From Sphingomonadales bacterium (GTDB taxonomy: Bacteria > Pseudomonadota > Alphaproteobacteria > Sphingomonadales > Sphingomonadaceae), in NCBI GenBank assembly GCA_013297725.1, contig JAAFIB010000003.1:1-64000 (forward strand): 64,000 nt of DNA, read 5' to 3'. Below the pieces are notes generated by a model. It saw nothing but the letters and a program-made list of their open reading frames with translations, was not told the DNA's origin and made no database searches. Made by a program: the position numbers and the translations under genes. Below are positions 1-64,000 of the stretch, one piece after another. The first letter of the stretch is position 1, and each line of letters starts with the position of its first letter.

Positions 1-29
1 AAATCAGCGCCGGATATGGGGACTAAACA

Positions 30-1331
30 ATGAAAATTGCAATGATCGGCTCGGGTTATGTTGGCCTGGTTTCTGGTGCTTGTTTTGCTGATTTTGGTCA
101 TGATGTTGTGTGTATCGACAAGGATGCAGGCAAGATTGATCGCCTGAACGCTAACATCATGCCGATCTACGAGCCCGGACTGGACGCGCTGGTCAAAACC
201 AATGTTGAAGCCGGTCGCTTGCGGTTTTCGACCGATCTTGCAACGTCTGTTGATGGCTGCGCTGCCGTGTTTATCGCGGTGGGCACTCCATCGCGGCGCG
301 GCGACGGGCATGCTGATCTCAGCTATGTTTACGCCGCAGCGGAGGAACTTGCGCACGCAATCGCTCCGGGAACTGTCGTGGTCACAAAATCCACTGTGCC
401 TGTGGGAACTGGCGATGAAGTGCAGCGGATTATTGCCGAGACTAAGCCTGATCTGCATTTCGAAGTCGTATCAAACCCGGAATTTCTGCGCGAAGGCGCC
501 GCCATTGGAGACTTTAAGCGCCCCGACCGGATTGTCGTAGGTACAGATGTCGAATGGGCAAAAGAAGCGATGCGGGCTGTTTATCGCCCGTTGTTCCTAA
601 ACGAATCGCCGATTCTGTTCACCAGCCGCCGTTCGTCCGAACTGATCAAATATGCCGCAAACGCATTTCTTGCGACCAAGATTACGTTTATCAACGAAAT
701 GGCCGATTTATGCGAGAAGCTGGACGCCGATGTTCAGGATGTGTCGCGCGGGATAGGCTTGGACAACCGCATCGGCGGCAAATTCCTGCACGCCGGGCCC
801 GGCTATGGCGGCAGCTGTTTTCCAAAAGACACGCTGGCTTTACTAAAAACCGCGCAAGACAATGACACACCTGTGCGTATTGTCGAAGCAGTGGTGCAAG
901 CCAACGACCTGCGCAAACGGGCGATGGGGCGAAAGATTGTCAACGCGCTGGGCGGTGATGCACGGGGTAAGAAAGTTGCGATATTGGGGCTGACATTCAA
1001 ACCCAATACCGACGACATGCGCGATGCCCCTTCGATTGCGATCGTCCAAACACTGATCGATGCAGGCGCAGTCGTTTTCGCGCATGACCCCGAAGGGATG
1101 GAAGAAGCTGCAAAGCTGTTACCCGACGTCAACATGACCGGCAGCGCCTATGAAGCGGCCGATGGCGCCGATGCGGTTGCGATCGTCACCGAATGGGATG
1201 CATACCGCGCCCTTGATCTGGCAAAGTTGAAAGCCGCGATGAAGGGTAATGTGATGGTTGACCTGCGCAATATCTATCGCCCCGAAGAGGGAGCCAAGGC
1301 CGGGTTTGATTATTACAGCGTCGGACGCTGA
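30..1331 (+). CDS. ugd: UDP-glucose 6-dehydrogenase
   Basis: Oxidises UDP-glucose to UDP-glucuronate with two NAD+, supplying precursor for exopolysaccharide or capsule in the cytoplasm. The 433-residue protein has the N-terminal Rossmann motif GSGYVG (residues 7-12), the central dimerisation domain with the KYAANAFLA segment, and the catalytic cysteine in GGSCFPKD (Cys263). A C-terminal UDP-binding domain carries GLTFKPNTDDMRDAP. Length is normal for the family. The ATG follows a GGGGAC ribosome site at the very edge of the window, so upstream partners are not visible. The next gene is convergent. UDP-mannuronate-type dehydrogenases are related, but the motifs fit the UDP-glucose enzyme best. 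Confidence 0.95.
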   Translation: MKIAMIGSGYVGLVSGACFADFGHDVVCIDKDAGKIDRLNANIMPIYEPGLDALVKTNVEAGRLRFSTDLATSVDGCAAVFIAVGTPSRRGDGHADLSYVYAAAEELAHAIAPGTVVVTKSTVPVGTGDEVQRIIAETKPDLHFEVVSNPEFLREGAAIGDFKRPDRIVVGTDVEWAKEAMRAVYRPLFLNESPILFTSRRSSELIKYAANAFLATKITFINEMADLCEKLDADVQDVSRGIGLDNRIGGKFLHAGPGYGGSCFPKDTLALLKTAQDNDTPVRIVEAVVQANDLRKRAMGRKIVNALGGDARGKKVAILGLTFKPNTDDMRDAPSIAIVQTLIDAGAVVFAHDPEGMEEAAKLLPDVNMTGSAYEAADGADAVAIVTEWDAYRALDLAKLKAAMKGNVMVDLRNIYRPEEGAKAGFDYYSVGR

Positions 1332-1346
1332 CTCAGCATTAGCCCG

Positions 1347-2903
1347 CTAGTTGACCTGTCGATCATAGCCCTCCCAATACGGCGCACGTAGATCTTTGCG
1401 CAGGATTTTTCCTGATGCATTGCGCGGGAGAGCGGGAATTACATCCACCGACCGCGGTACTTTAAAACCGGCAATACGTTCGCGCGCCCATGCAATCACG
1501 CTTTCAGGATCAACGGTCGCGCCGGGCTTTGGCACGCAAACCGCCTTCACCGCTTCACCCCATTTTGCGTCCGGTATTCCAATCACAGCCACTTCCAACA
1601 CATCGGGATGACCGTAAATCGCGCTTTCCACCTCAGCCGGATACACATTTTCGCCGCCAGAAATGATCATGTCCTTCACGCGATCATGTATGAACAAATA
1701 TCCATCGGCATCAAGATACCCCGCATCACCAGTCTTCACCCAGCCGCCATCGGTCATGGTGCTCTGTGTCGCTTCTGGCAGATTCCAATAACCGATCATG
1801 TTATTGGAGGATCGCGTCCAAACTTCACCGACGTCACCCAGCGGTGCATCACCGCCATCAGCATCAACAATCCGCAGCTCAACGCCGGGCAATGGCTTGC
1901 CAGCACTACGCATTCGTTCGTTGCCTTCCGGATCATGATCCTCTGGAGGCAGCATGCAAATCGTGCCTGTAGTTTCTGTCATGCCATAAGCCTGCATGAA
2001 TTCGCACTTGAACATTGCAATGCATTGTCTCAGCAATTCCAGTGGGATAGGAGCCGCACCATAGAGAATATATTTAAGACTGCTGAAATTAACCGACGCA
2101 CAGCGCGGATGCTGCAGCAATATATGCAGCGCAGCAGGAACGATGAATAATCGCGTTACGCCGCCAGTCTCCACTGCGTCAAAAAATCCGTCTGGTGTAA
2201 ACTCTGAAAGGATCAAGCCAGGTAAGCCCGAACCAACCGCCATAATCCCCAGTCCAGTGCCGCCGATATGCGCACAGGGCATAGCGATCAGGACCACTTC
2301 CCCCTCATCCCATTTGGTATAGGCAAGGTCAGCCTCATCCGAACTTTTGCGGAGGCCAAACAGATTACGGTTGGAAAGCACGGCACCTTTGGGGTTTCCA
2401 GTGGTTCCAGATGTGTAGAGCTGCAACACAGCGTCATCCCGCCCAGCCGGTGCAAAATCGCAGCGCTGCGCCGCAGAAATCCCCGCGCGTGCCTCATCTG
2501 CGGTGATCACTTTTTCAACGTGCGGCAATTGACCGGACAGCGCGTCGGAAACACCGTCAAAGCCAGGGCCGGTAAACAGCAGCCTCGCCTTTGTGTCATT
2601 AACGATAAAGGCCCATTCGGCAGGAGCCAACCGCCACCCGACCGGCACCATGACAACCCCCATACGGGCCGCGCCGTAGAACAGCGTGAAGTACAGATCG
2701 CTATTCTTACCGATCCAAGCAATCCGGTCGCCCTTTTGCAAACCGGCATTTTGCAAATAAGCAACCACTTGCGCGGTTGCCTGTTCTAACTCGCCATAAG
2801 TATAACTCCGGTCATCTTCGCGTAGTGCAGGATGGTTTGGCCGGTCTTCCGCCCAATGGCTGATAAGATCATCAAATGTAAGCAGGTCCGCTATGGCACG
2901 CAT
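1347..2903 (-). CDS. acyl-CoA synthetase (AMP-binding, class I adenylate-forming)
   Basis: Activates a carboxylic acid, probably a fatty acid, to its CoA thioester through an acyl-AMP. Seen: the phosphate-binding loop YTSGTTGNPKG (about residues 163-173), the YGMTETTG motif, KTGDAGYLDADGYLF, the hinge DRVKDMIISGGENVYPAEVE and the catalytic lysine in GKILRKDLR near the end. An upstream in-frame start at 3008 would add 35 residues that look unlike the family. The ATG at 2903 has a strong AGGAGA site and gives 518 residues, the usual length. It is convergent with ugd and divergent from the gene at 3046. The substrate cannot be read from sequence; medium- or long-chain fatty acids are an inference. 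Confidence 0.88.
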   Translation of the reverse strand: MRAIADLLTFDDLISHWAEDRPNHPALREDDRSYTYGELEQATAQVVAYLQNAGLQKGDRIAWIGKNSDLYFTLFYGAARMGVVMVPVGWRLAPAEWAFIVNDTKARLLFTGPGFDGVSDALSGQLPHVEKVITADEARAGISAAQRCDFAPAGRDDAVLQLYTSGTTGNPKGAVLSNRNLFGLRKSSDEADLAYTKWDEGEVVLIAMPCAHIGGTGLGIMAVGSGLPGLILSEFTPDGFFDAVETGGVTRLFIVPAALHILLQHPRCASVNFSSLKYILYGAAPIPLELLRQCIAMFKCEFMQAYGMTETTGTICMLPPEDHDPEGNERMRSAGKPLPGVELRIVDADGGDAPLGDVGEVWTRSSNNMIGYWNLPEATQSTMTDGGWVKTGDAGYLDADGYLFIHDRVKDMIISGGENVYPAEVESAIYGHPDVLEVAVIGIPDAKWGEAVKAVCVPKPGATVDPESVIAWARERIAGFKVPRSVDVIPALPRNASGKILRKDLRAPYWEGYDRQVN

Positions 2904-3045
2904 ATTATGGTCTCTCCTAAGCCTTCTGATGTTGTTGGCAGATGGTCTCACACCCTTTGTCGACACAAAGATTGCGTCTGTCAAATCGTGCAGCCATAGC
3001 AAGCACAACTCACATCATCCATGTGCGTAAACTAGGGAGTCCGTC

Positions 3046-4284
3046 ATGTTTAAACCTGTCTCTGCACTGCTGGTAGCATTGCTCGCCTCGTCAGCCATTC
3101 CGGCAAGCGCCGCCGATGCGAGCGATCGTGAGATCATTGTGATTGGTCAATCGTTGAAAGACACGGAAAAAGCACTGCGAGATTGCATCGCCCGCGGCTG
3201 TCCACCCGATGAAGAAATCCGGGTGGCGCTGGCCCATGCCGAAAACCAGTTCATTACGGGCGATTACCGCGATGCCCGTTCGACGTTAAACAAAACCGTC
3301 GGGCGCAATCGCAAACATGGCGAAGAATATCCCATCGAAGTATCCGACCTCTTCCGCGCATCAAGCCGGATTGCAGAACATCTGGGCGAAGGCGACGCAT
3401 TCCGCCTTTCCGTCCTTGATATGCGTGACACATTGAAAGAAGCACTGCCCGAAACTGACGCGCGGGTTATGGTGGCGCAGATAGAGGTAGGCGATAGCCG
3501 GTCGAAACTTGGCTATCCCAAAGAAGCCATCCGCGTTTACGAAAATGTTGCCGAAAAAGCTTTGGCCGCCGGCCATACCCGCGTTGCAACGTTTGCCAAT
3601 TTGCGAAAGCTGATGCTCGAATATGTCTTGGCGTCTGACACCGATGCCAAAGGCGATATGAAAAAAGCCATAGCAGGCATGCGCGAGATCGCGGATAAGC
3701 CACTGGCCGGCGCAGAGGATTTCGGAATGGTTGCTGAAGTCACCTTGGCGCGGATCGACCGCGAAAGCGGAAAAAACGAATCTACTGCTGCAATCGTCAA
3801 ACGTTACGCAGAAAAAGGTGGGGTCAGCCGTCCGATCCTATTGTCGTCAACACCGATCAAAATGGCCGACCAAGTCGGTTTGGAACAAAAGGGCGGTAAT
3901 GTGCTCACCATGTCGCAAGGCAGCATGGAGGATCGCTGGATTGATGTCGGATTCTGGGTGAACGCCAACGGCTTGCCCAGCGACATTGAAGTGTTGCGGG
4001 CATCGGGCAACACCAAATGGGCAAAGGCGGTTTCCGATTCAATTGCGTCGCGCATTTACGCGCCACTAAAAGCAAAAGAAGGCGACACTGCCCCAGGATT
4101 CTATATGGTTGAACGCTATACGATGACCGCACGATATATGGACGAGGTCACTGGCACCCGCATTCGTCAGCGTTCACCCGAAGTGCGGATAGAGCGGATC
4201 GACATTACGCCTGAAAATTATGATCAGCCATTTGTAGCGCCAGCAAAGGAAGCCGCAAAAGAAACTGAAAAAACGGCGAGCTAA
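3046..4284 (+). CDS. exported TPR-like protein with TonB-C-like domain
   Basis: Function unknown. The 412-residue product starts with a signal peptide cut after PASA (about residue 22). The mature N-terminus carries EIIVIGQ (29-35), which resembles a TonB box although this is not a receptor. Residues about 60-250 are helical and TPR-like, with repeated A/L patterns such as PKEAIRVYENVAEKALAAG. The C-terminal third (WIDVGFWVNANGLPSDIEVL and what follows) has the pattern of the TonB C-terminal fold. The tail is rich in Lys, Glu and Ala. It has a good AGGGAG site and stands alone, followed by a strong hairpin. A periplasmic scaffold or energy-transducer-like role is an inference. Confidence 0.75.
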   Translation: MFKPVSALLVALLASSAIPASAADASDREIIVIGQSLKDTEKALRDCIARGCPPDEEIRVALAHAENQFITGDYRDARSTLNKTVGRNRKHGEEYPIEVSDLFRASSRIAEHLGEGDAFRLSVLDMRDTLKEALPETDARVMVAQIEVGDSRSKLGYPKEAIRVYENVAEKALAAGHTRVATFANLRKLMLEYVLASDTDAKGDMKKAIAGMREIADKPLAGAEDFGMVAEVTLARIDRESGKNESTAAIVKRYAEKGGVSRPILLSSTPIKMADQVGLEQKGGNVLTMSQGSMEDRWIDVGFWVNANGLPSDIEVLRASGNTKWAKAVSDSIASRIYAPLKAKEGDTAPGFYMVERYTMTARYMDEVTGTRIRQRSPEVRIERIDITPENYDQPFVAPAKEAAKETEKTAS

Positions 4285-4290
4285 TCGCAG

Positions 4291-4324
4291 TGTAAGGACT
4301 GTCCGGAAAAGGACAGTCCTTACA
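4291..4324. terminator. perfect 14-bp hairpin between convergent genes
   Basis: Two perfectly complementary 14-base arms (4291-4304 and 4311-4324) flank the loop GGAAAA. It starts seven bases after the stop of the plus-strand gene and five bases before the end of the minus-strand gene at 4329. It probably serves both as a bidirectional terminator. The T-run after it is weak on both strands. Confidence 0.7.
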
Positions 4325-4328
4325 TGAT

Positions 4329-4580
4329 TTAGCCTTCAGCTTCGCGCTCGAACGCAGCTTCACCACCAATGCGTGACGCGAGTTTGCCCAAATAAATCAG
4401 AACGATTATCGCCACCAGCGTCGCAATGATGGCGTAGCTAAAAAGTCCCGTAAGATCGTCACCAAGATTAAGCTTTGCTAACAAAGCCTTGATTGCTTCA
4501 TTCCAAGCAAGCGCCGCCACCAGCCCCAGCGACGCCGAAGCCAGAGAAATCATTGTTTGCACCATTGCACGAGGATCCAT
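4329..4580 (-). CDS. small two-helix membrane protein, DUF5654-like
   Basis: An 83-residue inner-membrane protein of unknown function. Two hydrophobic helices are visible, about residues 8-30 (with the LVAALAWNEAIKALL motif) and 44-66, separated by a short polar loop containing NLGDD. The AWNEAIK segment and the size match my memory of the DUF5654 family. The ATG at 4580 follows a strong AAAGGAGTAAAACG ribosome site. It lies downstream of gcvPB on the same strand, with an 81-base gap that contains no gene. Its job in the membrane cannot be inferred. Confidence 0.75.
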   Translation of the reverse strand: MDPRAMVQTMISLASASLGLVAALAWNEAIKALLAKLNLGDDLTGLFSYAIIATLVAIIVLIYLGKLASRIGGEAAFEREAEG

Positions 4581-4661
4581 CGTTTTACTCCTTTGGTTGA
4601 AATTTCAACCCGGGAGCTAACAATTTTTTTCCAGCAGTCCAATCGGCTTTTTTGATGGCTG

Positions 4662-6233
4662 TTATTCGGCGGCGATGGGCAATTCGGGCTCTTTCCACAC
4701 CAATTGTGGCTTACGTGCAGCCAACGTCTCATCAAGACGGCGGCGCGGTGCAAAATGTGGTGCAGTTTTCAGCGCAGGATCGCCTTGTTTTGCACGGTTG
4801 GCCACCGAACGCAGCGCACCGATGAATTGGTCCAAAGCAGCTTTGCTCTCCGTTTCTGTGGGCTCGACAAGCATCGCACCGTGAACCACCAGCGGGAAAT
4901 AGACAGTCATCGGGTGGAAACCCTCGTCGATCAACCCCTTGGCAATATCGAGAGTTGTGAAGCCCTCAGCCAGTCCATTATCGGTGAACAAAGCCTCATG
5001 CATGCAAGGGCCAAATGCAGCAAATGGCGCCTCAAGCGTGTCTTCTAGCGAACGCAGAATGTAGTTTGCGTTCAGAACAGCGTCTTCAGCAACCTGTTTT
5101 AGGCCATCGGCGCCATGGCTCATGATGTATGACAAAGCGCGTGTGAACATGCCCATTTGACCATGAAACGCAGTCATCCGGCCAAATGTTTGCGGATGTT
5201 CTTCGCCAGCGCTTTCTTCCTCAACCAGCTTAAAGCTGCCATCGGCATAGCGCGCCGCATAAGGTATCGGACCGAAAGGTGCGAGCGCCTCTGACAATAC
5301 AACAGGTCCGGAACCCGGACCGCCGCCGCCATGCGGGGTTGAGAAGGTTTTGTGCAAATTGATATGCATTGCATCGACGCCCAAGTCGCCGGGGCGCACT
5401 TTGCCGACAATCGCGTTAAAGTTTGCGCCGTCGCAATACACATAGCCGCCAGCTGCATGGACAGCATCAGAAATAGTCTTAAGATCAGACTCGAACAGAC
5501 CGCAAGTATTAGGGTTTGTGATCATGACAGCTGCAACATCTGGTCCTAGACGTTTCTTTAACGCTGCCAAATCTACACGCCCTTCAGGTGTTGCAGGAAT
5601 ATCCTCGACTGTGAAACCAGCAAACGCAGCCGTTGCAGGATTAGTGCCATGTGCACTTTCGGGAACAAGCACAACTTTGCGGTCTTCACCGCGTGCTTCG
5701 AGCGCTGCCTTAATGCACAGCATCCCGCACAATTCGCCGTGCGCACCAGCCTTTGGAGCCATCGCGACGCCGTGCATGCCGGTTAGTTCGATCAACCAGA
5801 ATGCGAGTTCGTTGATAACCTGCAACGCGCCCTGCACCGTTTCCTGCGGTTGCAGCGGGTGCACATCGGCAAAACCCTTCATCCGAGCGACTTTTTCGTT
5901 TAGGCGCGGGTTATGCTTCATTGTGCACGAACCGAGCGGGAAGAAGCCTAGATCGATGCCGTAGTTTTGACGGGAAAGCCGCGTGTAGTGGCGCACCGTT
6001 TGCGGTTCAGACAGACCGGGCAAGCCAATGCCGCGGTTACGATCCATTCCGCCAAGACGAGATTGCACTGACGGCGCGGCATCCAGATCAACGCCAGTGG
6101 TATGTTCATCGCCGATTTCAAAAATCAACGCTTCTTCAAGCATTAATGCCCGGTTTCCGGTGAATGTCGATGGCGTCGTGACGTCATTTTCGGTCATTTC
6201 AGGGCGCCAGCCGCTTGCGTTTAATGTGCTCAT
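4662..6233 (-). CDS. gcvPB: glycine dehydrogenase (decarboxylating) subunit 2
   Basis: C-terminal half of the P-protein of the glycine cleavage system. With GcvPA it decarboxylates glycine on pyridoxal phosphate and passes the aminomethyl group to the lipoyl arm of GcvH. The 523-residue protein carries the PLP lysine in [18 protein letters not shown] (Lys295), the glycine-rich loop after it, and the upstream signature SCTMKHNPR. The ATG overlaps the gcvPA stop as ATGA, so the subunits are translationally coupled. The split P-protein is usual in many alphaproteobacteria. It is the last gene of the operon under the riboswitch at 9160-9336. Confidence 0.96.
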
Positions 6234-7588
6234 GACAAGACCTCCTGCAGCGAAGCTGCGAATGTTTCGATATCCTCTGCGCTCACCACTTCGGTAACAG
6301 CAACCAGCAGGCCGTTTTCAAGTTCTGATATACCGGGATAAAGCCGTCCAAGCGACACACCGCCCAGCACGTGTTTTTCCGCAAGCTTATGGACAACATC
6401 GCGGGCATTTCTGGGCAGTTTCAGCGTGAATTCATTGAAAAAACTATCGTTTACCAGCGTTACGTCGGGAATTTGCGTCAGCCGATCCGCCGCCTGAACC
6501 GCTTTTGCATGGTTCAGCGCTGCCAAATCACGCAAACCACGTTCGCCCAATAAGCTCATATGAATACTGAAAGCTAGCGCACAAAGACCTGAATTAGTAC
6601 AGATATTGCTTGTCGCTTTCTCACGACGAATATGCTGTTCGCGGGTAGACAACGTCAGCACAAATCCGCGCTTACCCTCTGCATCAACAGTTTCGCCGCA
6701 CAGACGCCCGGGCATCTGACGGACAAACTTCTCTTTACAGGCAAACAGGCCGACATAAGGACCGCCGAATTGCAGGCCAACGCCGATGGATTGCCCCTCA
6801 CCGACCACAATATCTGCGCCCATTTCGCCGGGCGACTTGATCGCACCCAAAGCGACAGGCTCAGTCACAACCGCGATCAACAAAGCGCCCGCGGCATGGC
6901 AACGCTCGGCAAGCGCGCTCATGTCGCCAATACGGCCCAAAATGTCGGGATACTGCACAACAACGCAGCTGGTTTCCGCATCAATGCTGTCAGCAAGTGC
7001 AGCAAATCCAGTGTCGACGTCCAAGGTTGGCAGCGCAGTCTCAAGCGTATCGCCCGTAAAGTGCGCCATCGTCTTAGCGACGTTGACGTAATGCGGATGT
7101 AGCCCTGATGCCAACACCGCCTTTTTACGCTTTGTAATCCGGCCCGCCATACCGATTGCTTCCCAACATGCGGTCGAGCCATCATACATTGATGCATTAG
7201 CAACATCGCAGCCAAAGAGCCGCGCAACCTGTGTTTGAAATTCAAACAGCATTTGCAACGTACCTTGCGCAATCTCTGGCTGATACGGGGTGTAAGCCGT
7301 CAAAAACTCGCCACGCTGGATCAGGTGATCGACGCTGGCGGGTACATGATGCTTGTACGCCCCTGCCCCCAAGAAGAACGGATGATCCCCCGCCGCCATG
7401 TTCTTGTGCGCCATTGACGCAAAATGCCGTTCAACTGCCATTTCGCTGGCATGCATCGGCAAGCCCGCAATCGGACCGCTCAAACGCGCCTCCTGCGGCA
7501 CATCGACGAACAGATCATCGACCGACTTCGCGCCAACCACGGCGAGCATCGCCTGACGGCCTGACTGGGTTAAGGGTAGATAACGCAT
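6230..7588 (-). CDS. gcvPA: glycine dehydrogenase (decarboxylating) subunit 1
   Basis: N-terminal half of the split P-protein. It pairs with GcvPB and has the PLP-enzyme fold without the active lysine. The 452 residues begin with MRYLPLT, typical of the subunit, and include [18 protein letters not shown], the [14 protein letters not shown] motif and [13 protein letters not shown]. An AAGGA ribosome site precedes the ATG. It lies 43 bases after gcvH and overlaps gcvPB by four bases. No anomaly was seen. Confidence 0.96.
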
Positions 7589-7631
7589 ATTATATCCTTG
7601 TTTTACCGCCGATTAGCAGCAGACCAACAGC

Positions 7632-8003
7632 CTACAGGCTGTCCACAAATGCCTTATAGGCGGCTGCATCCATCAAGCCGTCCAGTTCGGACAGATCGTC
7701 CAACTCAATTTTGAAGAACCAGCCAGCGCCTTCGGGGTCGCTGTTCACCAGCGCCGGATCATCAGCCAGCGCATCATTGCCCTCGGTAACAATGCCTGTA
7801 ACTGGCGCATACACGTCGGATGCGGCCTTTACCGATTCAACAACCGCAGCATCGCCGCCCTTTGACAAGGATGCGCCAACCGCGGGCACTTCGGCAAACA
7901 CGATGTCGCCCAACTGGCTTTGCGCATAATCGGTGATGCCGACGGTCGCTGTATTGCCTTCGACTTCGATCCATTCATGTTCGTCTGTAAAATAACGGCT
8001 CAT
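7632..8003 (-). CDS. gcvH: glycine cleavage system H protein
   Basis: Small lipoyl carrier that shuttles the aminomethyl intermediate from P to T protein. The 123 residues show the standard H-protein start ([14 protein letters not shown]) and the lipoylation site ESVKAASD with the modified lysine at residue 59, followed by the PVTG and [14 protein letters not shown] motifs. The ATG overlaps the gcvT stop as ATGA. Length and motifs are standard. Confidence 0.97.
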
Positions 8004-9115
8004 TGGGCTTTTCCTCTCCGATGATAAGTGTGGGGAATGAAGGGCATAGAGGCTACAGTCAGCGGAACACGCTTCCCGCGCACTTCGGCCTCTAAAGCTG
8101 TTCCGGGGGCAATATGCGCCGCAGCGACATAACCCATAGCAATCGGCGCACCAACACTGGGGGCAAAGCCGCCTGACGTCACAACGCCAACCTGTGTTTC
8201 GCCCTCAAATACTGGCGCCCCTTCGCGCACTGGCACTTTGCCCTCGACCGTAAAGCCGACCAGTTTGCGACCGGGGCCATCCGACAATGCCTTTAATATC
8301 CGCTCGCTGCCGTGGAACCCGCCCTCGGCGCGGCGGCGCTTGGAGATTGCGAAGCTGGCATTACCCTCAACGGGGTCGGTACTTGGATCCATGTCGTGGC
8401 CGTAAAGGGGCAAGCCCGCCTCCAAACGCAAGGAATCACGAGCGCCAAGCCCGATGGGTTTCACCTCGAGCTGTGCGCACAATGCATCCGCAAGCTCAGT
8501 CACATGTTCTACGGCAACCGAAATTTCGACGCCATCCTCGCCGGTATAACCAGAACGGCTGATCCAAAGCGGTATTTCTCCCCACAGGAAAATGTCCGCT
8601 TCCATAAAGAACAGCTGATCGACGCCGGGAACAATGCGCGAGATCGCCTCGACTGCTTTTGGCCCTTGTAAGGCCAGCAACGCGCGGTCCTCTAAATGGT
8701 TGATCGCGATATTGTCGGGCAGGTTTGCACGTAAAAAGGCGATATCCTGATGCTTCACAGCGCCGTTCACCACGACATATAGTCCGGTCGGCGTCGCTGT
8801 GATCATCAAGTCATCCAGCACCCCGCCATCGTGCGCCAGCAACAGCGAATACCGCATCCGCCCCTCTTTAAGCGCAGAGATATCGCCGGGAACAAGCGCC
8901 TCAAGCGCGGCAGTCACATTGTCGCCAGACAGGATGAGCTGCCCCATATGCGATACATCGAACAGCCCTGCACTGGAACGCGTCCAAGTGTGTTCGGCCA
9001 TGATGCCTTCATATTGGATCGGCATAGAATAACCGGCAAACGACACCATACGGGCACCTTTGGCACGATGCCAATCACCCAGAGGCAGTTCGAGCATTTC
9101 GGTATCGTCGCTCAT
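8000..9115 (-). CDS. gcvT: aminomethyltransferase (glycine cleavage T protein)
   Basis: Transfers the methylene from aminomethyl-lipoyl-GcvH to tetrahydrofolate and releases ammonia. Seen: [17 protein letters not shown] near the start, DVSHMGQL, the conserved Asp in [20 protein letters not shown], and the C-terminal barrel with [15 protein letters not shown] at 9118 is possible, but the ATG at 9115 sits at a good distance from GGAG and gives 371 residues. It is the first gene of the operon, starting about 45 bases after the second glycine aptamer, so its expression should rise with glycine. Confidence 0.95.
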
Positions 9116-9159
9116 CAAATACTCCGTCCACAGGTTCAGTCAGCGACATTGCGCTGGCT

Positions 9160-9336
9160 GCCCCCTCTGTCACGGATACCTGAGAGCTTTACCCCTTCGG
9201 CGGCCCATCCAAGGGCTCTTTCCAGAGTGTCGAAAAGCCAAGACGGTCCTTTTGCCTGAGAGATTCCGGGGCGGTTGCTCCTTCGGCGTCCGCCATAGCT
9301 CCCGAAAGGCGCTATGGAGGAACTCTCCCGTCTTGT
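9160..9336 (-). promoter_or_regulatory. tandem glycine riboswitch (two aptamers) before gcvT
   Basis: Reading the minus strand, aptamer 1 (9335 to 9239) is closed by CAAGACGG/CCGTCTTG and holds GGGAGAG, CGCCGAAGGAGCAA and CTCTCAGGCAAAAGGACC, the hallmark core of the glycine riboswitch. Aptamer 2 (about 9227 to 9165) repeats the plan with GCCGCCGAAGGGGTAA, CTCTCAGGTATCCG and a CTCTG/CAGAG closing stem. A short linker joins them. The leader leads straight into gcvT. In the known family, glycine binding turns the operon on. The expression platform could not be drawn with certainty. Confidence 0.95.
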
Positions 9337-9376
9337 CAGCGACTATGCTTTGCCTTGGCTTTTGCAGCCTTTGGAG

Positions 9377-10036
9377 TCAACCGGCTAGAGCACTGATCGA
9401 TTCATTTTCGTGGATAAAGCGGCCATGTCCGCCGCCGAGCGCCAGTGTGACGATAGCGCGTGCCACGCGATCGGATGGCGTTGATCGATATTTCGACAAT
9501 GGCCCGAACATGAGGATATCGGACAACGGGCTGACCAATGTTGCCAGAGATTCGCCAAGACGACTGTCGGTTCGCTTTCCGCCAGTCAACAATCCAGGGC
9601 GCAAGATATCGAGTCTTTCGAAATCAAGTGCACGCAACCCCGCCTCCACATCACCCTTGGTCTTAAGGTAGACGTTAGCGCTACTGGCCGATGCCCCAAC
9701 CGACGATACGCAGATAAACTGCTGCACCCCGGAAGCACGGACAGCCTTTGCAAAATCAAGCACCAGATCATGGTCCACTGCCCGAAACGCTGCCTTTGAT
9801 CCGGCAACCTTCATCGTCGTACCAAGCGTGCAGATTGCAATATCCGCTTTTAATTCACCGACAGTATCAGGCCAGCTTTCCGGCGATACGACATGCTGCG
9901 TTACGCCCAAAATCGGTGCTGCCAACGATGAGCGCAAAACCATGTGCGTTTCGGTAACGTCTAAACCAGCCAGTTCAGCGACGACTTGTTTGCCAACCAA
10001 GCCCGTTCCCCCGGCAATCACAATACGACTTTTCAT
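9377..10036 (-). CDS. NAD(P)-binding atypical SDR / NmrA-like protein
   Basis: A 219-residue Rossmann protein with the dinucleotide motif GGTGLVG (residues 9-15), a CTLGTTMKVAGSKAAFRAVDHD segment and the ISSVGA-like CVSSVGASA. It also has the late-family motifs LDILRPGLLTGG and RVARAI. This pattern matches the atypical SDR group of oxidoreductase-like proteins (HTATIP2/TIP30-like), whose substrate is generally unknown. The usual YxxxK is only loosely represented by VYLKTKGDVE. The ATG overlaps the dgt stop as ATGA, so the two genes are coupled. Its end lies 41 bases upstream of the glycine riboswitch. Confidence 0.8.
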   Translation of the reverse strand: MKSRIVIAGGTGLVGKQVVAELAGLDVTETHMVLRSSLAAPILGVTQHVVSPESWPDTVGELKADIAICTLGTTMKVAGSKAAFRAVDHDLVLDFAKAVRASGVQQFICVSSVGASASSANVYLKTKGDVEAGLRALDFERLDILRPGLLTGGKRTDSRLGESLATLVSPLSDILMFGPLSKYRSTPSDRVARAIVTLALGGGHGRFIHENESISALAG

Positions 10037-11184
10037 TGCGCACTTTCAAATATGGCCTTGTGGCTGTTTGTAGCAAAACGATCGGTCATTCCAGCAAGGA
10101 AATCGGCGATATGTCTGCTGCGTTGCGGTTCTTCAGATGGCAAAGTAACGCGCCATTCCTGCGGCATTAAAGTGCAGTCGTTTGAATACGCTGCAAACAA
10201 ATCAGAAATAATCACACTTGCTTGCTCTGCTGCCTCAACTTGCACCGGGTGATGATAGAGATTGGCATACATAAACGCTTTCAACTGCCTTTCGCGCCCT
10301 GCCAATTCCGTTGAAAATCCGCCAATAGTGCGGCCAGCCATGCGCACGTCTTCAACAGTCTCTATGCCAAGCTCAGCTATCCGCATCCGCGTTGTTTCAA
10401 TGACATCATTGACCATAAAGCCAATCTGCTCACGCACCAATTCGCGCAGCAATGTCTCATGTGGTGCTGCAGGATAGCGATCCGCGATGGCGCACCAGCG
10501 AGCATCAATAAAGGGCAATTCGCGTAATTGATCCAGCGTCAGCAGCCCTGCCCTGATCCCGTCGTCGATATCATGATTATCATAAGCGATGTCGTCGGCA
10601 ATGGCCGCAATCTGCGCCTCTAACGAAGCAAATTGTTGCAACTCTAAAGGAAAGGCCGCGTCGACCTCGGCCAATGCCCAATGCGGTTGTTTGACCGGAC
10701 CATTGTGCTTGGCCAATCCCTCCATTAGTTCCCAGCTGAGATTCAGTCCCGGCCACAACGGATATGGGCTTTCAAGCTTTGATAGCGTTCGCAATGTCTG
10801 TGCATTGTGATCAAAGCCGCCAAATGGAGCCATTGCAGCCCCAAGCGCATCTTCGCCCGCATGGCCAAAGGGTGGATGTCCGATATCATGCGCAAGGCAA
10901 AGTGCCTCTGTCAGATCCTCATCGAGCCCTAAAGCCCGAGCAATTGTCCTACCGATTTGCGCAACTTCCAGGCTGTGCGTCAGCCGGACCCGAAAATGAT
11001 CGCCGTCTGGAGAAATAAATACCTGCGTTTTATGGCGCAAACGGCGGAATGCGATCGAGTGGATAATCCGGTCGCGATCGCGCTGAAAGATATTACGTGG
11101 GCCGCGGTTTTCCCCAGAGGGTTCGGCATATTGCCGCCCTTTGCTAGTATCAGGATTACAGGCATATTTGGCACGAGAGATCAT
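10033..11184 (-). CDS. dgt: deoxyguanosinetriphosphate triphosphohydrolase-like protein
   Basis: HD-domain hydrolase that removes triphosphate from dGTP or other dNTPs. The 383-residue protein has the metal-binding set His70 (RVRLTHSLEV), His99-Asp100 (CLAHDIGHPPFGHAGEDAL) and a late Asp in ADDIAYDNHDIDDG. The family entry motif RDRDRIIHSIAFRRLRHKTQVF is present. Length fits the type-2 dGTPase-like subfamily common in alphaproteobacteria. It is coupled by ATGA to the SDR gene and lies 41 bases after the SPOR protein gene. The exact nucleotide preference is not visible. Confidence 0.9.
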   Translation of the reverse strand: MISRAKYACNPDTSKGRQYAEPSGENRGPRNIFQRDRDRIIHSIAFRRLRHKTQVFISPDGDHFRVRLTHSLEVAQIGRTIARALGLDEDLTEALCLAHDIGHPPFGHAGEDALGAAMAPFGGFDHNAQTLRTLSKLESPYPLWPGLNLSWELMEGLAKHNGPVKQPHWALAEVDAAFPLELQQFASLEAQIAAIADDIAYDNHDIDDGIRAGLLTLDQLRELPFIDARWCAIADRYPAAPHETLLRELVREQIGFMVNDVIETTRMRIAELGIETVEDVRMAGRTIGGFSTELAGRERQLKAFMYANLYHHPVQVEAAEQASVIISDLFAAYSNDCTLMPQEWRVTLPSEEPQRSRHIADFLAGMTDRFATNSHKAIFESAQ

Positions 11185-11225
11185 AACGACTGCCTTTGCA
11201 CGGGCAGAGCGTTTTTCGCCAGCGG

Positions 11226-13199
11226 CTATTTACTTTTCAACTTCTCGATCTGATCAGCCTTACCGCTTTGCCAGACAAAACCGTTACCACCAGCTTTGCG
11301 GAAATCAGCTTCCCATTTTTTTGCAGATTTCATGTCGGGGAATGATCCAACCAGCAAACGGCGGGTTTTGCCCCATTCGGCCGTCCAGCCCTCTTGTTTG
11401 GCAAACAATGCGGCATTTTTCTTTGCCAAGCGCCGATAGTCATAGCCCAGCCCTGTTGCATCTGCACCCGTTGCGATCTGCACAAATATACGCGGGGTAG
11501 ATGCTGGCAGCTTTGCATTCTTAGTAGCTGGTTCGGCCTTTGCAGTGACCGCCTCTGGCTTGGGCGTCGCGGTCTTTATCTTCTTCAAATCGACAGGGGC
11601 AACCGATGGACGCTTCTCGTCCTCAGGGACTTCGATGGATTCTACCAGCGCGCCCAAATCAAAGCTTTTTTCGGTGGCTACAGCGACGGGCGTCGGCTCA
11701 ACAGGCGTTGGTTCAACATACTTTGGTTCTTCAATTACAGGTTGGGCAACTGGCTGTATCTCGGCAGATGCTATAACAGTTGGTGGCGTTTGATTGAGAA
11801 CCTTGTTGGGATCGACACTTTCAAAGCCAGGACCAATTGGGCCTTTTTCAGCAATTTTGGTGTCAAACACTGTGGGCGCTTTTTCCTCAACGACAGGTTT
11901 GGCCTCAACAGGAATAGTGTTTGTAAATATAGGTTTATTATTCGCAACAACGACTGGTTCGTCTTTCGCAGCCGGAATGGTCGCAGGCACAATAGGGTCA
12001 TTTTTAACAGCTGGCAGAGAGGCGGCTTGTTTGATTACAGCTGGACCAGTGGCGGGAAGTTCCTGTGTTTCGATTTTAGGCTTTGCCAAAGCCGGAAGCG
12101 CAATCCTTACTGGCGGCCGAGCGGCCTCTGGTGGCGGCAACTGAGTACCTGGAATTGCTGTTACCTTCGCGCGCGCTGCTGCATCAACGGCTTGCTGAGC
12201 CGATGCTGTGCTAAAATCGGCATCTTTAGGCTTTGGTTTTTTATCCTTTGCACCGGGCTTTAACGCCTTATCGGGCTTAACCGCTGCGACCTTTGTCCCA
12301 AGCGGCTCACCTGACGGAATTAACCGCCCATCGCCACCTTTGGGCACAGGCTTTGCGCCAGTTGCCGTTGCAAGGGTTCGCACCGCATCGCTATCTTCGC
12401 CTATATCGGAACCGATAGGGAAGTGCCCGAAGTGCATAGCAGCGGCCTGTTGGGCCGACGTCAGGCGCGACATGTTGCGGAAATAGCCCTCCATCCGCCG
12501 TGCTTCGCGCTCTGGCAGAAACCCAGCTGCGATTTTGCCTGCTTCCTTTGCATCACCGCGCGCGGCCAGCATTAAGGCGCGCGCGCGCCAAGCCTCTGGA
12601 TTTTCTCGCTGCAACATCGGGACCAGCAACCGGTCAGCTTCATCTTTGCGGCCGGCAAGCGATAAAGAGATTGCGTGCCGCAACGTCACTTCATCACTGT
12701 TGCCATTGGATGCGGCCATGACATAATCGCGTTCTGCCCGTTCAAAATTACCCAACAGGTCAAATGCCAAACCGCGATCAAGCGCAAAGCTGCGCTCGCT
12801 AGCACCCAGACGCACTGCTTCATCAAACAGGCTTAGCGCCTCGAAGGGATTTTCGCGCCGGACCTGCGCTATTCCCAGCCCGACCTTTATCCGCGCGTCG
12901 GCAGGCTGGATCGCACCCGCTTTTGTAAAGAAATTAAACGCCGCGTCATAATCGCCCAGTTTGATCGCGGCATAGCCCGCATCGGTCAAAGCAAAGCTAT
13001 CGGTTGGACGCTGCGCAATCCGGCGTACGGCATCGCGCAGCTCTGCGGCTCCTGCTGGCTCTTGTTTAACAACTGGCGGTTTCGGCGTGGCGGTATCGAG
13101 CGCATCCAAGGCGGATTCATCCGCATCCTGCATCGCAAATGCGGCGCTAGGGGCGACTAAAATAGCAGCCAAGCCGATATGTAACAATGTTACCTTCAT
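11226..13199 (-). CDS. exported TPR protein with C-terminal SPOR domain
   Basis: About 657 residues from the start I prefer. An upstream start at 13235 would add 12 residues before a clear signal peptide (MKVTLLHIGLAAILVAPSAAFA). The first third holds TPR-type repeats (DYDAAFNFFTKAGAIQPADARIKVGLGIAQ and following). A long low-complexity linker rich in Pro, Val, Lys and Ala follows, about residues 270-560. The last 80 residues form a SPOR domain (RIFVQIATGAD through LLVGSFPDMKSAKKWEADFRKAG), which in other proteins binds denuded septal peptidoglycan. It sits directly downstream of ftsZ on the same strand. A role in division or wall organisation is an inference. Confidence 0.85.
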   Translation of the reverse strand: MKVTLLHIGLAAILVAPSAAFAMQDADESALDALDTATPKPPVVKQEPAGAAELRDAVRRIAQRPTDSFALTDAGYAAIKLGDYDAAFNFFTKAGAIQPADARIKVGLGIAQVRRENPFEALSLFDEAVRLGASERSFALDRGLAFDLLGNFERAERDYVMAASNGNSDEVTLRHAISLSLAGRKDEADRLLVPMLQRENPEAWRARALMLAARGDAKEAGKIAAGFLPEREARRMEGYFRNMSRLTSAQQAAAMHFGHFPIGSDIGEDSDAVRTLATATGAKPVPKGGDGRLIPSGEPLGTKVAAVKPDKALKPGAKDKKPKPKDADFSTASAQQAVDAAARAKVTAIPGTQLPPPEAARPPVRIALPALAKPKIETQELPATGPAVIKQAASLPAVKNDPIVPATIPAAKDEPVVVANNKPIFTNTIPVEAKPVVEEKAPTVFDTKIAEKGPIGPGFESVDPNKVLNQTPPTVIASAEIQPVAQPVIEEPKYVEPTPVEPTPVAVATEKSFDLGALVESIEVPEDEKRPSVAPVDLKKIKTATPKPEAVTAKAEPATKNAKLPASTPRIFVQIATGADATGLGYDYRRLAKKNAALFAKQEGWTAEWGKTRRLLVGSFPDMKSAKKWEADFRKAGGNGFVWQSGKADQIEKLKSK

Positions 13200-13247
13200 G
13201 AGAACCTTAATGGTATCGCACCGATCCATATGCAAAGCAAAGCACTA

Positions 13248-13288
13248 ATGCCGTCGATCAAGCGTTTCAAGCGCCCGATCAACGGCAT
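13248..13288 (-). terminator. imperfect hairpin downstream of ftsZ
   Basis: Arms ATGCCGT (13248-13254) and ACGGCAT (13282-13288) enclose a register-preserving GATC/GATC pairing and a GCG/CGC pairing around the loop TTCAA. It begins 30 bases after the ftsZ stop on the minus strand and is followed by a T-rich stretch (GTGCTTTGCTTTG). A terminator or attenuator separating ftsZ from the TPR-SPOR gene is likely but not certain. Confidence 0.45.
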
Positions 13289-13317
13289 ATGTTTTACGAT
13301 ACTAGCCGCAAACAGGC

Positions 13318-14844
13318 TTAGTTATTGCTTTGCCGATCCAAAAAACGCGGGATGTTGAGGCCAGGTGCAGAGTTGTCCTCTTCTTCCTCGTCATCACCAC
13401 GCGATAATCCGCGCGACAGATTGGTCATCCGTTCAAACAGCGTTCCACCGGTGGTCGAAATACGCGGCGCTGGTGATGACGGTTCGCTTGGCATATCCGA
13501 AGTATCTTCAAATGACCTCTGGAACGATCCCGAATTGTCACCCGCATCCGCCGCAGTTTCCTCTGCAGCAGGTACATCTTCAGCCATATGAACTTCGCCT
13601 AGCTCAAGAAAGTCTCCGCCGTCAGCCTCTTCCGCCTCTTCAGCTTCGGCCTCACCTAAAACAAGGGCATTTTGATCATCTTCGCCGGTTGTTTCTTCCG
13701 CCGGCGTGTAGCCCGTTGGCACTTCGTTCGCTACAAAAGCGTCAGCTTCAGCGGCTTCAGCTTCAGGAGCTTCCACTACCGGAGCCTCAACCACAGGTTC
13801 TGGCGTAAATACCGGTGCAGAAGCGCGTGAAACCTTGTCAAATGCAAATGAACGCGCAGGCTGCGCCGATGGGGATGAATCCTGATCAATACCGGTGGCA
13901 ACCACGGACACGCGGATTTTACCGTTCAGGTTATCATTGAACGCTGAACCCCAGATGATGTTCGCATCGGGATCAACCAGCTCGCGGATATGGTTTGCGG
14001 CCTCGTCAACTTCCATCAGGCGCATGTCTTCGCCGCCAGTGATTGAAATGATAACGCCTTTTGCGCCCTGCATCGACACGCCGTCGAGCAATGGGTTGGC
14101 AATGGCACGTTCGGCAGCTTCAAGAGCACGTCCGTCGCCCTCTGCTTCACCAGTGCCCATCATCGCTTTGCCCATTTCATGCATCACAGAACGCACATCG
14201 GCAAAGTCGAGGTTGATCAGGCCCGGCATAACCATAAGGTCAGTGATCCCGCGCACACCCTGTTGCAGCACTTCGTCAGCAAGCAAGAACGCTTCTTTGA
14301 ACGTTGTGTTCGGGTTAGCGACCAAGAACAGGTTCTGGTTCGGAATAACGATCAACGTGTCGACATGTTCTTGCAGCTCGGCAATTCCTGCTTCGCAAGA
14401 CCGCATCCGCCGCTGTCCTTCAAACAAGAACGGCTTGGTAACAACACCAACAGTCAAAATGTTCATTTCGCGTGCGGCACGGGCGATAACTGGCGCCGCG
14501 CCAGTTCCGGTGCCTCCACCCATGCCCGCAGCGATAAAGCACATATGCGCGCCGCTAAGCGCCTGTTTAACCAGTTCCAATGTTTCTTCAGCAGCGGCAC
14601 GACCGACTTCGGGCCGCGACCCAGCGCCAAGGCCTTGGGTGATATCTGGACCCAGCTGAATGCGGAATTCGGCTGGTGAAGAATTCAACGCCTGTGCATC
14701 AGTATTGGCAACAATGAAGTCGACACCCTCAACCCGGGCATTGATCATGTTGGCAATCGCATTTCCTCCTGCGCCCCCAACACCAATCACTGCAATTTTC
14801 GGCCGAAGTTCATCAACAACCGGTGGTCCAATATTGATGCTCAT
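13318..14844 (-). CDS. ftsZ: cell division protein FtsZ
   Basis: Tubulin-like GTPase that forms the division ring. The globular domain (about residues 15-320) contains the nucleotide motif [10 protein letters not shown], the tubulin signature GGGTGTG (109-115) and [11 protein letters not shown]. An unusually long acidic, Glu/Ala-rich linker (about 330-490) leads to the conserved C-terminal peptide [10 protein letters not shown], which contacts FtsA and other partners. At 508 residues it is much longer than the E. coli protein but normal for alphaproteobacteria. GGGAG precedes the ATG. The 125-base gap to ftsA is the largest inside the cluster and probably holds a dedicated promoter, which I could not place exactly. 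Confidence 0.98.
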
Positions 14845-14969
14845 GTCTTAGTCGCTCCCTCGCCAACAATTGGCTTAATCATACGATAACTTTCCTTTTG
14901 CATATTTTTATCCACAAAACGACCAAAAGTTACCCACAGGCTAGTTGATCGTTGCGGCTATGCCGGGCG

Positions 14970-16226
14970 TCAGAAGTTTTCCCGGATAATCTGCAAAATA
15001 CGCGTAATTACACCGGGTTTCGCCCCGGCATGTCCTGGATCATCAACGCCCAAACCCAGCTTAAGATCAACAGGGTTTGACTGTGCATAAATAATCAATC
15101 CTGCCAGAGTCGAAAAGGCTGGGCCGCTATGCGCCTCCGGAAGTCCTAGCAGACCTGTTGGACGTCCAATACGCACTGTGCGGCCAAGTGCACCCTGCAT
15201 ATGATCGGCTAAGCCTTTCAGTTCCGCACCGCCACCTGTCAGAACGACATGATGCTTTCCAGGTGCCGAGAAACCCAGTCCCTTCAACGCTTTGCCGATA
15301 TCGGCAACAAGCGGATCAACGCGTTGGCAAATCACCGAGTTCAATTGCGCACGCGTGATTTTTGGGCGTTCTTGGCCGCTGTTGTCCTCTGGATCGCTTA
15401 CATCCAAAACGTCTTGATGGTCACGCGGGTTTGACTGTGCCGAACCATCGCGGCATTTCAGCCGCTCTGCCTCTGCACGCCGCAAACCAAATGTTGCTGC
15501 GATATCATCTGTAATGTCTGACGCGCCCTGATTTAGAGTGTGCAAACCCACCAGCATACCGCCAACAAAGACTGAAACATTCGTAACAGCAGCGCCCATT
15601 TCCACCAGCGCAACACCCAGTTCGCGTTCTTCGGTTGTTAAACAGGCAAGGCCCGCCGCAAGCGGTGCTGCAACCACCGCCTCAACACCAAGATGCGCTG
15701 CGCGTGCTGTCATATCCAGATTGCGGACAGGGGCAGGTTCAGCAAGCACCACATGAATATCAACGCCCAGCCGGTCAGCATACAGCCCCAACGGGCTAGC
15801 TACGCCGCCAACACCGTCGATGGAATACAAAGTCGGGCTGATATGCAGCGGGGTTTTACCGCGCGGATCAACATTGGCACGCCCCGCCATCAACAGGTCA
15901 TCAATATCAACTTGTTCGATCCTGTCGCCGCCAAGATCAATCTCAGCCGGAGCCAATTGGCTATCCAGCCCGCCTGCAGAGATTCCCAGCCACACGCGTT
16001 CGATGTTGGTCCCTGCAATCCGCTCCGCTTGCTCAACAGCCTGCCGTGCGGATAGTTCGGCTAGCTGAATGTCGGCAACGCAACCCCGCGTTACGCCTTT
16101 GCTTTCGCGCTGTCCGCTGCCCAATACTGTCAGTGTGCCATCATCACCAACACCGGCGATCAGGGCCGATACTTTTGACGAGCCAATATCGAGTGCTGAA
16201 ATAATTTTCTCGAACTTTGCAACCAT
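14970..16226 (-). CDS. ftsA: cell division protein FtsA
   Basis: Actin-like ATPase that tethers FtsZ to the membrane and recruits later division proteins. The 418-residue protein has the phosphate-1 motif ALDIGSSKVSALIA near the N-terminus, the SHS2 subdomain region (residues about 80-160, DRIEQVDIDDLLMAGRA), VVLTGGGAELKGL near the end and a C-terminal amphipathic segment (GVITRILQIIRENF) for membrane binding. The ATG shares one base with the ftsQ stop (TGATG), so translation is coupled. Length is normal. Confidence 0.96.
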   Translation of the reverse strand: MVAKFEKIISALDIGSSKVSALIAGVGDDGTLTVLGSGQRESKGVTRGCVADIQLAELSARQAVEQAERIAGTNIERVWLGISAGGLDSQLAPAEIDLGGDRIEQVDIDDLLMAGRANVDPRGKTPLHISPTLYSIDGVGGVASPLGLYADRLGVDIHVVLAEPAPVRNLDMTARAAHLGVEAVVAAPLAAGLACLTTEERELGVALVEMGAAVTNVSVFVGGMLVGLHTLNQGASDITDDIAATFGLRRAEAERLKCRDGSAQSNPRDHQDVLDVSDPEDNSGQERPKITRAQLNSVICQRVDPLVADIGKALKGLGFSAPGKHHVVLTGGGAELKGLADHMQGALGRTVRIGRPTGLLGLPEAHSGPAFSTLAGLIIYAQSNPVDLKLGLGVDDPGHAGAKPGVITRILQIIRENF

Positions 16227-17149
16227 CAGGCAGCACCCTCGGCTTTTGAGGATTTTTTCGGTGCTGCTTCGGATTTCAGTTCCACGGGCTTCGCTTTGGG
16301 CGCCTCGCGCATGTACATGCGGTCTGGATCACGCAGATCGAAATGGATGATGTTGCGTTCCAACAAACGGTGAATACCGTCCATGCGCGTAAAGTTTACC
16401 AACGCTTGCGCCGCCAGCTCATCGCCCTCTGGCAAGGCCAAAGTCTCGCCTGTGCGAAAACGTAAATCCCAGCGGCGATTGCCAACCCATGTTGCGCCCG
16501 CAACTTGACTTTTCAACGACTGCGCTTTGTCGAGCAATTCGCGCAGCGCGACCAGTTGTTTGTCAGCATTTGCACCTGTCACCAGCGGCATCGATCCAAT
16601 CTGGTTTTCCGCAACGCTGTCGAGCACTACGCCTTCATCGTCTAGCAATTGATAGACACCATCATGCTGCCAGACAGCCACGGGTTTGCGTTCGGTAATT
16701 TCAACGTAGAGCTTGGTAGGCAGCTGGCGCGAAATGCGGACGTCCTTGATCCAGCCATATGTGCTCAAATCCTTGCGGATCGCATCGATATCGACCAGCA
16801 AGATCGGCCCTTTGGCGCGTTCAAGGATAATGTCATAGACCTTCATCTGGTCAACGCGGCGCGTGCCGACGATTTCGATATCTTCAACCTTAAATCCGGC
16901 TTTGGCTGTGAGCTCTCCATATTGCCGATAGGCCGATTGCGGCACGCCAAACCAGTTTGCGACCAGCAGCGCCGCCACAAACAGCACGGCCAAGATCGCA
17001 TAGGTCAGGAACCGCTGCACCTCTGCCTGTGTAAACGGCAGCGATTGCAACAGCCGGTCAAACCAGCTGGTCTGGCGTACCTGTTTACGCGGAGCCCGTT
17101 TGCGTGCCCGGGGCGTAGGCTTGCTTCCTCTGCGAACGACAGTGCTCAT
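16226..17149 (-). CDS. ftsQ: cell division protein FtsQ
   Basis: Single-pass divisome protein linking early and late division components. The 307-residue protein has a basic cytoplasmic N-tail (RRGSKPTPRARKRAPRKQ), one transmembrane helix (about residues 49-68, LTYAILAVLFVAALLVANWF), a POTRA domain starting KVEDIEIVGTRRVD, and the FtsQ domain with ITERKPVAVWQHDG and a late LRDPDRMYMRE. The Lys/Ala-rich tail is disordered. It lies 13 bases after ddl and is coupled to ftsA. Confidence 0.95.
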   Translation of the reverse strand: MSTVVRRGSKPTPRARKRAPRKQVRQTSWFDRLLQSLPFTQAEVQRFLTYAILAVLFVAALLVANWFGVPQSAYRQYGELTAKAGFKVEDIEIVGTRRVDQMKVYDIILERAKGPILLVDIDAIRKDLSTYGWIKDVRISRQLPTKLYVEITERKPVAVWQHDGVYQLLDDEGVVLDSVAENQIGSMPLVTGANADKQLVALRELLDKAQSLKSQVAGATWVGNRRWDLRFRTGETLALPEGDELAAQALVNFTRMDGIHRLLERNIIHFDLRDPDRMYMREAPKAKPVELKSEAAPKKSSKAEGAA

Positions 17150-17162
17150 GATGATTGCCCCC

Positions 17163-18086
17163 TCATGCCAGCGCCTCTTTGACCAGCTGGTCTACCAATG
17201 CGGCATAGCTGATGCCCATCTGCTTGGCTTGTTCGGGGACAAGACTAAGCGGTGTCATGCCGGGCTGGGTATTGGTTTCCAGCACAAACACCCCATCGCG
17301 GCCCAGTTCATCATCCCAGCGGAAATCGGTGCGCGATGCGCCTTTGCAACCGAGCAGTTCATGCGCACGCTGCGCCAGCTCCATCATATAATCCTCGATA
17401 TCCTGTGGGATATCGGCGGGGCAGATATGCTCGGTCAGGCCGTCGGTATACTTCGCATCGAAATCATAGAAGCCGCTTTTGGGTTTCAATTCGGTAACGC
17501 ATAATGGCTTGCCGCCCAGCACCGCGACCGTCAGTTCGCGGCCTTTGATAAAGGGTTCCGCAAGCAGACTGTCAAATTCCTGCCACGGCCCCTTAGCATC
17601 GCGCGAGATCGGGTCGCCGTAATTGCTATCCGCCTTTACGATGGCGACGCCAACAGAGCTGCCTTCATTGACCGGCTTTAACACATAAGGTCGCGGCAAC
17701 GGATCGCCAGAATACAGGCTTTCGCTGTCAACTATCGTACCCTTTGGCATCGGAATACCGCCGGGAACAAGCCGCTGCTTCGTTAGCTCTTTGTCGATCG
17801 CAATCACCGATGTGACCATACCGCTATGCGTGTATTTGATCCCCATCAGATCCAGCATACCCTGCACGCTGCCATCCTCACCGGGAACGCCGTGGAGCGC
17901 GTTGAACACAACATCGGGCCGTAATCCAGCCAGAACCTGCGCTACATTGCGGTCCATATCAACGCGGCTGACTTTATAGCCCTGCTCCTCAAGCGCATCG
18001 GCCACGCCATTGCCGCTCATCAGCGACACCGGACGTTCGTTGGACCAGCCACCCATCAGGACTGCAACGTGGATTGGCTCGCTCAC
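17163..18086 (-). CDS. ddl: D-alanine--D-alanine ligase
   Basis: ATP-grasp enzyme making the D-Ala-D-Ala dipeptide for MurF. Seen: MGGWSNERPVSLMSGNGV near the start, the ATP-grasp motifs PYVLKPVNEGSSVGV and KGRELTVAVLGG, and the C-terminal metal-binding FVLETNTQPGMTP. An ATG at 18116 would overlap murB by 34 bases. The GTG at 18086 overlaps the murB stop as GTGA, like the neighbouring junctions, and starts at [13 protein letters not shown] (307 residues), so I prefer it. The gene is part of the continuous dcw transcript. Confidence 0.95.
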   Translation of the reverse strand: MSEPIHVAVLMGGWSNERPVSLMSGNGVADALEEQGYKVSRVDMDRNVAQVLAGLRPDVVFNALHGVPGEDGSVQGMLDLMGIKYTHSGMVTSVIAIDKELTKQRLVPGGIPMPKGTIVDSESLYSGDPLPRPYVLKPVNEGSSVGVAIVKADSNYGDPISRDAKGPWQEFDSLLAEPFIKGRELTVAVLGGKPLCVTELKPKSGFYDFDAKYTDGLTEHICPADIPQDIEDYMMELAQRAHELLGCKGASRTDFRWDDELGRDGVFVLETNTQPGMTPLSLVPEQAKQMGISYAALVDQLVKEALA

Positions 18087-18979
18087 TTTTTCACTCCCAC
18101 GCGTTGAATTTCCCAATGCAGATCAATGCCCGATTTTGCTTTTACCCGGGCGCGAACTTCTTCGCCCAATGCCTCGATATCGGCGCTGGTTGCATCGCCT
18201 GTATTGATCATAAAATTGGTGTGCTTTTCCGAAACCTGTGCGCCGCCGATCATCAGACCGCGGCAGCCCGCCTCATCGACCAGCTGCCAAGCTTTATGGC
18301 CGTCGGGGTTCTTAAAGGTTGAACCGCCGGTTTTGGAACGCAGCGGTTGTGATGCTTCACGCGCAGCCGAGATGCGGTCCATTTCTGACTGGATTACGTC
18401 TGGCTCGCCCGGCTTACCGCGAAAGCGGGCGGCAACCACAATTGCACCATCGGGCAGTTCGCTATGGCGATAGCTATAATGCAAATCAGCGGCCGAAAGC
18501 GTTGCCAAATCACCATTACGCAGCACGACATCGCAATCGATCAATATGTCCTTTACCTCGCCGCCATAGGCGCCGCCGTTCATGCGGACAAAGCCGCCCA
18601 CTGTGCCGGGGATAGAGCGTAGGAATTCCAAACCGGCTATGGCGGCATCACGCGCAGTCGATGAAACCAAGATGCCGGATGCTCCGCCGCCGCAATCAAG
18701 CACAGTGTCCTCGACCGCATCGACTTTAGCAAACGGTTTGCCAAGGCGGACAACAACGCCGGGAAAGCCGCCGTCACGCACAATCAAATTGGAACCAAGC
18801 CCCAACGCCATAACAGGCGTGGCTGGATCTAGATCGCGCAAGAACCCTTGCAGATCGGCGATGTCTTTAGGCTCAAACAACCATTCCGCCGCACCGCCCG
18901 ATTTGAACCACACCAAAGGAGCCAGCGGCGCGTTCGCCGTCAGCTTTCCTGAAACTTTGGGGAGTTCAGCAACGATCAT
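18083..18979 (-). CDS. murB: UDP-N-acetylenolpyruvoylglucosamine reductase
   Basis: FAD-dependent reductase that converts UDP-GlcNAc-enolpyruvate to UDP-MurNAc with NADPH. FAD-binding motifs are [19 protein letters not shown] and the [19 protein letters not shown] segment. The type-I active-site serine region [23 protein letters not shown] and the end motif [12 protein letters not shown] are present. An upstream ATG at 19048 would overlap murC by over 70 bases. The ATG at 18979 overlaps the murC stop as ATGA and gives 298 residues. MurA is not in this window. Confidence 0.96.
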
Positions 18980-20382
18980 CCCTTTGCCGCCTTCATGGCA
19001 TCGGCAAGGCCCGCGGCCCATTTGGTGATATCGCCTGCGCCAAGGCAAACGACCAGATCGCCATCACGCGTTGTTGCTGCCAATTCCTTGGCCAGCGCCT
19101 CTGCGCTTTCAATCTCTGCGGCGCTATGGTGGCCGCGCCGTTTGATTTTACCGACCAATTCCGCACTGCTGACGCCTTCAATCGGGCTTTCACCCGCTGC
19201 ATACACTGGCGACACATACACAACATCGGCATCGTTAAAGGCTGTTGCGAAATCTTCCATTAAGTTGCCAAGGCGTGTGAAACGATGCGGCTGACATACC
19301 GCGATCACGCGGCCAGTTGCGCCTTCGCGTGCGGCAGATAGAACTGCGCGGATCTCGACCGGATGATGGCCGTAATCGTCAATGATGGTAACACCGCCGA
19401 CTTCGCCAACCTTGGTAAAGCGCCGCTTCACGCCACCAAATTTGGCAAAGCCTGCCTGCACTTGCGTGTCACTCATGCCGCGCTCTAAGCCGACGGCAAT
19501 CGCCGCCAGCGCATTTTGCACATTGTGACGGCCAGACATGGGCAGGAACACATCGGCAATCTCCCGCTTGCTGCCATCACGCGCGCGGATCACCACATCA
19601 AAAGTATTGCCGCCCAATTCGTGACGCACATTGTCGGCACGAATGTCTGCCTGTGCAGAAAAGCCGTAAGTCAGTATCCGCCGGTCGCGGATGCGCGGAA
19701 TGATTGCCTGCACCTCTGGATGATCGAGACAAAGGATCGCCACGCCGTAGAAAGGCACATTTTCGATGAATTCGATATAGGCGGCCTTGGCCTTATCAAA
19801 ATCGCCATAATGATCGAGATGTTCCGGATCGATGTTGGTGACGACCGCGATTGTGCCATCAAGGCGCAGGAAACTACCGTCGCTTTCATCGGCCTCGACC
19901 ACCATCCAGTCGCTGTCGCCCAAACGTGCGTTCGACCCGTAATTGTTGATGATGCCACCGTTGATGACAGTGGGGTCAAGCCCGCCAGCATCCAGCATGG
20001 CCGCGATCAGCGAGGTTGTCGTTGTTTTGCCGTGTGTTCCAGCAACTGCGACCGTATATTTCAACCGCATCAGTTCAGCGAGCATCTCTGCACGGCGAAC
20101 CAATGGAATGCGCCGTTCCAGCGCCGCCTCAACCTCTGGATTGCCGCGCTTTACCGCTGTGGACGTAACCACCACTGCAGCATCGCCCAAATTCTCTGCG
20201 GCATGGCCGATCATGACCTTGATCCCGCGTTTACGCAGGCCCTCGACGACATAGCCCTCTGCAATGTCGGAGCCTTGCACCGCATAGCCCAGATTATGCA
20301 TCACCTCGGCAATGCCAGACATTCCGATGCCACCAATGCCAACAAAATGGATGGTCCCAATGTCGGTGCCCACGCCCTTCAT
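18976..20382 (-). CDS. murC: UDP-N-acetylmuramate--L-alanine ligase
   Basis: Adds the first amino acid, L-Ala, to UDP-MurNAc. The 468-residue Mur ligase has the N-terminal Rossmann start [17 protein letters not shown], the P-loop [13 protein letters not shown], the central [10 protein letters not shown] motif with [13 protein letters not shown], and the C-terminal [11 protein letters not shown] and CQPHRFTRL motifs specific for MurC. It is ATGA-coupled to both murG and murB. No anomaly was seen. Confidence 0.97.
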
Positions 20383-21563
20383 GCGCTTATGTCCTTTGCC
20401 ATTGCTGGCTGCGCGCCACCAAAACCTGTATTTTTCTGGGCGTGAGGCTTAATCGTATGCATCAATGGAGCACGTCCGAATGACTCCACAAGGTCCGCCA
20501 AATCGCGCACTGCCGTTGGTCGTCCGCAACTGCGCGCAGCCTTTGCTGCATTTTCCAGTGCCCCTGGCAGCAACGCCATTTTCTGGATCTGCTTTGCCAG
20601 CTCTTTCGAGGTAAAGTTATGCTGCAGGATTGAACGTGCGCCGCCCGCCTCAACCATTTCTTTCACATTATATGCCTGATGATTGTCCATTGCGGTCGGC
20701 AATGGCACAAGGATCGCAGGGCGTCCGGCACAGGTCAATTCGGCAATCGTCGATGCCCCTGCCCGTCCGATTACCAAATGCGCCCAGCCCAGCCTTTCAG
20801 GGAAATCTTCCATATAGGTCGCAAGGTCAGCGGGGATTTGATGCTCGGCATAGGCTTTACGAACAGTGTCCAAATCCTCTGCACGGCATTGCTGCGTTAC
20901 TTGCAGGCGGCGGCGAAGATTGAGCGGCAGCTGTGTCAGCCCCTCTGGCACAACCTCTGAAAGGATCGACGCGCCTTGGCTTCCGCCCGTTACGAGCACA
21001 CGGAACACACCGTTTTCATCGAGCGGCGGGTAAGTTTCATCGCGCAGGGCAAGCACTTCTTCGCGCACAGGATTGCCGACCAACGTCACCTTTGCGGCAT
21101 GGCTCTTGGCTATGCGAAGCACATCAGGATAGGCCGTTGCAATCGCACTTACCTTTGGCGCTACAAAACGGTTCACGCGGCCAAGCACAGCATTTTGTTC
21201 GTGAATGACTGTCGGGATTTTATCGGCGAATGCCGCAAGCAATGCGGGCAACGCCGGATATCCGCCAAAACCAACGACGCAGCTGGGTTCAAAATGGCGG
21301 TTTAGTTCGCGCGCCATGCCGCGGCCGCGCGCAATACTGCGCGCCGCGTTCAGCCAAGCTCTTGGTCCACCGCCGGTGCGACCAGCGGGCAGAACATGCC
21401 GGGCAAGCTTTTCGGGGCAGCCCGGTATCTTCATGCCGCGATCATCAGTAATCAACGCAACATGATGCCCGCGCAGCATCAATTCAGTTGCCAGTGCAAA
21501 GGCGGGCATTACGTGGCCGCCAGTGCCGCCTGCCGCCAAGATGTAGTTTCGGGAAATCGTCAT
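20379..21563 (-). CDS. murG: lipid II synthase, GlcNAc transferase MurG
   Basis: Peripheral inner-membrane GT-B glycosyltransferase that adds GlcNAc to lipid I. The N-terminal motif [16 protein letters not shown], the middle [14 protein letters not shown], the donor-site GGSQGAS and the C-terminal [31 protein letters not shown] are all present. The 394 residues include a longer C-terminal tail after the catalytic domain (about 30 residues, [14 protein letters not shown] and on). It is coupled by ATGA to ftsW and murC. Confidence 0.97.
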
Positions 21564-22771
21564 AACCCGCCCTTTACGATATATGGCGTCTGGTCAAGAT
21601 ACGGGTTGCGCCGCGTCAACGCCAAGATCAATCCGCAACAGATGGCCAGCGCGATTAACGACGATCCGCCGTAGCTGATAAACGGCAATGTCATCCCCTT
21701 TGACGGGAAAATCCCAAGGTTTACGGCCATGTTGATCATGGATTGTCCGCAGAACTGCGCAACCAACGCGGTGCATGCAAGGATTGTAAATTGATCTTGC
21801 TCGTCCAGCATACGGATGACAACGCGCGCAAGGATTGCGAAATACACGATCGCAATTATCATACACGCGATCAGGCCGAATTCTTCGCCGATAACGGAAA
21901 AGATATAATCAGTATGCGCCTCTGGCAGGCTGTATTTCTTTTCACCCAGCCCCGGGCCTACGCCGGTCAAACCGCCTGCAGTCAGCGTAGCCATCGCCAG
22001 CTTGTCGTGCGTTATCCCTTGCGTACCATATACCCATGCATCAATCCGCTGCGTCGCCACCGGATAGAAATTATAGGCGATCAATATGCCCGCAACGGCG
22101 CCGACCGCCGAACCCCAAAGCCGCGATGCCGGAACGCCCGACACCATCATCAGCGCAAACCAAATGCCGCTGAACAATACCGTCTGCCCCAAATCCGGCT
22201 GTAGCATCAATAACACGCAGATCAGGCCCGTGACGCCCATCGTGATCAGCCGCACGGGAAGCGTCGCATCCTTTAACCGCCACGACAGAACCCATGCCAT
22301 AGCAATCCCATAAAACGGTTTTAGAAACTCAGACGGTTGCAGCGATGCAGCGCCATAGCCGATCCAGCGTTGCGCACCGTTCACTTCCTTGCCCAGCACA
22401 GGCACAAGCAACAACAGGACGAAAAAGAACCCGAACGCAGCAATGCCGAGCCTTCGTGCCTGTTCACGAGGGTACATGGAAATAACAAACATCAATGGCA
22501 ACGCCACCGCCAGCCAGCCCAATTGCCGGTAGAAAAAGTACAATGGGTTTAGGTCAACTGACGCCGATGATAGCCGCCGCGCAGTTGCTGGTGATGCGGC
22601 GGCAACGGCTAGCAAGCCAATCGCAATCAACACCATGAACAGCGAGAGCAATACGCGATCTAATTCCCAGAACCAGACGCTTAGCGGCGAACGATCACTG
22701 CGTCCAAGACGCGAGGACAAAGGTCGTTTCGGTTGTTGCGTTACATCGGATGAGGCGGTTGGTATCGTCAT
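21560..22771 (-). CDS. ftsW: SEDS peptidoglycan polymerase FtsW
   Basis: Polytopic septal glycosyltransferase that polymerises lipid II with FtsI. The 403-residue protein begins with a basic Ser/Arg-rich cytoplasmic tail (about 30 residues) and then about ten membrane helices. SEDS motifs seen: KEVNGAQRWIGYGAASLQPSEFLKP, LMLQPDLGQT, and the late IGEEFGL and GMTLPFISYGGSS. The ATG abuts the murD stop codon directly. Length and motifs are standard. Confidence 0.96.
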   Translation of the reverse strand: MTIPTASSDVTQQPKRPLSSRLGRSDRSPLSVWFWELDRVLLSLFMVLIAIGLLAVAAASPATARRLSSASVDLNPLYFFYRQLGWLAVALPLMFVISMYPREQARRLGIAAFGFFFVLLLLVPVLGKEVNGAQRWIGYGAASLQPSEFLKPFYGIAMAWVLSWRLKDATLPVRLITMGVTGLICVLLMLQPDLGQTVLFSGIWFALMMVSGVPASRLWGSAVGAVAGILIAYNFYPVATQRIDAWVYGTQGITHDKLAMATLTAGGLTGVGPGLGEKKYSLPEAHTDYIFSVIGEEFGLIACMIIAIVYFAILARVVIRMLDEQDQFTILACTALVAQFCGQSMINMAVNLGIFPSKGMTLPFISYGGSSLIALAICCGLILALTRRNPYLDQTPYIVKGGL

Positions 22772-24052
22772 TTAAGCCACCAAAGCCGCAACAGCATTGC
22801 GGAACGTGTCGCCGCGCTCTTCAAAATCACGAAACTGATCTTGCGAGGCGCAGGCAGGGGATAACAAAACTGTGTCTCCAGCTTTCGCAGCCGCCGCCGC
22901 AGCGTTGGTAGCATCAACTAAAGTCACATATTCAATAACGGTCATATGTGACCGCAAAAGGTCTGCCAGCATTGGACCGTCACGGCCATAAGCATAAGCC
23001 GCAACGACATTGCCATAATGTGGCACACAGGCATCGAGATCATTGGTTTTTGCAAGCCCGCCCAATATCCAGTGGATTGCAGGATAAGCCGCCAGCGCTG
23101 GCGCCGTCGAAGTCGCATTGGTCGCTTTGCTGTCGTTTACATACAACACATCGCCCACTTCGCGGATGCGTTCCATACGATGTGCAAGCCCGGGATAGCT
23201 TTGTAGCCCCATCTCAATCTGTTCAGCCGAAAGTCCAAGGGCTTCGCAAGTTGCGATAACGGTCGCGGCGTTCTGCGCATTGTGCGGACCCTGCAACGAA
23301 GGCCAACGCGACTGGTCGGCGATGTCGTTTGCGGACACCCGCTTTAACCGGTGGTGGACACGGCTGGCGATCATTCGGCTGGGGTCATCATCGACAGCTA
23401 TCACCGACACTTTGTCAGCATGCTGCATATGAAACAGCCGTTCTTTTGATGCAGCATAATCAAGAAAGCTGTCATACCGGTCGAGATGGTCAGGGGTGAT
23501 GTTAGTCAAAATCGCAACGTCACAATCCAGCGTATAGGTCAGGTCGATCTGAAAACTGGACAGTTCCAAAACATAAACGCCGCCCGCTGGCAAAGGCTCT
23601 TGCGACAGGATCGGCAGCCCGATGTTACCGCCCATCAGCGTTGGTATTCCTGCACTCTGCAACACATGGTGCAGCAATGCGGTCGTGGTCGATTTACCGT
23701 TGGTTCCGGTAATCCCGACCACCTTATGCGCAGGCAAGCTAGCCCGTGCCATAGAAAACAGTTCAATATCCCCAATCACCGGCACACCAGCATCGCGGCA
23801 CTTTTGGACAATAGGATGGCTGTTCAATGGAACTCCCGGCGACACTATCACGCCGTCAAAGCCCGCCAGATCAATCTCCATCGGATCTGCCAGCGTTGCG
23901 CCGTCACCGGCAAGCAACCGCGCCTCTTCGCGGCTATCCCACGCGGCAACTGCTGCGCCGCTCGCCACTAATGTCCGCAAAGTGGCAATGCCCGACCTAG
24001 CCAGGCCGAGCACTGCATAGCGTTTGCCGCGAAAGGCATCCGATGTGATCAT
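22772..24052 (-). CDS. murD: UDP-N-acetylmuramoylalanine--D-glutamate ligase
   Basis: Adds D-Glu to UDP-MurNAc-L-Ala. The 426-residue Mur ligase has an N-terminal Rossmann domain ([17 protein letters not shown]), the P-loop [33 protein letters not shown] and [19 protein letters not shown]. The C-terminal domain has [13 protein letters not shown] and [23 protein letters not shown], typical of MurD. It is ATGA-coupled to mraY and abuts ftsW. Confidence 0.97.
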
Positions 24053-25119
24053 CTCAATTTCAGCGTCGCCAATCCTGCCAGTGCCAGCACAAATGCGATG
24101 ATCCAGAACCGGATCACAACCGTCGATTCAGGCCAGCCCAATTGTTCAAAGTGGTGGTGGATCGGCGCCATGCGGAATACGCGCTTTCCGGTCCGCTTGA
24201 ACCAGAACACTTGGATAATGACAGACAACGCCTCGACAACAAACAACCCGCCGATAATCGCCAGCACAAATTCATGATGCGCAACCACAGCGATCGCACC
24301 CAACGTGCCGCCCAAAGCAAGGCTGCCCGTATCGCCCATGAAAACCTGCGCAGGCGGCGCGTTATACCACAGGAACGCAAGGCCTGCGCCGACAATCGCG
24401 CCGCACAAAATCACCAGATCGCCCACGCCCAAAATGAACGGCAATCCCAGGTATTCGGCATATTTGGCGTTACCCACCAGATAGACGATCATCATAAATG
24501 CAAGAGCGGCAATGATTACGGGCATAGTCGCCAAACCATCCAAGCCATCGGTTAAATTCACCGAATTGCCGAACGAAACAATCACGAACGCACCGAACAC
24601 AATATACCAATAGCCGAGGTCTGCAACCGGACCATTGACGAACGGTAGATATAGATTTCCGCCAGTTTGCGACACGATCAGCGTAACCGCCACACCCGCA
24701 ATCGCAAATTCAAACAACAACCGCACTTTACCAGAAACGCCTTTGTGGCTGCGCTTAGTGACTTTGTCATAGTCATCCATAAAGCCAACCAGACCAAAGC
24801 CCAGCATCACTGTCAAACAGGCCCAAAGATAGACGTTACTCAAATCCATCCACAGCAACATCGATATCGTAATCGCGGTCAGGATCATCAGGCCGCCCAT
24901 CGTGGGCGTGCCGACCTTTGCCAAATGCGTTTGCGGTCCGTCATCACGGATCGGTTGGCCTTTGCCTTGCCGGACGCGCAGCATGCTGATGAATTTGGGG
25001 CCAATGACCATTCCGATGAGGAGTGCAGTTCCTACCGCTGCTCCGGCGCGGAACGTCAAATAGCGGAACAGGTTGAATAAGCCTGCATAGTCAAAATAGT
25101 CTGCCAACCAGAACAGCAT
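24049..25119 (-). CDS. mraY: phospho-N-acetylmuramoyl-pentapeptide transferase
   Basis: Integral membrane transferase that moves phospho-MurNAc-pentapeptide to undecaprenyl phosphate, giving lipid I. The 356-residue protein has about ten helices and the aspartate-rich and family motifs [36 protein letters not shown] and [12 protein letters not shown], plus MAPIHHHFE near the C-terminus. It lies nine bases after murF, with a GGGGTAAGGA site, and is ATGA-coupled to murD. Confidence 0.97.
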
Positions 25120-25128
25120 CAGAATTCC

Positions 25129-26520
25129 TTACCCCTTCGCATCGCCGACAAGCGCGTCGACGACAGCGGACAGGCCCATTGAATTGGACCCTTTAATCAG
25201 GATAGCGTCACCGGGCTGGATTATATCCTGCGCCACGGAGACTGCCTCCTTTGCGGTGGCGCAATGCGTGAATTTACCAGCCCATGCAATGTCGCGGGCC
25301 AACGCTTCGGCGAGCGGAGCCATCTCTTCACCGACAAGAAGTGCATAACTTACGCCTGCGGCATCAAGATGTGTCTTTATCCCGACATGAAACTCAGCGG
25401 ATTTCGACCCCAATTCCTTCATCGTAGCTAGAATTGCGATGTGACGGCCTGCGGATGCGCGGCCCAGTGCCGTGATCGTTGCCGCCATTGATGCGGGGTT
25501 TGCGTTATAGCTCTCGTCGATCAGCAACGCCTCGCCGCCCTTAACCGTAATCGAGTGGCGCGCACCGCGTCCTTTTAGGCCGCCCAGCTCAGCCAGCGCC
25601 AAACCTGCCGCCGCCAGATCAGCGCCAACCGCTTCGACAGCGGCCAATACCGCCAGCGAGTTGGCGATCCAATGGTCGCCGGCTTGGGATAACGCATAGC
25701 AAAGCATGCCGCCGGGCAGTTGCGCCGTGATCAGCGAGCCACCGTTTTCGGAACCAACATGATCAACGCAGCGCACATCAGCTTCCGGCGAAAAACCAAA
25801 AGAGACAATATGATCAGCATGCTTTTCTGCCTTTGCACGAAGCCGGGGATAGTGGACATTGTCGCGTGGGATGATCGCAGTGCCTCCCGCAACCAACCCT
25901 TCAAAGATTTCACCCTTGGCATCAGCAATGCCGCTTTCATCCTTGAAAAATTCGATATGCGCAGGGGCTATGGTCGTAATGATGGCGACATGCGGACGGA
26001 CAAATTGCGTCAATGCGCTCAGCTCTCCAGCATGGTTCATACCCATTTCAAACACGCCGTATTGGGTGTCTGCTGGCATTCGTGACAGGCTTAATGGCAC
26101 GCCAACATGGTTGTTATAGCTTTTGACTGAACGGTGCGCTTTGCCAAATGAGGCGCGATCCAAAGCCGCAAACAGCGCCTCTTTAGTCCCCGTTTTTCCA
26201 GCAGAGCCAGTGACGCCGATAATTTTTGCATCAACCCGGTCACGCGATGCGATACCAAGCTGTTCAAGCGCGCGCATCGTATCGGGCACGCAGATATGCG
26301 GGCCATTGACAGGCTCGCTAACAATTGCCCCTGCTGCACCGTTGGCAAATGCTGTCTCGACAAACAAATGCCCGTCGCTGTGTTCGCCCTTTAGCGCAAA
26401 AAACAGATCACCCGGCCCGATCTCACGCGAGTCAAAAGCGACACCGTCGCAGGAAAAGTCACTGCTGGCTTTGCCGCCTAAAAGGCCGGCAAGCGCATCT
26501 GTAGTCCACAATGGCGTCAT
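25129..26520 (-). CDS. murF: UDP-MurNAc-tripeptide--D-alanyl-D-alanine ligase
   Basis: Adds D-Ala-D-Ala (from Ddl) to complete the UDP-MurNAc-pentapeptide. The protein has the MurF N-terminal domain (CDGVAFDSREIGPGDLFFAL), the P-loop GVTGSAGKTGTKEALFAAL, EMGMNHAGEL and the C-terminal IDESYNANPASM. The in-frame ATG at 26529 is less likely than the ATG at 26520, which overlaps the murE stop as ATGA and gives 463 residues. Confidence 0.96.
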   Translation of the reverse strand: MTPLWTTDALAGLLGGKASSDFSCDGVAFDSREIGPGDLFFALKGEHSDGHLFVETAFANGAAGAIVSEPVNGPHICVPDTMRALEQLGIASRDRVDAKIIGVTGSAGKTGTKEALFAALDRASFGKAHRSVKSYNNHVGVPLSLSRMPADTQYGVFEMGMNHAGELSALTQFVRPHVAIITTIAPAHIEFFKDESGIADAKGEIFEGLVAGGTAIIPRDNVHYPRLRAKAEKHADHIVSFGFSPEADVRCVDHVGSENGGSLITAQLPGGMLCYALSQAGDHWIANSLAVLAAVEAVGADLAAAGLALAELGGLKGRGARHSITVKGGEALLIDESYNANPASMAATITALGRASAGRHIAILATMKELGSKSAEFHVGIKTHLDAAGVSYALLVGEEMAPLAEALARDIAWAGKFTHCATAKEAVSVAQDIIQPGDAILIKGSNSMGLSAVVDALVGDAKG

Positions 26521-27944
26521 GCCATGCACTCCCGCGCTACCTCTACATCGTCGAACGGCAGTGTGCGATCCCCAACGATCTGGCCCTGTTCATGCCCTTT
26601 ACCAGCGATCAGGACGATGTCGCCCGACGCAGCTAATTGGATGGCCTTTGCTATAGCCTCACGCCGGTCGCCGATTTCAAGCGCGCCCGGTGCGCCTTCG
26701 CGGATCGCTGCACGGATAGAAGCCGGATCTTCGCTGCGCGGATTATCATCGGTGACGATGCAGATGTCAGCGTATTGTTGCGCAACAGCGCCCATCAACG
26801 GCCGCTTGCCCGCATCTCGGTCGCCGCCAGCCCCAAACACAACGATCAACCGGCCATTGGTATGGGGCCGCAAAGCTTTGATTGCTGCATCCAGTCCATC
26901 TGGCGTATGCGCATAATCGACGTAGATCGGCGCACCTGAACGGGCGATCGCTGCACGCTCCAGTCGCCCGCGTACTGTTTGCAGACGCGACAGATTGGCG
27001 ATCACATCATCAGCGCGCTCACCACTGCCAATGACGACACCACAGGCGGTAAGAGCGTTTGACGCCTGATATGCACCAATCAGTGGCAATTTGACCTTAT
27101 AGGTTTCGCCTTGAACTTCGATCTCAAGGTCTTGTCCCAATTGTGTAGGTTTGCGCGATATCAGGCGGATACCTTTGCCGTTTTCACCGACCGTAATCAG
27201 GTTCAGGTCACGCGCCGTTGCCCGTGCAATCGCCTTGTCCGACCAAGCATCATCGGCCCAGATGACTGCGGTCGCTGTCTCAATCGCGATCTCGTCAAAC
27301 AGCCGCATCTTGGCCTCAAAATACGCGTCCATGCTGCCATGATAATCCAGATGATCGCGGCTAAGGTTGGTAAAAGCGACCACGCCAACCGGCACGCCTG
27401 CAACACGATATTGATCGAGACCATGGCTGGATGCTTCAAAGATCGCATGGCTTATGCCTTCACGCGACAGCCCGGACATGTTCGACAGAAATGTAACGAT
27501 GTCAGGGGTCGTCAGGCCAGTGCGCACCTGATCCTCGGCGGTGGTAACGCCCAATGTCCCAATAGATGCAGCATTATGACCGGCCATGCGCCACAGCTGA
27601 CGGGTGAGTTCAGCGGTTGAGGTTTTACCGTTGGTTCCAGTGACTGCGGCCACATGCTTGGGAAACGGCGCAAAGAACTTTGCTGCAATCTGCGCAAAGG
27701 CCTTTCGCGGGTTATCCGATGCGATATGGACCGCACCGACCACTTTGGCATCAGGCGACGCTACGATAGCTGGAGCGCCCGCTGCGATCGCAGCATCGAT
27801 AAAATCTTCGCCGTTGAATTTCGCACCCTTGAATGCGCCAAAAATCGTGCCAGCCGCAACTTTCCGGTTATCAATTGCAAACCCTGTAACGCGCGTATCG
27901 CCGCTCACTCCCGCTGCGTCGCCGATCAACGCTGAGAGCAGCAT
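26517..27944 (-). CDS. murE: UDP-MurNAc-L-alanyl-D-glutamate--diaminopimelate ligase
   Basis: Adds the third stem residue. The DNPRSEDP motif in the C-terminal domain is the known marker for meso-diaminopimelate specificity, so the wall should be DAP-type. Also seen: the N-terminal FAIDNRKVAAGTIFGAFKG, the P-loop AVTGTNGKTSTAEL and FTNLSRDHLDYHGSMDAY with the carbamylated-lysine region YFEAKMRLF. The 475-residue length is normal. The start shares one base with the ftsI stop (TGATG). Confidence 0.97.
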   Translation of the reverse strand: MLLSALIGDAAGVSGDTRVTGFAIDNRKVAAGTIFGAFKGAKFNGEDFIDAAIAAGAPAIVASPDAKVVGAVHIASDNPRKAFAQIAAKFFAPFPKHVAAVTGTNGKTSTAELTRQLWRMAGHNAASIGTLGVTTAEDQVRTGLTTPDIVTFLSNMSGLSREGISHAIFEASSHGLDQYRVAGVPVGVVAFTNLSRDHLDYHGSMDAYFEAKMRLFDEIAIETATAVIWADDAWSDKAIARATARDLNLITVGENGKGIRLISRKPTQLGQDLEIEVQGETYKVKLPLIGAYQASNALTACGVVIGSGERADDVIANLSRLQTVRGRLERAAIARSGAPIYVDYAHTPDGLDAAIKALRPHTNGRLIVVFGAGGDRDAGKRPLMGAVAQQYADICIVTDDNPRSEDPASIRAAIREGAPGALEIGDRREAIAKAIQLAASGDIVLIAGKGHEQGQIVGDRTLPFDDVEVARECMA

Positions 27945-29680
27945 CAGTTCCCCCCTTTGGGCGACCAGAGCAGAGGCATGAGTTCGGAAACGTCAACATC
28001 GCGGTGCGTATCAGGAATAATGCCAAGCTGCGGGCCAATGCGCATCACAGTCTTGTTCACAACAGGAGCTGCTGTCCAGCCTGCTGTGCGCTGAAAGCCT
28101 GATTCGGCTGTTCCTTTAGGTTCATCCAACATAGCGATGATGATATAGCGCGGATTATCCATCGGGAAAGCCGCCGCGAAGGTCGATACGACAAGATTCC
28201 GTGCATAACCTCCGACACCTGGCTTTTCAGCAGAGCCGGTTTTGCCACCCACGCGGTAGCCATTGGCATCAGCTTTCTTACCCGTGCCATCAACAACGAT
28301 CATCCGCAGCAATTGCCTCATCCGTGCGCTGGTGGCAGCGGCAAAGACGCGCTTGCCGGGAACTTTCTTGCCCTCTGGAACCTTAAACAAAGTCGCGGGG
28401 CGGAAAATTCCGCCATTCACCATCGCGGCATAACCCGTGGCAAGATGCAAAGGAGTTACTGACATGCCGTGACCAAAGCCGACCGTCATATTGGTCACAC
28501 GGCCCCAGCTTTTAGGCCACAAAGGCCGTGACCGCTCCGCCAATTCAATGCGGGGACGCTTGTCGAACTCTAAAGTCCTCAGCATCGCCTCCATCTTTTC
28601 ACGGCCAAGATTGTCGGCAATGCGCGCAGTAACGATGTTGGAGCTGTGAACAAGCGCCTCGGGCGTGTTCAACCAGCGTCCAGCAGGATGCGTGTCCCGA
28701 ATTTTAAAGCCGCTGATTTCAATAGGCGCTGTCGCGTCATAGCGGATGGCCAGATTGCGGACTGTTCCGGCGTCAAGAGCAGCGGCAACAGTCAACGGCT
28801 TAAACGTGGATCCCAATTCGAACACGCGGTTCGTCACAGTATTAACCTGATAATCGATGGGAGTTTTCCCCAATGCTAAATCCGCCTCTAGTGTACGTTC
28901 ATCGGCGAAATTCGGAAAATTCGGGTTGAATGATGGCAACGACGCCATCGCCAGCACTTCGCCAGTTTTCACATCAAGGATTACGCCAGCAGCACCCTTT
29001 GCAGCGGTGCTTTTCATACCGCGCGCAAGTTCTTGCTCCAATGCGGCCTGCACGCGCACATCAATAGATAGCTCGACGGGTTCCCCGCGCAGTTTGGGAT
29101 CACGTAGCTTGGAATCCATCACACGTTCCATGCCCAGCGCACCAGTACCACCTGGGGCGACATAGCCAAGGACGTGCGCCGCCAGATCATGCTGCGGGTA
29201 TAGCCGTTCGTCCTCGCGGGGAAATTCAATCGCGACTTCACCCAGATTATGCACCTGACGCACCTGTTCGGGCAAAGCACGTTTGCGCAGATAGCCCGAT
29301 TCTTTCGCCGTCAGCTTGGCATAGAATTCTTCTTGCGGAGTATCTGGAAAAATGGTCGCCAAATCCTGCGCCAGTTTCTGCCTGTCGCCCAGCAAAGCAG
29401 AAGGTTTCACCCAAATCGCATAAGCGCGGATTGTCCGGGCCAGCGGCACACCATTGCGATCAGTAATGTCGCCGCGCACAGGAACATAGCTGCTGGTGGT
29501 CGCACCATAAGCGCGGCTACCTTCAAACAGCGCCAGCGTGGTAAGCCGCGCAATAATCAACAGCAGGAAGCAACCAAAAAAGCCCGCGAGCACCAGCAAT
29601 CGCCAAAATGACAAAGCCGTCGCTGCCCGCGCGGCATTGGCGTTTTGACGGCTTGTCGGGCGGGCTACAAATGTGGTCAT
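27944..29680 (-). CDS. ftsI: septal penicillin-binding protein FtsI (PBP3)
   Basis: Division-specific transpeptidase that cross-links septal peptidoglycan made by FtsW. A short cytoplasmic tail precedes one transmembrane helix (about residues 26-50). The dimer/pedestal region starts VPVRGDITDRNGVPLA. The transpeptidase motifs are STFK (291-294, nucleophile Ser291), SSN (346-348) and KTGS (480-483). The 578-residue length is normal. It is ATGA-coupled to the ftsL-like gene and TGATG-coupled to murE. Confidence 0.97.
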   Translation of the reverse strand: MTTFVARPTSRQNANAARAATALSFWRLLVLAGFFGCFLLLIIARLTTLALFEGSRAYGATTSSYVPVRGDITDRNGVPLARTIRAYAIWVKPSALLGDRQKLAQDLATIFPDTPQEEFYAKLTAKESGYLRKRALPEQVRQVHNLGEVAIEFPREDERLYPQHDLAAHVLGYVAPGGTGALGMERVMDSKLRDPKLRGEPVELSIDVRVQAALEQELARGMKSTAAKGAAGVILDVKTGEVLAMASLPSFNPNFPNFADERTLEADLALGKTPIDYQVNTVTNRVFELGSTFKPLTVAAALDAGTVRNLAIRYDATAPIEISGFKIRDTHPAGRWLNTPEALVHSSNIVTARIADNLGREKMEAMLRTLEFDKRPRIELAERSRPLWPKSWGRVTNMTVGFGHGMSVTPLHLATGYAAMVNGGIFRPATLFKVPEGKKVPGKRVFAAATSARMRQLLRMIVVDGTGKKADANGYRVGGKTGSAEKPGVGGYARNLVVSTFAAAFPMDNPRYIIIAMLDEPKGTAESGFQRTAGWTAAPVVNKTVMRIGPQLGIIPDTHRDVDVSELMPLLWSPKGGN

Positions 29681-30294
29681 CTCCGCTTACGCTCCTGCGC
29701 TGCCTTTTTTTCGATCTCTTTTAATAGTTTATCCGACAGCAACTGGTCATCCATCTTGGACAAGCGATCGGTTCTGCTGGTTGTATTTCCCGCAACCGGC
29801 TTTTTGGTTTCTACCAGTTTTTCTGGTTTTTCAGGCTTTTCGGTTTTTTTAGTATCTACTGATGCAATACGAACTGGCTGGCTATCGTCTTCATCGTCAA
29901 GCTTTGAAGCAAAAGCACCGGGCTTTCCAATCTCGCCAGCTGGCACAGTGCCATCGATATCCGAAACAGCGACCATGACAGGTTTTACGTCAGGCCCAAT
30001 CCCACCAAGATTTGCAAGTGCACGCTCGCCATCCAGATATTGCTCAGCCGTTGGTGGACCATAGCCATAGAGCAGATCGTTCCATTCGGCGAGTTGGTTC
30101 ATGTTGGCGCGCGTCCGCAATTCAGCCTGCAAAAAGCTGATCTCGCGTTTTGTTTCCATTATTTTGCGGTCTGTGCTGACCAGCTCACTGTGCAACGCGC
30201 CGACATTCAGCGACAGCGGGTACAACAGCACGATGATAACCGACAGCAAAGCCACCCAGCCAAAGTTCTTTAGCTTTTTCATTGCAAGCGTCAT
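29677..30294 (-). CDS. ftsL: FtsL-like division protein with long C-terminal extension
   Basis: By position between rsmH and ftsI, and by topology, this is FtsL of the FtsQLB complex. It has a short basic N-tail, one transmembrane helix (about residues 12-32, [18 protein letters not shown]) and then a coiled-coil-like stretch ([21 protein letters not shown]). After about residue 100 it continues with an acidic and then Lys/Glu/Pro-rich tail (repeated EKPEKPEK) and a basic helical end. The total of 205 residues is well above the roughly 100-130 usual for FtsL. The ATG overlaps the rsmH stop. Primary sequence identity to FtsL is weak, so the name rests mainly on context. Confidence 0.8.
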
Positions 30295-31241
30295 GCTGCA
30301 TTCTCCAATGACCAGGCCGGAGCTTCAGAACGGATCGCACTGCGTAGTGTCGAAGACCGCGAACGAGGATTCCGCGTAATTTCTTCTGCCGAGGGTCGGA
30401 TCGCTTTCGACACATCCAGAAAACTGGGCGAGCGTGCAGCCGTCATAATCGGCATATGCCGGGAACCGCTGCTCAATGCTCCGCTGCGTTCGCGCAGGAA
30501 TTGCTTAACGATGCGATCCTCAAGACTGTGGAAACTTACCACTGCCAGCCGCCCACCGGGTTTCAGCAAGCGTTCCGCCGCCTCCAACCCCTGATTAAGC
30601 TCGTCGAGTTCGCGATTGATATGGATGCGCAGCGCCTGAAACGTGCGTGTCGCAGGATCTTTCGGCGCTCCTTGGCGATAGCCGAGCGATTTGCGCACGA
30701 TGGCCGCAAGCGCGCCTGTACTTTCGATGGGGCGAGCAGCAACGATGAAGCGCGCAATCCGGCGCGAACGATGCTCTTCTCCATAGAGATAAATCACATT
30801 CGCGATTTCGGCTTCATCAGCATTGTTGATAAAGTCTGCTGCAGTTTCGCCGTCTTGGCTCATCCGCATGTCGAGCGGACCATCGTTCTGGAACGAAAAG
30901 CCGCGCGCCGCCTGATCCAGCTGCATCGAGGAAACCCCGATATCCAGCACGACCGCATCGACTTGCGTCACACCGATGTCCGCTAGCTGCCGGTCCATTT
31001 CAGAAAAGCAGGCAGAGTGAAGATGCAAAGCACCCCCACTCTGCGCTGCAAGGTCGGCACCAGCTGCAAGCGCATCGGGGTCGCGATCAAATGCATGAAC
31101 GCGCGCACCCAAAGCCAGAAAAGCCTGACTATATCCGCCTGCACCAAAGGTGCCATCCACAACATCTGAACCTGGGGTGATGGCCAGAGCGTGAATTACT
31201 TCATCCAGCAAAACTGGAATGTGGTTCGGGGCGCCGTTCAT
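30291..31241 (-). CDS. rsmH: 16S rRNA (cytosine1402-N4)-methyltransferase
   Basis: SAM-dependent methyltransferase of 16S rRNA C1402 (formerly MraW). Seen: [13 protein letters not shown] at the start, the SAM-binding [39 protein letters not shown], and the C-terminal [21 protein letters not shown] with [10 protein letters not shown]. An upstream start at 31340 would overlap mraZ by 100 bases. The ATG at 31241 overlaps the mraZ stop as ATGA and gives 316 residues. Confidence 0.97.
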
Positions 31242-31732
31242 TTGCCGCGCCTTGTTGCTTCGCCCAGCCAATATTCCAGCTCGTCGCGGACATGCGCGAA
31301 GGCGGGCGGGGCAGAGCTTAAAAATACATCGGGGTTCCAAAGCATGAAGTGAGTAGTCACGCCGAAAAAGAAGGCCCGTTCAGACGATAGCTTTCCCAAG
31401 CTCTTCAGCATCGAAGGAAGCACGAAACGTCCCGAAGTTTCAAAGTTGGTTTCAAAGATGGAGGACGCGCCAGCACCTTCTGCCTCACGGTCGAATACAC
31501 CGCCGCGGTTGACGGCTGCTGACCATTGCGTGTTCAGATCAACTTTGCGCTGCTCTTTTTCTGTCCGGCCATATCCGATCAGGCACGGAAGGCTTGAATG
31601 ACGTTGCAAGCAAACAGAATTTTCACCGCTCGATTCAGCTACAGCATCGCGAAGCTCAGCAGGAATGGTCACGCGCCCTTTGGCATCGATCGTCGACAGT
31701 CCGGAACCGGCATAGACAACGAGAGCAGACAC
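31238..31732 (-). CDS. mraZ: transcriptional regulator MraZ
   Basis: DNA-binding repressor of the dcw cluster, built from two SpoVT/AbrB-like halves. The first half has the motif [17 protein letters not shown]. The second includes [17 protein letters not shown]. The start is a GTG (31730-31732) with a purine-rich AAGGAAAGGGG upstream. The 164-residue length is slightly longer than the E. coli protein. It is the first gene of the cluster and is ATGA-coupled to rsmH. Confidence 0.95.
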
Positions 31733-31844
31733 GAACCAAAACCCCTTTCCTTTGGGTGTGGTTCTCCAATCGCAAAAGCGCGTGCCTTTACGTCTCGAGC
31801 TTTACAAAAGCCGAATATCAGGAATCCACCCCGGATTATTTCGA

Positions 31845-31889
31845 GGGTGTATCAGGGGAAATCATGGATGAAAAGGGGGTTTTTATGGG
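31845..31889 (-). promoter_or_regulatory. candidate MraZ-box array upstream of mraZ
   Basis: Read on the plus strand, G-triplets recur with a 10-base period at 31845, 31855 and 31875, with TGG at 31865 and a shifted ATGGG at 31885. Known MraZ operators in E. coli are TGGGN repeats with 5-base spacers, that is, also a 10-base period. The array lies 113 bases or more upstream of the mraZ start, within the 293-base gap 31733-32025. No gene was seen in that gap, and I could not place a promoter in it with confidence. The orientation opposite to the gene is a weak point. Confidence 0.4.
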
Positions 31890-32025
31890 AATTTGCTACT
31901 AAGCCATATCAAGCAATTGATTTATATTGGTTTCTTTTTTTGTGGCTCAAAGAAACTCGGCAAATCTAGAATGGATTAAACTATCCAAAAACAGATACTT
32001 ATCCGAAAAAGCACACTGCACTCCC

Positions 32026-32847
32026 TTAATTTCCCTCACTTTCCCATAGTTCTGAAGTGATCGCTTGCTTGTTCTGCAGTCTGGTAATGACAGCACCTAG
32101 CCACGCCATTGTTCCTGAAGTGATTACATTATCGGTCCATTGCTCATCATGCAAAACATCCGCATCGGCAATCAGTAGGGCTTTGCCCTTGCCTATAACA
32201 CAACTCGCGATCAATTCATCGTCGCGGATTGTGCATTTTGCCGATGGCTTGGCATTTTTGGCAGTTACCCAGATGCCTGCTGACTTAGTTGTCAGCCGGT
32301 AAGTACCTACCGTTGCATCCTTCATATCGGCTGCGTCGTCTGTTGGTAAAGCCAACTGAACTCCCCAATGCCCGAACAAGGGATTGAGCAGAGACGTAAA
32401 CAATGGGCGGCGTTGATCACCCAAGGGCAGCTCGCTGGACCATGCAAGCGCAGGGTCAGCAAAGATGATTGCGGTTCCGCCGTTTCGCAACCAGCCATCC
32501 AGCTGCACCAATTCACGCGGCGCAAGTGCTCTGGGTTGGATCATCAGCAAAGGGGTATCACCGGGTCGTCCCAGTTTTTGAAAATCGTCGATTATCACCG
32601 GTTGGTTTTTCTTGGCCAAAGCATTGAACAATGGCGCAGGCTGCGTTTCGCCCTTGGCCATCTGCTCCATAGTGACCTCACCCCATTGCAACGATATGCT
32701 CGACATGATCAGCAGCGGCGGGCGGTTACTCCGATCCTCGCCGCTTTTCTTGATGCCGAAATACAGCAGGCCGCTGATAATGATCGCAAGGATTGCGATC
32801 CCGGCAATGATGCGCCGATCAACACTGCCGGAATGAAGCTTCACCAT
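32026..32847 (-). CDS. membrane-anchored GldG/DUF4350-like protein
   Basis: Function unknown. The 273-residue product has a short cytoplasmic tail and one N-terminal membrane helix (about residues 12-32, IIAGIAILAIIISGLLYFGI), then a periplasmic domain. That domain has a GATase-like fold pattern: PLLMIQPRALAPRELVQLDGWLRNGGTAIIFADPAL, then VIGKGKALLIADADVLHD. This resembles the auxiliary domain of GldG/DUF4350 proteins, which usually sit next to ABC permeases. No ABC genes are present here. It follows a small membrane protein gene by 13 bases and precedes mraZ. Confidence 0.65.
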   Translation of the reverse strand: MVKLHSGSVDRRIIAGIAILAIIISGLLYFGIKKSGEDRSNRPPLLIMSSISLQWGEVTMEQMAKGETQPAPLFNALAKKNQPVIIDDFQKLGRPGDTPLLMIQPRALAPRELVQLDGWLRNGGTAIIFADPALAWSSELPLGDQRRPLFTSLLNPLFGHWGVQLALPTDDAADMKDATVGTYRLTTKSAGIWVTAKNAKPSAKCTIRDDELIASCVIGKGKALLIADADVLHDEQWTDNVITSGTMAWLGAVITRLQNKQAITSELWESEGN

Positions 32848-32860
32848 AATATAGGGATAT

Positions 32861-33133
32861 TCAGTTTTGCAGCGGGCCAGGGGCAGGCTGTGTTACAGGT
32901 TGCTTGTTTTGTTGATCTGGCACTACCGGGGTTACGCCGAGTTCGACCAAAGGCTCTTCGCTTCCTGCTTTTGCATTGGCGCCAGAACCAGATTTTTGCG
33001 CTGTGGTGGTTTGAGCGGGGTTATCTGCTCCATCAAGGATCATGCTTGCAACGCTTACAAACAACAGGACGACAAGCAATCCGACAAGGCCGACTTGCAA
33101 TCGCTGGATTGCGGATTCATTGGAACGCGCCAT
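32861..33133 (-). CDS. small single-pass membrane protein, unknown
   Basis: A 90-residue product from the ATG at 33133, which has AAAGGAGTTTCC directly upstream; an earlier start at 33151 adds six residues. One helix (about residues 14-36, VGLVGLLVVLLFVSVASMIL) is followed by a disordered Gln/Pro/Ala-rich tail ending VTQPAPGPLQN. No family was recognised. It lies 21 bases after cysK and 13 before the GldG-like gene, so the three may be cotranscribed. The two membrane proteins may work as a pair, which is inference only. Confidence 0.65.
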   Translation of the reverse strand: MARSNESAIQRLQVGLVGLLVVLLFVSVASMILDGADNPAQTTTAQKSGSGANAKAGSEEPLVELGVTPVVPDQQNKQPVTQPAPGPLQN

Positions 33134-33154
33134 GGAAACTCCTTTGTTCACTGA

Positions 33155-34168
33155 CTACGCGGCAACCGCAGGCGTGTCCAGTTGCCAAGGCATCGGAGAC
33201 AATCCTTTCGACGCCATCCATTGGGGATTGTATAGCGTCGAGAGATAACGAAAGCCTGTGTCGCACAGGATCGTTGCGATGCGCTTGCCCGGCCCCAGTT
33301 GCTTGGCCAATGCCACCGCCCCAGCCACATTTATCCCCGACGACAGGCCAAGACATAGCCCCTCCTCCGCCAATAGCCTGCGGACCCAGACAAGGCCTTC
33401 TTCGTCAGAAATCCTGAATTGGGTATCAATTGGCGCATGATCAAGGTTGGCGGTGATACGGCCCTGCCCGATCCCCTCAGCCACAGAATTACCCTCGGCG
33501 CGCAGTTCGCCGCACGCATAATAGTTATAAAGTGCCGCGCCGTGCGGATCGGACAAAGCGATAGTCACCGCCTCATCCTTGGCCTTTAGCCCCAGTCCAA
33601 CGCCTGCTATTGTACCGCCTGTTCCCGCAGCACAGGTAAAGCCATCAACGCGACCGTCCATCTGGCTCCAGATTTCTTCGGCAGTGGTTTCAATATGCGC
33701 ACGGCGGTTGGCGATGTTATCAAACTGGTTGGCCCATACTGCATTGTGCGTCTCCTCCGCTATCCGGCGAGAGGTGTGCACGAAGTGACCTGGATTGGCG
33801 TAAGGCGCTGCTGGAACAAGAACAAGCTCGGCACCTAATGCGCGCAGAGTATCCTTTTTTTCCTGACTTTGCGTCTCGGGCATGACGATGATCGTCTTAT
33901 AGCCCAGCGCATTGCATACCAGTGCAAGGCCGATACCGGTGTTACCCGCGGTCCCCTCGACAATAGTTCCACCGGGTTTCAGCGTGCCTTGCGCCTCTGC
34001 ATCGCGGACGATGTAAAGTGCGGCGCGGTCTTTGACTGATGCTCCGGGGTTTGCAAATTCGCACTTGCCGTAAATTTCACAGCCGGTTTCAGCGCTTGGC
34101 CCCTTCAGCAGAACCAGAGGTGTATTGCCAATAAGGTCTAGGGTCGAATTAGTAGCGGTCATTTGCAT
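33155..34168 (-). CDS. cysK: cysteine synthase A (O-acetylserine sulfhydrylase)
   Basis: PLP enzyme making cysteine from O-acetylserine and sulfide. The 337-residue protein has the PLP lysine in NPGASVKDRAALY (Lys46), the phosphate loop GTAGNTGIGL, the substrate motif VMPETQSQEK, CAAGTGGTIAGVG and the late SSGINVAGAVALAK. Two in-frame ATGs (34168 and 34162) are possible and no clear ribosome site was seen. Cystathionine beta-synthase-like paralogues are close, so O-acetylserine specificity is likely rather than proven. It is divergent from the zinc receptor gene. Confidence 0.9.
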   Translation of the reverse strand: MQMTATNSTLDLIGNTPLVLLKGPSAETGCEIYGKCEFANPGASVKDRAALYIVRDAEAQGTLKPGGTIVEGTAGNTGIGLALVCNALGYKTIIVMPETQSQEKKDTLRALGAELVLVPAAPYANPGHFVHTSRRIAEETHNAVWANQFDNIANRRAHIETTAEEIWSQMDGRVDGFTCAAGTGGTIAGVGLGLKAKDEAVTIALSDPHGAALYNYYACGELRAEGNSVAEGIGQGRITANLDHAPIDTQFRISDEEGLVWVRRLLAEEGLCLGLSSGINVAGAVALAKQLGPGKRIATILCDTGFRYLSTLYNPQWMASKGLSPMPWQLDTPAVAA

Positions 34169-34295
34169 TAGCTAGTGCGCCAACCACAAAGGCGCAAGCC
34201 ACGACCGCTTTCCATGCCCCAAGCGGTGCTTTGGAACAGCCATAGGCGTTCACCGTCATAAAAATGCCATTCGTCGATTTCCAACAAATGAGTGT

Positions 34296-34310
34296 TGTTA
34301 TACTATAACA
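34296..34310 (+). promoter_or_regulatory. Zur-box-like palindrome
   Basis: The 15-base site TGTTATACTATAACA is a perfect palindrome around a central C. It matches the core GTTATAnTATAAC of the known enterobacterial Zur box. It lies 56 bases upstream of the ZnuD-like receptor start and 128 bases from the divergent cysK start, and may overlap the receptor promoter (TATACT is also -10-like). Repression by zinc-bound Zur is inferred. Confidence 0.75.
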
Positions 34311-34365
34311 TAGAAGCTACGAGTTTTTAGAGTTTCATAATCACAATGTTTGAGGGCTTCTCCCA

Positions 34366-36462
34366 ATGAAAATTTTTAACCTGCTTGCCAGCTCTGCTCT
34401 GCTGTCATCGTTGTTGATCGCAACGCCCGCTTTCGCGCAACAGCAAGACGAAGAAACTGCCGCACAGGATGACGATTTCCACAAGGATGAAGGCATTGTT
34501 GTAACTGCCCCCTATTTTGAACGCCTTGATCTTCTTGCCGGAACATCGTCGATTTCTGGCGAGGAACTTGCTGCCGAGACCGAGGGGCAGATCGGCGAAA
34601 TGCTGACCAAGTTGCCCGGTCTATCCGCTACAAGCTTTGGCCCCGGAGCGTCGCGTCCAGTCATTCGCGGGTCGCAGGGTAATCGTGTCGCTGTACTGAC
34701 CGATGGCATTGGCAACATCGATGCGTCCAACACATCTGCGGATCATGCGGTCACTATCGATGCGTTGACCACTGAACGGATTGAGGTTTTGCGCGGCCCC
34801 GCAGTTTTGCTTTTCGGTGGTCAGGCAACCGGCGGCGCAGTGAATGTTATCGACAAACGCATCCCGCGCAATGTTCCCGACGAGGCAGTGCATGTTGATG
34901 CCCTTGCCGGCTATTCCAACGTTGCCCGCGAATATTCAGGCGGCGCATCGGTCGACGTGCCAATTGGTGATCGCTTTGTAGTCCATGCCGATGGCAGTTA
35001 CCGCAACAGTGGCGATCTGCGTATTGGCGGCTCGATACTTTCACCGACGCTGCGGGCAGAGGCGCTTGCGTTTGCCGCTGAACAAACAGCACTTGGCAAC
35101 ACAACAGAGGCGGCGAATGCCCGCACTTGGGCGGCGGCGCGCGGTCGCCTACCCAATAGCGATGTCAAAACATGGAGCGCAGGCGTTGGCGCAGCCTTTA
35201 TCGACGACGGCGGCAACCTTGGCATTTCGTTCAACGTCTATGATACGAAATATGGCATTGCCGAACGTCCCGACTTTGGCGCAGAGATTGAGGAAGATGG
35301 CGTCTCGATTGACCTAAAGCAATATCGCTTTGACCTGCGCGGCGAAGTGGAATTGGGCAGTGGCTTCTTGGATAAGCTACGTCTGCGCGCAGGCTATGCC
35401 GATTACACCCATACCGAATTGGAAGGCGGCGATATCGGCACCACATTTAACAGCTCAGCGATAGAATCGCGGCTGGAGCTGACACAAAACGAACGCAGCG
35501 GATGGCGCGGCGCAAGTGGTGTGCAGTTTTTGACCCGAGATTTTGAAGCAATCGGCGATGAGGCATTTGTACCGCCGTCGCAAACACGGTCGCTGGGCCT
35601 ATTCACGCTGCAAGAGTTTTCCTTTGGAGCCTTTGATGTTGAGGCCGCTTTGCGTTTCGATCACGCCAGCCTTGAGGCAAAATCAATCGGTGTCGCGCGG
35701 CGTTTTAACAACGTATCTGGTGCGTTGGGCCTTGGTTACACCACAGGCGACCTAAAGCTTGGTGTGAACCTTTCTCGCACTGCGCGCGCACCATCGGTTG
35801 AGGAACTGTTCTCCAACGGGCCGCATGTCGCCACCCAATCCTTTGAGATAGGTGACACAAATTTGCGCAGCGAGCGCAGCCTTAACGGCGAAATCTATGC
35901 GCGGTATGACAGCACCCGCGTTGACGGCAGCGTCACCCTTTTCGCCAATCGTTTCAGCAGCTACATCTTTGAAAACGCGACAGGCGCGATCGAGGATGAC
36001 TTGCCTGTGTTCCAATATTTTCAGCGCAAGGCCCGTGTTTGGGGAGTTGAAGCAGAGGTTAGTGCACAGCTTGGCAGCATTGGTGGCTTTGATATCGTCG
36101 TTGATGGCGTCGCTGATTATGTGCGCACCAATATTCGCAACGTGGGGCCAGCGCCGCGGATTCCGCCCCTTCGCCTGCTGGGTGGACTAGAGCTGCAAAG
36201 CGATCACCTGCAACTGCGCGGCGAAGTTGAATATAGCGATGCCCAGAACCGTGTTGCCAGCTTTGAAACAACCACCGACAGCTTCACGATGGTAAATGCC
36301 GAACTGATATGGCGACCATTTGGACGCCAGCGGAATATCAGCCTGATTGCAGCTGCAAACAACATCTTTGATGTCGATGCACGCCGCGCAGCTTCGTTCA
36401 CTAAGGATTTTGTGCCGCTAGCGGGCCGAGATTTCCGCCTGACTGCACGGTTCAGTTTCTAG
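34366..36462 (+). CDS. znuD: TonB-dependent zinc receptor, ZnuD-like
   Basis: Outer-membrane 22-strand barrel receptor. Of its 698 residues, the signal peptide is cut near AFA-QQ (residue 24). A TonB box, GIVVTAP (43-49), and the plug follow (MLTKLPGLSATSFGPGASRP, NIDASNTSADHAVTIDAL, RIEVLRGPAVLLFGG). The segment RAPSVEELFSNGPHVATQSFEIGDTNLRSERS and the later NRFSSYIF strongly recall the Neisseria zinc receptor ZnuD. I saw no His-rich extracellular loop, which ZnuD often has. The barrel closes with the terminal aromatic FRLTARFSF. With the Zur-like site upstream, zinc uptake under zinc starvation is the best reading. Other metal or haem cargo is possible. Confidence 0.82.
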   Translation: MKIFNLLASSALLSSLLIATPAFAQQQDEETAAQDDDFHKDEGIVVTAPYFERLDLLAGTSSISGEELAAETEGQIGEMLTKLPGLSATSFGPGASRPVIRGSQGNRVAVLTDGIGNIDASNTSADHAVTIDALTTERIEVLRGPAVLLFGGQATGGAVNVIDKRIPRNVPDEAVHVDALAGYSNVAREYSGGASVDVPIGDRFVVHADGSYRNSGDLRIGGSILSPTLRAEALAFAAEQTALGNTTEAANARTWAAARGRLPNSDVKTWSAGVGAAFIDDGGNLGISFNVYDTKYGIAERPDFGAEIEEDGVSIDLKQYRFDLRGEVELGSGFLDKLRLRAGYADYTHTELEGGDIGTTFNSSAIESRLELTQNERSGWRGASGVQFLTRDFEAIGDEAFVPPSQTRSLGLFTLQEFSFGAFDVEAALRFDHASLEAKSIGVARRFNNVSGALGLGYTTGDLKLGVNLSRTARAPSVEELFSNGPHVATQSFEIGDTNLRSERSLNGEIYARYDSTRVDGSVTLFANRFSSYIFENATGAIEDDLPVFQYFQRKARVWGVEAEVSAQLGSIGGFDIVVDGVADYVRTNIRNVGPAPRIPPLRLLGGLELQSDHLQLRGEVEYSDAQNRVASFETTTDSFTMVNAELIWRPFGRQRNISLIAAANNIFDVDARRAASFTKDFVPLAGRDFRLTARFSF

Positions 36463-36484
36463 GCCGTGAACCGGCTCATCTGGT

Positions 36485-36515
36485 GTTCAGCATCCTATCG
36501 ATAGGATCGCTGAAC
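36485..36515. terminator. long hairpin after the zinc receptor
   Basis: GTTCAGC-ATCCTATC (36485-36499) pairs with GATAGGAT-C-GCTGAAC (36500-36515), with one bulged C and no separate loop bases. It begins 23 bases after the receptor stop and ends 19 bases before the entericidin start. There is no T-run, so it may end or process the receptor mRNA rather than act as a classic terminator. Confidence 0.5.
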
Positions 36516-36534
36516 ATTGAATAAGGATAAAGTC

Positions 36535-36657
36535 ATGCGCAAAGTCATTGCCGCCACCCTAATCGCTGCATCATTGATGCTATCTGCCTGTAATACCGTC
36601 AAAGGCCTTGGCCGAGATATCGAATCGGTCGGTGAAGCAGGCGATAAAGCGATTTAG
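36535..36657 (+). CDS. entericidin EcnA/B-family small lipoprotein
   Basis: A 40-residue lipoprotein precursor. A short basic start (MRKVIAA) and hydrophobic stretch lead to the lipobox LSAC. The conserved entericidin tail follows, with NTVKGLGRDIESVGEAGDKAI. ATAAGGATAAAGTC supplies a ribosome site. Family members are small envelope lipoproteins linked to stationary-phase or stress responses, and the role here is unproven. Its TAG stop (36655-36657) overlaps the stop codon of the convergent tatC gene, so the two genes meet with no spacer. Confidence 0.85.
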   Translation: MRKVIAATLIAASLMLSACNTVKGLGRDIESVGEAGDKAI

Positions 36658-37430
36658 GCTGCTTCTGTATCGGCGGTTGTTTCTTCCGCCTTTTTGTTAC
36701 GCCGCTTTTGCGTGAACCAAATCGCGATAATGGCGAATTCGTATAACAGGCAGAGCGGGATCGCGAGCATCAGCTGCGAAATCACATCAGGCGGAGTTAG
36801 CACTGCCGCAATCGCAAAAGCTCCGACGATCGCATAACGTCTCCCGGCGATAAGCTGGTCGCGAGACACAATTCCTGCCCGCTCCAAAAGCATCAGCAGC
36901 ACCGGCAGCTGAAACGCTACGCCGAAACCGAAAATGAATGTCGTCGCAAAGCTAAGGTAATTGCCAACGCCGGGCAGTGCCTCTTGCGTCATACCGCCGA
37001 CATTACCCTCAAAACCAAGCAAGAATTTCAGCGCCACAGGCATAGCACCAAAATACGCAAGCGATGCGCCAAGGGTGAACAGTACCGGGGTCATCAATAG
37101 AAACGGTAAGAAGGCTCTCTTCTCATTTTTGTACAAGCCCGGGGCAATAAAGCGGTACATCTGTGTCGCAAACACTGGAAAACTCACCATCATTGCTGCG
37201 AACAAACCGACTTTAACCTGTACAAAAAACGCTTCAAAGACATCGGTATAGATCAGTTTATCTTGCCCCACATTTTTCAGAGGCTGGACCAACCAGCCAT
37301 AGATTGGGGAGGCAAAATAGAAACAGACGCCGAACGAGATCGCCAGCGCCAAAACGCACCACAACAGCCGGTTTCTGAACTCGATCAGATGGTCGAGCAA
37401 CGGCATCTTGCTGTCGTCGATATCGCTCAT
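36654..37430 (-). CDS. tatC: Sec-independent translocase subunit TatC
   Basis: Polytopic core of the twin-arginine translocase and the main signal-peptide receptor. The 258 residues include the conserved N-terminus MPLLDHLIEFRNRLLWC with the essential LxELRxR-like motif, six predicted helices and the periplasmic FFVQVKVGLFAAMMVSFPVFATQMYRFIAPGLYKNEK segment. The tail is rich in Lys, Glu and Thr. The ATG overlaps the tatB stop as ATGA. It is the last gene of tatABC and converges on the entericidin gene. Confidence 0.96.
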   Translation of the reverse strand: MSDIDDSKMPLLDHLIEFRNRLLWCVLALAISFGVCFYFASPIYGWLVQPLKNVGQDKLIYTDVFEAFFVQVKVGLFAAMMVSFPVFATQMYRFIAPGLYKNEKRAFLPFLLMTPVLFTLGASLAYFGAMPVALKFLLGFEGNVGGMTQEALPGVGNYLSFATTFIFGFGVAFQLPVLLMLLERAGIVSRDQLIAGRRYAIVGAFAIAAVLTPPDVISQLMLAIPLCLLYEFAIIAIWFTQKRRNKKAEETTADTEAA

Positions 37431-37771
37431 ACCGGCTTATCCGCTTTTGGTTTACGCGGCTTTGTTGGTTTGGGTGTTTTTTCGGGCGCTGGAAGCTCCG
37501 TCATCACCGGTACCGGTTCCGCCTCATACTTTTCCGGCGGATGATCGCGCATGATGCGTTCGTTTTCCGCAGCCCATTTCTTTTCCAGATCGGCCAGTTC
37601 AGATTCGCGCACCATTTCGTCAAACCCGCTGCGAAATTGCGCCGCGACGCTGCGTGCTTTACCGATCCAATTGCCAACATAGCGCAACACGCGCGGCAAA
37701 TCCTTTGGCCCGATGACCAAAAGCGCAATGAGCGCGACAAGCAACAGCTCGCTGGAAGCGATATCAAACAT
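37427..37771 (-). CDS. tatB: Sec-independent translocase subunit TatB
   Basis: Single-helix Tat component that binds TatC and the signal peptide. It opens with MFDIASSELLLVALIALLVIGPKDLPRVLR, the TatB hallmark of a short helix with Glu near the start and a GP hinge. An amphipathic helix (GNWIGKARSVAAQFRSGFDEMV) and a Pro/Lys-rich tail follow. The 114 residues are short to normal for TatB. It lies 20 bases after tatA and is coupled to tatC. Confidence 0.95.
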   Translation of the reverse strand: MFDIASSELLLVALIALLVIGPKDLPRVLRYVGNWIGKARSVAAQFRSGFDEMVRESELADLEKKWAAENERIMRDHPPEKYEAEPVPVMTELPAPEKTPKPTKPRKPKADKPV

Positions 37772-37791
37772 GGTTCAGACCCTGAACGGGA

Positions 37792-38019
37792 TTATTTCTG
37801 TTTTTCGCTGGTCGTTTCCGCGTCGATAACTGTTGGCGCAGGGCCTTCAATTCGGGATGGCGGCGCTTTTGCATCAGCTTCCTCTTCGCTCATTCCTTTT
37901 TTGAACTCTTTAATGCCCTTTGCGACATCGCCCATCATGCCGGAAAACCGACCGCGGCCGAACAGCAACATCACGATGACGCCGACTACGATCCAATGCC
38001 AGATGCTAGTACCACCCAT
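37792..38019 (-). CDS. tatA: Sec-independent translocase subunit TatA
   Basis: Pore-forming Tat subunit, 75 residues. The membrane helix ([16 protein letters not shown]) is followed by the FGRGRF hinge and an amphipathic helix ([14 protein letters not shown]), then an acidic tail. It is the first gene of tatABC and lies 52 bases after scpB, with GGAGAT upstream of the ATG. Confidence 0.95.
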
Positions 38020-38071
38020 TTCAATCTCCTAAGCAAAGGGCGCACGCCCCGTTGCAATTCATTACTCTAAT

Positions 38072-38692
38072 CTAGGCGTTCGGATCGGATATTTCCAGCG
38101 CGCTTTCGTTATTCTGCGTATCTTCCTCTTCTGCCTCGTTCATTCCTTCGAACGCAAGGTCAACAGGATCAAGCAATCCGGCGGCTTTCAGGTCAGCTAG
38201 GCCCGGCAAATCGCGGCGGTTTGTGAGACCAAAATGCGCCAAAAACTCGGCAGTAGTCGCATAGATCAACGGCCGACCCGGCACTTCCCTTCGTCCCGCC
38301 GGACGAACCCAGCCCGCCTCCATCAGTACATCCAGCGTGCCTTTGGAAATCTGCACCCCTCGAATCGCCTCTATCTCGGCGCGACTGACAGGTTCGTGAT
38401 ACGCGATGATCGCTAGCGTTTCGACCGCCGCACGCGATAGTTTGCGACTTTCTTCACGTTCCCGCCGCAGCAAATGCGCCAAATCAGCAGCGGTTTGAAA
38501 ATGCCAGGTCTTGCCGCGCTGCACCAGTTCGATGCCGTGGCCGCTATACTGTTCCTCAAGCCGCTTTAGCGCATCGGGCACATCAATAGCATCGCCGACA
38601 TAACCGCGAATTTGTTCAACGGTCATCGGTGTTTCTGCGGCAAACAAGGTCGCCTCAACCGAACGCATACCGATATCATATTCGATCATCAT
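38072..38692 (-). CDS. scpB: segregation and condensation protein B
   Basis: Winged-helix kleisin-associated subunit of the SMC-ScpAB condensin. The 206 residues contain two winged-helix units, with SVEATLFAAETPMTVEQIRGYVG and LSRAAVETLAIIAYHEPVSRAEIEAIRGVQISKGTLD, and the RPLIYATTAEFLAHFGL end motif. The acidic C-tail is disordered. The ATG overlaps the scpA stop as ATGA. The second Met is equally possible as start. Confidence 0.94.
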   Translation of the reverse strand: MMIEYDIGMRSVEATLFAAETPMTVEQIRGYVGDAIDVPDALKRLEEQYSGHGIELVQRGKTWHFQTAADLAHLLRREREESRKLSRAAVETLAIIAYHEPVSRAEIEAIRGVQISKGTLDVLMEAGWVRPAGRREVPGRPLIYATTAEFLAHFGLTNRRDLPGLADLKAAGLLDPVDLAFEGMNEAEEEDTQNNESALEISDPNA

Positions 38693-39480
38693 GCCCCAAT
38701 TCCCACTTTGGCCCTTAACATCAACGGTTCGAATGTGCCGTCCTGTTGCAAATCAATTGTCCCACGCTTGGCCAATTCCAGCACAGCTGCAAAGCTTGAG
38801 GCCAATGCCGATTTTCGTAAACCCGGAATAGTTTCGGGCGGCAAGAACGATTCCAGCTGGGTCCAGCTAATCGCATGACCAACCATTTTGGAAACCCGCT
38901 CCAGCGCTTCCTCCAGCGTCATGACGGCACGCCGCTTCACCACATGCAGCACCGGTTCGTTACGCGCATGCAGCTGCGCATAGGCGGTAATCAGTTCAAA
39001 ATAGCTGCAATCCCAAATGTTTTTGCGAACGACACGCAGTCCTTCGGGTGTGCCGCGTAGAAATATGTCGCGGCCAATCCGGTCACGCGCCATTAACCGC
39101 GCCCCGCTTTCACGCATAGCATTCAGCCGTTCGAGCCGCAATTGCAGGCGCAACGCGAGCTCCTCTGGCGAGGGATCAATGTTTGGATCCTTGGGCAGCA
39201 GCAACGCGGACTTCAAATACGTTAGCCACGCCGCCATCACCAGATAATCTGCCGCCAACTCCAACTTCAGCGCGCGGGCATTTTCAATGAAAACCAGATA
39301 TTGATCGACCAGTTGCAAAATCGAGATAGCCCGCAAATCCACCTTTTGATTGCGCGCCAGCGTCAGCAATAGATCGAGCGGACCTTCCCAGCCGTCGATG
39401 TCGATTTTCAACGTTTCGCCGTCATCCTCGACTGTGGCTGGAACGTCATCTTCAAGGAACAGATCGTCAATTTCGCTCAT
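38689..39480 (-). CDS. scpA: segregation and condensation protein A
   Basis: Kleisin that bridges SMC heads in chromosome condensation. The 263 residues show the N-terminal signature GWEGPLDLLLTLARNQKVDLRAISILQLVDQYL and a middle region LAADYLVMAAWLTYLKSALLLP. The C-terminal winged helix has AVLELAKRGTIDLQQ. It is ATGA-coupled to nagZ upstream and scpB downstream. Confidence 0.95.
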   Translation of the reverse strand: MSEIDDLFLEDDVPATVEDDGETLKIDIDGWEGPLDLLLTLARNQKVDLRAISILQLVDQYLVFIENARALKLELAADYLVMAAWLTYLKSALLLPKDPNIDPSPEELALRLQLRLERLNAMRESGARLMARDRIGRDIFLRGTPEGLRVVRKNIWDCSYFELITAYAQLHARNEPVLHVVKRRAVMTLEEALERVSKMVGHAISWTQLESFLPPETIPGLRKSALASSFAAVLELAKRGTIDLQQDGTFEPLMLRAKVGIGA

Positions 39481-40529
39481 GCCGCACCTGTTGCACCCAT
39501 GGTCAGTTTTTGATCCGCGCTTGCCATCGCCAACAGTTGATCCCGTTTCGCGATAAGCGCGCTAAGGCGCTCCTCGGCAAACTCGACCGGCCGGATCGTG
39601 GCCATGGCTTGGTCCAGCCGCTGCCGCGCTCGCGCGGTAATATCCGGCAGGCGGTCGACTATCGTAACCATCTCGTCAAAGCGGCCCCAGCAATTCAGCG
39701 CAAGATCGCACCCGGCAGCAACGCATTCCACCGCACGGCTTGGAACGTCGCCTGACAAAGCCTGCATGTCGAGATCGTCGCTCATCAACAGTCCGTCAAA
39801 ACCGATATTGCCGCGAATGACGTCATCGATAATGATCGGTGACATCGTGGAGGGCCGGTCGCGATCATACGCTTCGTACACAATGTGGCTCGTCATCCCC
39901 ATTGGTGCCCAGTTGAGTGTACGAAACGGGCTGAGATCCTGTTCTAGTTCTTGTTTAGAGATACTTACCGTCGGTAATTCATGATGACTGTCAACAATTG
40001 CCCGGCCATGCCCCGGCATATGTTTGACAACGCCGACGACACCGCCAGCCTTTAATCCATCCAGCACGGCCCGGCCCAGAGCCGCCACGCGCACCGGATC
40101 GCTACCCATCGCACGGTCGCCAATGGCAGCATGTGTTTCTGGCACACGGACATCCAGCAAAGGCAAGCAATCAACGGTGATACCGACCTCTGACAATGTC
40201 AGCGCAATCGCCTCTGCATTGCTGCGCGCCGCCTCAATCGCGGTCATCGCCGAGACATCATAAAGCGCGTCAAAGGCTGCGCCTGCGGGGAATTCCGGCC
40301 AGATCGGGGGCTTCATCCGCGTAACCCGCCCGCCTTCCTGATCGATCAGGATCGCGACATCATCGCGGCCATGTAAGCTGCGTAGCTCATCGGTCAGCGC
40401 GCGGACCTGCGCGCGATCTTCGATATTGCGCTTAAACAGGATGTACCCAGCCGGCTCACATGCACGAAACAGCGCGCGCTCATCATCGGTCAGCGTCTGC
40501 CCGCTCAATCCGAATATGACTGGTTTCAT
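39477..40529 (-). CDS. nagZ: beta-N-acetylhexosaminidase NagZ
   Basis: Cytoplasmic family-3 glycosidase that removes GlcNAc from anhydro-muropeptides in wall recycling. The key loop KHMPGHGRAIVDSHHELPTVS carries the catalytic His/Asp dyad. The nucleophile aspartate is in LMSDDLDMQALSG. LFKRNIEDRAQV and LIDQEGGRVTRMKPP mark the N-terminal barrel. The 350-residue length is standard. It lies upstream of and coupled to scpA, a common alphaproteobacterial order. Confidence 0.95.
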   Translation of the reverse strand: MKPVIFGLSGQTLTDDERALFRACEPAGYILFKRNIEDRAQVRALTDELRSLHGRDDVAILIDQEGGRVTRMKPPIWPEFPAGAAFDALYDVSAMTAIEAARSNAEAIALTLSEVGITVDCLPLLDVRVPETHAAIGDRAMGSDPVRVAALGRAVLDGLKAGGVVGVVKHMPGHGRAIVDSHHELPTVSISKQELEQDLSPFRTLNWAPMGMTSHIVYEAYDRDRPSTMSPIIIDDVIRGNIGFDGLLMSDDLDMQALSGDVPSRAVECVAAGCDLALNCWGRFDEMVTIVDRLPDITARARQRLDQAMATIRPVEFAEERLSALIAKRDQLLAMASADQKLTMGATGAA

Positions 40530-40637
40530 GGGCTTCCCCGGCGTTCTAGATGATTATTGGCTATGCCCGTTTTAGGCGCGACACAAGGTCCAAGGCACAG
40601 AGAAACACCAAAACTGTGCATAACGCGCATAAAGAAA

Positions 40638-40667
40638 GGCCGTGGTAAACATACGCTCACCACGGCC
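40638..40667 (-). terminator. rho-independent terminator after the SPOR gene
   Basis: A perfect 9-bp stem, GGCCGTGGT (40638-40646) with ACCACGGCC (40659-40667), is followed on the minus strand by TTTCTTTAT. It lies 41 bases beyond the SPOR gene stop and ends that transcript before nagZ. The rest of the 178-base gap (40530-40707) shows no gene. Confidence 0.75.
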
Positions 40668-40707
40668 CCTGCCTCTCCCCCAAGAGGACAGTGTTATTTA
40701 ACGACCC

Positions 40708-41391
40708 CTATTTAACGACGATGCAGCTTTCGCCAGCTGCTTTCAGCTTTGCGCACAATTGCTGTGCAGCGGCGCTGTTGGCGGCAACAGCCTGAAGCCG
40801 GAACACTTTGCGTCCGCCTTCGCCAGCACCCTGGGCAATGCGTTTGTTACTGCCCGAAATAGCTGCAAAGCGTTTGCCAAGCGCGCCCCAAGCCTGTTCA
40901 GCCTTTGCGGCATCACTGTACGCGCCCAATTGAACGAATGCGGAGCCTGCAGCGATTGGACCAGCCTTTGCCGCCGGTGTGCCTGCGGTTGCAGCTGCTG
41001 CGGCAGCAGCTTTCGCTTTGGCAGGATCGATCTTGGCATCAACCTTTTTGCCTTCACTCGCGGCAAAGGCAGCGTCGCCCTCGCCTTCAAAGCTTTTGCC
41101 TTCACGGTCAGTTGGCGCTTCTTTATAGCCGCCTTCAGGAGCAGCGATCAGTTCGCCGTTACCTTGCCCACCGGCCTGATTACGCTGAAACCAGTAAATA
41201 CCGCCAACAATTGCGGCAAGAAGCGCAAGGCCGCCAAGAACCAACCCTGCAACCTTTAACGGTGAGGCAGCTTCTTCATATTCATAGCCATCGGCCGTTT
41301 CCAACCAAGGCAGGCGATCCGAATCATCAAGGCCCAGCCCATCGCGGATAGGTGCATCACCATCAATTCCGTCGCGATTGGTATCTGTCAT
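40708..41391 (-). CDS. inner-membrane SPOR-domain protein
   Basis: A 227-residue type-II membrane protein. The acidic cytoplasmic tail (about 45 residues) is followed by a helix (about 47-68, VAGLVLGGLALLAAIVGGIYWF), an Ala/Lys-rich periplasmic linker and a C-terminal SPOR domain from about residue 150 (GSAFVQLGAYSDAAKAEQAWGAL to CIVVK). SPOR domains bind glycan strands at the septum, so a division-site role is likely. GAGAAGGATGAAGCC precedes the ATG. It follows argS by 22 bases, a pairing common in alphaproteobacteria. A strong terminator follows. Confidence 0.88.
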   Translation of the reverse strand: MTDTNRDGIDGDAPIRDGLGLDDSDRLPWLETADGYEYEEAASPLKVAGLVLGGLALLAAIVGGIYWFQRNQAGGQGNGELIAAPEGGYKEAPTDREGKSFEGEGDAAFAASEGKKVDAKIDPAKAKAAAAAAATAGTPAAKAGPIAAGSAFVQLGAYSDAAKAEQAWGALGKRFAAISGSNKRIAQGAGEGGRKVFRLQAVAANSAAAQQLCAKLKAAGESCIVVK

Positions 41392-41413
41392 GGCTTCATC
41401 CTTCTCTTTAAAC

Positions 41414-43156
41414 TCACATCTGCGTTGCGGCTTCTACCCCCATCAAGCGCAGACCGTTACGGAATATCTGCCCCAGATTGTCCGCCAAGAAAAGCCTTGC
41501 TGCGCTCAACTCCGGCGATTGTGCCAATATGAAGCGTTTGTCGGGCCTGTCATTACCTAAATTCCAATAGGCATGGAAGGCCGCAGCCAGATCGCCGAGG
41601 AAAAACGCGATGCGATGCGGTTCGCCCGCTTTCGCCGCTGCTTCCACGATACGCGGGAAATTGGCGGCCTCACGGATCAACGCGATTTCTTCGTCGCCTA
41701 GCAATGCGATATGGTCAGGCGAAGGCTTGAAACCCTCTTCATTCTCAGCCTTACGCAACGTCGAACATATCCGCGCATGCGCGTATTGCACGTAAAATAC
41801 CGGATTATCCTTTGACGCCTCGACCACTTTGGCAAAGTCAAAATCCATTTGAGCATCGGCTTTACGCGTCAGCATGGTGAAGCGAACCACATCTTTGCCG
41901 ACTTCGCCCACAACATCCGCCAACGTCACGAAATTGCCAGACCGTTTTGACATCTTCACCGGTTCACCAGCGCGCAACAGGCGAACCATCTGGACCAGCT
42001 TTACGTCGAAATCGATTTTGCCTTCGGTCAATGCAGCTACTGCGGCCTTGATCCGCTTAACAGTGCCTGCATGGTCGGCACCCCATATGTTGATTAGACG
42101 GTCGATGCCCTCAGCTTTCTGAAAATGATAGGCCATGTCAGCGCCAAAGTAAGTCCAGCTGCCGTCGCTTTTCTTGATCGGGCGATCTTGATCGTCGCCA
42201 AATTGTGTTGAGCGGAAAAGTGGTAAAGTCACTGGCTCCCAATCAGGATCGACCTCGCCCTTTGGCGCTTCCATCTGACCGTCATAAACCAGCCCGCGCG
42301 CGCGTAGGAACGCCTCGGCAGCTTCGGGCTTTTTCTCTTTTTGAACAATTGCTTCTGACGCAAACCTATCATGATGTATGCCGAGCAAAGCCAGATCGGT
42401 TTTAATCATCTCCATCATCGCTGCAACCGCAGTTTCGCGGAACAAGGCCAACCACTCGCCCTCTGGTGCGCCAACAAAAGCATTTCTATGCGTCGCTGCA
42501 AGCTGTTGGCCGACCGGGATCAGATACTCGCCGGGATAGAGCCCTTCGGGTATCTCACCAACGTCCTCACCCAATGCTTCGCGATAGCGCAGATGCGCCG
42601 AACGGGCGAGCACATCGACCTGCCCGCCTGCATCGTTGACATAATATTCGCGGATTACACTGTGCCCTGCAAATTCCAGCAAGCTGGCAAGCGCATCACC
42701 AACCACAGCGCCGCGACAATGGCCCATATGCATCGGCCCTGTGGGGTTGGCAGAGACATATTCGACATTGACGGTCTTACCCGTGCCAAGCTGTGAGCGG
42801 CCATAATCCGCACCAGCGCTGGCGATTTCGGACAATTCGGCAAGCCAAGCCGACGCACCCAGCCGCATGTTGATGAAACCCGGCCCGGCAATCTCAACTG
42901 ACGTCACGCCGTCAATCTTGGCCAATTCAACTGACAGCAGTTCCGCCAAAGCGCGCGGGTTCATCCCCGCAGGTTTTGCCAATACCATTGCTGCATTGGT
43001 CGAAATATCGCCATGCGACGCATCCCGCGGCGGTTCGACCGCAACATTACCGCGATCAAGCCCGGCAGCGATGCCTCCATTGGCGACCAAAGTATCAAGA
43101 GCATTATCTACATCAATGGCAAAACGGGCAAAAAGTGACACGATATGTCCAAACAT
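41414..43156 (-). CDS. argS: arginyl-tRNA synthetase
   Basis: Class-I synthetase charging tRNA-Arg. The ATP-site HIGH motif appears as PMHMGHCRG and the second motif as VKMSKRSGN. The N-terminal additional domain and the ALVY-type anticodon-binding end are present; the C-terminus is RLFLADNLGQIFRNGLRLMGVEAATQM. An in-frame GTG at 43180 would add eight residues; the ATG at 43156 (MFGHIVSLFARFAI) gives 580 residues, the usual length. No clear ribosome site was seen for either start. It is probably cotranscribed with the SPOR gene. Confidence 0.95.
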   Translation of the reverse strand: MFGHIVSLFARFAIDVDNALDTLVANGGIAAGLDRGNVAVEPPRDASHGDISTNAAMVLAKPAGMNPRALAELLSVELAKIDGVTSVEIAGPGFINMRLGASAWLAELSEIASAGADYGRSQLGTGKTVNVEYVSANPTGPMHMGHCRGAVVGDALASLLEFAGHSVIREYYVNDAGGQVDVLARSAHLRYREALGEDVGEIPEGLYPGEYLIPVGQQLAATHRNAFVGAPEGEWLALFRETAVAAMMEMIKTDLALLGIHHDRFASEAIVQKEKKPEAAEAFLRARGLVYDGQMEAPKGEVDPDWEPVTLPLFRSTQFGDDQDRPIKKSDGSWTYFGADMAYHFQKAEGIDRLINIWGADHAGTVKRIKAAVAALTEGKIDFDVKLVQMVRLLRAGEPVKMSKRSGNFVTLADVVGEVGKDVVRFTMLTRKADAQMDFDFAKVVEASKDNPVFYVQYAHARICSTLRKAENEEGFKPSPDHIALLGDEEIALIREAANFPRIVEAAAKAGEPHRIAFFLGDLAAAFHAYWNLGNDRPDKRFILAQSPELSAARLFLADNLGQIFRNGLRLMGVEAATQM

Positions 43157-43246
43157 AAAACAACGAAAACAGACCGTCACCTAGCCGGTGATAGCCGAAA
43201 GCAAAAGAGGTGATTCGGTTATTCTAGGATGACGCCTAGACCGATA

Positions 43247-43897
43247 TCAGCGCGTGACGTTGTAGCGCAGTTGGTCCTCGGTCAGTTGAAAGCCGACGAG
43301 CAACTCAAAGCTGGCGCGTTGCAATGCGGCGCGCACTTCTGGATCGGCCATCGGGTCAAGCGCGGCATCGGCATCACCAGCCTTACGTTTACGAGTGATT
43401 TTTTCAACGATATCGGCTGGCAAACGTGCAGATGTGCCGTCAATATAACTTGCAGCTTTGCCGGTTGCTGTGGCGCGGTCTTGCCCGGCGGCAAAGTTCA
43501 ATGTCACCTGCCCGACCCGTTTGGCAACTACAGCAGTGCCGCCCTGTACCACGGATGAGAAATAAGGGACGGTGATGCTACGTGCTGCGGAACGATCCAT
43601 GCGGCGCGCATGCACTTCAAAACTTGCGACAGAGTAGATTTTTTCACCGCTGCTGTTGCACTCGGGACGTAGCTTAGTGATCGTCGCGACCACATCAACA
43701 TCGCTGGCATTTTGGCTGTTTGCCGAGTTGAACAAGGTGATATCGCCTGTGCCTTCTGGAACGGCGACGGTCGGGCAACCTGTGCGCGTTGCAGTAACAC
43801 CTACGCCTGAATTGATGTCGATTTGCCCGTCATTGGCGCAACCAGAGAGTGCAAGCGCCAAAAGCGAAACGGTGATGGGGGCGAATTTTTTCAACAT
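43247..43897 (-). CDS. predicted lipoprotein, unknown function
   Basis: The signal peptide ends in the lipobox LSGC (Cys about residue 20). The mature part has a repeated Ser/Thr/Val-rich beta pattern (YSVASFEVHARRMDRSAARSITVPYFSSVVQGG) and a conserved-looking C-terminal half with LPADIVEKITRKRKAGDADAALDPMADPEVRAALQRASFELLVGFQLTEDQLRYNVTR. This recalls uncharacterised sphingomonad lipoproteins, but I do not recognise a named family. Two adjacent ATGs exist; the second (43897) sits better behind AAGGAC. It is divergent from ispH. Confidence 0.7.
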   Translation of the reverse strand: MLKKFAPITVSLLALALSGCANDGQIDINSGVGVTATRTGCPTVAVPEGTGDITLFNSANSQNASDVDVVATITKLRPECNSSGEKIYSVASFEVHARRMDRSAARSITVPYFSSVVQGGTAVVAKRVGQVTLNFAAGQDRATATGKAASYIDGTSARLPADIVEKITRKRKAGDADAALDPMADPEVRAALQRASFELLVGFQLTEDQLRYNVTR

Positions 43898-44045
43898 CAT
43901 GTCCTTATTTCATTCCCGCAGCACAATTCGCTGCAGACTGTAATTGCCAATCCTTTATCGGGCTGTTGACGTCCCTGCAACGATCTTTGCAAATGCCGCG
44001 AAAGTCCTTGGCCTTCGCGCCCGCATTAATTATGTGACATTGCTA

Positions 44046-45014
44046 ATGACTGAACCAAATCTCAATAAGCCGCCCTTGACCATATTGCTTGCTGCGCCAC
44101 GCGGGTTTTGCGCTGGCGTCGATCGCGCTATTAAAATCGTGGAGCTAGCTCTCGAAAAACACGGCAGCCCGGTCTATGTACGGCATGAAATTGTGCATAA
44201 CCGCTTTGTCGTAGACAGCCTGAAAGCCAAGGGCGCGATATTCGTTGAGGAACTGGACGAAGTTCCAGCAGGCGCGCCTGTTGTATTTTCCGCACACGGT
44301 GTTCCCAAGTCGGTGCCTGTTGACGCGGAAAACCGCGGGCTTGAGTATTTTGATGCGACCTGTCCTTTGGTTTCAAAAGTTCATAGACAAGCCGAACGTC
44401 AGGTTGAGGCGAAACGGCACATCCTGTTTATCGGCCATGACAGGCATCCAGAGGTAATCGGCACTTTCGGGCAAGTTCCGGTCGGGGCGATGACATTGAT
44501 TGAAACCGTTGACGATGCACGCAACTTTGAAACAAATGAGCCAGATAACCTCTCGTTTCTGACCCAGACTACTCTCTCTGTCGATGATACAGCCGACATT
44601 GTGACCGAACTGCAACGACGCTTCCCCTCGATTGTCGGGCCAAAGGGTGAAGATATTTGTTACGCTACATCGAACCGGCAGGAATCGGTGAAGGCGATTG
44701 CGCCAGAATGCCAGCTGGTCATTGTTATAGGGGCCCCCAATAGCTCCAATTCACTTCGCTTGGTCGAGGTTGCTGATCGTTGCGGCACACCGGCCCGGCT
44801 GGTCCAGCGCGCGCATGAAATGGATTTTGCCTGGTTAGACGGTGTGAGGACGTTGGGGATAACGGCTGGGGCCTCTGCACCAGAGGTGCTGGTTCGTGAA
44901 TTCATCTCGCTAATCGCAGAGCGCTTTGATGTGACTGAACGGCAAACTGTAACAGCCGAAGAAAGCATCATATTCAAGCTTCCCCGCGGGCTGGAAGCAG
45001 CCAAAGCGGCCTGA
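44046..45014 (+). CDS. ispH: 4-hydroxy-3-methylbut-2-enyl diphosphate reductase
   Basis: Last enzyme of the MEP isoprenoid pathway, an iron-sulfur protein making IPP and DMAPP. The three cluster cysteines are Cys22 ([13 protein letters not shown]), Cys106 ([11 protein letters not shown]) and Cys205 ([12 protein letters not shown]). Also seen: [10 protein letters not shown] and [14 protein letters not shown]. An upstream ATG at 43944 would add 34 residues unlike the family; the ATG at 44046 gives 322 residues. The ribosome site is weak. The stop overlaps the thrB start (TGATG). Confidence 0.96.
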
Positions 45015-45967
45015 TGGCGGTCTATACGCAGGTTAGCGCCGAGGCGGCATCCGTCTTGTTGGTGCGTTACGATCTTGGCCGGCTTACGGCGATGAAAGGG
45101 ATAGCTGAAGGCGTCGAAAACAGCAATTTCCTGATCGAGACTGACCGATCCCGGTTCATCCTGACACTTTACGAAAGTAGAACTAACCCGGCGGACCTGC
45201 CCTATTTCCATGATCTTTTGGCACATTTGCACACAAAAGGATGCCGCGTTCCGCGCTTTATCGAGGACCGCGAAGGCCGTTGGTTGCAGGATGTTGCGGG
45301 CCGCAAAGCGTGTTTGATCGAGTTTCTCTCTGGCGTTTCGGTTTCGGAACCGCATCCTTTGGTGGCGTATAATGTCGGCAAGGCGCTTGGAGCGATGCAT
45401 AGAGCGCAAGGTGACTTTACGGGAACGCGGCCAAACCCGCTGGGCCATAGCGATTGGCGGCCTTTGTTTGAAAAATGCGATCCTGTAGAGAGTGAGAAAC
45501 TCCTTCCCGGGCTGACAGCGCGCATCGCCGATGAGTGCGATTATCTCGACCAAAATTGGCCCGATAATCTGCCAACAGCTGCTGTGCATGCCGATCTTTT
45601 CCCTGACAATGTGCTAATCCTTGATGACGAAGTAACGGGACTGATCGATTTCTATTTCGCCTGCACTGATGCGCGTGCCTATGATTTGGCGGTTACGCAT
45701 ACTGCATGGAGTTTTAGCGCGGACGGCGGTCAATACAGCCCGGAAATTGGCAATGCGATTATTGACGGCTATCTTGACCGAATTGAATTGGATGCATCCG
45801 AAAAAGCAGCTTTGCCTATATTGGCGCGCGGGGCTTGCTTACGATTTTTGCTCACACGGCTCTATGACTGGATCAATACACCGGCAGGAGCAATGGTGTC
45901 CCGAAAAGACCCGCTCGCCTTTTTGCGCCGTCTTGACCATTACATAGCACACGGGCTAATTACATAA
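45014..45967 (+). CDS. thrB: homoserine kinase, type II (APH fold)
   Basis: Phosphorylates homoserine for threonine synthesis. The 317 residues show the aminoglycoside-kinase-like fold of the alphaproteobacterial Thr[27 protein letters not shown] at the N-terminus, the catalytic loop [11 protein letters not shown] and the metal motif [19 protein letters not shown]. This form is unrelated to the GHMP-type ThrB of E. coli. It is translationally coupled to ispH and lies four bases before rnhA. Confidence 0.92.
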
Positions 45968-45971
45968 ATGT

Positions 45972-46412
45972 ATGAAAACCGTTGATATCTTTACTGATGG
46001 TGCTTGCAAAGGCAATCCTGGGCCTGGGGGCTGGGGCGCGATCATTCGGTATGGCGAACATGAAAAAGAGATTTCTGGTGGCGATCCTGACACCACGAAC
46101 AACCGGATGGAGCTGACGGCAACTATCCGCGCACTCAACATGTTGATCGAACCGTGCCAGGTCCGGCTGCATACTGACAGCAAATATGTGATCGACGGGA
46201 TTACGCGTTGGGTCAGCGGTTGGCAGCGCAATGGCTGGAAAAACGCTTCAAAACAGCCGGTACGTAACGCCGAATTATGGCATGACCTGATCGAGGCAAC
46301 AGCGCGCCACAACGTTGAGTGGATCTGGGTAAAGGGCCATAGCGGCCATGTTGAAAACGAACGCGCCGACAAACTGGCAAGCGACGCTGCAGAAGCCGCT
46401 GCGATTAAATAA
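45972..46412 (+). CDS. rnhA: ribonuclease HI
   Basis: Cleaves RNA in RNA-DNA hybrids. All four acidic residues of the active site are present: Asp9 ([16 protein letters not shown]), Glu47 (NNRMELTA), Asp69 (HTDSKYV) and Asp133 (ERADKLA), with the flexible-loop His123 (VKGHSGH). The 146 residues are standard. It is the third gene of the ispH-thrB-rnhA run and converges on the oxidase gene, with only six bases between them. Confidence 0.96.
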
Positions 46413-46418
46413 CGGCCA

Positions 46419-47528
46419 TTACCGAAGCCTGTCCGGCGCATAGTTGGCAGAGTCTGCATTCGGTACAGTATGTGTGCGGTCCAATAGCAACGATGCCGCC
46501 ATAGATGCCGCCGCAGGCGCGGTTTGAATGCCGTATCCGCCCTGCCCTGCAAGCCAGAAAAACTCAGACACATCGGGATCACGACCGATTACTGGCAACC
46601 GGTCTGGCGCAAAGCTGCGCAACCCTGCCCATTTGCGTTCAAGCCGGGTGATCTGCCAATCGACGACCTGTTGAAGCCGATCAATAGCAAGCGCTATGTC
46701 CAGCTCTTCTGGCGCAGCATCGCCGGGATCAGTTGCGGTCTCATCGTGCGGACTAAGCCATAGCCGCCCGCCCGCCTCTGGCTTGAAATAGAAACTACCG
46801 TCCATGCCAATAACCAATGGCAGGTCTGGTGAGGCCAAAGGCTCCACCGCCAATTGCACGATTGTCCGGCGATAGGGGGTAATTCCTATGCGCTTTACGC
46901 CCGCCATGTCAGCAATCACATCCGCCCATGCCCCTGCTGCATTGATCAGCGTGCCTGCAGTATATTCGTTGCCGCCTGCATTTAGCGTCCACTGGCCAGC
47001 GGCGAACCGAGCATTGGTCAACGGTGCATTACACACTATCTGCACGCCGGTCTTCCGAGCGGCTTTAAGGTAGCCGTTGTGCAACGCGCCAACATCGATG
47101 TCGCAGCAATCGGGCTCCCATAATGCTTCGGTCCAGCCCGGGCGCAGGCCGGCGATATGTTTTGACACTTCCGCGGCGTCCAATTTTTCCAATGCTACCC
47201 CGCTTCTGGCAAAGTCAGCAAGCATAGCATCCGCCGCTGCGCTGTCGCTTTTTTGCCCTAGATGCAGCGCACCGCGCCGATGCAAAAACGATGTTTGCGA
47301 AAACGCATGTGGCGGCGCCAATAAAAATGGCCCCGACGCACTGGTCAGTGGCTGTATCTTTGGACCGCCATAGGTCTCGGTCCAAAACGCCGCCGAACGC
47401 CCTGTGGAGTGATAGCCAGCAACGCTCTCAGCCTCAAGCAGCAGTACTGACTTCTCAGCGCCGATTTCCGCCGCAAGGCTTGCGCCCGCAATTCCTGCAC
47501 CGATAATAACGACGTCAAAATCGGTCAT
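46419..47528 (-). CDS. FAD-dependent oxidoreductase, D-amino-acid-oxidase family
   Basis: A 369-residue DAO-type flavoenzyme. The FAD motif VVIIGAGIAGASLAAEIG opens the protein, followed by the Glu-containing LLLEAE, STGRSAAFW, the second FAD segment TLINAAGAWADVIADMAGV, the substrate-domain motif RRTIVQLAV and the C-terminal RSFAPDRLPVIGRDPD and GQGGYGIQTAPAA. Substrate is unknown: D-amino acids, sarcosine-like amines or hydroxy acids are all possible. It is ATGA-coupled to the hydrolase gene upstream. Confidence 0.85.
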   Translation of the reverse strand: MTDFDVVIIGAGIAGASLAAEIGAEKSVLLLEAESVAGYHSTGRSAAFWTETYGGPKIQPLTSASGPFLLAPPHAFSQTSFLHRRGALHLGQKSDSAAADAMLADFARSGVALEKLDAAEVSKHIAGLRPGWTEALWEPDCCDIDVGALHNGYLKAARKTGVQIVCNAPLTNARFAAGQWTLNAGGNEYTAGTLINAAGAWADVIADMAGVKRIGITPYRRTIVQLAVEPLASPDLPLVIGMDGSFYFKPEAGGRLWLSPHDETATDPGDAAPEELDIALAIDRLQQVVDWQITRLERKWAGLRSFAPDRLPVIGRDPDVSEFFWLAGQGGYGIQTAPAAASMAASLLLDRTHTVPNADSANYAPDRLR

Positions 47529-48481
47529 TTCTGGGCGGCGTACTTGTCAAAAAAGCTGCGGATTGCGGCGATGCAGCGATCACGCACGGGATCGGCCTCA
47601 CGCAACAATTCATGCGCCGCCTCTTCGCCGAAAAGCAGCAGTTCCGAATTGGGTAAGCGATCAGCATCGCGAACAATGCGTTTAGTATCGACAAGCTTAT
47701 CCGCCGTTGTCGCCATCAACAACACCGGTATCTTCACCTGTTCCAACAAACCGGGTTCGTTCAAAGCCCGCGTGCTTGTGACCGCGCGTTCCACCCAATG
47801 CCAGCTCGGCGGACCAAGCTTCACCTCTGGCCGTTTTTGCCACCAGAATAACTCGTCAGCATAGCGATCATCATCATGGGTGAGTATTTTTTCACGCACA
47901 TTCAATGGCGATCCGGGCTTCTCGCCCTCTTTCCAGGCCGCACGCGCCGGATCACCAAGCTTTGTCAGCATCCGCACGACTGCATGATGCAATGCGTATG
48001 GCATCCCCATAGTCTGGATTCCCAGCATCGGCGCGGATAACGCCACCGCATCCGGATCAACCGCTTTTTCAACAAGTGCCCGCATCGCCAGATGACCGCC
48101 CATGCTGTGTGCCAGTATGACATGCGGCCCCGGACCTGCCGTTTTCCAATCCGCCCAAAACGATTTGATATCAGCGATCCACGTTGCGAAATCATCGATA
48201 TGGCCAATATGCGGATCAGCGAGCAAACGCCCTGATCCACCCTGCCCGCGCCAATCAAGCGCAGTTACGCACCAGCCATCGGCAGCCAGCTGATCCAGCG
48301 TTTCAAGATATTTCTCATAGTGATCGCCGCGCCCTGGCAGGAATAACAGCGAACCACGCGGTTCGCCCGACTGTTCCCAGTCAATCCGCCGCAGTGGCCA
48401 TCCATCTGGCGCGTTCCAATATGTTTCCGTTGCCTGCGGCGGTATCGCGCGGCGATCGAATGGCAATTGCGGGGCGGCCAT
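47525..48481 (-). CDS. alpha/beta hydrolase, lysophospholipase-like
   Basis: A 318-residue serine hydrolase. The nucleophile elbow is AHSMGG, with the oxyanion region FLPGRGDHYEKYLETLDQLAADGWCVTALDWRGQGGSG upstream. Late motifs include PVLLMATTADKLVD (Asp of the triad) and EAAHELLREAD (His). The arrangement matches PldB-like lysophospholipases and monoacylglycerol lipases (Hydrolase_4). Substrate is not determined. AAAAGGTAACT precedes the ATG. It is coupled to the FAD oxidoreductase. Confidence 0.88.
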   Translation of the reverse strand: MAAPQLPFDRRAIPPQATETYWNAPDGWPLRRIDWEQSGEPRGSLLFLPGRGDHYEKYLETLDQLAADGWCVTALDWRGQGGSGRLLADPHIGHIDDFATWIADIKSFWADWKTAGPGPHVILAHSMGGHLAMRALVEKAVDPDAVALSAPMLGIQTMGMPYALHHAVVRMLTKLGDPARAAWKEGEKPGSPLNVREKILTHDDDRYADELFWWQKRPEVKLGPPSWHWVERAVTSTRALNEPGLLEQVKIPVLLMATTADKLVDTKRIVRDADRLPNSELLLFGEEAAHELLREADPVRDRCIAAIRSFFDKYAAQK

Positions 48482-48521
48482 AGTTACCTTTTGCTAATCT
48501 TTACTGGTTAATGAAGGCCGA

Positions 48522-48995
48522 ATGGACCAACAACTACTCATCTACGTGCTGCTAGGCGGCTTGGCAATTGGCCTGCTGATTTCGGCATATACTGATATCA
48601 AACATCGACTGATTTTAAACGTAGTTACAGGGCCGATCGCCTTGGCAGCACCGTTATATTGGTATGCCATCGGCGACTTTAATCTGACCGCAATCGGCAT
48701 CCATTTAGCAATTGCAGCGGGTGTTTTCGTCTTTTTCGCTCTTATGTTCCGTTTTGGTGCAATGGGCGGCGGGGATGTCAAGCTTTTCAGTGCTTTAGCA
48801 CTCTGGTTCAACTTCGCTTGGGTGATGCGGCTTCTTCTGATCGCTTCGCTGCTCGGCGCGTTAGTAACCATCATTTTTTGGCTGATTCACAAGCGTAAGG
48901 GCCGGTCAGGACCAGTTCGCGTGCCTTACGGCGTTGCCATTGCCCTTTCGGGACTTTGGGTCGTCGGTGAACATATTTTTAACCATTTTGGATGA
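48522..48995 (+). CDS. cpaA: prepilin peptidase CpaA (Tad pilus)
   Basis: Polytopic aspartic peptidase that cleaves Flp pilin and pseudopilin leaders. The two catalytic aspartates appear in SAYTDIKHRLI and MGGGDVKLF. The 157-residue protein has about six helices, the short TadV/CpaA type without the methylase domain. It is the first gene of the cpa locus, 44 bases before cpaB. No Flp pilin gene lies in front of it, where one is usual. Confidence 0.93.
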   Translation: MDQQLLIYVLLGGLAIGLLISAYTDIKHRLILNVVTGPIALAAPLYWYAIGDFNLTAIGIHLAIAAGVFVFFALMFRFGAMGGGDVKLFSALALWFNFAWVMRLLLIASLLGALVTIIFWLIHKRKGRSGPVRVPYGVAIALSGLWVVGEHIFNHFG

Positions 48996-49039
48996 ATACA
49001 GTCTTCAACATTGGGGACCTTTCAGGAGCTTAGTTCGTC

Positions 49040-50158
49040 ATGGATAGGAAAAAGTTGATTTTGCTGGTGGCAGCGTTGGTGATTGCCGCGCTCACCGCCT
49101 TCATGGCTAGAACCATGTTTGGGGGTGGCGACGCGGCACCTGTTGCCGCTGCAAAGCCGCCCGAGCCAACCGGACCACAAGTCTTGGTTGCAACGCGCGC
49201 TTTGCCCGTTGGCACTATCATTACCGCTGACGCGTTCCGTTATCAGCCATGGCCAAAAGAACTGGTCGAAGAGGCCTACTTCATAAAGTCCGATGGTTCG
49301 GAACCTGCGCCGGCACCTGCTCCTGCACCTGGTGCACCTGGTGCACCTGCCGCTGCACCTGGACCAGAAAGCAAGCCTGCACCTGTAATCAGTAGCGGTG
49401 ACGATGCGACGAAAGAACTGCTTGGTACCGTTGTACGCATTCCAATCACCGCAGGTCAGCCGCTGACCAGAGGCGCTCTTGTCTTTCCTGGTGATCGCGG
49501 GTTCCTCGCAGCAGCACTCGGCCCCGGCATGCGTGCCGTTACGGTTCCTGTTTCCGCACTAACTGGTGTAGCAGGCTTTGTTTTCCCGGGTGATCGGGTC
49601 GACATGGTGCTGACGCAAAATGTTGCGGGTCAAGGCACAAATGATGCGCTGAAAGTATCCGAAACGATCATCCGTAATCTTCGTGTACTAGCTACCGACC
49701 AACGTTCACAAGCAGCTAAGGATGAAAACGGTAATACCGTCGTTTCAGCCTACAAGCTTGTAACCTTGGAAGTGACACCGCGTCTTGCAGAAAAAATCGC
49801 AGTTGCACAAACCATCGGCACGCTTAGCCTTTCACTTCGGTCTTTAGCGGACAATGCCGCAGAGCTTGAACAAGCATTGGCTTCAGGATCCGTCAATCTG
49901 CCCAAAGGCGCATCGCCAGAGGAAGAAGCGCAAATCTTAAGCCAGCTGAACAAGCAACCCACATCGGGTGCCAGCAGCTATACCACGGGCGGTGAAGTGT
50001 CGCGTTTCCAACGCCGCACCCCACCTGCCACAACGCCTGTGCAAATTGCGACTGAACAAGCGCAACTGTCGAAACAGGTCGAAAAAGTTGTCAAGGGCCC
50101 GGTAGTGCGTGTCTCACGCGCCGGTGTTCCTGTCGAAGTTTCTGTGGACCGGAGGTAA
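49040..50158 (+). CDS. cpaB: Flp pilus assembly protein CpaB/RcpC
   Basis: Periplasmic, inner-membrane-anchored assembly factor. An N-terminal helix (about residues 5-22) is followed by a SAF domain (VLVATRALPVGTIITADAFRYQPWPKELV) and a Pro/Ala linker (about residues 90-118) made of short repeats. The conserved core then has RIPITAGQPLTRGALVFPGDRGFLAAALGPGMRAVTVPVSALTGVAGFVFPGDRVDMVLT. The end is Gln/Val-rich. The 372 residues are longer than average mainly because of the linker and tail. TCAGGAG precedes the ATG; the stop is five bases before cpaC. Confidence 0.94.
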   Translation: MDRKKLILLVAALVIAALTAFMARTMFGGGDAAPVAAAKPPEPTGPQVLVATRALPVGTIITADAFRYQPWPKELVEEAYFIKSDGSEPAPAPAPAPGAPGAPAAAPGPESKPAPVISSGDDATKELLGTVVRIPITAGQPLTRGALVFPGDRGFLAAALGPGMRAVTVPVSALTGVAGFVFPGDRVDMVLTQNVAGQGTNDALKVSETIIRNLRVLATDQRSQAAKDENGNTVVSAYKLVTLEVTPRLAEKIAVAQTIGTLSLSLRSLADNAAELEQALASGSVNLPKGASPEEEAQILSQLNKQPTSGASSYTTGGEVSRFQRRTPPATTPVQIATEQAQLSKQVEKVVKGPVVRVSRAGVPVEVSVDRR

Positions 50159-50162
50159 GGTC

Positions 50163-51707
50163 ATGAAAATCAAAACACTATTAAAAACAGGTGCTGTATT
50201 CGCTGCGCTTTGCACAGCAAACATCAGCTACGCAGCGCCCGGCAAACCCGCCTCGGTCGCACCTGCAACAAACGGCAAAGTTATCATTATGTCGATTGGT
50301 CGTGGCCAACAGGTTAACCTGCCCACGTCAGTCACCGATGTTGTCGTCGCTGACCCAAATATCGCAGATGTTGATGTGCGCAGTTCCAAGCAGATCTATA
50401 TCCTTGCAAAAGGCGCTGGCGAAACCACTGTCTATGCAACTGATGCGGCAGGTCGAACAGTATATTCAGCGACGATCCGCGTCGGATCGAACCTCGACTC
50501 TATCGAGCAAATGCTGAAACTGACAATGCCCGAAGCTGATATTCAGGTAACGACGTTGAATGGCATCGTGTTGTTGACCGGTTCGGTCAAACAGCCTGAT
50601 GACGTTATCGAAGCTGAAGACTTGGTGCAGCAATTTGTAGGCAATGCCAAAGTCGTCAGCCGTCTGAAAACAGCAACGCCAATGCAGGTCAATCTGCAAG
50701 TGCGTGTTGCAGAAGTCAGCCGGTCGTTATCAAAGGACATTAGCTCCAATTTCACTTCACGTGACAAAGACGGGCCAACCGGTAACGGCTTTCTTTTTGT
50801 GCCAAGTCGCGGACGTAACGTGGCAACGTTTACTGACATTATTAATCCAGCAACTGGCTTGCCATCAGGAACAAACGTCACATTTAACAACCCAACTGGC
50901 GGCAACGTTTTGAATATGGCCAAGAACCTGTTTGGTTTGGACATTGGCCTTGGACTTGATTTCGCCGAACGTTCCGGACTTGCATCAACACTGGCAAATC
51001 CAAACTTGACGACAATGTCAGGTGAAACTGGCGAGTTCCTTGCGGGTGGTTCTTTTCCCATCCCAATATCTGATAGCTTTGGTTCAGTTACTGTCCAGCA
51101 ACAGAATTATGGCGTTAATCTTCGCTATACCCCTGAAGTTATGGCCGATGGCAAAATCCGCCTTCGTATTCGCACTGAGGTGTCTGACATCACGTCAAAC
51201 GGAGCTGTCCGTATCGGTGGAACAGAGATTCCAGCCTTGCTAACGCGCAGCGCCGAAACAACTGTGGAGCTTGGTTCAGGCCAAAGCTTTATGATTGCCG
51301 GGCTATTATCGAATCAAGCCACAAGCTCTGTAGATAAATTCCCGGGAATTGGCGATGTGCCTGTCCTTGGTGCATTGTTCAAATCCAATGGCTGGAAACG
51401 AAATCAGACAGAATTGGTAATTGTTATTACCCCTTATCTGGTCAACCCGGTTTCAGAATCTGAAATCAAATTGCCGACAGACGGGTTTAACACGCCAAAT
51501 GATCTGGAACGTATCTTGTTAAACAAGGAAGCGGACAGTTCTGGCAGGAACAATGACCGTCCAAGTCCAAGCGTTGGTCCTGAAAAAACCGATGGTCCGT
51601 CGCTGGGTTCGATGAGCGAAGACAAGCCTGCGCTTGCCAACAAGTCCAAAAAAACTGGAGCCAAAACCGCTGCAAAAGCAGACGGTCCCGGCTTCACCTT
51701 TGAATAA
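50163..51707 (+). CDS. cpaC: Flp pilus secretin CpaC/RcpA
   Basis: Outer-membrane secretin channel of the Tad pilus. The signal peptide ends near ISYA. The N-terminal domain carries GRGQQVNLPTSVTDVVVADPNIADVDVRSSKQIYILAKGAGETTVYA, then a BON-like segment (QVTTLNGIVLLTGSVKQPDDV). The secretin core includes NPNLTTMSGETGEFLAGGSFPIP and VTPYLVNPV near the end, and a Lys/Ala-rich tail follows. An upstream start at 50109 is out-ranked by the ATG at 50163 with GGAGGTAAGGTC. The protein is 514 residues. Confidence 0.95.
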   Translation: MKIKTLLKTGAVFAALCTANISYAAPGKPASVAPATNGKVIIMSIGRGQQVNLPTSVTDVVVADPNIADVDVRSSKQIYILAKGAGETTVYATDAAGRTVYSATIRVGSNLDSIEQMLKLTMPEADIQVTTLNGIVLLTGSVKQPDDVIEAEDLVQQFVGNAKVVSRLKTATPMQVNLQVRVAEVSRSLSKDISSNFTSRDKDGPTGNGFLFVPSRGRNVATFTDIINPATGLPSGTNVTFNNPTGGNVLNMAKNLFGLDIGLGLDFAERSGLASTLANPNLTTMSGETGEFLAGGSFPIPISDSFGSVTVQQQNYGVNLRYTPEVMADGKIRLRIRTEVSDITSNGAVRIGGTEIPALLTRSAETTVELGSGQSFMIAGLLSNQATSSVDKFPGIGDVPVLGALFKSNGWKRNQTELVIVITPYLVNPVSESEIKLPTDGFNTPNDLERILLNKEADSSGRNNDRPSPSVGPEKTDGPSLGSMSEDKPALANKSKKTGAKTAAKADGPGFTFE

Positions 51708-51727
51708 TGAGCTGAAGGAGAATGACC

Positions 51728-52309
51728 ATGAAAGCAAAAATCATTGCAACAACGGCATTGGCTTTCTGCCTTGCGGGATGTGGCTCACTAGGCGCAAACA
51801 CGTCAATGTATTCGACCAATCAGCCGGTTGTCGAACGGACCAATTACGCAATCGACGTCAATCTTGATGGCTATTCCGGCATTGGCGATGCAGAACGCAA
51901 TCGTGTTGCTGACTGGTTCGATACTCTGAAGCTCGGCTTTGGTGATCGCATTGCGCTGGATTACGGCGATGGCTCGGCTAGCGAAGCTACAAAACGGCAG
52001 GTTGCGGCGCTGGCTGCAAATCACGGCATGATCCTTGCCGAAACAGCGCCGGTAACGGCTGGCTATATCGCAGCTGGAACAGCCCGTATCGTTGTTACAC
52101 GATCAAAGGCCAGTGTCCCCAACTGCCCGAATTGGTCAAAGCCAAACGATTCCAATTTCAATTCTAGCAACCATCCAAATTATGGCTGTGCGATAAATGG
52201 CAACATGGCGGCCATGGTCTCCGACCCAGAGGATTTGGTTCGTGGCCGTGAATCAACCCCGCGCAACAGCCGCGGTGGCAAACCAAAACCATCATCAGGA
52301 GGCAATTAA
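51728..52309 (+). CDS. cpaD: Flp pilus assembly lipoprotein CpaD
   Basis: Small lipoprotein that helps place the Tad secretin. The signal peptide leads to a lipobox LAGC (Cys about residue 18 from this start). The mature protein shows the CpaD pattern VVTRSKASVPNCPNWSKPN and GCAINGNMAAMVSDPEDLVRGR. Two ATGs are near; the one at 51728 is better spaced from GAAGGAGAATG than the one at 51722. The stop overlaps the cpaE start (TAATG). Confidence 0.92.
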   Translation: MKAKIIATTALAFCLAGCGSLGANTSMYSTNQPVVERTNYAIDVNLDGYSGIGDAERNRVADWFDTLKLGFGDRIALDYGDGSASEATKRQVAALAANHGMILAETAPVTAGYIAAGTARIVVTRSKASVPNCPNWSKPNDSNFNSSNHPNYGCAINGNMAAMVSDPEDLVRGRESTPRNSRGGKPKPSSGGN

Positions 52310-53577
52310 TGAACGCGCCTTGGAAATCCGGAAGCGCCGGTACTCGCGATCCGTTTAGTGCCTATATCTGCGATGATTTGTCGCTTGATGTAGTGCGCAG
52401 CGTTTGCGACGACATGGGCTGGGCTCAGGAAAAAGCAAACAAAGGCGGATTGCGCAATGCTGTGCAATCGCTGTCTGTTGCCGCAAGTCCGCAGATCTTG
52501 CTCGTCGACCTGTCTGAATCAGGCGATCCGATCAATGACATAAACAGCCTTGCCGAAGTATGCGAACCCGGCACGATGGTTATCGCCATGGGTCAGGTTA
52601 ACGACGTTCGTTTGTACCGTGATCTGATGATGTCAGGCCTGCATGATTATCTGCTAAAGCCGATTAGTTCCGACATGCTTCGCGATGCTATTTCGCATGC
52701 GCAAACCGCATTAAATGCCCCGCGTATCGATGATGGAGCAGCCGACAAGCCACATGTTTCCGTCGCTGTTATCGGCACGCGCGGTGGTGTGGGTGCATCG
52801 ACTATCGCAAGCTCGCTTGCATGGATCTATTCAGAACGCATGGGTCAGCTTACCGGCTTTCTCGATCTAGACGTCCATTTCGGAACAGGTGCACTTGCAC
52901 TTGATCTTGAACCGGGACGCGGTCTTGCCGATGCCATCGATAATCCGGGCCGCATCGATGGCCTGTTCATCGAACGTGCAATGATTAAGGGCAACGAAAA
53001 GCTGTCTATCCTGTCCGCTGAATCGCCAATCGGCAGTCCAATTTTAAGCGATGGCTCAGCGTTTTATCAGCTGCAGGAAGAGTTCAAGGCGGCGTTTGAA
53101 AACACCGTGATCGATCTGCCGCGCGGGATGCTAATTGCTTATCCGCATCTGCTGAATGAAGTGAACATGATCGTTATCGTCTGCGAAATGTCGCTAGCAT
53201 CGGCACGCGATGCTATCCGGTTGCTCGCATGGTTTCGTTCCAATGCACCGCAATGCCAAGTTTTGGTCGTGGCCAATAAAGTGCAGAATGCAGCCACAGA
53301 AGTGTCGCGCAAAGACTTTGAAACGTCGATTGAACGTCCGCTTGACCTTGTTCTGCCATTTGACAGCAAGTCGACCGTGCAAGCTGCGCGTGCCGGGAAA
53401 GCGTTAGTCGAAGGCGCAAAAAGCAGCAAAGTCGCTACCGGAATCGTGTCGATGGTAGACATGATAAAAGATGCAACCGTCGTCGAAACCGGCGCGGAGG
53501 CCGAAGGTAAAGACGGTAAGAAAAAGAAAAGCTCAATGCTTGGCGGTCTTGGCTCGATGTTGAGCAAGAAGAAATAA
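52309..53577 (+). CDS. cpaE: Flp pilus localisation ATPase-like protein CpaE/TadZ
   Basis: MinD/ParA-like protein that places the pilus machine, often polar. The N-terminal half (about 1-135) is receiver-like. The P-loop region reads IGTRGGVGASTIASS (about 156-168): the usual Lys of GGxGKT is Ala, so the Walker A is degenerate, as is known for many CpaE/TadZ proteins. Later motifs are GFLDLDVHFGTGALALDLEPGRGL and LPRGML. The C-terminal tail is Lys-rich. The 422 residues are normal. AGGAGG precedes the start. Confidence 0.93.
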   Translation: MNAPWKSGSAGTRDPFSAYICDDLSLDVVRSVCDDMGWAQEKANKGGLRNAVQSLSVAASPQILLVDLSESGDPINDINSLAEVCEPGTMVIAMGQVNDVRLYRDLMMSGLHDYLLKPISSDMLRDAISHAQTALNAPRIDDGAADKPHVSVAVIGTRGGVGASTIASSLAWIYSERMGQLTGFLDLDVHFGTGALALDLEPGRGLADAIDNPGRIDGLFIERAMIKGNEKLSILSAESPIGSPILSDGSAFYQLQEEFKAAFENTVIDLPRGMLIAYPHLLNEVNMIVIVCEMSLASARDAIRLLAWFRSNAPQCQVLVVANKVQNAATEVSRKDFETSIERPLDLVLPFDSKSTVQAARAGKALVEGAKSSKVATGIVSMVDMIKDATVVETGAEAEGKDGKKKKSSMLGGLGSMLSKKK

Positions 53578-53631
53578 TTGGTTGGCCACAGCTAAACTGG
53601 TGGCCACCAGCAATATTGGGACAGGCGACTG

Positions 53632-54594
53632 ATGACGCAATTTGCAATGATCATAATCGGGGCTGTTTTCATCCTCGGCCTGCTTGCCTTCCTAGTCATG
53701 GGATCAGGGGGCAGTTCGACAACGAAACGCCTTAACGGCTTTAGAGCTCGCTATTCGGACAGCGCAGCGGCGCAAGTTGAGCAGCAGATGCGTAAAGCTA
53801 TCGCGTCGCGGCGGCCGGTAAGTTTTGCTATCGGTCAACAATTATCAATGGGCGACCGTTTGCGACTGCGTCTCCAACGGACTGGCAAGCAGTGGACGAT
53901 AAAGCAATATTGGTATGTCTCCGGCGGACTGTTTACCGTCGGCGCTGGATTACTGATGATCAAAGGTGCGCCGTTCTATCTAGCGTTTGCCTTTGGATCA
54001 TTTCTGGGCGTCGCAATACCTCATGTTGTTGTGAACTTCGCTGTCAAAAAACGCATTACCAAATTTACTAGTAACTTTCCTGATGCCATCGAACTCTTGG
54101 TCCGTGGCCTCAAATCCGGCTTGCCCGTTAGTGAGACGCTAGGCGTTGTCGCAAAGGAAATTCCTGGACCTGTTGGTGAAGAATTCAAGATCGTGACCGA
54201 GAAGATAAAAATCGGAAAAACGATGGAAGAATCGCTGCAAGAAACGGCCGATCGTATGGGCACTCCTGAATTTCAGTTTTTTGTTATTACACTGGCAATT
54301 CAGCGTGAAACAGGCGGCAACCTTGCAGAAACACTTAGCAACCTTGCCGAAGTTTTACGCAAACGTGCCCAAATGAAATTGAAAATTAGGGCAATGTCCT
54401 CCGAATCTAAGGCATCTGCCTACATCGTCGGGTCGCTGCCATTTTTCGTGTTTGGTATGGTCTGGTGGGTAAACCCCGAATATCTGGCAGGTTTTTTCTA
54501 TGAACGCCGCCTGATCATCGCAGGCATAGGCGGCGCAATCTGGATGAGCCTTGGCGTGTTTATCATGGCCAAGATGGTTAGCTTTGAAATCTGA
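53632..54594 (+). CDS. tadB: Tad pilus inner-membrane platform protein TadB
   Basis: Type II secretion F-domain protein. The 320 residues have an N-terminal helix, a cytoplasmic stretch, two more helices, the F domain (FTSNFPDAIELLVRGLKSGLPVSETLGVVAKEIPGPVGEEF, then TPEFQFFVITLAIQRETGGNLAETLSNLAEVLRKR) and C-terminal helices. It follows cpaE by a 54-base gap holding an inverted repeat. In most Tad loci the cpaF/tadA ATPase lies exactly in this position; it is absent here. Confidence 0.94.
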   Translation: MTQFAMIIIGAVFILGLLAFLVMGSGGSSTTKRLNGFRARYSDSAAAQVEQQMRKAIASRRPVSFAIGQQLSMGDRLRLRLQRTGKQWTIKQYWYVSGGLFTVGAGLLMIKGAPFYLAFAFGSFLGVAIPHVVVNFAVKKRITKFTSNFPDAIELLVRGLKSGLPVSETLGVVAKEIPGPVGEEFKIVTEKIKIGKTMEESLQETADRMGTPEFQFFVITLAIQRETGGNLAETLSNLAEVLRKRAQMKLKIRAMSSESKASAYIVGSLPFFVFGMVWWVNPEYLAGFFYERRLIIAGIGGAIWMSLGVFIMAKMVSFEI

Positions 54595-54609
54595 TTGGGA
54601 CAGTTTGAC

Positions 54610-55614
54610 ATGATATTCGCAGCAGCCGTAAACGGCCCATCATTTCTTGGCTATGACGTCTACACCGCAGGCACAATATTGCTGGCAGTAGCGACGGGGA
54701 CCGCATTGCTGGCCTTCTATGGCGCCATTAAAATGAAAGATCCGATGGCCAAGCGGGTTAAATCGCTTGTCGAACGGCGCGAACAGTTGAAGGCAGGTAT
54801 CACCGCATCGACATCAAAAAAGCGGGCAAAGCTGGTCCGTAGTACTAACGCTACTGATCAGATGCGGCAGTGGCTATCTTCAATGAAGGTCCTGCAAGAA
54901 GGCCAGGTAAAAGAAGTTCAGCAAAAACTCGCACAGGCAGGAATTCGGCGTAAAGAGCTTGCCGTCATCATTATTTTTGGTCGCCTTATCGGCCCCATCG
55001 TGGTCGGTGGCGGTCTTGCCATCTGGATATATGCCATGGGTGGGCTGGCAGATTGGACACCTTTCAAAAAATTCGGAACCTTCGCTGCCGGAACCATTTT
55101 TGGTTACAAGGCTGGCGACATCTACTTGCAGAACATAATCAACAAGCGTTCTGATGCGATCCGAAAAGGGCTTCCCGACGCTCTCGACTTGTTGGTTATT
55201 TGCGCCGAAGCAGGCCTTACCGTCGATGCGGCATTTAATCGTGTGGCAAAAGAACTTGGGCGTGGATATCCAGAGCTAGGCGACGAATTTGCACTTGCAG
55301 CGATTGAACTGGGGTTTTTGACCGAACGTCGCATGGCATTTGAAAATCTGGCGTATCGCGTATCGCTAGATGCAGTCCGCGGTGTGGTAACAACGATGAT
55401 TCAAACCGAAAAATATGGTACTCCATTGGCGTCAGCATTGCGCGTCCTATCTGCTGAGTTCCGTAACGACCGAATGATGCGTGCCGAGGAAAAAGCTGCA
55501 CGGCTTCCAGCCATTATGACTGTGCCGTTGATCCTTTTCATTCTACCCACGCTATTTATCGTAATTTTGGGACCAGCAGCGTGCTCGATTAGCGACGCAT
55601 TCGCAGCAAAATAG
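54610..55614 (+). CDS. tadC: Tad pilus inner-membrane platform protein TadC
   Basis: Second F-domain platform subunit. The F domain is visible in GLPDALDLLVICAEAGLTVDAAFNRVAKELGRGYPELGDEF and VTTMIQTEKYGTPLASALRVLSAEFR, followed by MRAEEKAARLPAIMTVPLILFILPTLFIVILGPA. A TTG at 54595 directly after the tadB stop is possible. The ATG at 54610, nine bases after GGGA, gives 334 residues and is my choice. It is the last gene of the locus; a hairpin follows. Confidence 0.93.
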   Translation: MIFAAAVNGPSFLGYDVYTAGTILLAVATGTALLAFYGAIKMKDPMAKRVKSLVERREQLKAGITASTSKKRAKLVRSTNATDQMRQWLSSMKVLQEGQVKEVQQKLAQAGIRRKELAVIIIFGRLIGPIVVGGGLAIWIYAMGGLADWTPFKKFGTFAAGTIFGYKAGDIYLQNIINKRSDAIRKGLPDALDLLVICAEAGLTVDAAFNRVAKELGRGYPELGDEFALAAIELGFLTERRMAFENLAYRVSLDAVRGVVTTMIQTEKYGTPLASALRVLSAEFRNDRMMRAEEKAARLPAIMTVPLILFILPTLFIVILGPAACSISDAFAAK

Positions 55615-55624
55615 CAAGAATTTC

Positions 55625-55664
55625 AAGAAGTCGTAGCGGCTAAGCTAAGCGGCCACGACTTCTT
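55625..55664. terminator. inverted repeat between tadC and FAH genes
   Basis: Perfect 10-base arms AAGAAGTCGT (55625-55634) and ACGACTTCTT (55655-55664) flank a GC-containing 20-base middle. The plus-strand arm lies 11 bases after the tadC stop; the other arm is within the 3' end of the convergent FAH coding region. A shared bidirectional terminator is likely. No strong T-run is present. Confidence 0.55.
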
Positions 55665-56652
55665 GTTCAATAACGCCAAAAATAGGGTGATGACGCTCAT
55701 CCTCCATCCAGATGCGCACGCTATCGCCGGGTTTCATGAACGGCGTTTCTGCTTTCCCGCTTTGGATTGTCTCGATGGTCCGCACTTCGGCAAGGCAGCT
55801 GTAGCCCACGCCGCCTTCGCTAATTGGTGTACCGGGGCCGCCATCTGAACCACGATTGGAAACGGTACCGGAACCAATAATGGTTCCTGCCCCCAAGTGA
55901 CGGGTCTTTGCAGCATGAGCGATAAGCTGGCCAAAATCGAAGGTCATATCGACACCTGCATCCGCCCGCCCAAGCGGCGCGCCATTAAGGTCAACGCACA
56001 ATGCGCCGGACAGCTTGCCATTGCTCCAGCGATCACCAAGCGCTTCTGGCGTGACGAATACTGGTGAAAAGGCACTGGCAGGTTTTGATTGAAAAAAGCC
56101 AAAGCCCTTGGCCAATTCATCGGGAATAAGACCGCGCAACGACACGTCGTTGGTCAGGCCAACCAGCAGGATGTAATCCTTTGCAGCTTCGGCGCTAATC
56201 CCCATAGCGACGTCGCCGGTTACAACAACAACCTCGGCCTCCATGTCACAGCCCCATGCAACATCGCCCAAGGGGATTGGATCGCGTGGCCCCAGAAACC
56301 CGTCTGAGCCGCCCTGATACATCAACGGATCGTGCCAGAAACTTTCCGGCATCTCTGCATTCCGTGCCTGTCGTACCAGCGCAACATGGTTCACATAGGC
56401 CGACCCATCCGCCCATTGAAAAGCGCGCGGCAAAGGCGATGCAGCATCATGTTCATGAAAACGCTCACGCGGAATCACATTGTGTTCAAGATCAGTCGCC
56501 AATGCCTCCAACTTCGGCGATATGCGCTGCCAATCATCAAGCGCGCTTTGCAATGTTGGCGCGATATGATCGGCGTCAGCATACCAGGCCAGATCATTCG
56601 ATACGACAACCAGCTTTCCGTCACGACCGTGTTTCAGCGATGCGAGTTTCAT
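55645..56652 (-). CDS. fahA: fumarylacetoacetate hydrolase family protein
   Basis: Probably fumarylacetoacetase, the last step of tyrosine/homogentisate breakdown, giving fumarate and acetoacetate. The 335 residues have an N-terminal SH3-like part (MKLASLKHGRDGKLVVVSNDL) and the FAH fold with the metal-binding GCDMEAEVVVVTGDV, GLTNDVSLRGL and GAGTIIGSGTVSN. The C-terminus contains PGDSVRIWMEDE. GAAAGGATTTAC precedes the ATG. HPPD and maleylacetoacetate isomerase lie nearby, which supports this role over other FAH-fold hydrolases. A plus-strand peptidase gene sits between it and the rest of the cluster. Confidence 0.85.
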   Translation of the reverse strand: MKLASLKHGRDGKLVVVSNDLAWYADADHIAPTLQSALDDWQRISPKLEALATDLEHNVIPRERFHEHDAASPLPRAFQWADGSAYVNHVALVRQARNAEMPESFWHDPLMYQGGSDGFLGPRDPIPLGDVAWGCDMEAEVVVVTGDVAMGISAEAAKDYILLVGLTNDVSLRGLIPDELAKGFGFFQSKPASAFSPVFVTPEALGDRWSNGKLSGALCVDLNGAPLGRADAGVDMTFDFGQLIAHAAKTRHLGAGTIIGSGTVSNRGSDGGPGTPISEGGVGYSCLAEVRTIETIQSGKAETPFMKPGDSVRIWMEDERHHPIFGVIEQEVVAA

Positions 56653-56741
56653 GTAAATCCTTTCAGTTGCAGTAGCATCATGACCGCATTATCCCTTACC
56701 TGCAACGGGCAGCGAAACTTTGTCCGTAGGAGAAATGGGTA

Positions 56742-57665
56742 ATGCGGAAAACCAGCGTTATTTCGGCCGCTTCGATGCTGCTGTTCCTTGCCACTGCGTC
56801 ATCGGCACAAGTGAACGAATCGATGGCGATAAACGGCTGGTCGATGGAACAGAATCGCACGCCCGCATGGCATTTGGCGCAGCATGAGAAGCTGACCACT
56901 GCGCTCGCCAAAATTGCTCCGCAACGCAAAGGCGTCGTTGATGCTTATGTCGTTGTGATCGGGCTCGATTCCGATCCAGTATTTAAAAAGGAAACGGCAG
57001 AGGTTCTAAACGTGCTGCAACGCCGTTTCGGTGCCACCACGCGTTCTTTGCGTCTCGCCGCTGGATCAAGCATAGAAGCAGGCGATGCACCGCAAGGGTC
57101 GCCTTCAAATCTTGCGATTGCGCTCGCCTCAATTGCGAAAAAGATGGATCTGAAAGAGGACGTTCTTGTCTTTTATTCGACCTCACACGGAGACAAAAAG
57201 CTCGGCTTAGTTTACCGGGATGGTGAAAATGGCTTTGGCATGATTGCACCGAAACGACTAAAATCGCTGCTTGACGAGCTTGATTTCAAACGTCGTATCT
57301 TGCTTCTGTCGGCCTGTTACTCCGGCGTATTTGTGCCCGAGCTGGCCGATGATCACAGCGTGATTGTGACCGCTGCATCATCCAGTCGACCATCCTTTGG
57401 TTGCACACCGGGGAATGATTGGACGTTTTTCGGCGATGCTTTGGTGAACAATGCGATGCGCAAATCGCAACCGATGGCCAAAGCGACCGACGAAGCCACC
57501 GGTCTGATCAGCATTTGGGAATCCAAATTAGGTTTGCAAGCATCGAACCCGCAAGTGTCCATCGGTGAAGACACTGCAAAGTGGCTAACCGCGCTAGAGG
57601 CACAAATGCCGACAACCGAAACCGCCAAAGTCGGGAGGCCTGCGATAGAGACGTCGTTCGATTAA
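56742..57665 (+). CDS. exported C13 (legumain/caspase-like) cysteine peptidase
   Basis: A 307-residue product with a signal peptide (cut near SSA-QV, about residue 22). The clan-CD dyad appears as His149 in FYSTSHGDK and Cys192 in LLLSACYSGVF, each after a hydrophobic strand as in legumains; the 43-residue spacing fits. The flanks also fit: VVIGLDSDPVFKKETAEVLNVLQRRFGA upstream, then VIVTAASSSRPSFGC and WTFFGDALVNNAM. Bacterial C13 members are largely uncharacterised. It lies outside the cytoplasm by prediction and is divergent from fahA with an 89-base spacer. AGGAGA precedes the ATG. Substrate and any link to tyrosine catabolism are unknown. Confidence 0.82.
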   Translation: MRKTSVISAASMLLFLATASSAQVNESMAINGWSMEQNRTPAWHLAQHEKLTTALAKIAPQRKGVVDAYVVVIGLDSDPVFKKETAEVLNVLQRRFGATTRSLRLAAGSSIEAGDAPQGSPSNLAIALASIAKKMDLKEDVLVFYSTSHGDKKLGLVYRDGENGFGMIAPKRLKSLLDELDFKRRILLLSACYSGVFVPELADDHSVIVTAASSSRPSFGCTPGNDWTFFGDALVNNAMRKSQPMAKATDEATGLISIWESKLGLQASNPQVSIGEDTAKWLTALEAQMPTTETAKVGRPAIETSFD

Positions 57666-57669
57666 CAGA

Positions 57670-58224
57670 CTACTCAGACGCTGCCAGCGGATCGTTGTGC
57701 AGCCATTCGGCATGACGCGGCGCTGTTTTGGTCTTGGACCAATCATCCAGCATTAGCGGTGCAACGCGCTTTAACTCCGCATATTGCTCGTCCGTTCCAA
57801 TGTCGCAGGCGAGTTCCAGCCGGTGGCCATTGGGATCAAAGAAATAAATTGACCTGAAAATGCCGTGAAACGTCGGCCCGATTACATCCACGCCTTGCGC
57901 CTCGATATGCTCTTTTGCCGCCTTTAACATGTCAAAGTCTGCAACCTTAAATGCCAGATGCTGCACCCAGGCTGGCGTCTTTTCATCGCGGCCCATTTCT
58001 GGCTGATTGGGAAGTTCAAAAAAAGCCAGCACATTGCCGCCGCCGCATTCTAGAAAGATGTGCATATAGGGATCATATTCGCCGGTTGACGGCACATGAT
58101 CCTCTGCAAATGCTGTGGTGTAAGTGAACCCGAGCACCCGGTCATACCACTCAACGGTCGCCTTGGCATCTTTGCAGCGATAAGCGACGTGGTGGATGCG
58201 GTCTGTTTTAAAGGGGACAGTCAT
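57670..58224 (-). CDS. VOC-family (glyoxalase/bleomycin-resistance) protein
   Basis: A 184-residue vicinal-oxygen-chelate protein. Candidate metal ligands are His in [11 protein letters not shown], His in VQHLAFKV and Glu in [22 protein letters not shown] is the typical family segment. The exact reaction is unknown. Its ATG overlaps the hpd stop, so it is made with HPPD, and a role in aromatic ring or keto-acid handling is plausible. It is too short to be the homogentisate dioxygenase, which has a cupin fold. Confidence 0.8.
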
Positions 58225-59315
58225 TCGGCAACCTCCAATACGCCGCGTTCAATTTGATCGCGTTCGATGCTTTCAAACAGCGCCTTAAAATTGCCCTCGC
58301 CAAAGCCTTCGTCGCCGCGGCGCTGGATAAATTCAAAAAACACAGGCCCGATTTCGGGCTGGGCAAAGATTTGCAGCAGCAACCGCGGCTTACCGCCATC
58401 GGTTGTGCCATCAAGCAAAATGCCGCGCGCTTTTAATTCTTCGGTTGGCTCGCCATGGCCGGGCAAGCGTTCCTGCAGCATGGTATAATAGGTCTCGGGC
58501 GGCGAGGTCATGAAGTTGACACCGCGACTTTTCAAATTGTCGTAGCAGCCAAGCAAATCGTCACAAATTAGCGCGATGTGCTGAATGCCTTCGCCGTTGT
58601 AGGCTCGCAGATACTCCTCAATCTGTCCGCCCCCTGCTTTTCCCTCTTCATTCAATGGGATGCGGATTTTGCCATCGGGCGCGGTCATCGCTTTCGATGT
58701 CAGCCCGGTATACTCGCCCTTAATGTCGAAAAAGCGGATTTCGCGGAAGTTGAAGATCCGTTCGTACCACCCTGCCCAATGCGCCATGCGGCCGCCGTAA
58801 ACATTATGCGTCAGATGGTCGATTTTCTGGAAACCGGCCCCGACCGGAAAATGTTCAGCGCCGGGCAGATATTCGAAATCAATGTCATAGATCGATAGCG
58901 CATCGGGATTATCAAGCGTTGCATAGCGGTCCACCAGATAGATAAATGCACCGCCAATGCCTTTGATCGCCGGGATGCGTAGTTCCATAACACCGGTTTT
59001 GCTCTCAACGGGTTCTGCCCCGCGCTTGATCGCCTCATCATAAGCCTTGGCGGCGTCTTTGACGCGGAACGCCATGCCGCACGCCGATGCACCATGTTCT
59101 TGCGCGAAATAAGCAGCGGGGCTGCGTGGTTCGTAGTTGGCGATCAGGTTAATCTCGCCCTGCCGCCACAAATGCACGTCTTTTGACCGGTGCTGCGCCA
59201 CTTTGGTGAAGCCCATGCAGGTGAATACAGGTTCCAATACGCCTTTTTCCGGAGCGGTGAATTCGACAAATTCAAAGCCATCAAGGCCTAGCGGGTTATC
59301 GAACAGATCGGTCAT
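58221..59315 (-). CDS. hpd: 4-hydroxyphenylpyruvate dioxygenase
   Basis: Converts 4-hydroxyphenylpyruvate to homogentisate with Fe(II) and O2. The 364 residues form two VOC modules. The three iron ligands lie in [24 protein letters not shown] and the Glu of [29 protein letters not shown]. The C-terminal gate helix is present. The ATG follows CTTTGGAG and is preceded by a hairpin and a palindrome-containing promoter region. The next gene (VOC) is coupled to it. It is expected to be controlled by the adjacent MarR-type regulator. Confidence 0.95.
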
Positions 59316-59336
59316 TGTTGCGGCTCCAAAGTTTCC

Positions 59337-59362
59337 AAAGGTCTCACCTAAACGAGACCTTT
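59337..59362 (-). promoter_or_regulatory. hairpin in the hpd leader
   Basis: AAAGGTCTC (59337-59345) and GAGACCTTT (59354-59362) form a perfect 9-bp stem with an 8-base loop, 22 bases upstream of the hpd start codon. It could be a leader hairpin that affects mRNA stability or translation, or a second dyad operator. It is not followed by a T-run. Confidence 0.5.
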
Positions 59363-59365
59363 CAA

Positions 59366-59404
59366 GTTACCGAATTTAGTAACAAATGATACTAGTTTAC
59401 GCAA
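59366..59404 (-). promoter_or_regulatory. candidate hpd promoter with MarR-type operator
   Basis: On the minus strand TTGCGT (59404-59399) and TACTAA (59381-59376) are separated by 17 bases and can serve as -35 and -10. The -10 lies inside an 18-base imperfect palindrome (59366-59383) with arms GTTAC/GTAAC around AATT, 14 of 18 positions symmetric. A MarR-family gene ends two bases away, so repressor binding over the -10 is a natural model. This is inference from sequence only. Confidence 0.5.
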
Positions 59405-59406
59405 CC

Positions 59407-59862
59407 TTATAGTTTGATCGACACTGCCTTTGCCCGAAGCCGTTCCAGAATATCGGCTAAAACCCTGGCCTCATCCACGCTTAACACCGTTTCCAACTCG
59501 TCTTCGACAGACACAGCCAGTGGCACGATCTGGTCATAGAGCTCGCGCCCGACAGCGGTCAGCGCGAGGTGATGCGAGCGGCCATCGGTTTCATTCGGCG
59601 CGCGGCCGATCAAACCACGTTCAACCAAAGCTTTTGATGCGCGGTTGACCGTCACCTTGTCCATCGCAGTTGCGGCAACCAGTTCGCGCTGTGTGACCGA
59701 TGCCCGCTCCCCCAACACTGCCATCACGCGCCATTCGGGAATTTTCAGGCCAAAACGCCCATGATAACTGCGCGCGATCAGGTCGCTAACCGCATTCGAG
59801 GTGATCGAAAGCTGATATGGCAGGAAGTTAGATAGTGTGAGTTTGTTTTCAGGCACAGTCAA
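59407..59862 (-). CDS. MarR-family transcriptional regulator
   Basis: A 151-residue winged-helix regulator. The DNA-binding region runs through IPEWRVMAVLGERASVTQRELVAATAMDKVTVNRASKALVERGLIGRAPNETDGRSHHLALTAVG (about residues 42-105). N- and C-terminal helices form the dimer domain. The start is uncertain: a TTG at 59862 or a GTG two codons later, with no clear ribosome site, just after the TonB-receptor stop. It lies between the receptor gene and hpd on the same strand, so it likely regulates both or hpd alone, sensing an aromatic ligand. Confidence 0.85.
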   Translation of the reverse strand: MTVPENKLTLSNFLPYQLSITSNAVSDLIARSYHGRFGLKIPEWRVMAVLGERASVTQRELVAATAMDKVTVNRASKALVERGLIGRAPNETDGRSHHLALTAVGRELYDQIVPLAVSVEDELETVLSVDEARVLADILERLRAKAVSIKL

Positions 59863-59865
59863 AGG

Positions 59866-62046
59866 CTAATCAAATTTATAGCTAAGGCCAAGCCAAAGGG
59901 TGCGCGGATTGGCACGCTCTATTATGCCAGCAGAGGATATCGCCGCCTCGACCCGCACATCAAAGAGGTTCTCGCCTCGCAGTTCCACACCCAAACCATT
60001 GTCAAAACGGTATCGCAACATGCTGTCCGCCGTCACCGCGTCTTTCAGGCGGCGGCTATTTGCGTCATCTTCAAACTGGCTGCCAATATAGCGCAGCGTA
60101 AAGGCAAATTTCCATTTCTTGTCAAAATCATCAAAGTTCACACCGATGTTCGCAAAATGCTTTGGCACTTGCGCAGGACGAAGCCCGTTAAACGGCGCGG
60201 CACGCCCGCTAGCCTGCACCTTGCTGTCGACATAGGCATAGCCAAGATTGAAATATAGCTCAGGCGTCACCGGATAGAATGCGTCAAACTCCAGACCCTT
60301 GCTGACAATCGCATCCAGATTTTGCCGTTGGCGATATGCTCCCCCCGCCGCCACAAAGCCAACGCCTGGGAAGACGCCTGCCCCCTGCCCCAGGGTGACA
60401 TTCGCAATGGCATTATCCAGCCGGTTATAAAAGAACGTCAGATTTGCTCTTCGTTCGCCTGCATCGTTATAGGCAAAGCTAGCCTCCGCACCCTTGATCC
60501 GTTCGGGCGAGAGCAGTTCATTGGCAGCAGTAGCATCGGCGCCAACACGGAACGGCCGGTAAAGTTCGTTCAACGTCGGCAGACGCCAGCCAAGATAGCC
60601 AGACCCGCGCAGTGTCAACGCATCGGTTAACTCCCAGCCCAGCCCGACCCGAGCAGTCCCCTCTGTATCAGCGCGATTGGCGAAACGATCATCTGAGCGC
60701 ACGGTCCCGCCGATATTCACCTCGCGCCGGAAACCGTTATTGATCTGCCAGCGGTCAACACGCCCGCCGCCGCTAAGTGTTAGGCCATCTGCTGGCTCAA
60801 CGCTGCCCTCAAGAAACACTCCGTAGCTGTCGGTTTTCCCACCAGCGGTGCGAAACCGCGTTGGCAAGCCGCTTACAAAAGTGAAGTTCTCCCGCGTCTC
60901 GCCAATCGTCCGCCGCCATTCGCCACCAAGCCGTAATTCGGCGTTGTCGCCAACTGGAGGGCGGATTTCAAAGCGCAGGCCTAGACCGGTCGAGGGAGTG
61001 GCAAACTGATCAAGTGTCGGCGTAACGCTTGAACGATCCGCCGATACTGCGCCAAATTGTGAGGAGAATTCGCGTATCTGCAGATATCCAGTCGCTGACC
61101 ACTGCCAATCGCCTTTGCGCTTTACCACTCGCAGGCTAGCGTCGACGCCGCTATTCCGGTTGTCGGAAAAGGCAACGCCCCGCTCTCGCTTGTCGACAAA
61201 GCCCCGCAAATTGGCCTGTAACTCGGTATAGGCTGAAAGCGGGGCGACCCCGCGCAATGCCAGCCCTGCTTGCTCATAAGGAGCCGCGCGATCCACCAAT
61301 CCGCGCTGGCTTTCAACGATCGGAAGGAAACCATCGCCGCGCGCATAGCTTGCAGAGGCAGAGATACTGCCGCCGCCAATCCTGTCATTGTAGCGCCCTC
61401 GGGCCTCAACGCTATTCCTGCTGCCATAAGCGGCAGCTAAATCAGTGGCCGAGAGGTTCTGTACGCTATCCAGTTCAATCACGCCGGCCAGTGCGCCCGG
61501 CCCGGCACTGGGCTGACCACCGCCTTTGCGAATGCGAATGCTGGTAAGGTTCAGCGCATCATAACCGGGCCAGCTGACCCAGCCACCAAAGGGATCAGCC
61601 TGCGGCACATCGTCGAGGAACAGTAGCGCCCGCGATGAGGCATTGCCGCCTAAACCTCGCAAGGTAACGCCTTGACTGGTCGGATTGGCACTACGCGCAT
61701 CGGACCGGCGGAATTGTTGCAAACCGGGAACAGTTAGCAGTGCATTTTCCAGCCGTTCACTTGCTCCCACCGGCAGTCGCGCCCAAAGGGTGGCCTCGGT
61801 GACATCGCTTTTCGCATCTGGCAACCGGCCGGTTACAACAATGATATCGTCGGCAGAGATCGAGGTAATGCTAATTGGTCCATCATAAACTGATGGCTGA
61901 GGCCTAGTCCCGCGAAGTGACTGATCCCGTTCATATTGGTCCACCTCCTCCTGACAGACAGCATCGCATTCTTGGGCATAAGCGGGCGTCAAGGAACATA
62001 TGGATAGGGCCGCCAGCGATAATGTTAGCGTAGCGGGTTTCCTCAT
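59866..62046 (-). CDS. TonB-dependent outer-membrane receptor
   Basis: A 726-residue ligand-gated porin. The signal peptide is cut near AYA-QE (residue 24), followed by two cysteines (27 and 31) and a Gln-rich linker, the TonB box IIVVTGR (68-74), then the plug with RLENALLTVPGLQQFRRSDARS and VTLRGLGGNASSRALLFLDDVPQADPFGGW. The barrel ends in LGLSYKFD with a near-terminal aromatic. Cargo is unknown. It is ATGA-coupled to maiA and followed by the MarR gene and hpd. In sphingomonads some TonB receptors import aromatic compounds, so a tyrosine- or lignin-type aromatic is possible. No Fur- or Zur-like site was seen before it. Confidence 0.92.
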   Translation of the reverse strand: MRKPATLTLSLAALSICSLTPAYAQECDAVCQEEVDQYERDQSLRGTRPQPSVYDGPISITSISADDIIVVTGRLPDAKSDVTEATLWARLPVGASERLENALLTVPGLQQFRRSDARSANPTSQGVTLRGLGGNASSRALLFLDDVPQADPFGGWVSWPGYDALNLTSIRIRKGGGQPSAGPGALAGVIELDSVQNLSATDLAAAYGSRNSVEARGRYNDRIGGGSISASASYARGDGFLPIVESQRGLVDRAAPYEQAGLALRGVAPLSAYTELQANLRGFVDKRERGVAFSDNRNSGVDASLRVVKRKGDWQWSATGYLQIREFSSQFGAVSADRSSVTPTLDQFATPSTGLGLRFEIRPPVGDNAELRLGGEWRRTIGETRENFTFVSGLPTRFRTAGGKTDSYGVFLEGSVEPADGLTLSGGGRVDRWQINNGFRREVNIGGTVRSDDRFANRADTEGTARVGLGWELTDALTLRGSGYLGWRLPTLNELYRPFRVGADATAANELLSPERIKGAEASFAYNDAGERRANLTFFYNRLDNAIANVTLGQGAGVFPGVGFVAAGGAYRQRQNLDAIVSKGLEFDAFYPVTPELYFNLGYAYVDSKVQASGRAAPFNGLRPAQVPKHFANIGVNFDDFDKKWKFAFTLRYIGSQFEDDANSRRLKDAVTADSMLRYRFDNGLGVELRGENLFDVRVEAAISSAGIIERANPRTLWLGLSYKFD

Positions 62047-62675
62047 TCCGGCTTCACCGCATCAGGCGCAGCTTTCGCAAACGCTTCTATCCCCCTCAAC
62101 ACCGCATCAATCCGCACCAGTTTCGGAAATGCCTCCATCGGCGCGTCAAACCGCCGCGCATTGGCCATTTGCGGCACCAGACAAACATCGGCCAAATTGG
62201 GCAGGTCGCTGCCGAACAGGCCGTCTGCCGGGGCCATCGCCTCCAGCGCGGTAAAGCCCTCGATGATCCAATGGCGATACCAGTCGTCGACCGCTGCCTG
62301 ATCCTGCCCCATCGTCCCTTGCAGATATCTCAGCACGCGCAGATTATTGATCGGATGGATGTCGGCGGCGATCAGCAACGCCTGCGCCAGCGTCTTTGCG
62401 CGGATCGCCGGTTCTGGCGAGACCATTTTCGGTTCAGGATATTTCGCGTCCAAATAGTCAATGATCGCAAGGCTTTGTGTGAGATCATGCCCGTCAATTG
62501 ACAGCATCGGGACAAAGCCCTGAGGGTTGCGCGCGACATAAGCCGCCTGTCTATGATCACCATCAAGCAAGCTGGTCGGAACAGCGGTATAGGCCACACC
62601 TTTCAGGTTCAGCGCAATGCGGACACGATAGCTGGCGGAAGACCGCCAATAGTCAAACAGCAATATCTCGTTCAT
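62043..62675 (-). CDS. maiA: maleylacetoacetate isomerase (zeta-class GST)
   Basis: Isomerises maleylacetoacetate to fumarylacetoacetate using glutathione. The zeta-class motif WRSSASYRVRIALNLKG (about residues 10-26) carries the SSxxxR active-site signature. VPMLSIDGHDLTQSLAIIDYLDAKYP forms the thioredoxin-fold end, and the helical domain includes LPNLADVCLVPQMANARRF. The 210 residues are standard. It is the first gene of a same-strand run with the TonB receptor, MarR and hpd. The ribosome site is weak. Confidence 0.93.
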   Translation of the reverse strand: MNEILLFDYWRSSASYRVRIALNLKGVAYTAVPTSLLDGDHRQAAYVARNPQGFVPMLSIDGHDLTQSLAIIDYLDAKYPEPKMVSPEPAIRAKTLAQALLIAADIHPINNLRVLRYLQGTMGQDQAAVDDWYRHWIIEGFTALEAMAPADGLFGSDLPNLADVCLVPQMANARRFDAPMEAFPKLVRIDAVLRGIEAFAKAAPDAVKPE

Positions 62676-62758
62676 GCAGAAAGCGATAGCACAGGATAAA
62701 GGGCTTGCAACGGCGCGTTCGATGAAAGAACACGCAGCAAGAGTTTTAGGAGAGAAAT

Positions 62759-63187
62759 ATGCGCACTGCCATCGTTACCGCCACCACCCTAACCGCGATT
62801 ATCGGTATCACAGTCGCGGCAAATGCCGCTGCAGCATCGATCAAAGGCCGGTGGACTACCAAGGAAAAGGATTCGGTGATCGAGATTTCGGCCTGCGGTT
62901 CCGCGATGTGCGGACGGGTTTCAAAATTCCTGAAAACTCCGCCCGGCGGTGTCGATCAAAAAGACACGAACAACCCGAATAAGGATTTGCGTAGCCGCAA
63001 AATTCTGGGGATCGCGGTTCTACACAGCCTGAAAGCAGACGACAAAGTGTGGCGCGGCACGATTTACGATCCGCGCAACGGCAAAAGCTATCGCTCTGTT
63101 GTGTATTTGCAAAAGAACGGCAATTTGAACGTGAAAGGCTGTATCGGCCCGATTTGCCAGTCACAGGTTTGGACGCCGGGGGGGTGA
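62759..63187 (+). CDS. exported DUF2147 protein
   Basis: A 142-residue secreted or periplasmic protein with a signal peptide (cut near ANA-AA). It shows the DUF2147 plan IKGRWTTKEKDSVIEISACGSAMCGRVSKF, an ILG segment, WRGTIYDPRNGKSYRSVVYLQKNGNLNVKGCIGPICQSQVW. Function is not known; family members are small beta-rich proteins resembling lipocalins. TTAGGAGAGAAAT precedes the ATG. It is divergent from maiA and convergent with the permease gene. Confidence 0.85.
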   Translation: MRTAIVTATTLTAIIGITVAANAAAASIKGRWTTKEKDSVIEISACGSAMCGRVSKFLKTPPGGVDQKDTNNPNKDLRSRKILGIAVLHSLKADDKVWRGTIYDPRNGKSYRSVVYLQKNGNLNVKGCIGPICQSQVWTPGG

Positions 63188-63197
63188 ACGGCGGATG

Positions 63198-63995
63198 CTA
63201 AGCCTTCAACTTCCAGCCCGAACGCAATAGGAAATACGTCCCGATCCCTAGCACAATGTTCACCGCCAGCAACACCGATCCGCCCAACCATATGTTCGAA
63301 TCCGTTGTTCCCAAAAATCCATAGCGAAAGCCGGAGATGATGTAGAAAAACGGGTTGGCATGGCTGATCGCCTGAAACACTGGCGCAAGTCTGTCGACCG
63401 AATAGAATGTGCCCGATAACAACGACAGCGGGGCAATGACAAAATTCGTCACCGCTGCATTATGGTCAAACTTTTCGGCCCAGATCGAAGTGAGTATTCC
63501 CAAGAACGCAACAAAAGTCGCCCCCATCAGGCCGAACCACAGCGCCACCATTGGATGTTTCAGCGTCACGTGCACACCCGGCCAGAACAACATCACCAGC
63601 CAAACTGCCCCGCCCACAAAGAATGCGCGCGTTACAGCAGCGCCAACCATCGCGACCATCAGTTCAACATTCGACAAAGGCGGCATCAGATAATCGACAA
63701 TGGTGCCCTGAATTTTCCCGACCAATAATGAAAAGCTGCTATTGGCAAAGGCGTTCTGGATCATCGCCATGGCGATCAGGCCGGGGGCAATGAAATCAGG
63801 GAACGGCACATTCATAACCGTTGCACCGCCGCGCCCCAGCGCCACTGTGAAAATCACCAGAAACAGCAACGTGGTGATTGCCGGCCCCCAGATAGTCTGC
63901 AGCTGCACCTTCATAAATCGGCGAACTTCTTTCAGATAGAGCGTCTTCAGCCCCACCCAATTCACTCTGCCAATAATGCGTTGAGGCTCGCCCAC
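63198..63995 (-). CDS. ABC-2 type transporter permease (possibly cut by window edge)
   Basis: A polytopic permease with about six helices (for instance WGPAITTLLFLVIFTVALG and VGAAVTRAFFVGGAVWLVMLFW). The conserved ABC-2 regions FPDFIAPGLIAMAMIQNAFANSSFSLLVGKIQGTIVDYLMPPLSNVELM and FDHNAAVTNFVIAPLSLLSGTFYSVDRL, and the NPFFYIISGFRYGFLG motif, are present. The visible start is a GTG at 63995 and the reading frame stays open to the window end, so the true start could lie beyond it. At 265 residues the protein is near full length. The matching ATPase is probably outside the window. Cargo is unknown. Confidence 0.85.
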   Translation of the reverse strand: MGEPQRIIGRVNWVGLKTLYLKEVRRFMKVQLQTIWGPAITTLLFLVIFTVALGRGGATVMNVPFPDFIAPGLIAMAMIQNAFANSSFSLLVGKIQGTIVDYLMPPLSNVELMVAMVGAAVTRAFFVGGAVWLVMLFWPGVHVTLKHPMVALWFGLMGATFVAFLGILTSIWAEKFDHNAAVTNFVIAPLSLLSGTFYSVDRLAPVFQAISHANPFFYIISGFRYGFLGTTDSNIWLGGSVLLAVNIVLGIGTYFLLRSGWKLKA

Positions 63996-64000
63996 TTGTG

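Follow-up and report, generated by a model that had tools for sequence, protein, structure and literature searches.

The gene at positions 56742..57665 (+) of the window, the 64,000-nucleotide stretch of Sphingomonadales DNA analysed here, is a further genuine and well-conserved member of a known but little-studied bacterial peptidase family, the C13 cysteine peptidases. Our preferred reading, with a rough probability of 0.62, is that its product is a periplasmic clan CD C13 cysteine endopeptidase which cuts envelope or secreted proteins and that the gene is a passenger at the fah locus. To our knowledge, bacterial C13 peptidases are widespread and almost unstudied; a literature search by phrase found no paper on bacterial legumains.

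Identification of the C13 peptidase and its catalytic dyad

The gene is an ORF of 307 aa with an ATG start and an upstream AGGAG motif. Searching 84,980 species genomes yielded 180 relatives; the best 80 were retained, and the ORF is conserved at about 50–64% identity across these 80 other genomes, so that it is not a chance ORF. Its distribution is patchy (detected in 39/301 genomes of the family and in 34/385 of the class), suggesting that the gene is dispensable. Conservation was read from a sphingomonad alignment of 81 sequences, window sequence included, and from a wider set of 53 sequences reaching distant alphaproteobacteria.

The Peptidase_C13 profile (PF01650) matches the window protein with 54 bits (E = 2.2e-14) against a gathering cut-off of 22.8, the alignment running from residue 136 to 244 and from profile position 105 to 215 of 258. 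Every member of the wider set matches PF01650 on its own (53/53), whereas the C14 profile matches only one of them (1/53). Caspase (C14) identity was rejected for the window protein, which has no PF00656 match and scores 30 bits against a cut-off of 140 with the 'caspase, EACC1-associated' model (NF047832); the clan CD fold and the dyad are what it has in common with those proteins and with caspases and metacaspases. Identity as an anti-phage defence protease was likewise rejected, PADLOC giving no match.

The preliminary description had placed the protein in clan CD, family C13, with His149 and Cys192 as the dyad, and both the profile score and the alignments bear this out. The codons for His149 (CAC, 57186..57188, +) and Cys192 (TGT, 57315..57317, +) specify residues that are invariant in 81/81 and 53/53 sequences, and neither set contains a homologue without the dyad. 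His149 lies within YSTSHG and Cys192 within SACYSG, in agreement with the C13 pattern of His-Gly and x-Ala-Cys-x-Ser-Gly. The SFGC motif (residues 218–221; 57393..57404, +), which hhalign against human legumain places in the S1/L5 loop, is invariant in 53/53 sequences. Asp232 (57435..57437, +), aligned by hhalign with the S1 residue Asp231 of legumain, is invariant in the 81 sphingomonad orthologues and present in 40/53 of the wider set. Also kept in all 81 sphingomonad sequences are S218-F219-G220-C221 and N225-D226-W227-T228-F229-F230-G231-D232, while the residues invariant in the 53-sequence set are H149, G150, C192, G195, A211, S218-C221, E260, S268, P270 and G275. Judging from the sequence, the protein is very probably an active cysteine peptidase.

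Predicted fold and comparison with legumain

The AlphaFold2 model generated on the C13 alignment (pLDDT 92.7, pTM 0.89) has His149 just after strand 141–147 and Cys192 just after strand 184–190. These are the clan CD positions: as in the caspase/legumain fold, the dyad residues sit where the third and fourth core strands end. When the model was searched against the PDB with Foldseek, the top 21 matches were legumain/asparaginyl endopeptidase (AEP) chains (best E = 2e-9, TM-scores about 0.4–0.6), followed by GPI transamidase subunit K, caspases and MALT1. Legumain was also the best match in a sequence-profile search of the PDB (E = 9.9e-8). A caspase/legumain-type fold is well supported by the predicted model.

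Legumain (MEROPS C13; human LGMN; PDB 4aw9 and 4n6o) belongs to the same Pfam family and is the best fold match, identity being about 13% when the structures are aligned; it is exported, as the window protein is predicted to be. Alignment by hhalign with the human legumain sequence, which was checked against PDB entries, pairs the dyad as His148/H149 and Cys189/C192 (legumain/window) and the loop residues as Ser216/S218, Cys219/C221 and Asp231/D232. The two proteins differ two residues before the catalytic Cys, where the Glu of legumain is replaced by Ser (Glu187/S190). In addition, the C-terminal activation peptide/LSAM prodomain of legumain is absent from the window protein, which terminates with the last peptidase-domain helix (278–286) and a short tail.

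In legumain, Asn or Asp at P1 is held by a zwitterionic S1 pocket consisting of Arg44, His45, Ser216 and Asp231 (PMC4357240). The Ser and the Asp of this pocket are aligned in the window protein. The hhalign alignment covers residues 118–252 and the Arg44/His45 region lies outside it, so the counterparts of these two residues are an ungapped guess; counting from the first core strand leads to K82, which is variable, and K83, a position occupied by Arg in 36/53 and Lys in 2/53 sequences. Arg44 has no conserved counterpart in the bacterial proteins at the position so obtained. About half of the legumain pocket thus appears to be kept, and the S1 site of the window protein may be legumain-like in part.

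Predicted export and relation to other bacterial C13 proteins

A Sec-type signal peptide is predicted by inspection at residues 1–22 (56742..56807, +), with cleavage at ASSA/Q. The N-terminus, MRKTSVISAASMLLFLATASSA/Q, consists of an RK n-region, a hydrophobic core and an A-x-A-type site followed by Q, and is without a lipobox Cys. The same pattern is seen by inspection in the N-termini of the orthologues, and the signal peptide proposed earlier is supported. A simple signal-peptide script passed 56/81 sequences, most of the failures being wrong start codons or mis-anchored extracted ORFs. In other alphaproteobacteria several C13 homologues carry lipoboxes, and membrane segments precede the C13 domain in one homologue (locus L082) and in a protein of Acinetobacter (all by inspection).

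The latter is an Acinetobacter baumannii C13 protein of the Abrp type, encoded beside fghA (L121, QBF38053.1). It is a homologue of the window protein (30% identity over 85% of the query, E = 8e-31) and retains the dyad and SFGC. In contrast to the window protein with its signal peptide, it is 483 aa long, shows on inspection about five membrane segments in its N-terminal part, and lies in another gene neighbourhood. We infer that this locus is abrp itself. The deletion of abrp is the sole phenotype that our literature search found for a bacterial C13 gene. According to two reviews (PMC10203620; PMC5346588), the deletion raises membrane permeability and slows growth; the reviews conflict on whether antibiotic susceptibility rises or falls. 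A Pseudomonas C13 protein (L122, WIK44125.1) has the same C13 motifs and differs in starting like a lipoprotein and in having MORN repeats ahead of the peptidase domain; this fusion (L122:3047-4786, +) is carried on a 425-kb plasmid. One C13 domain therefore occurs with several bacterial envelope attachments, namely signal peptide, lipoprotein, membrane domain and MORN repeats, which is consistent with an extracytoplasmic position of the catalytic domain.

Proposed mode of action

By analogy with clan chemistry, His149 would activate Cys192, which would attack the peptide bond following a P1 residue seated in a pocket of which Ser218 and Asp232 are part. The enzyme would act in the periplasm on envelope or secreted proteins, in either processing or quality control. 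Predicted export together with the abrp phenotype favours the processing or turnover of envelope proteins, although Abrp, which supplies the precedent, is only distantly related and carries a membrane domain. On the strength of export and this analogy, we put a role in envelope-protein processing at even odds. The clade consists of small soluble C13 proteins free of a prodomain or membrane part and should lend itself readily to expression and assay.

Gene neighbourhood and alternative readings

The C13 gene is divergent from fah (fumarylacetoacetase, 55645..56652, -; PF01557/PF18288) and convergent with a gene for a VOC protein, downstream of hppD (4-hydroxyphenylpyruvate dioxygenase, 58221..59315, -; TIGR01263, E = 1.5e-115). 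It was correctly described before as separating fah from the rest of the cluster (VOC and hppD, 57670–59315, -) on the opposite strand. The further suggestion that this setting is meaningful did not survive comparison with other genomes. Among the best 80 of the 180 relatives, the C13 gene is divergent from fah in 31/80 loci, in the sdh operon in 43/80 and in neither position in 6/80, the typical Sphingomonas order being sdhC-sdhD-sdhA-C13-(ClpP-like)-(CreD)-sdhB-paaI-zapE. The fah linkage is confined to one clade, and most of the other orthologues are in the sdh operon. A maximum-likelihood tree places the window gene in a clade made up of 27 fah-linked rows (100/91). Enclosing this is a clade of 35 (100/100), which consists of every fah-linked row plus three more and is nested in an sdh-linked grade; the direction implied by this tree has a certainty limited by root placement and by sampling, closest relatives having been kept first. 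Close relatives carry the tyrosine cluster without C13: the order tadB-tadC-fah-VOC-hppD is found in genomes G471 (L147) and G490 (L145), and in G474 (L129) hppD-VOC-fah are contiguous while the C13 gene of the same genome is on another contig. For this reason the linkage is best read, as the simplest account, as a single relocation from the sdh-operon setting followed by vertical inheritance. The location between fah and VOC/hppD would then be that of a passenger, and the fah, VOC and hppD neighbours carry little functional signal. As for the sdhA-sdhB gap as the source site, the roughly 7.6 kb lying upstream of sdhB in the window's own genome gave no sdhA match.

The sdh-operon loci give rise to the alternative with the most in its favour, which we nevertheless regard as unlikely: that C13 makes up, with a membrane-anchored ClpP-like serine peptidase and in many cases CreD, a mobile envelope-proteolysis module in the Sphingomonas sdh operon, the window form being a stand-alone offshoot. 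A ClpP-like gene lies directly downstream of C13 in 35/80 loci, abutting it in L061 (5834/5835), CreD is also present in 15 loci, and inspection of the ClpP-like protein shows Ser/His motifs and a hydrophobic segment at its N-terminus. However, a search without a positive control gave no ClpP-like match in the window's own genome, CreD is often absent, and co-location in a conserved operon may reflect only a shared insertion site. Moreover, genome G012 keeps a ClpP-like gene (L183:3228-4013, -) between sdhA and sdhB and has no C13 gene that we could find, so the two genes are separable. The ClpP-like peptidase itself (PF00574, weak; L061:5835-6710, +, and 34 other Sphingomonas loci) forms with the preceding C13 gene an uncharacterised pair.

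It is improbable that the peptidase instead belongs functionally to the tyrosine/homogentisate pathway, perhaps through processing of the cluster's outer-membrane receptor or an enzyme, and was kept beside fah on that account. The divergent fah-C13 arrangement does recur in the 31/80 loci, among them that of Chakrabartia (L040) with its different surrounding genes, and a TonB-dependent receptor is present in the same cluster. The persistence of the pairing may point to a weak selective advantage. However, besides the arrays without C13 and the L129 genome, two of the six loci in neither position (L041 and L045) have the order tadC-C13-VOC-hppD with no adjacent fah, the sdh-linked loci are the more numerous, and fah, above threshold in 72/121 family genomes, is distributed differently from C13 at 39/301. 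A functional tie to tyrosine catabolism was rejected on the C13-less synteny, the tree and this distribution; the C13 gene very likely has no role in tyrosine catabolism, and the neighbouring tyrosine genes are a poor guide to its function.

Family C13 includes both protease and transpeptidase/ligase activities. The window protein might accordingly act in the manner of GPI transamidase and the asparaginyl ligases of plants, coupling the protein that it cleaves to another amine, a reading that we consider more improbable still. The fold matches below E = 1e-5 include plant peptide asparaginyl ligases as well as the GPI transamidase subunit, but the Foldseek ranking cannot tell a ligase from a protease, we identified neither a dedicated acceptor system nor a sorting signal, and hydrolysis is the commoner activity. 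Slimmer again is the chance of its most specific form, a periplasmic GPI-transamidase/asparaginyl-ligase-type transpeptidase that joins envelope proteins or peptides, has a non-legumain P1 pocket (Ser190 for Glu and no conserved Arg44 equivalent) and is partnered in Sphingomonas with the adjacent membrane ClpP-like peptidase. Least probable of all is a pseudoenzyme or decaying gene, with which the patchy distribution would agree, since the dyad and loop motifs stay invariant across about 50–64% identity and what look like internal stops in L029, L031, L079, L115 and L116 are true C-terminal stops that were read through.

A VOC protein beside hppD

The convergent neighbour of the C13 gene (57670..58224, -) encodes a VOC (glyoxalase/extradiol) protein of 184 aa (PF00903, E = 9e-18), which we consider a stronger lead. 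Both hppD and fah are present in the window's genome, but HgmA_C (PF04209), the profile for canonical homogentisate dioxygenase, has no match anywhere in it. Across 121 Sphingomonadaceae genomes, PF04209 is present in 44, the VOC protein in 53 and both in 0, where 19 would be expected (hypergeometric 7e-16, shared ancestry of the genomes being ignored). Among the 72 fah-bearing genomes, HmgA occurs in 24 and the VOC protein in 47, with 1 lacking both, so that exactly one of the two is found in 71/72. The VOC protein may supply the ring-cleavage step that is otherwise missing from the pathway, as a candidate non-orthologous VOC-type homogentisate dioxygenase. Possible metal ligands are seen by inspection near H12, H89 and E138, and the closest solved chain is 9u42 'Glyoxalase' (E = 1.6e-74).

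Two further genes of the window deserve mention. A GST-family gene at 62043-62675 may encode maleylacetoacetate isomerase. The TonB-dependent receptor gene (59866-62046, -) lies inside the tyrosine cluster and adjoins a MarR regulator; it is possibly an uptake route for an aromatic substrate.
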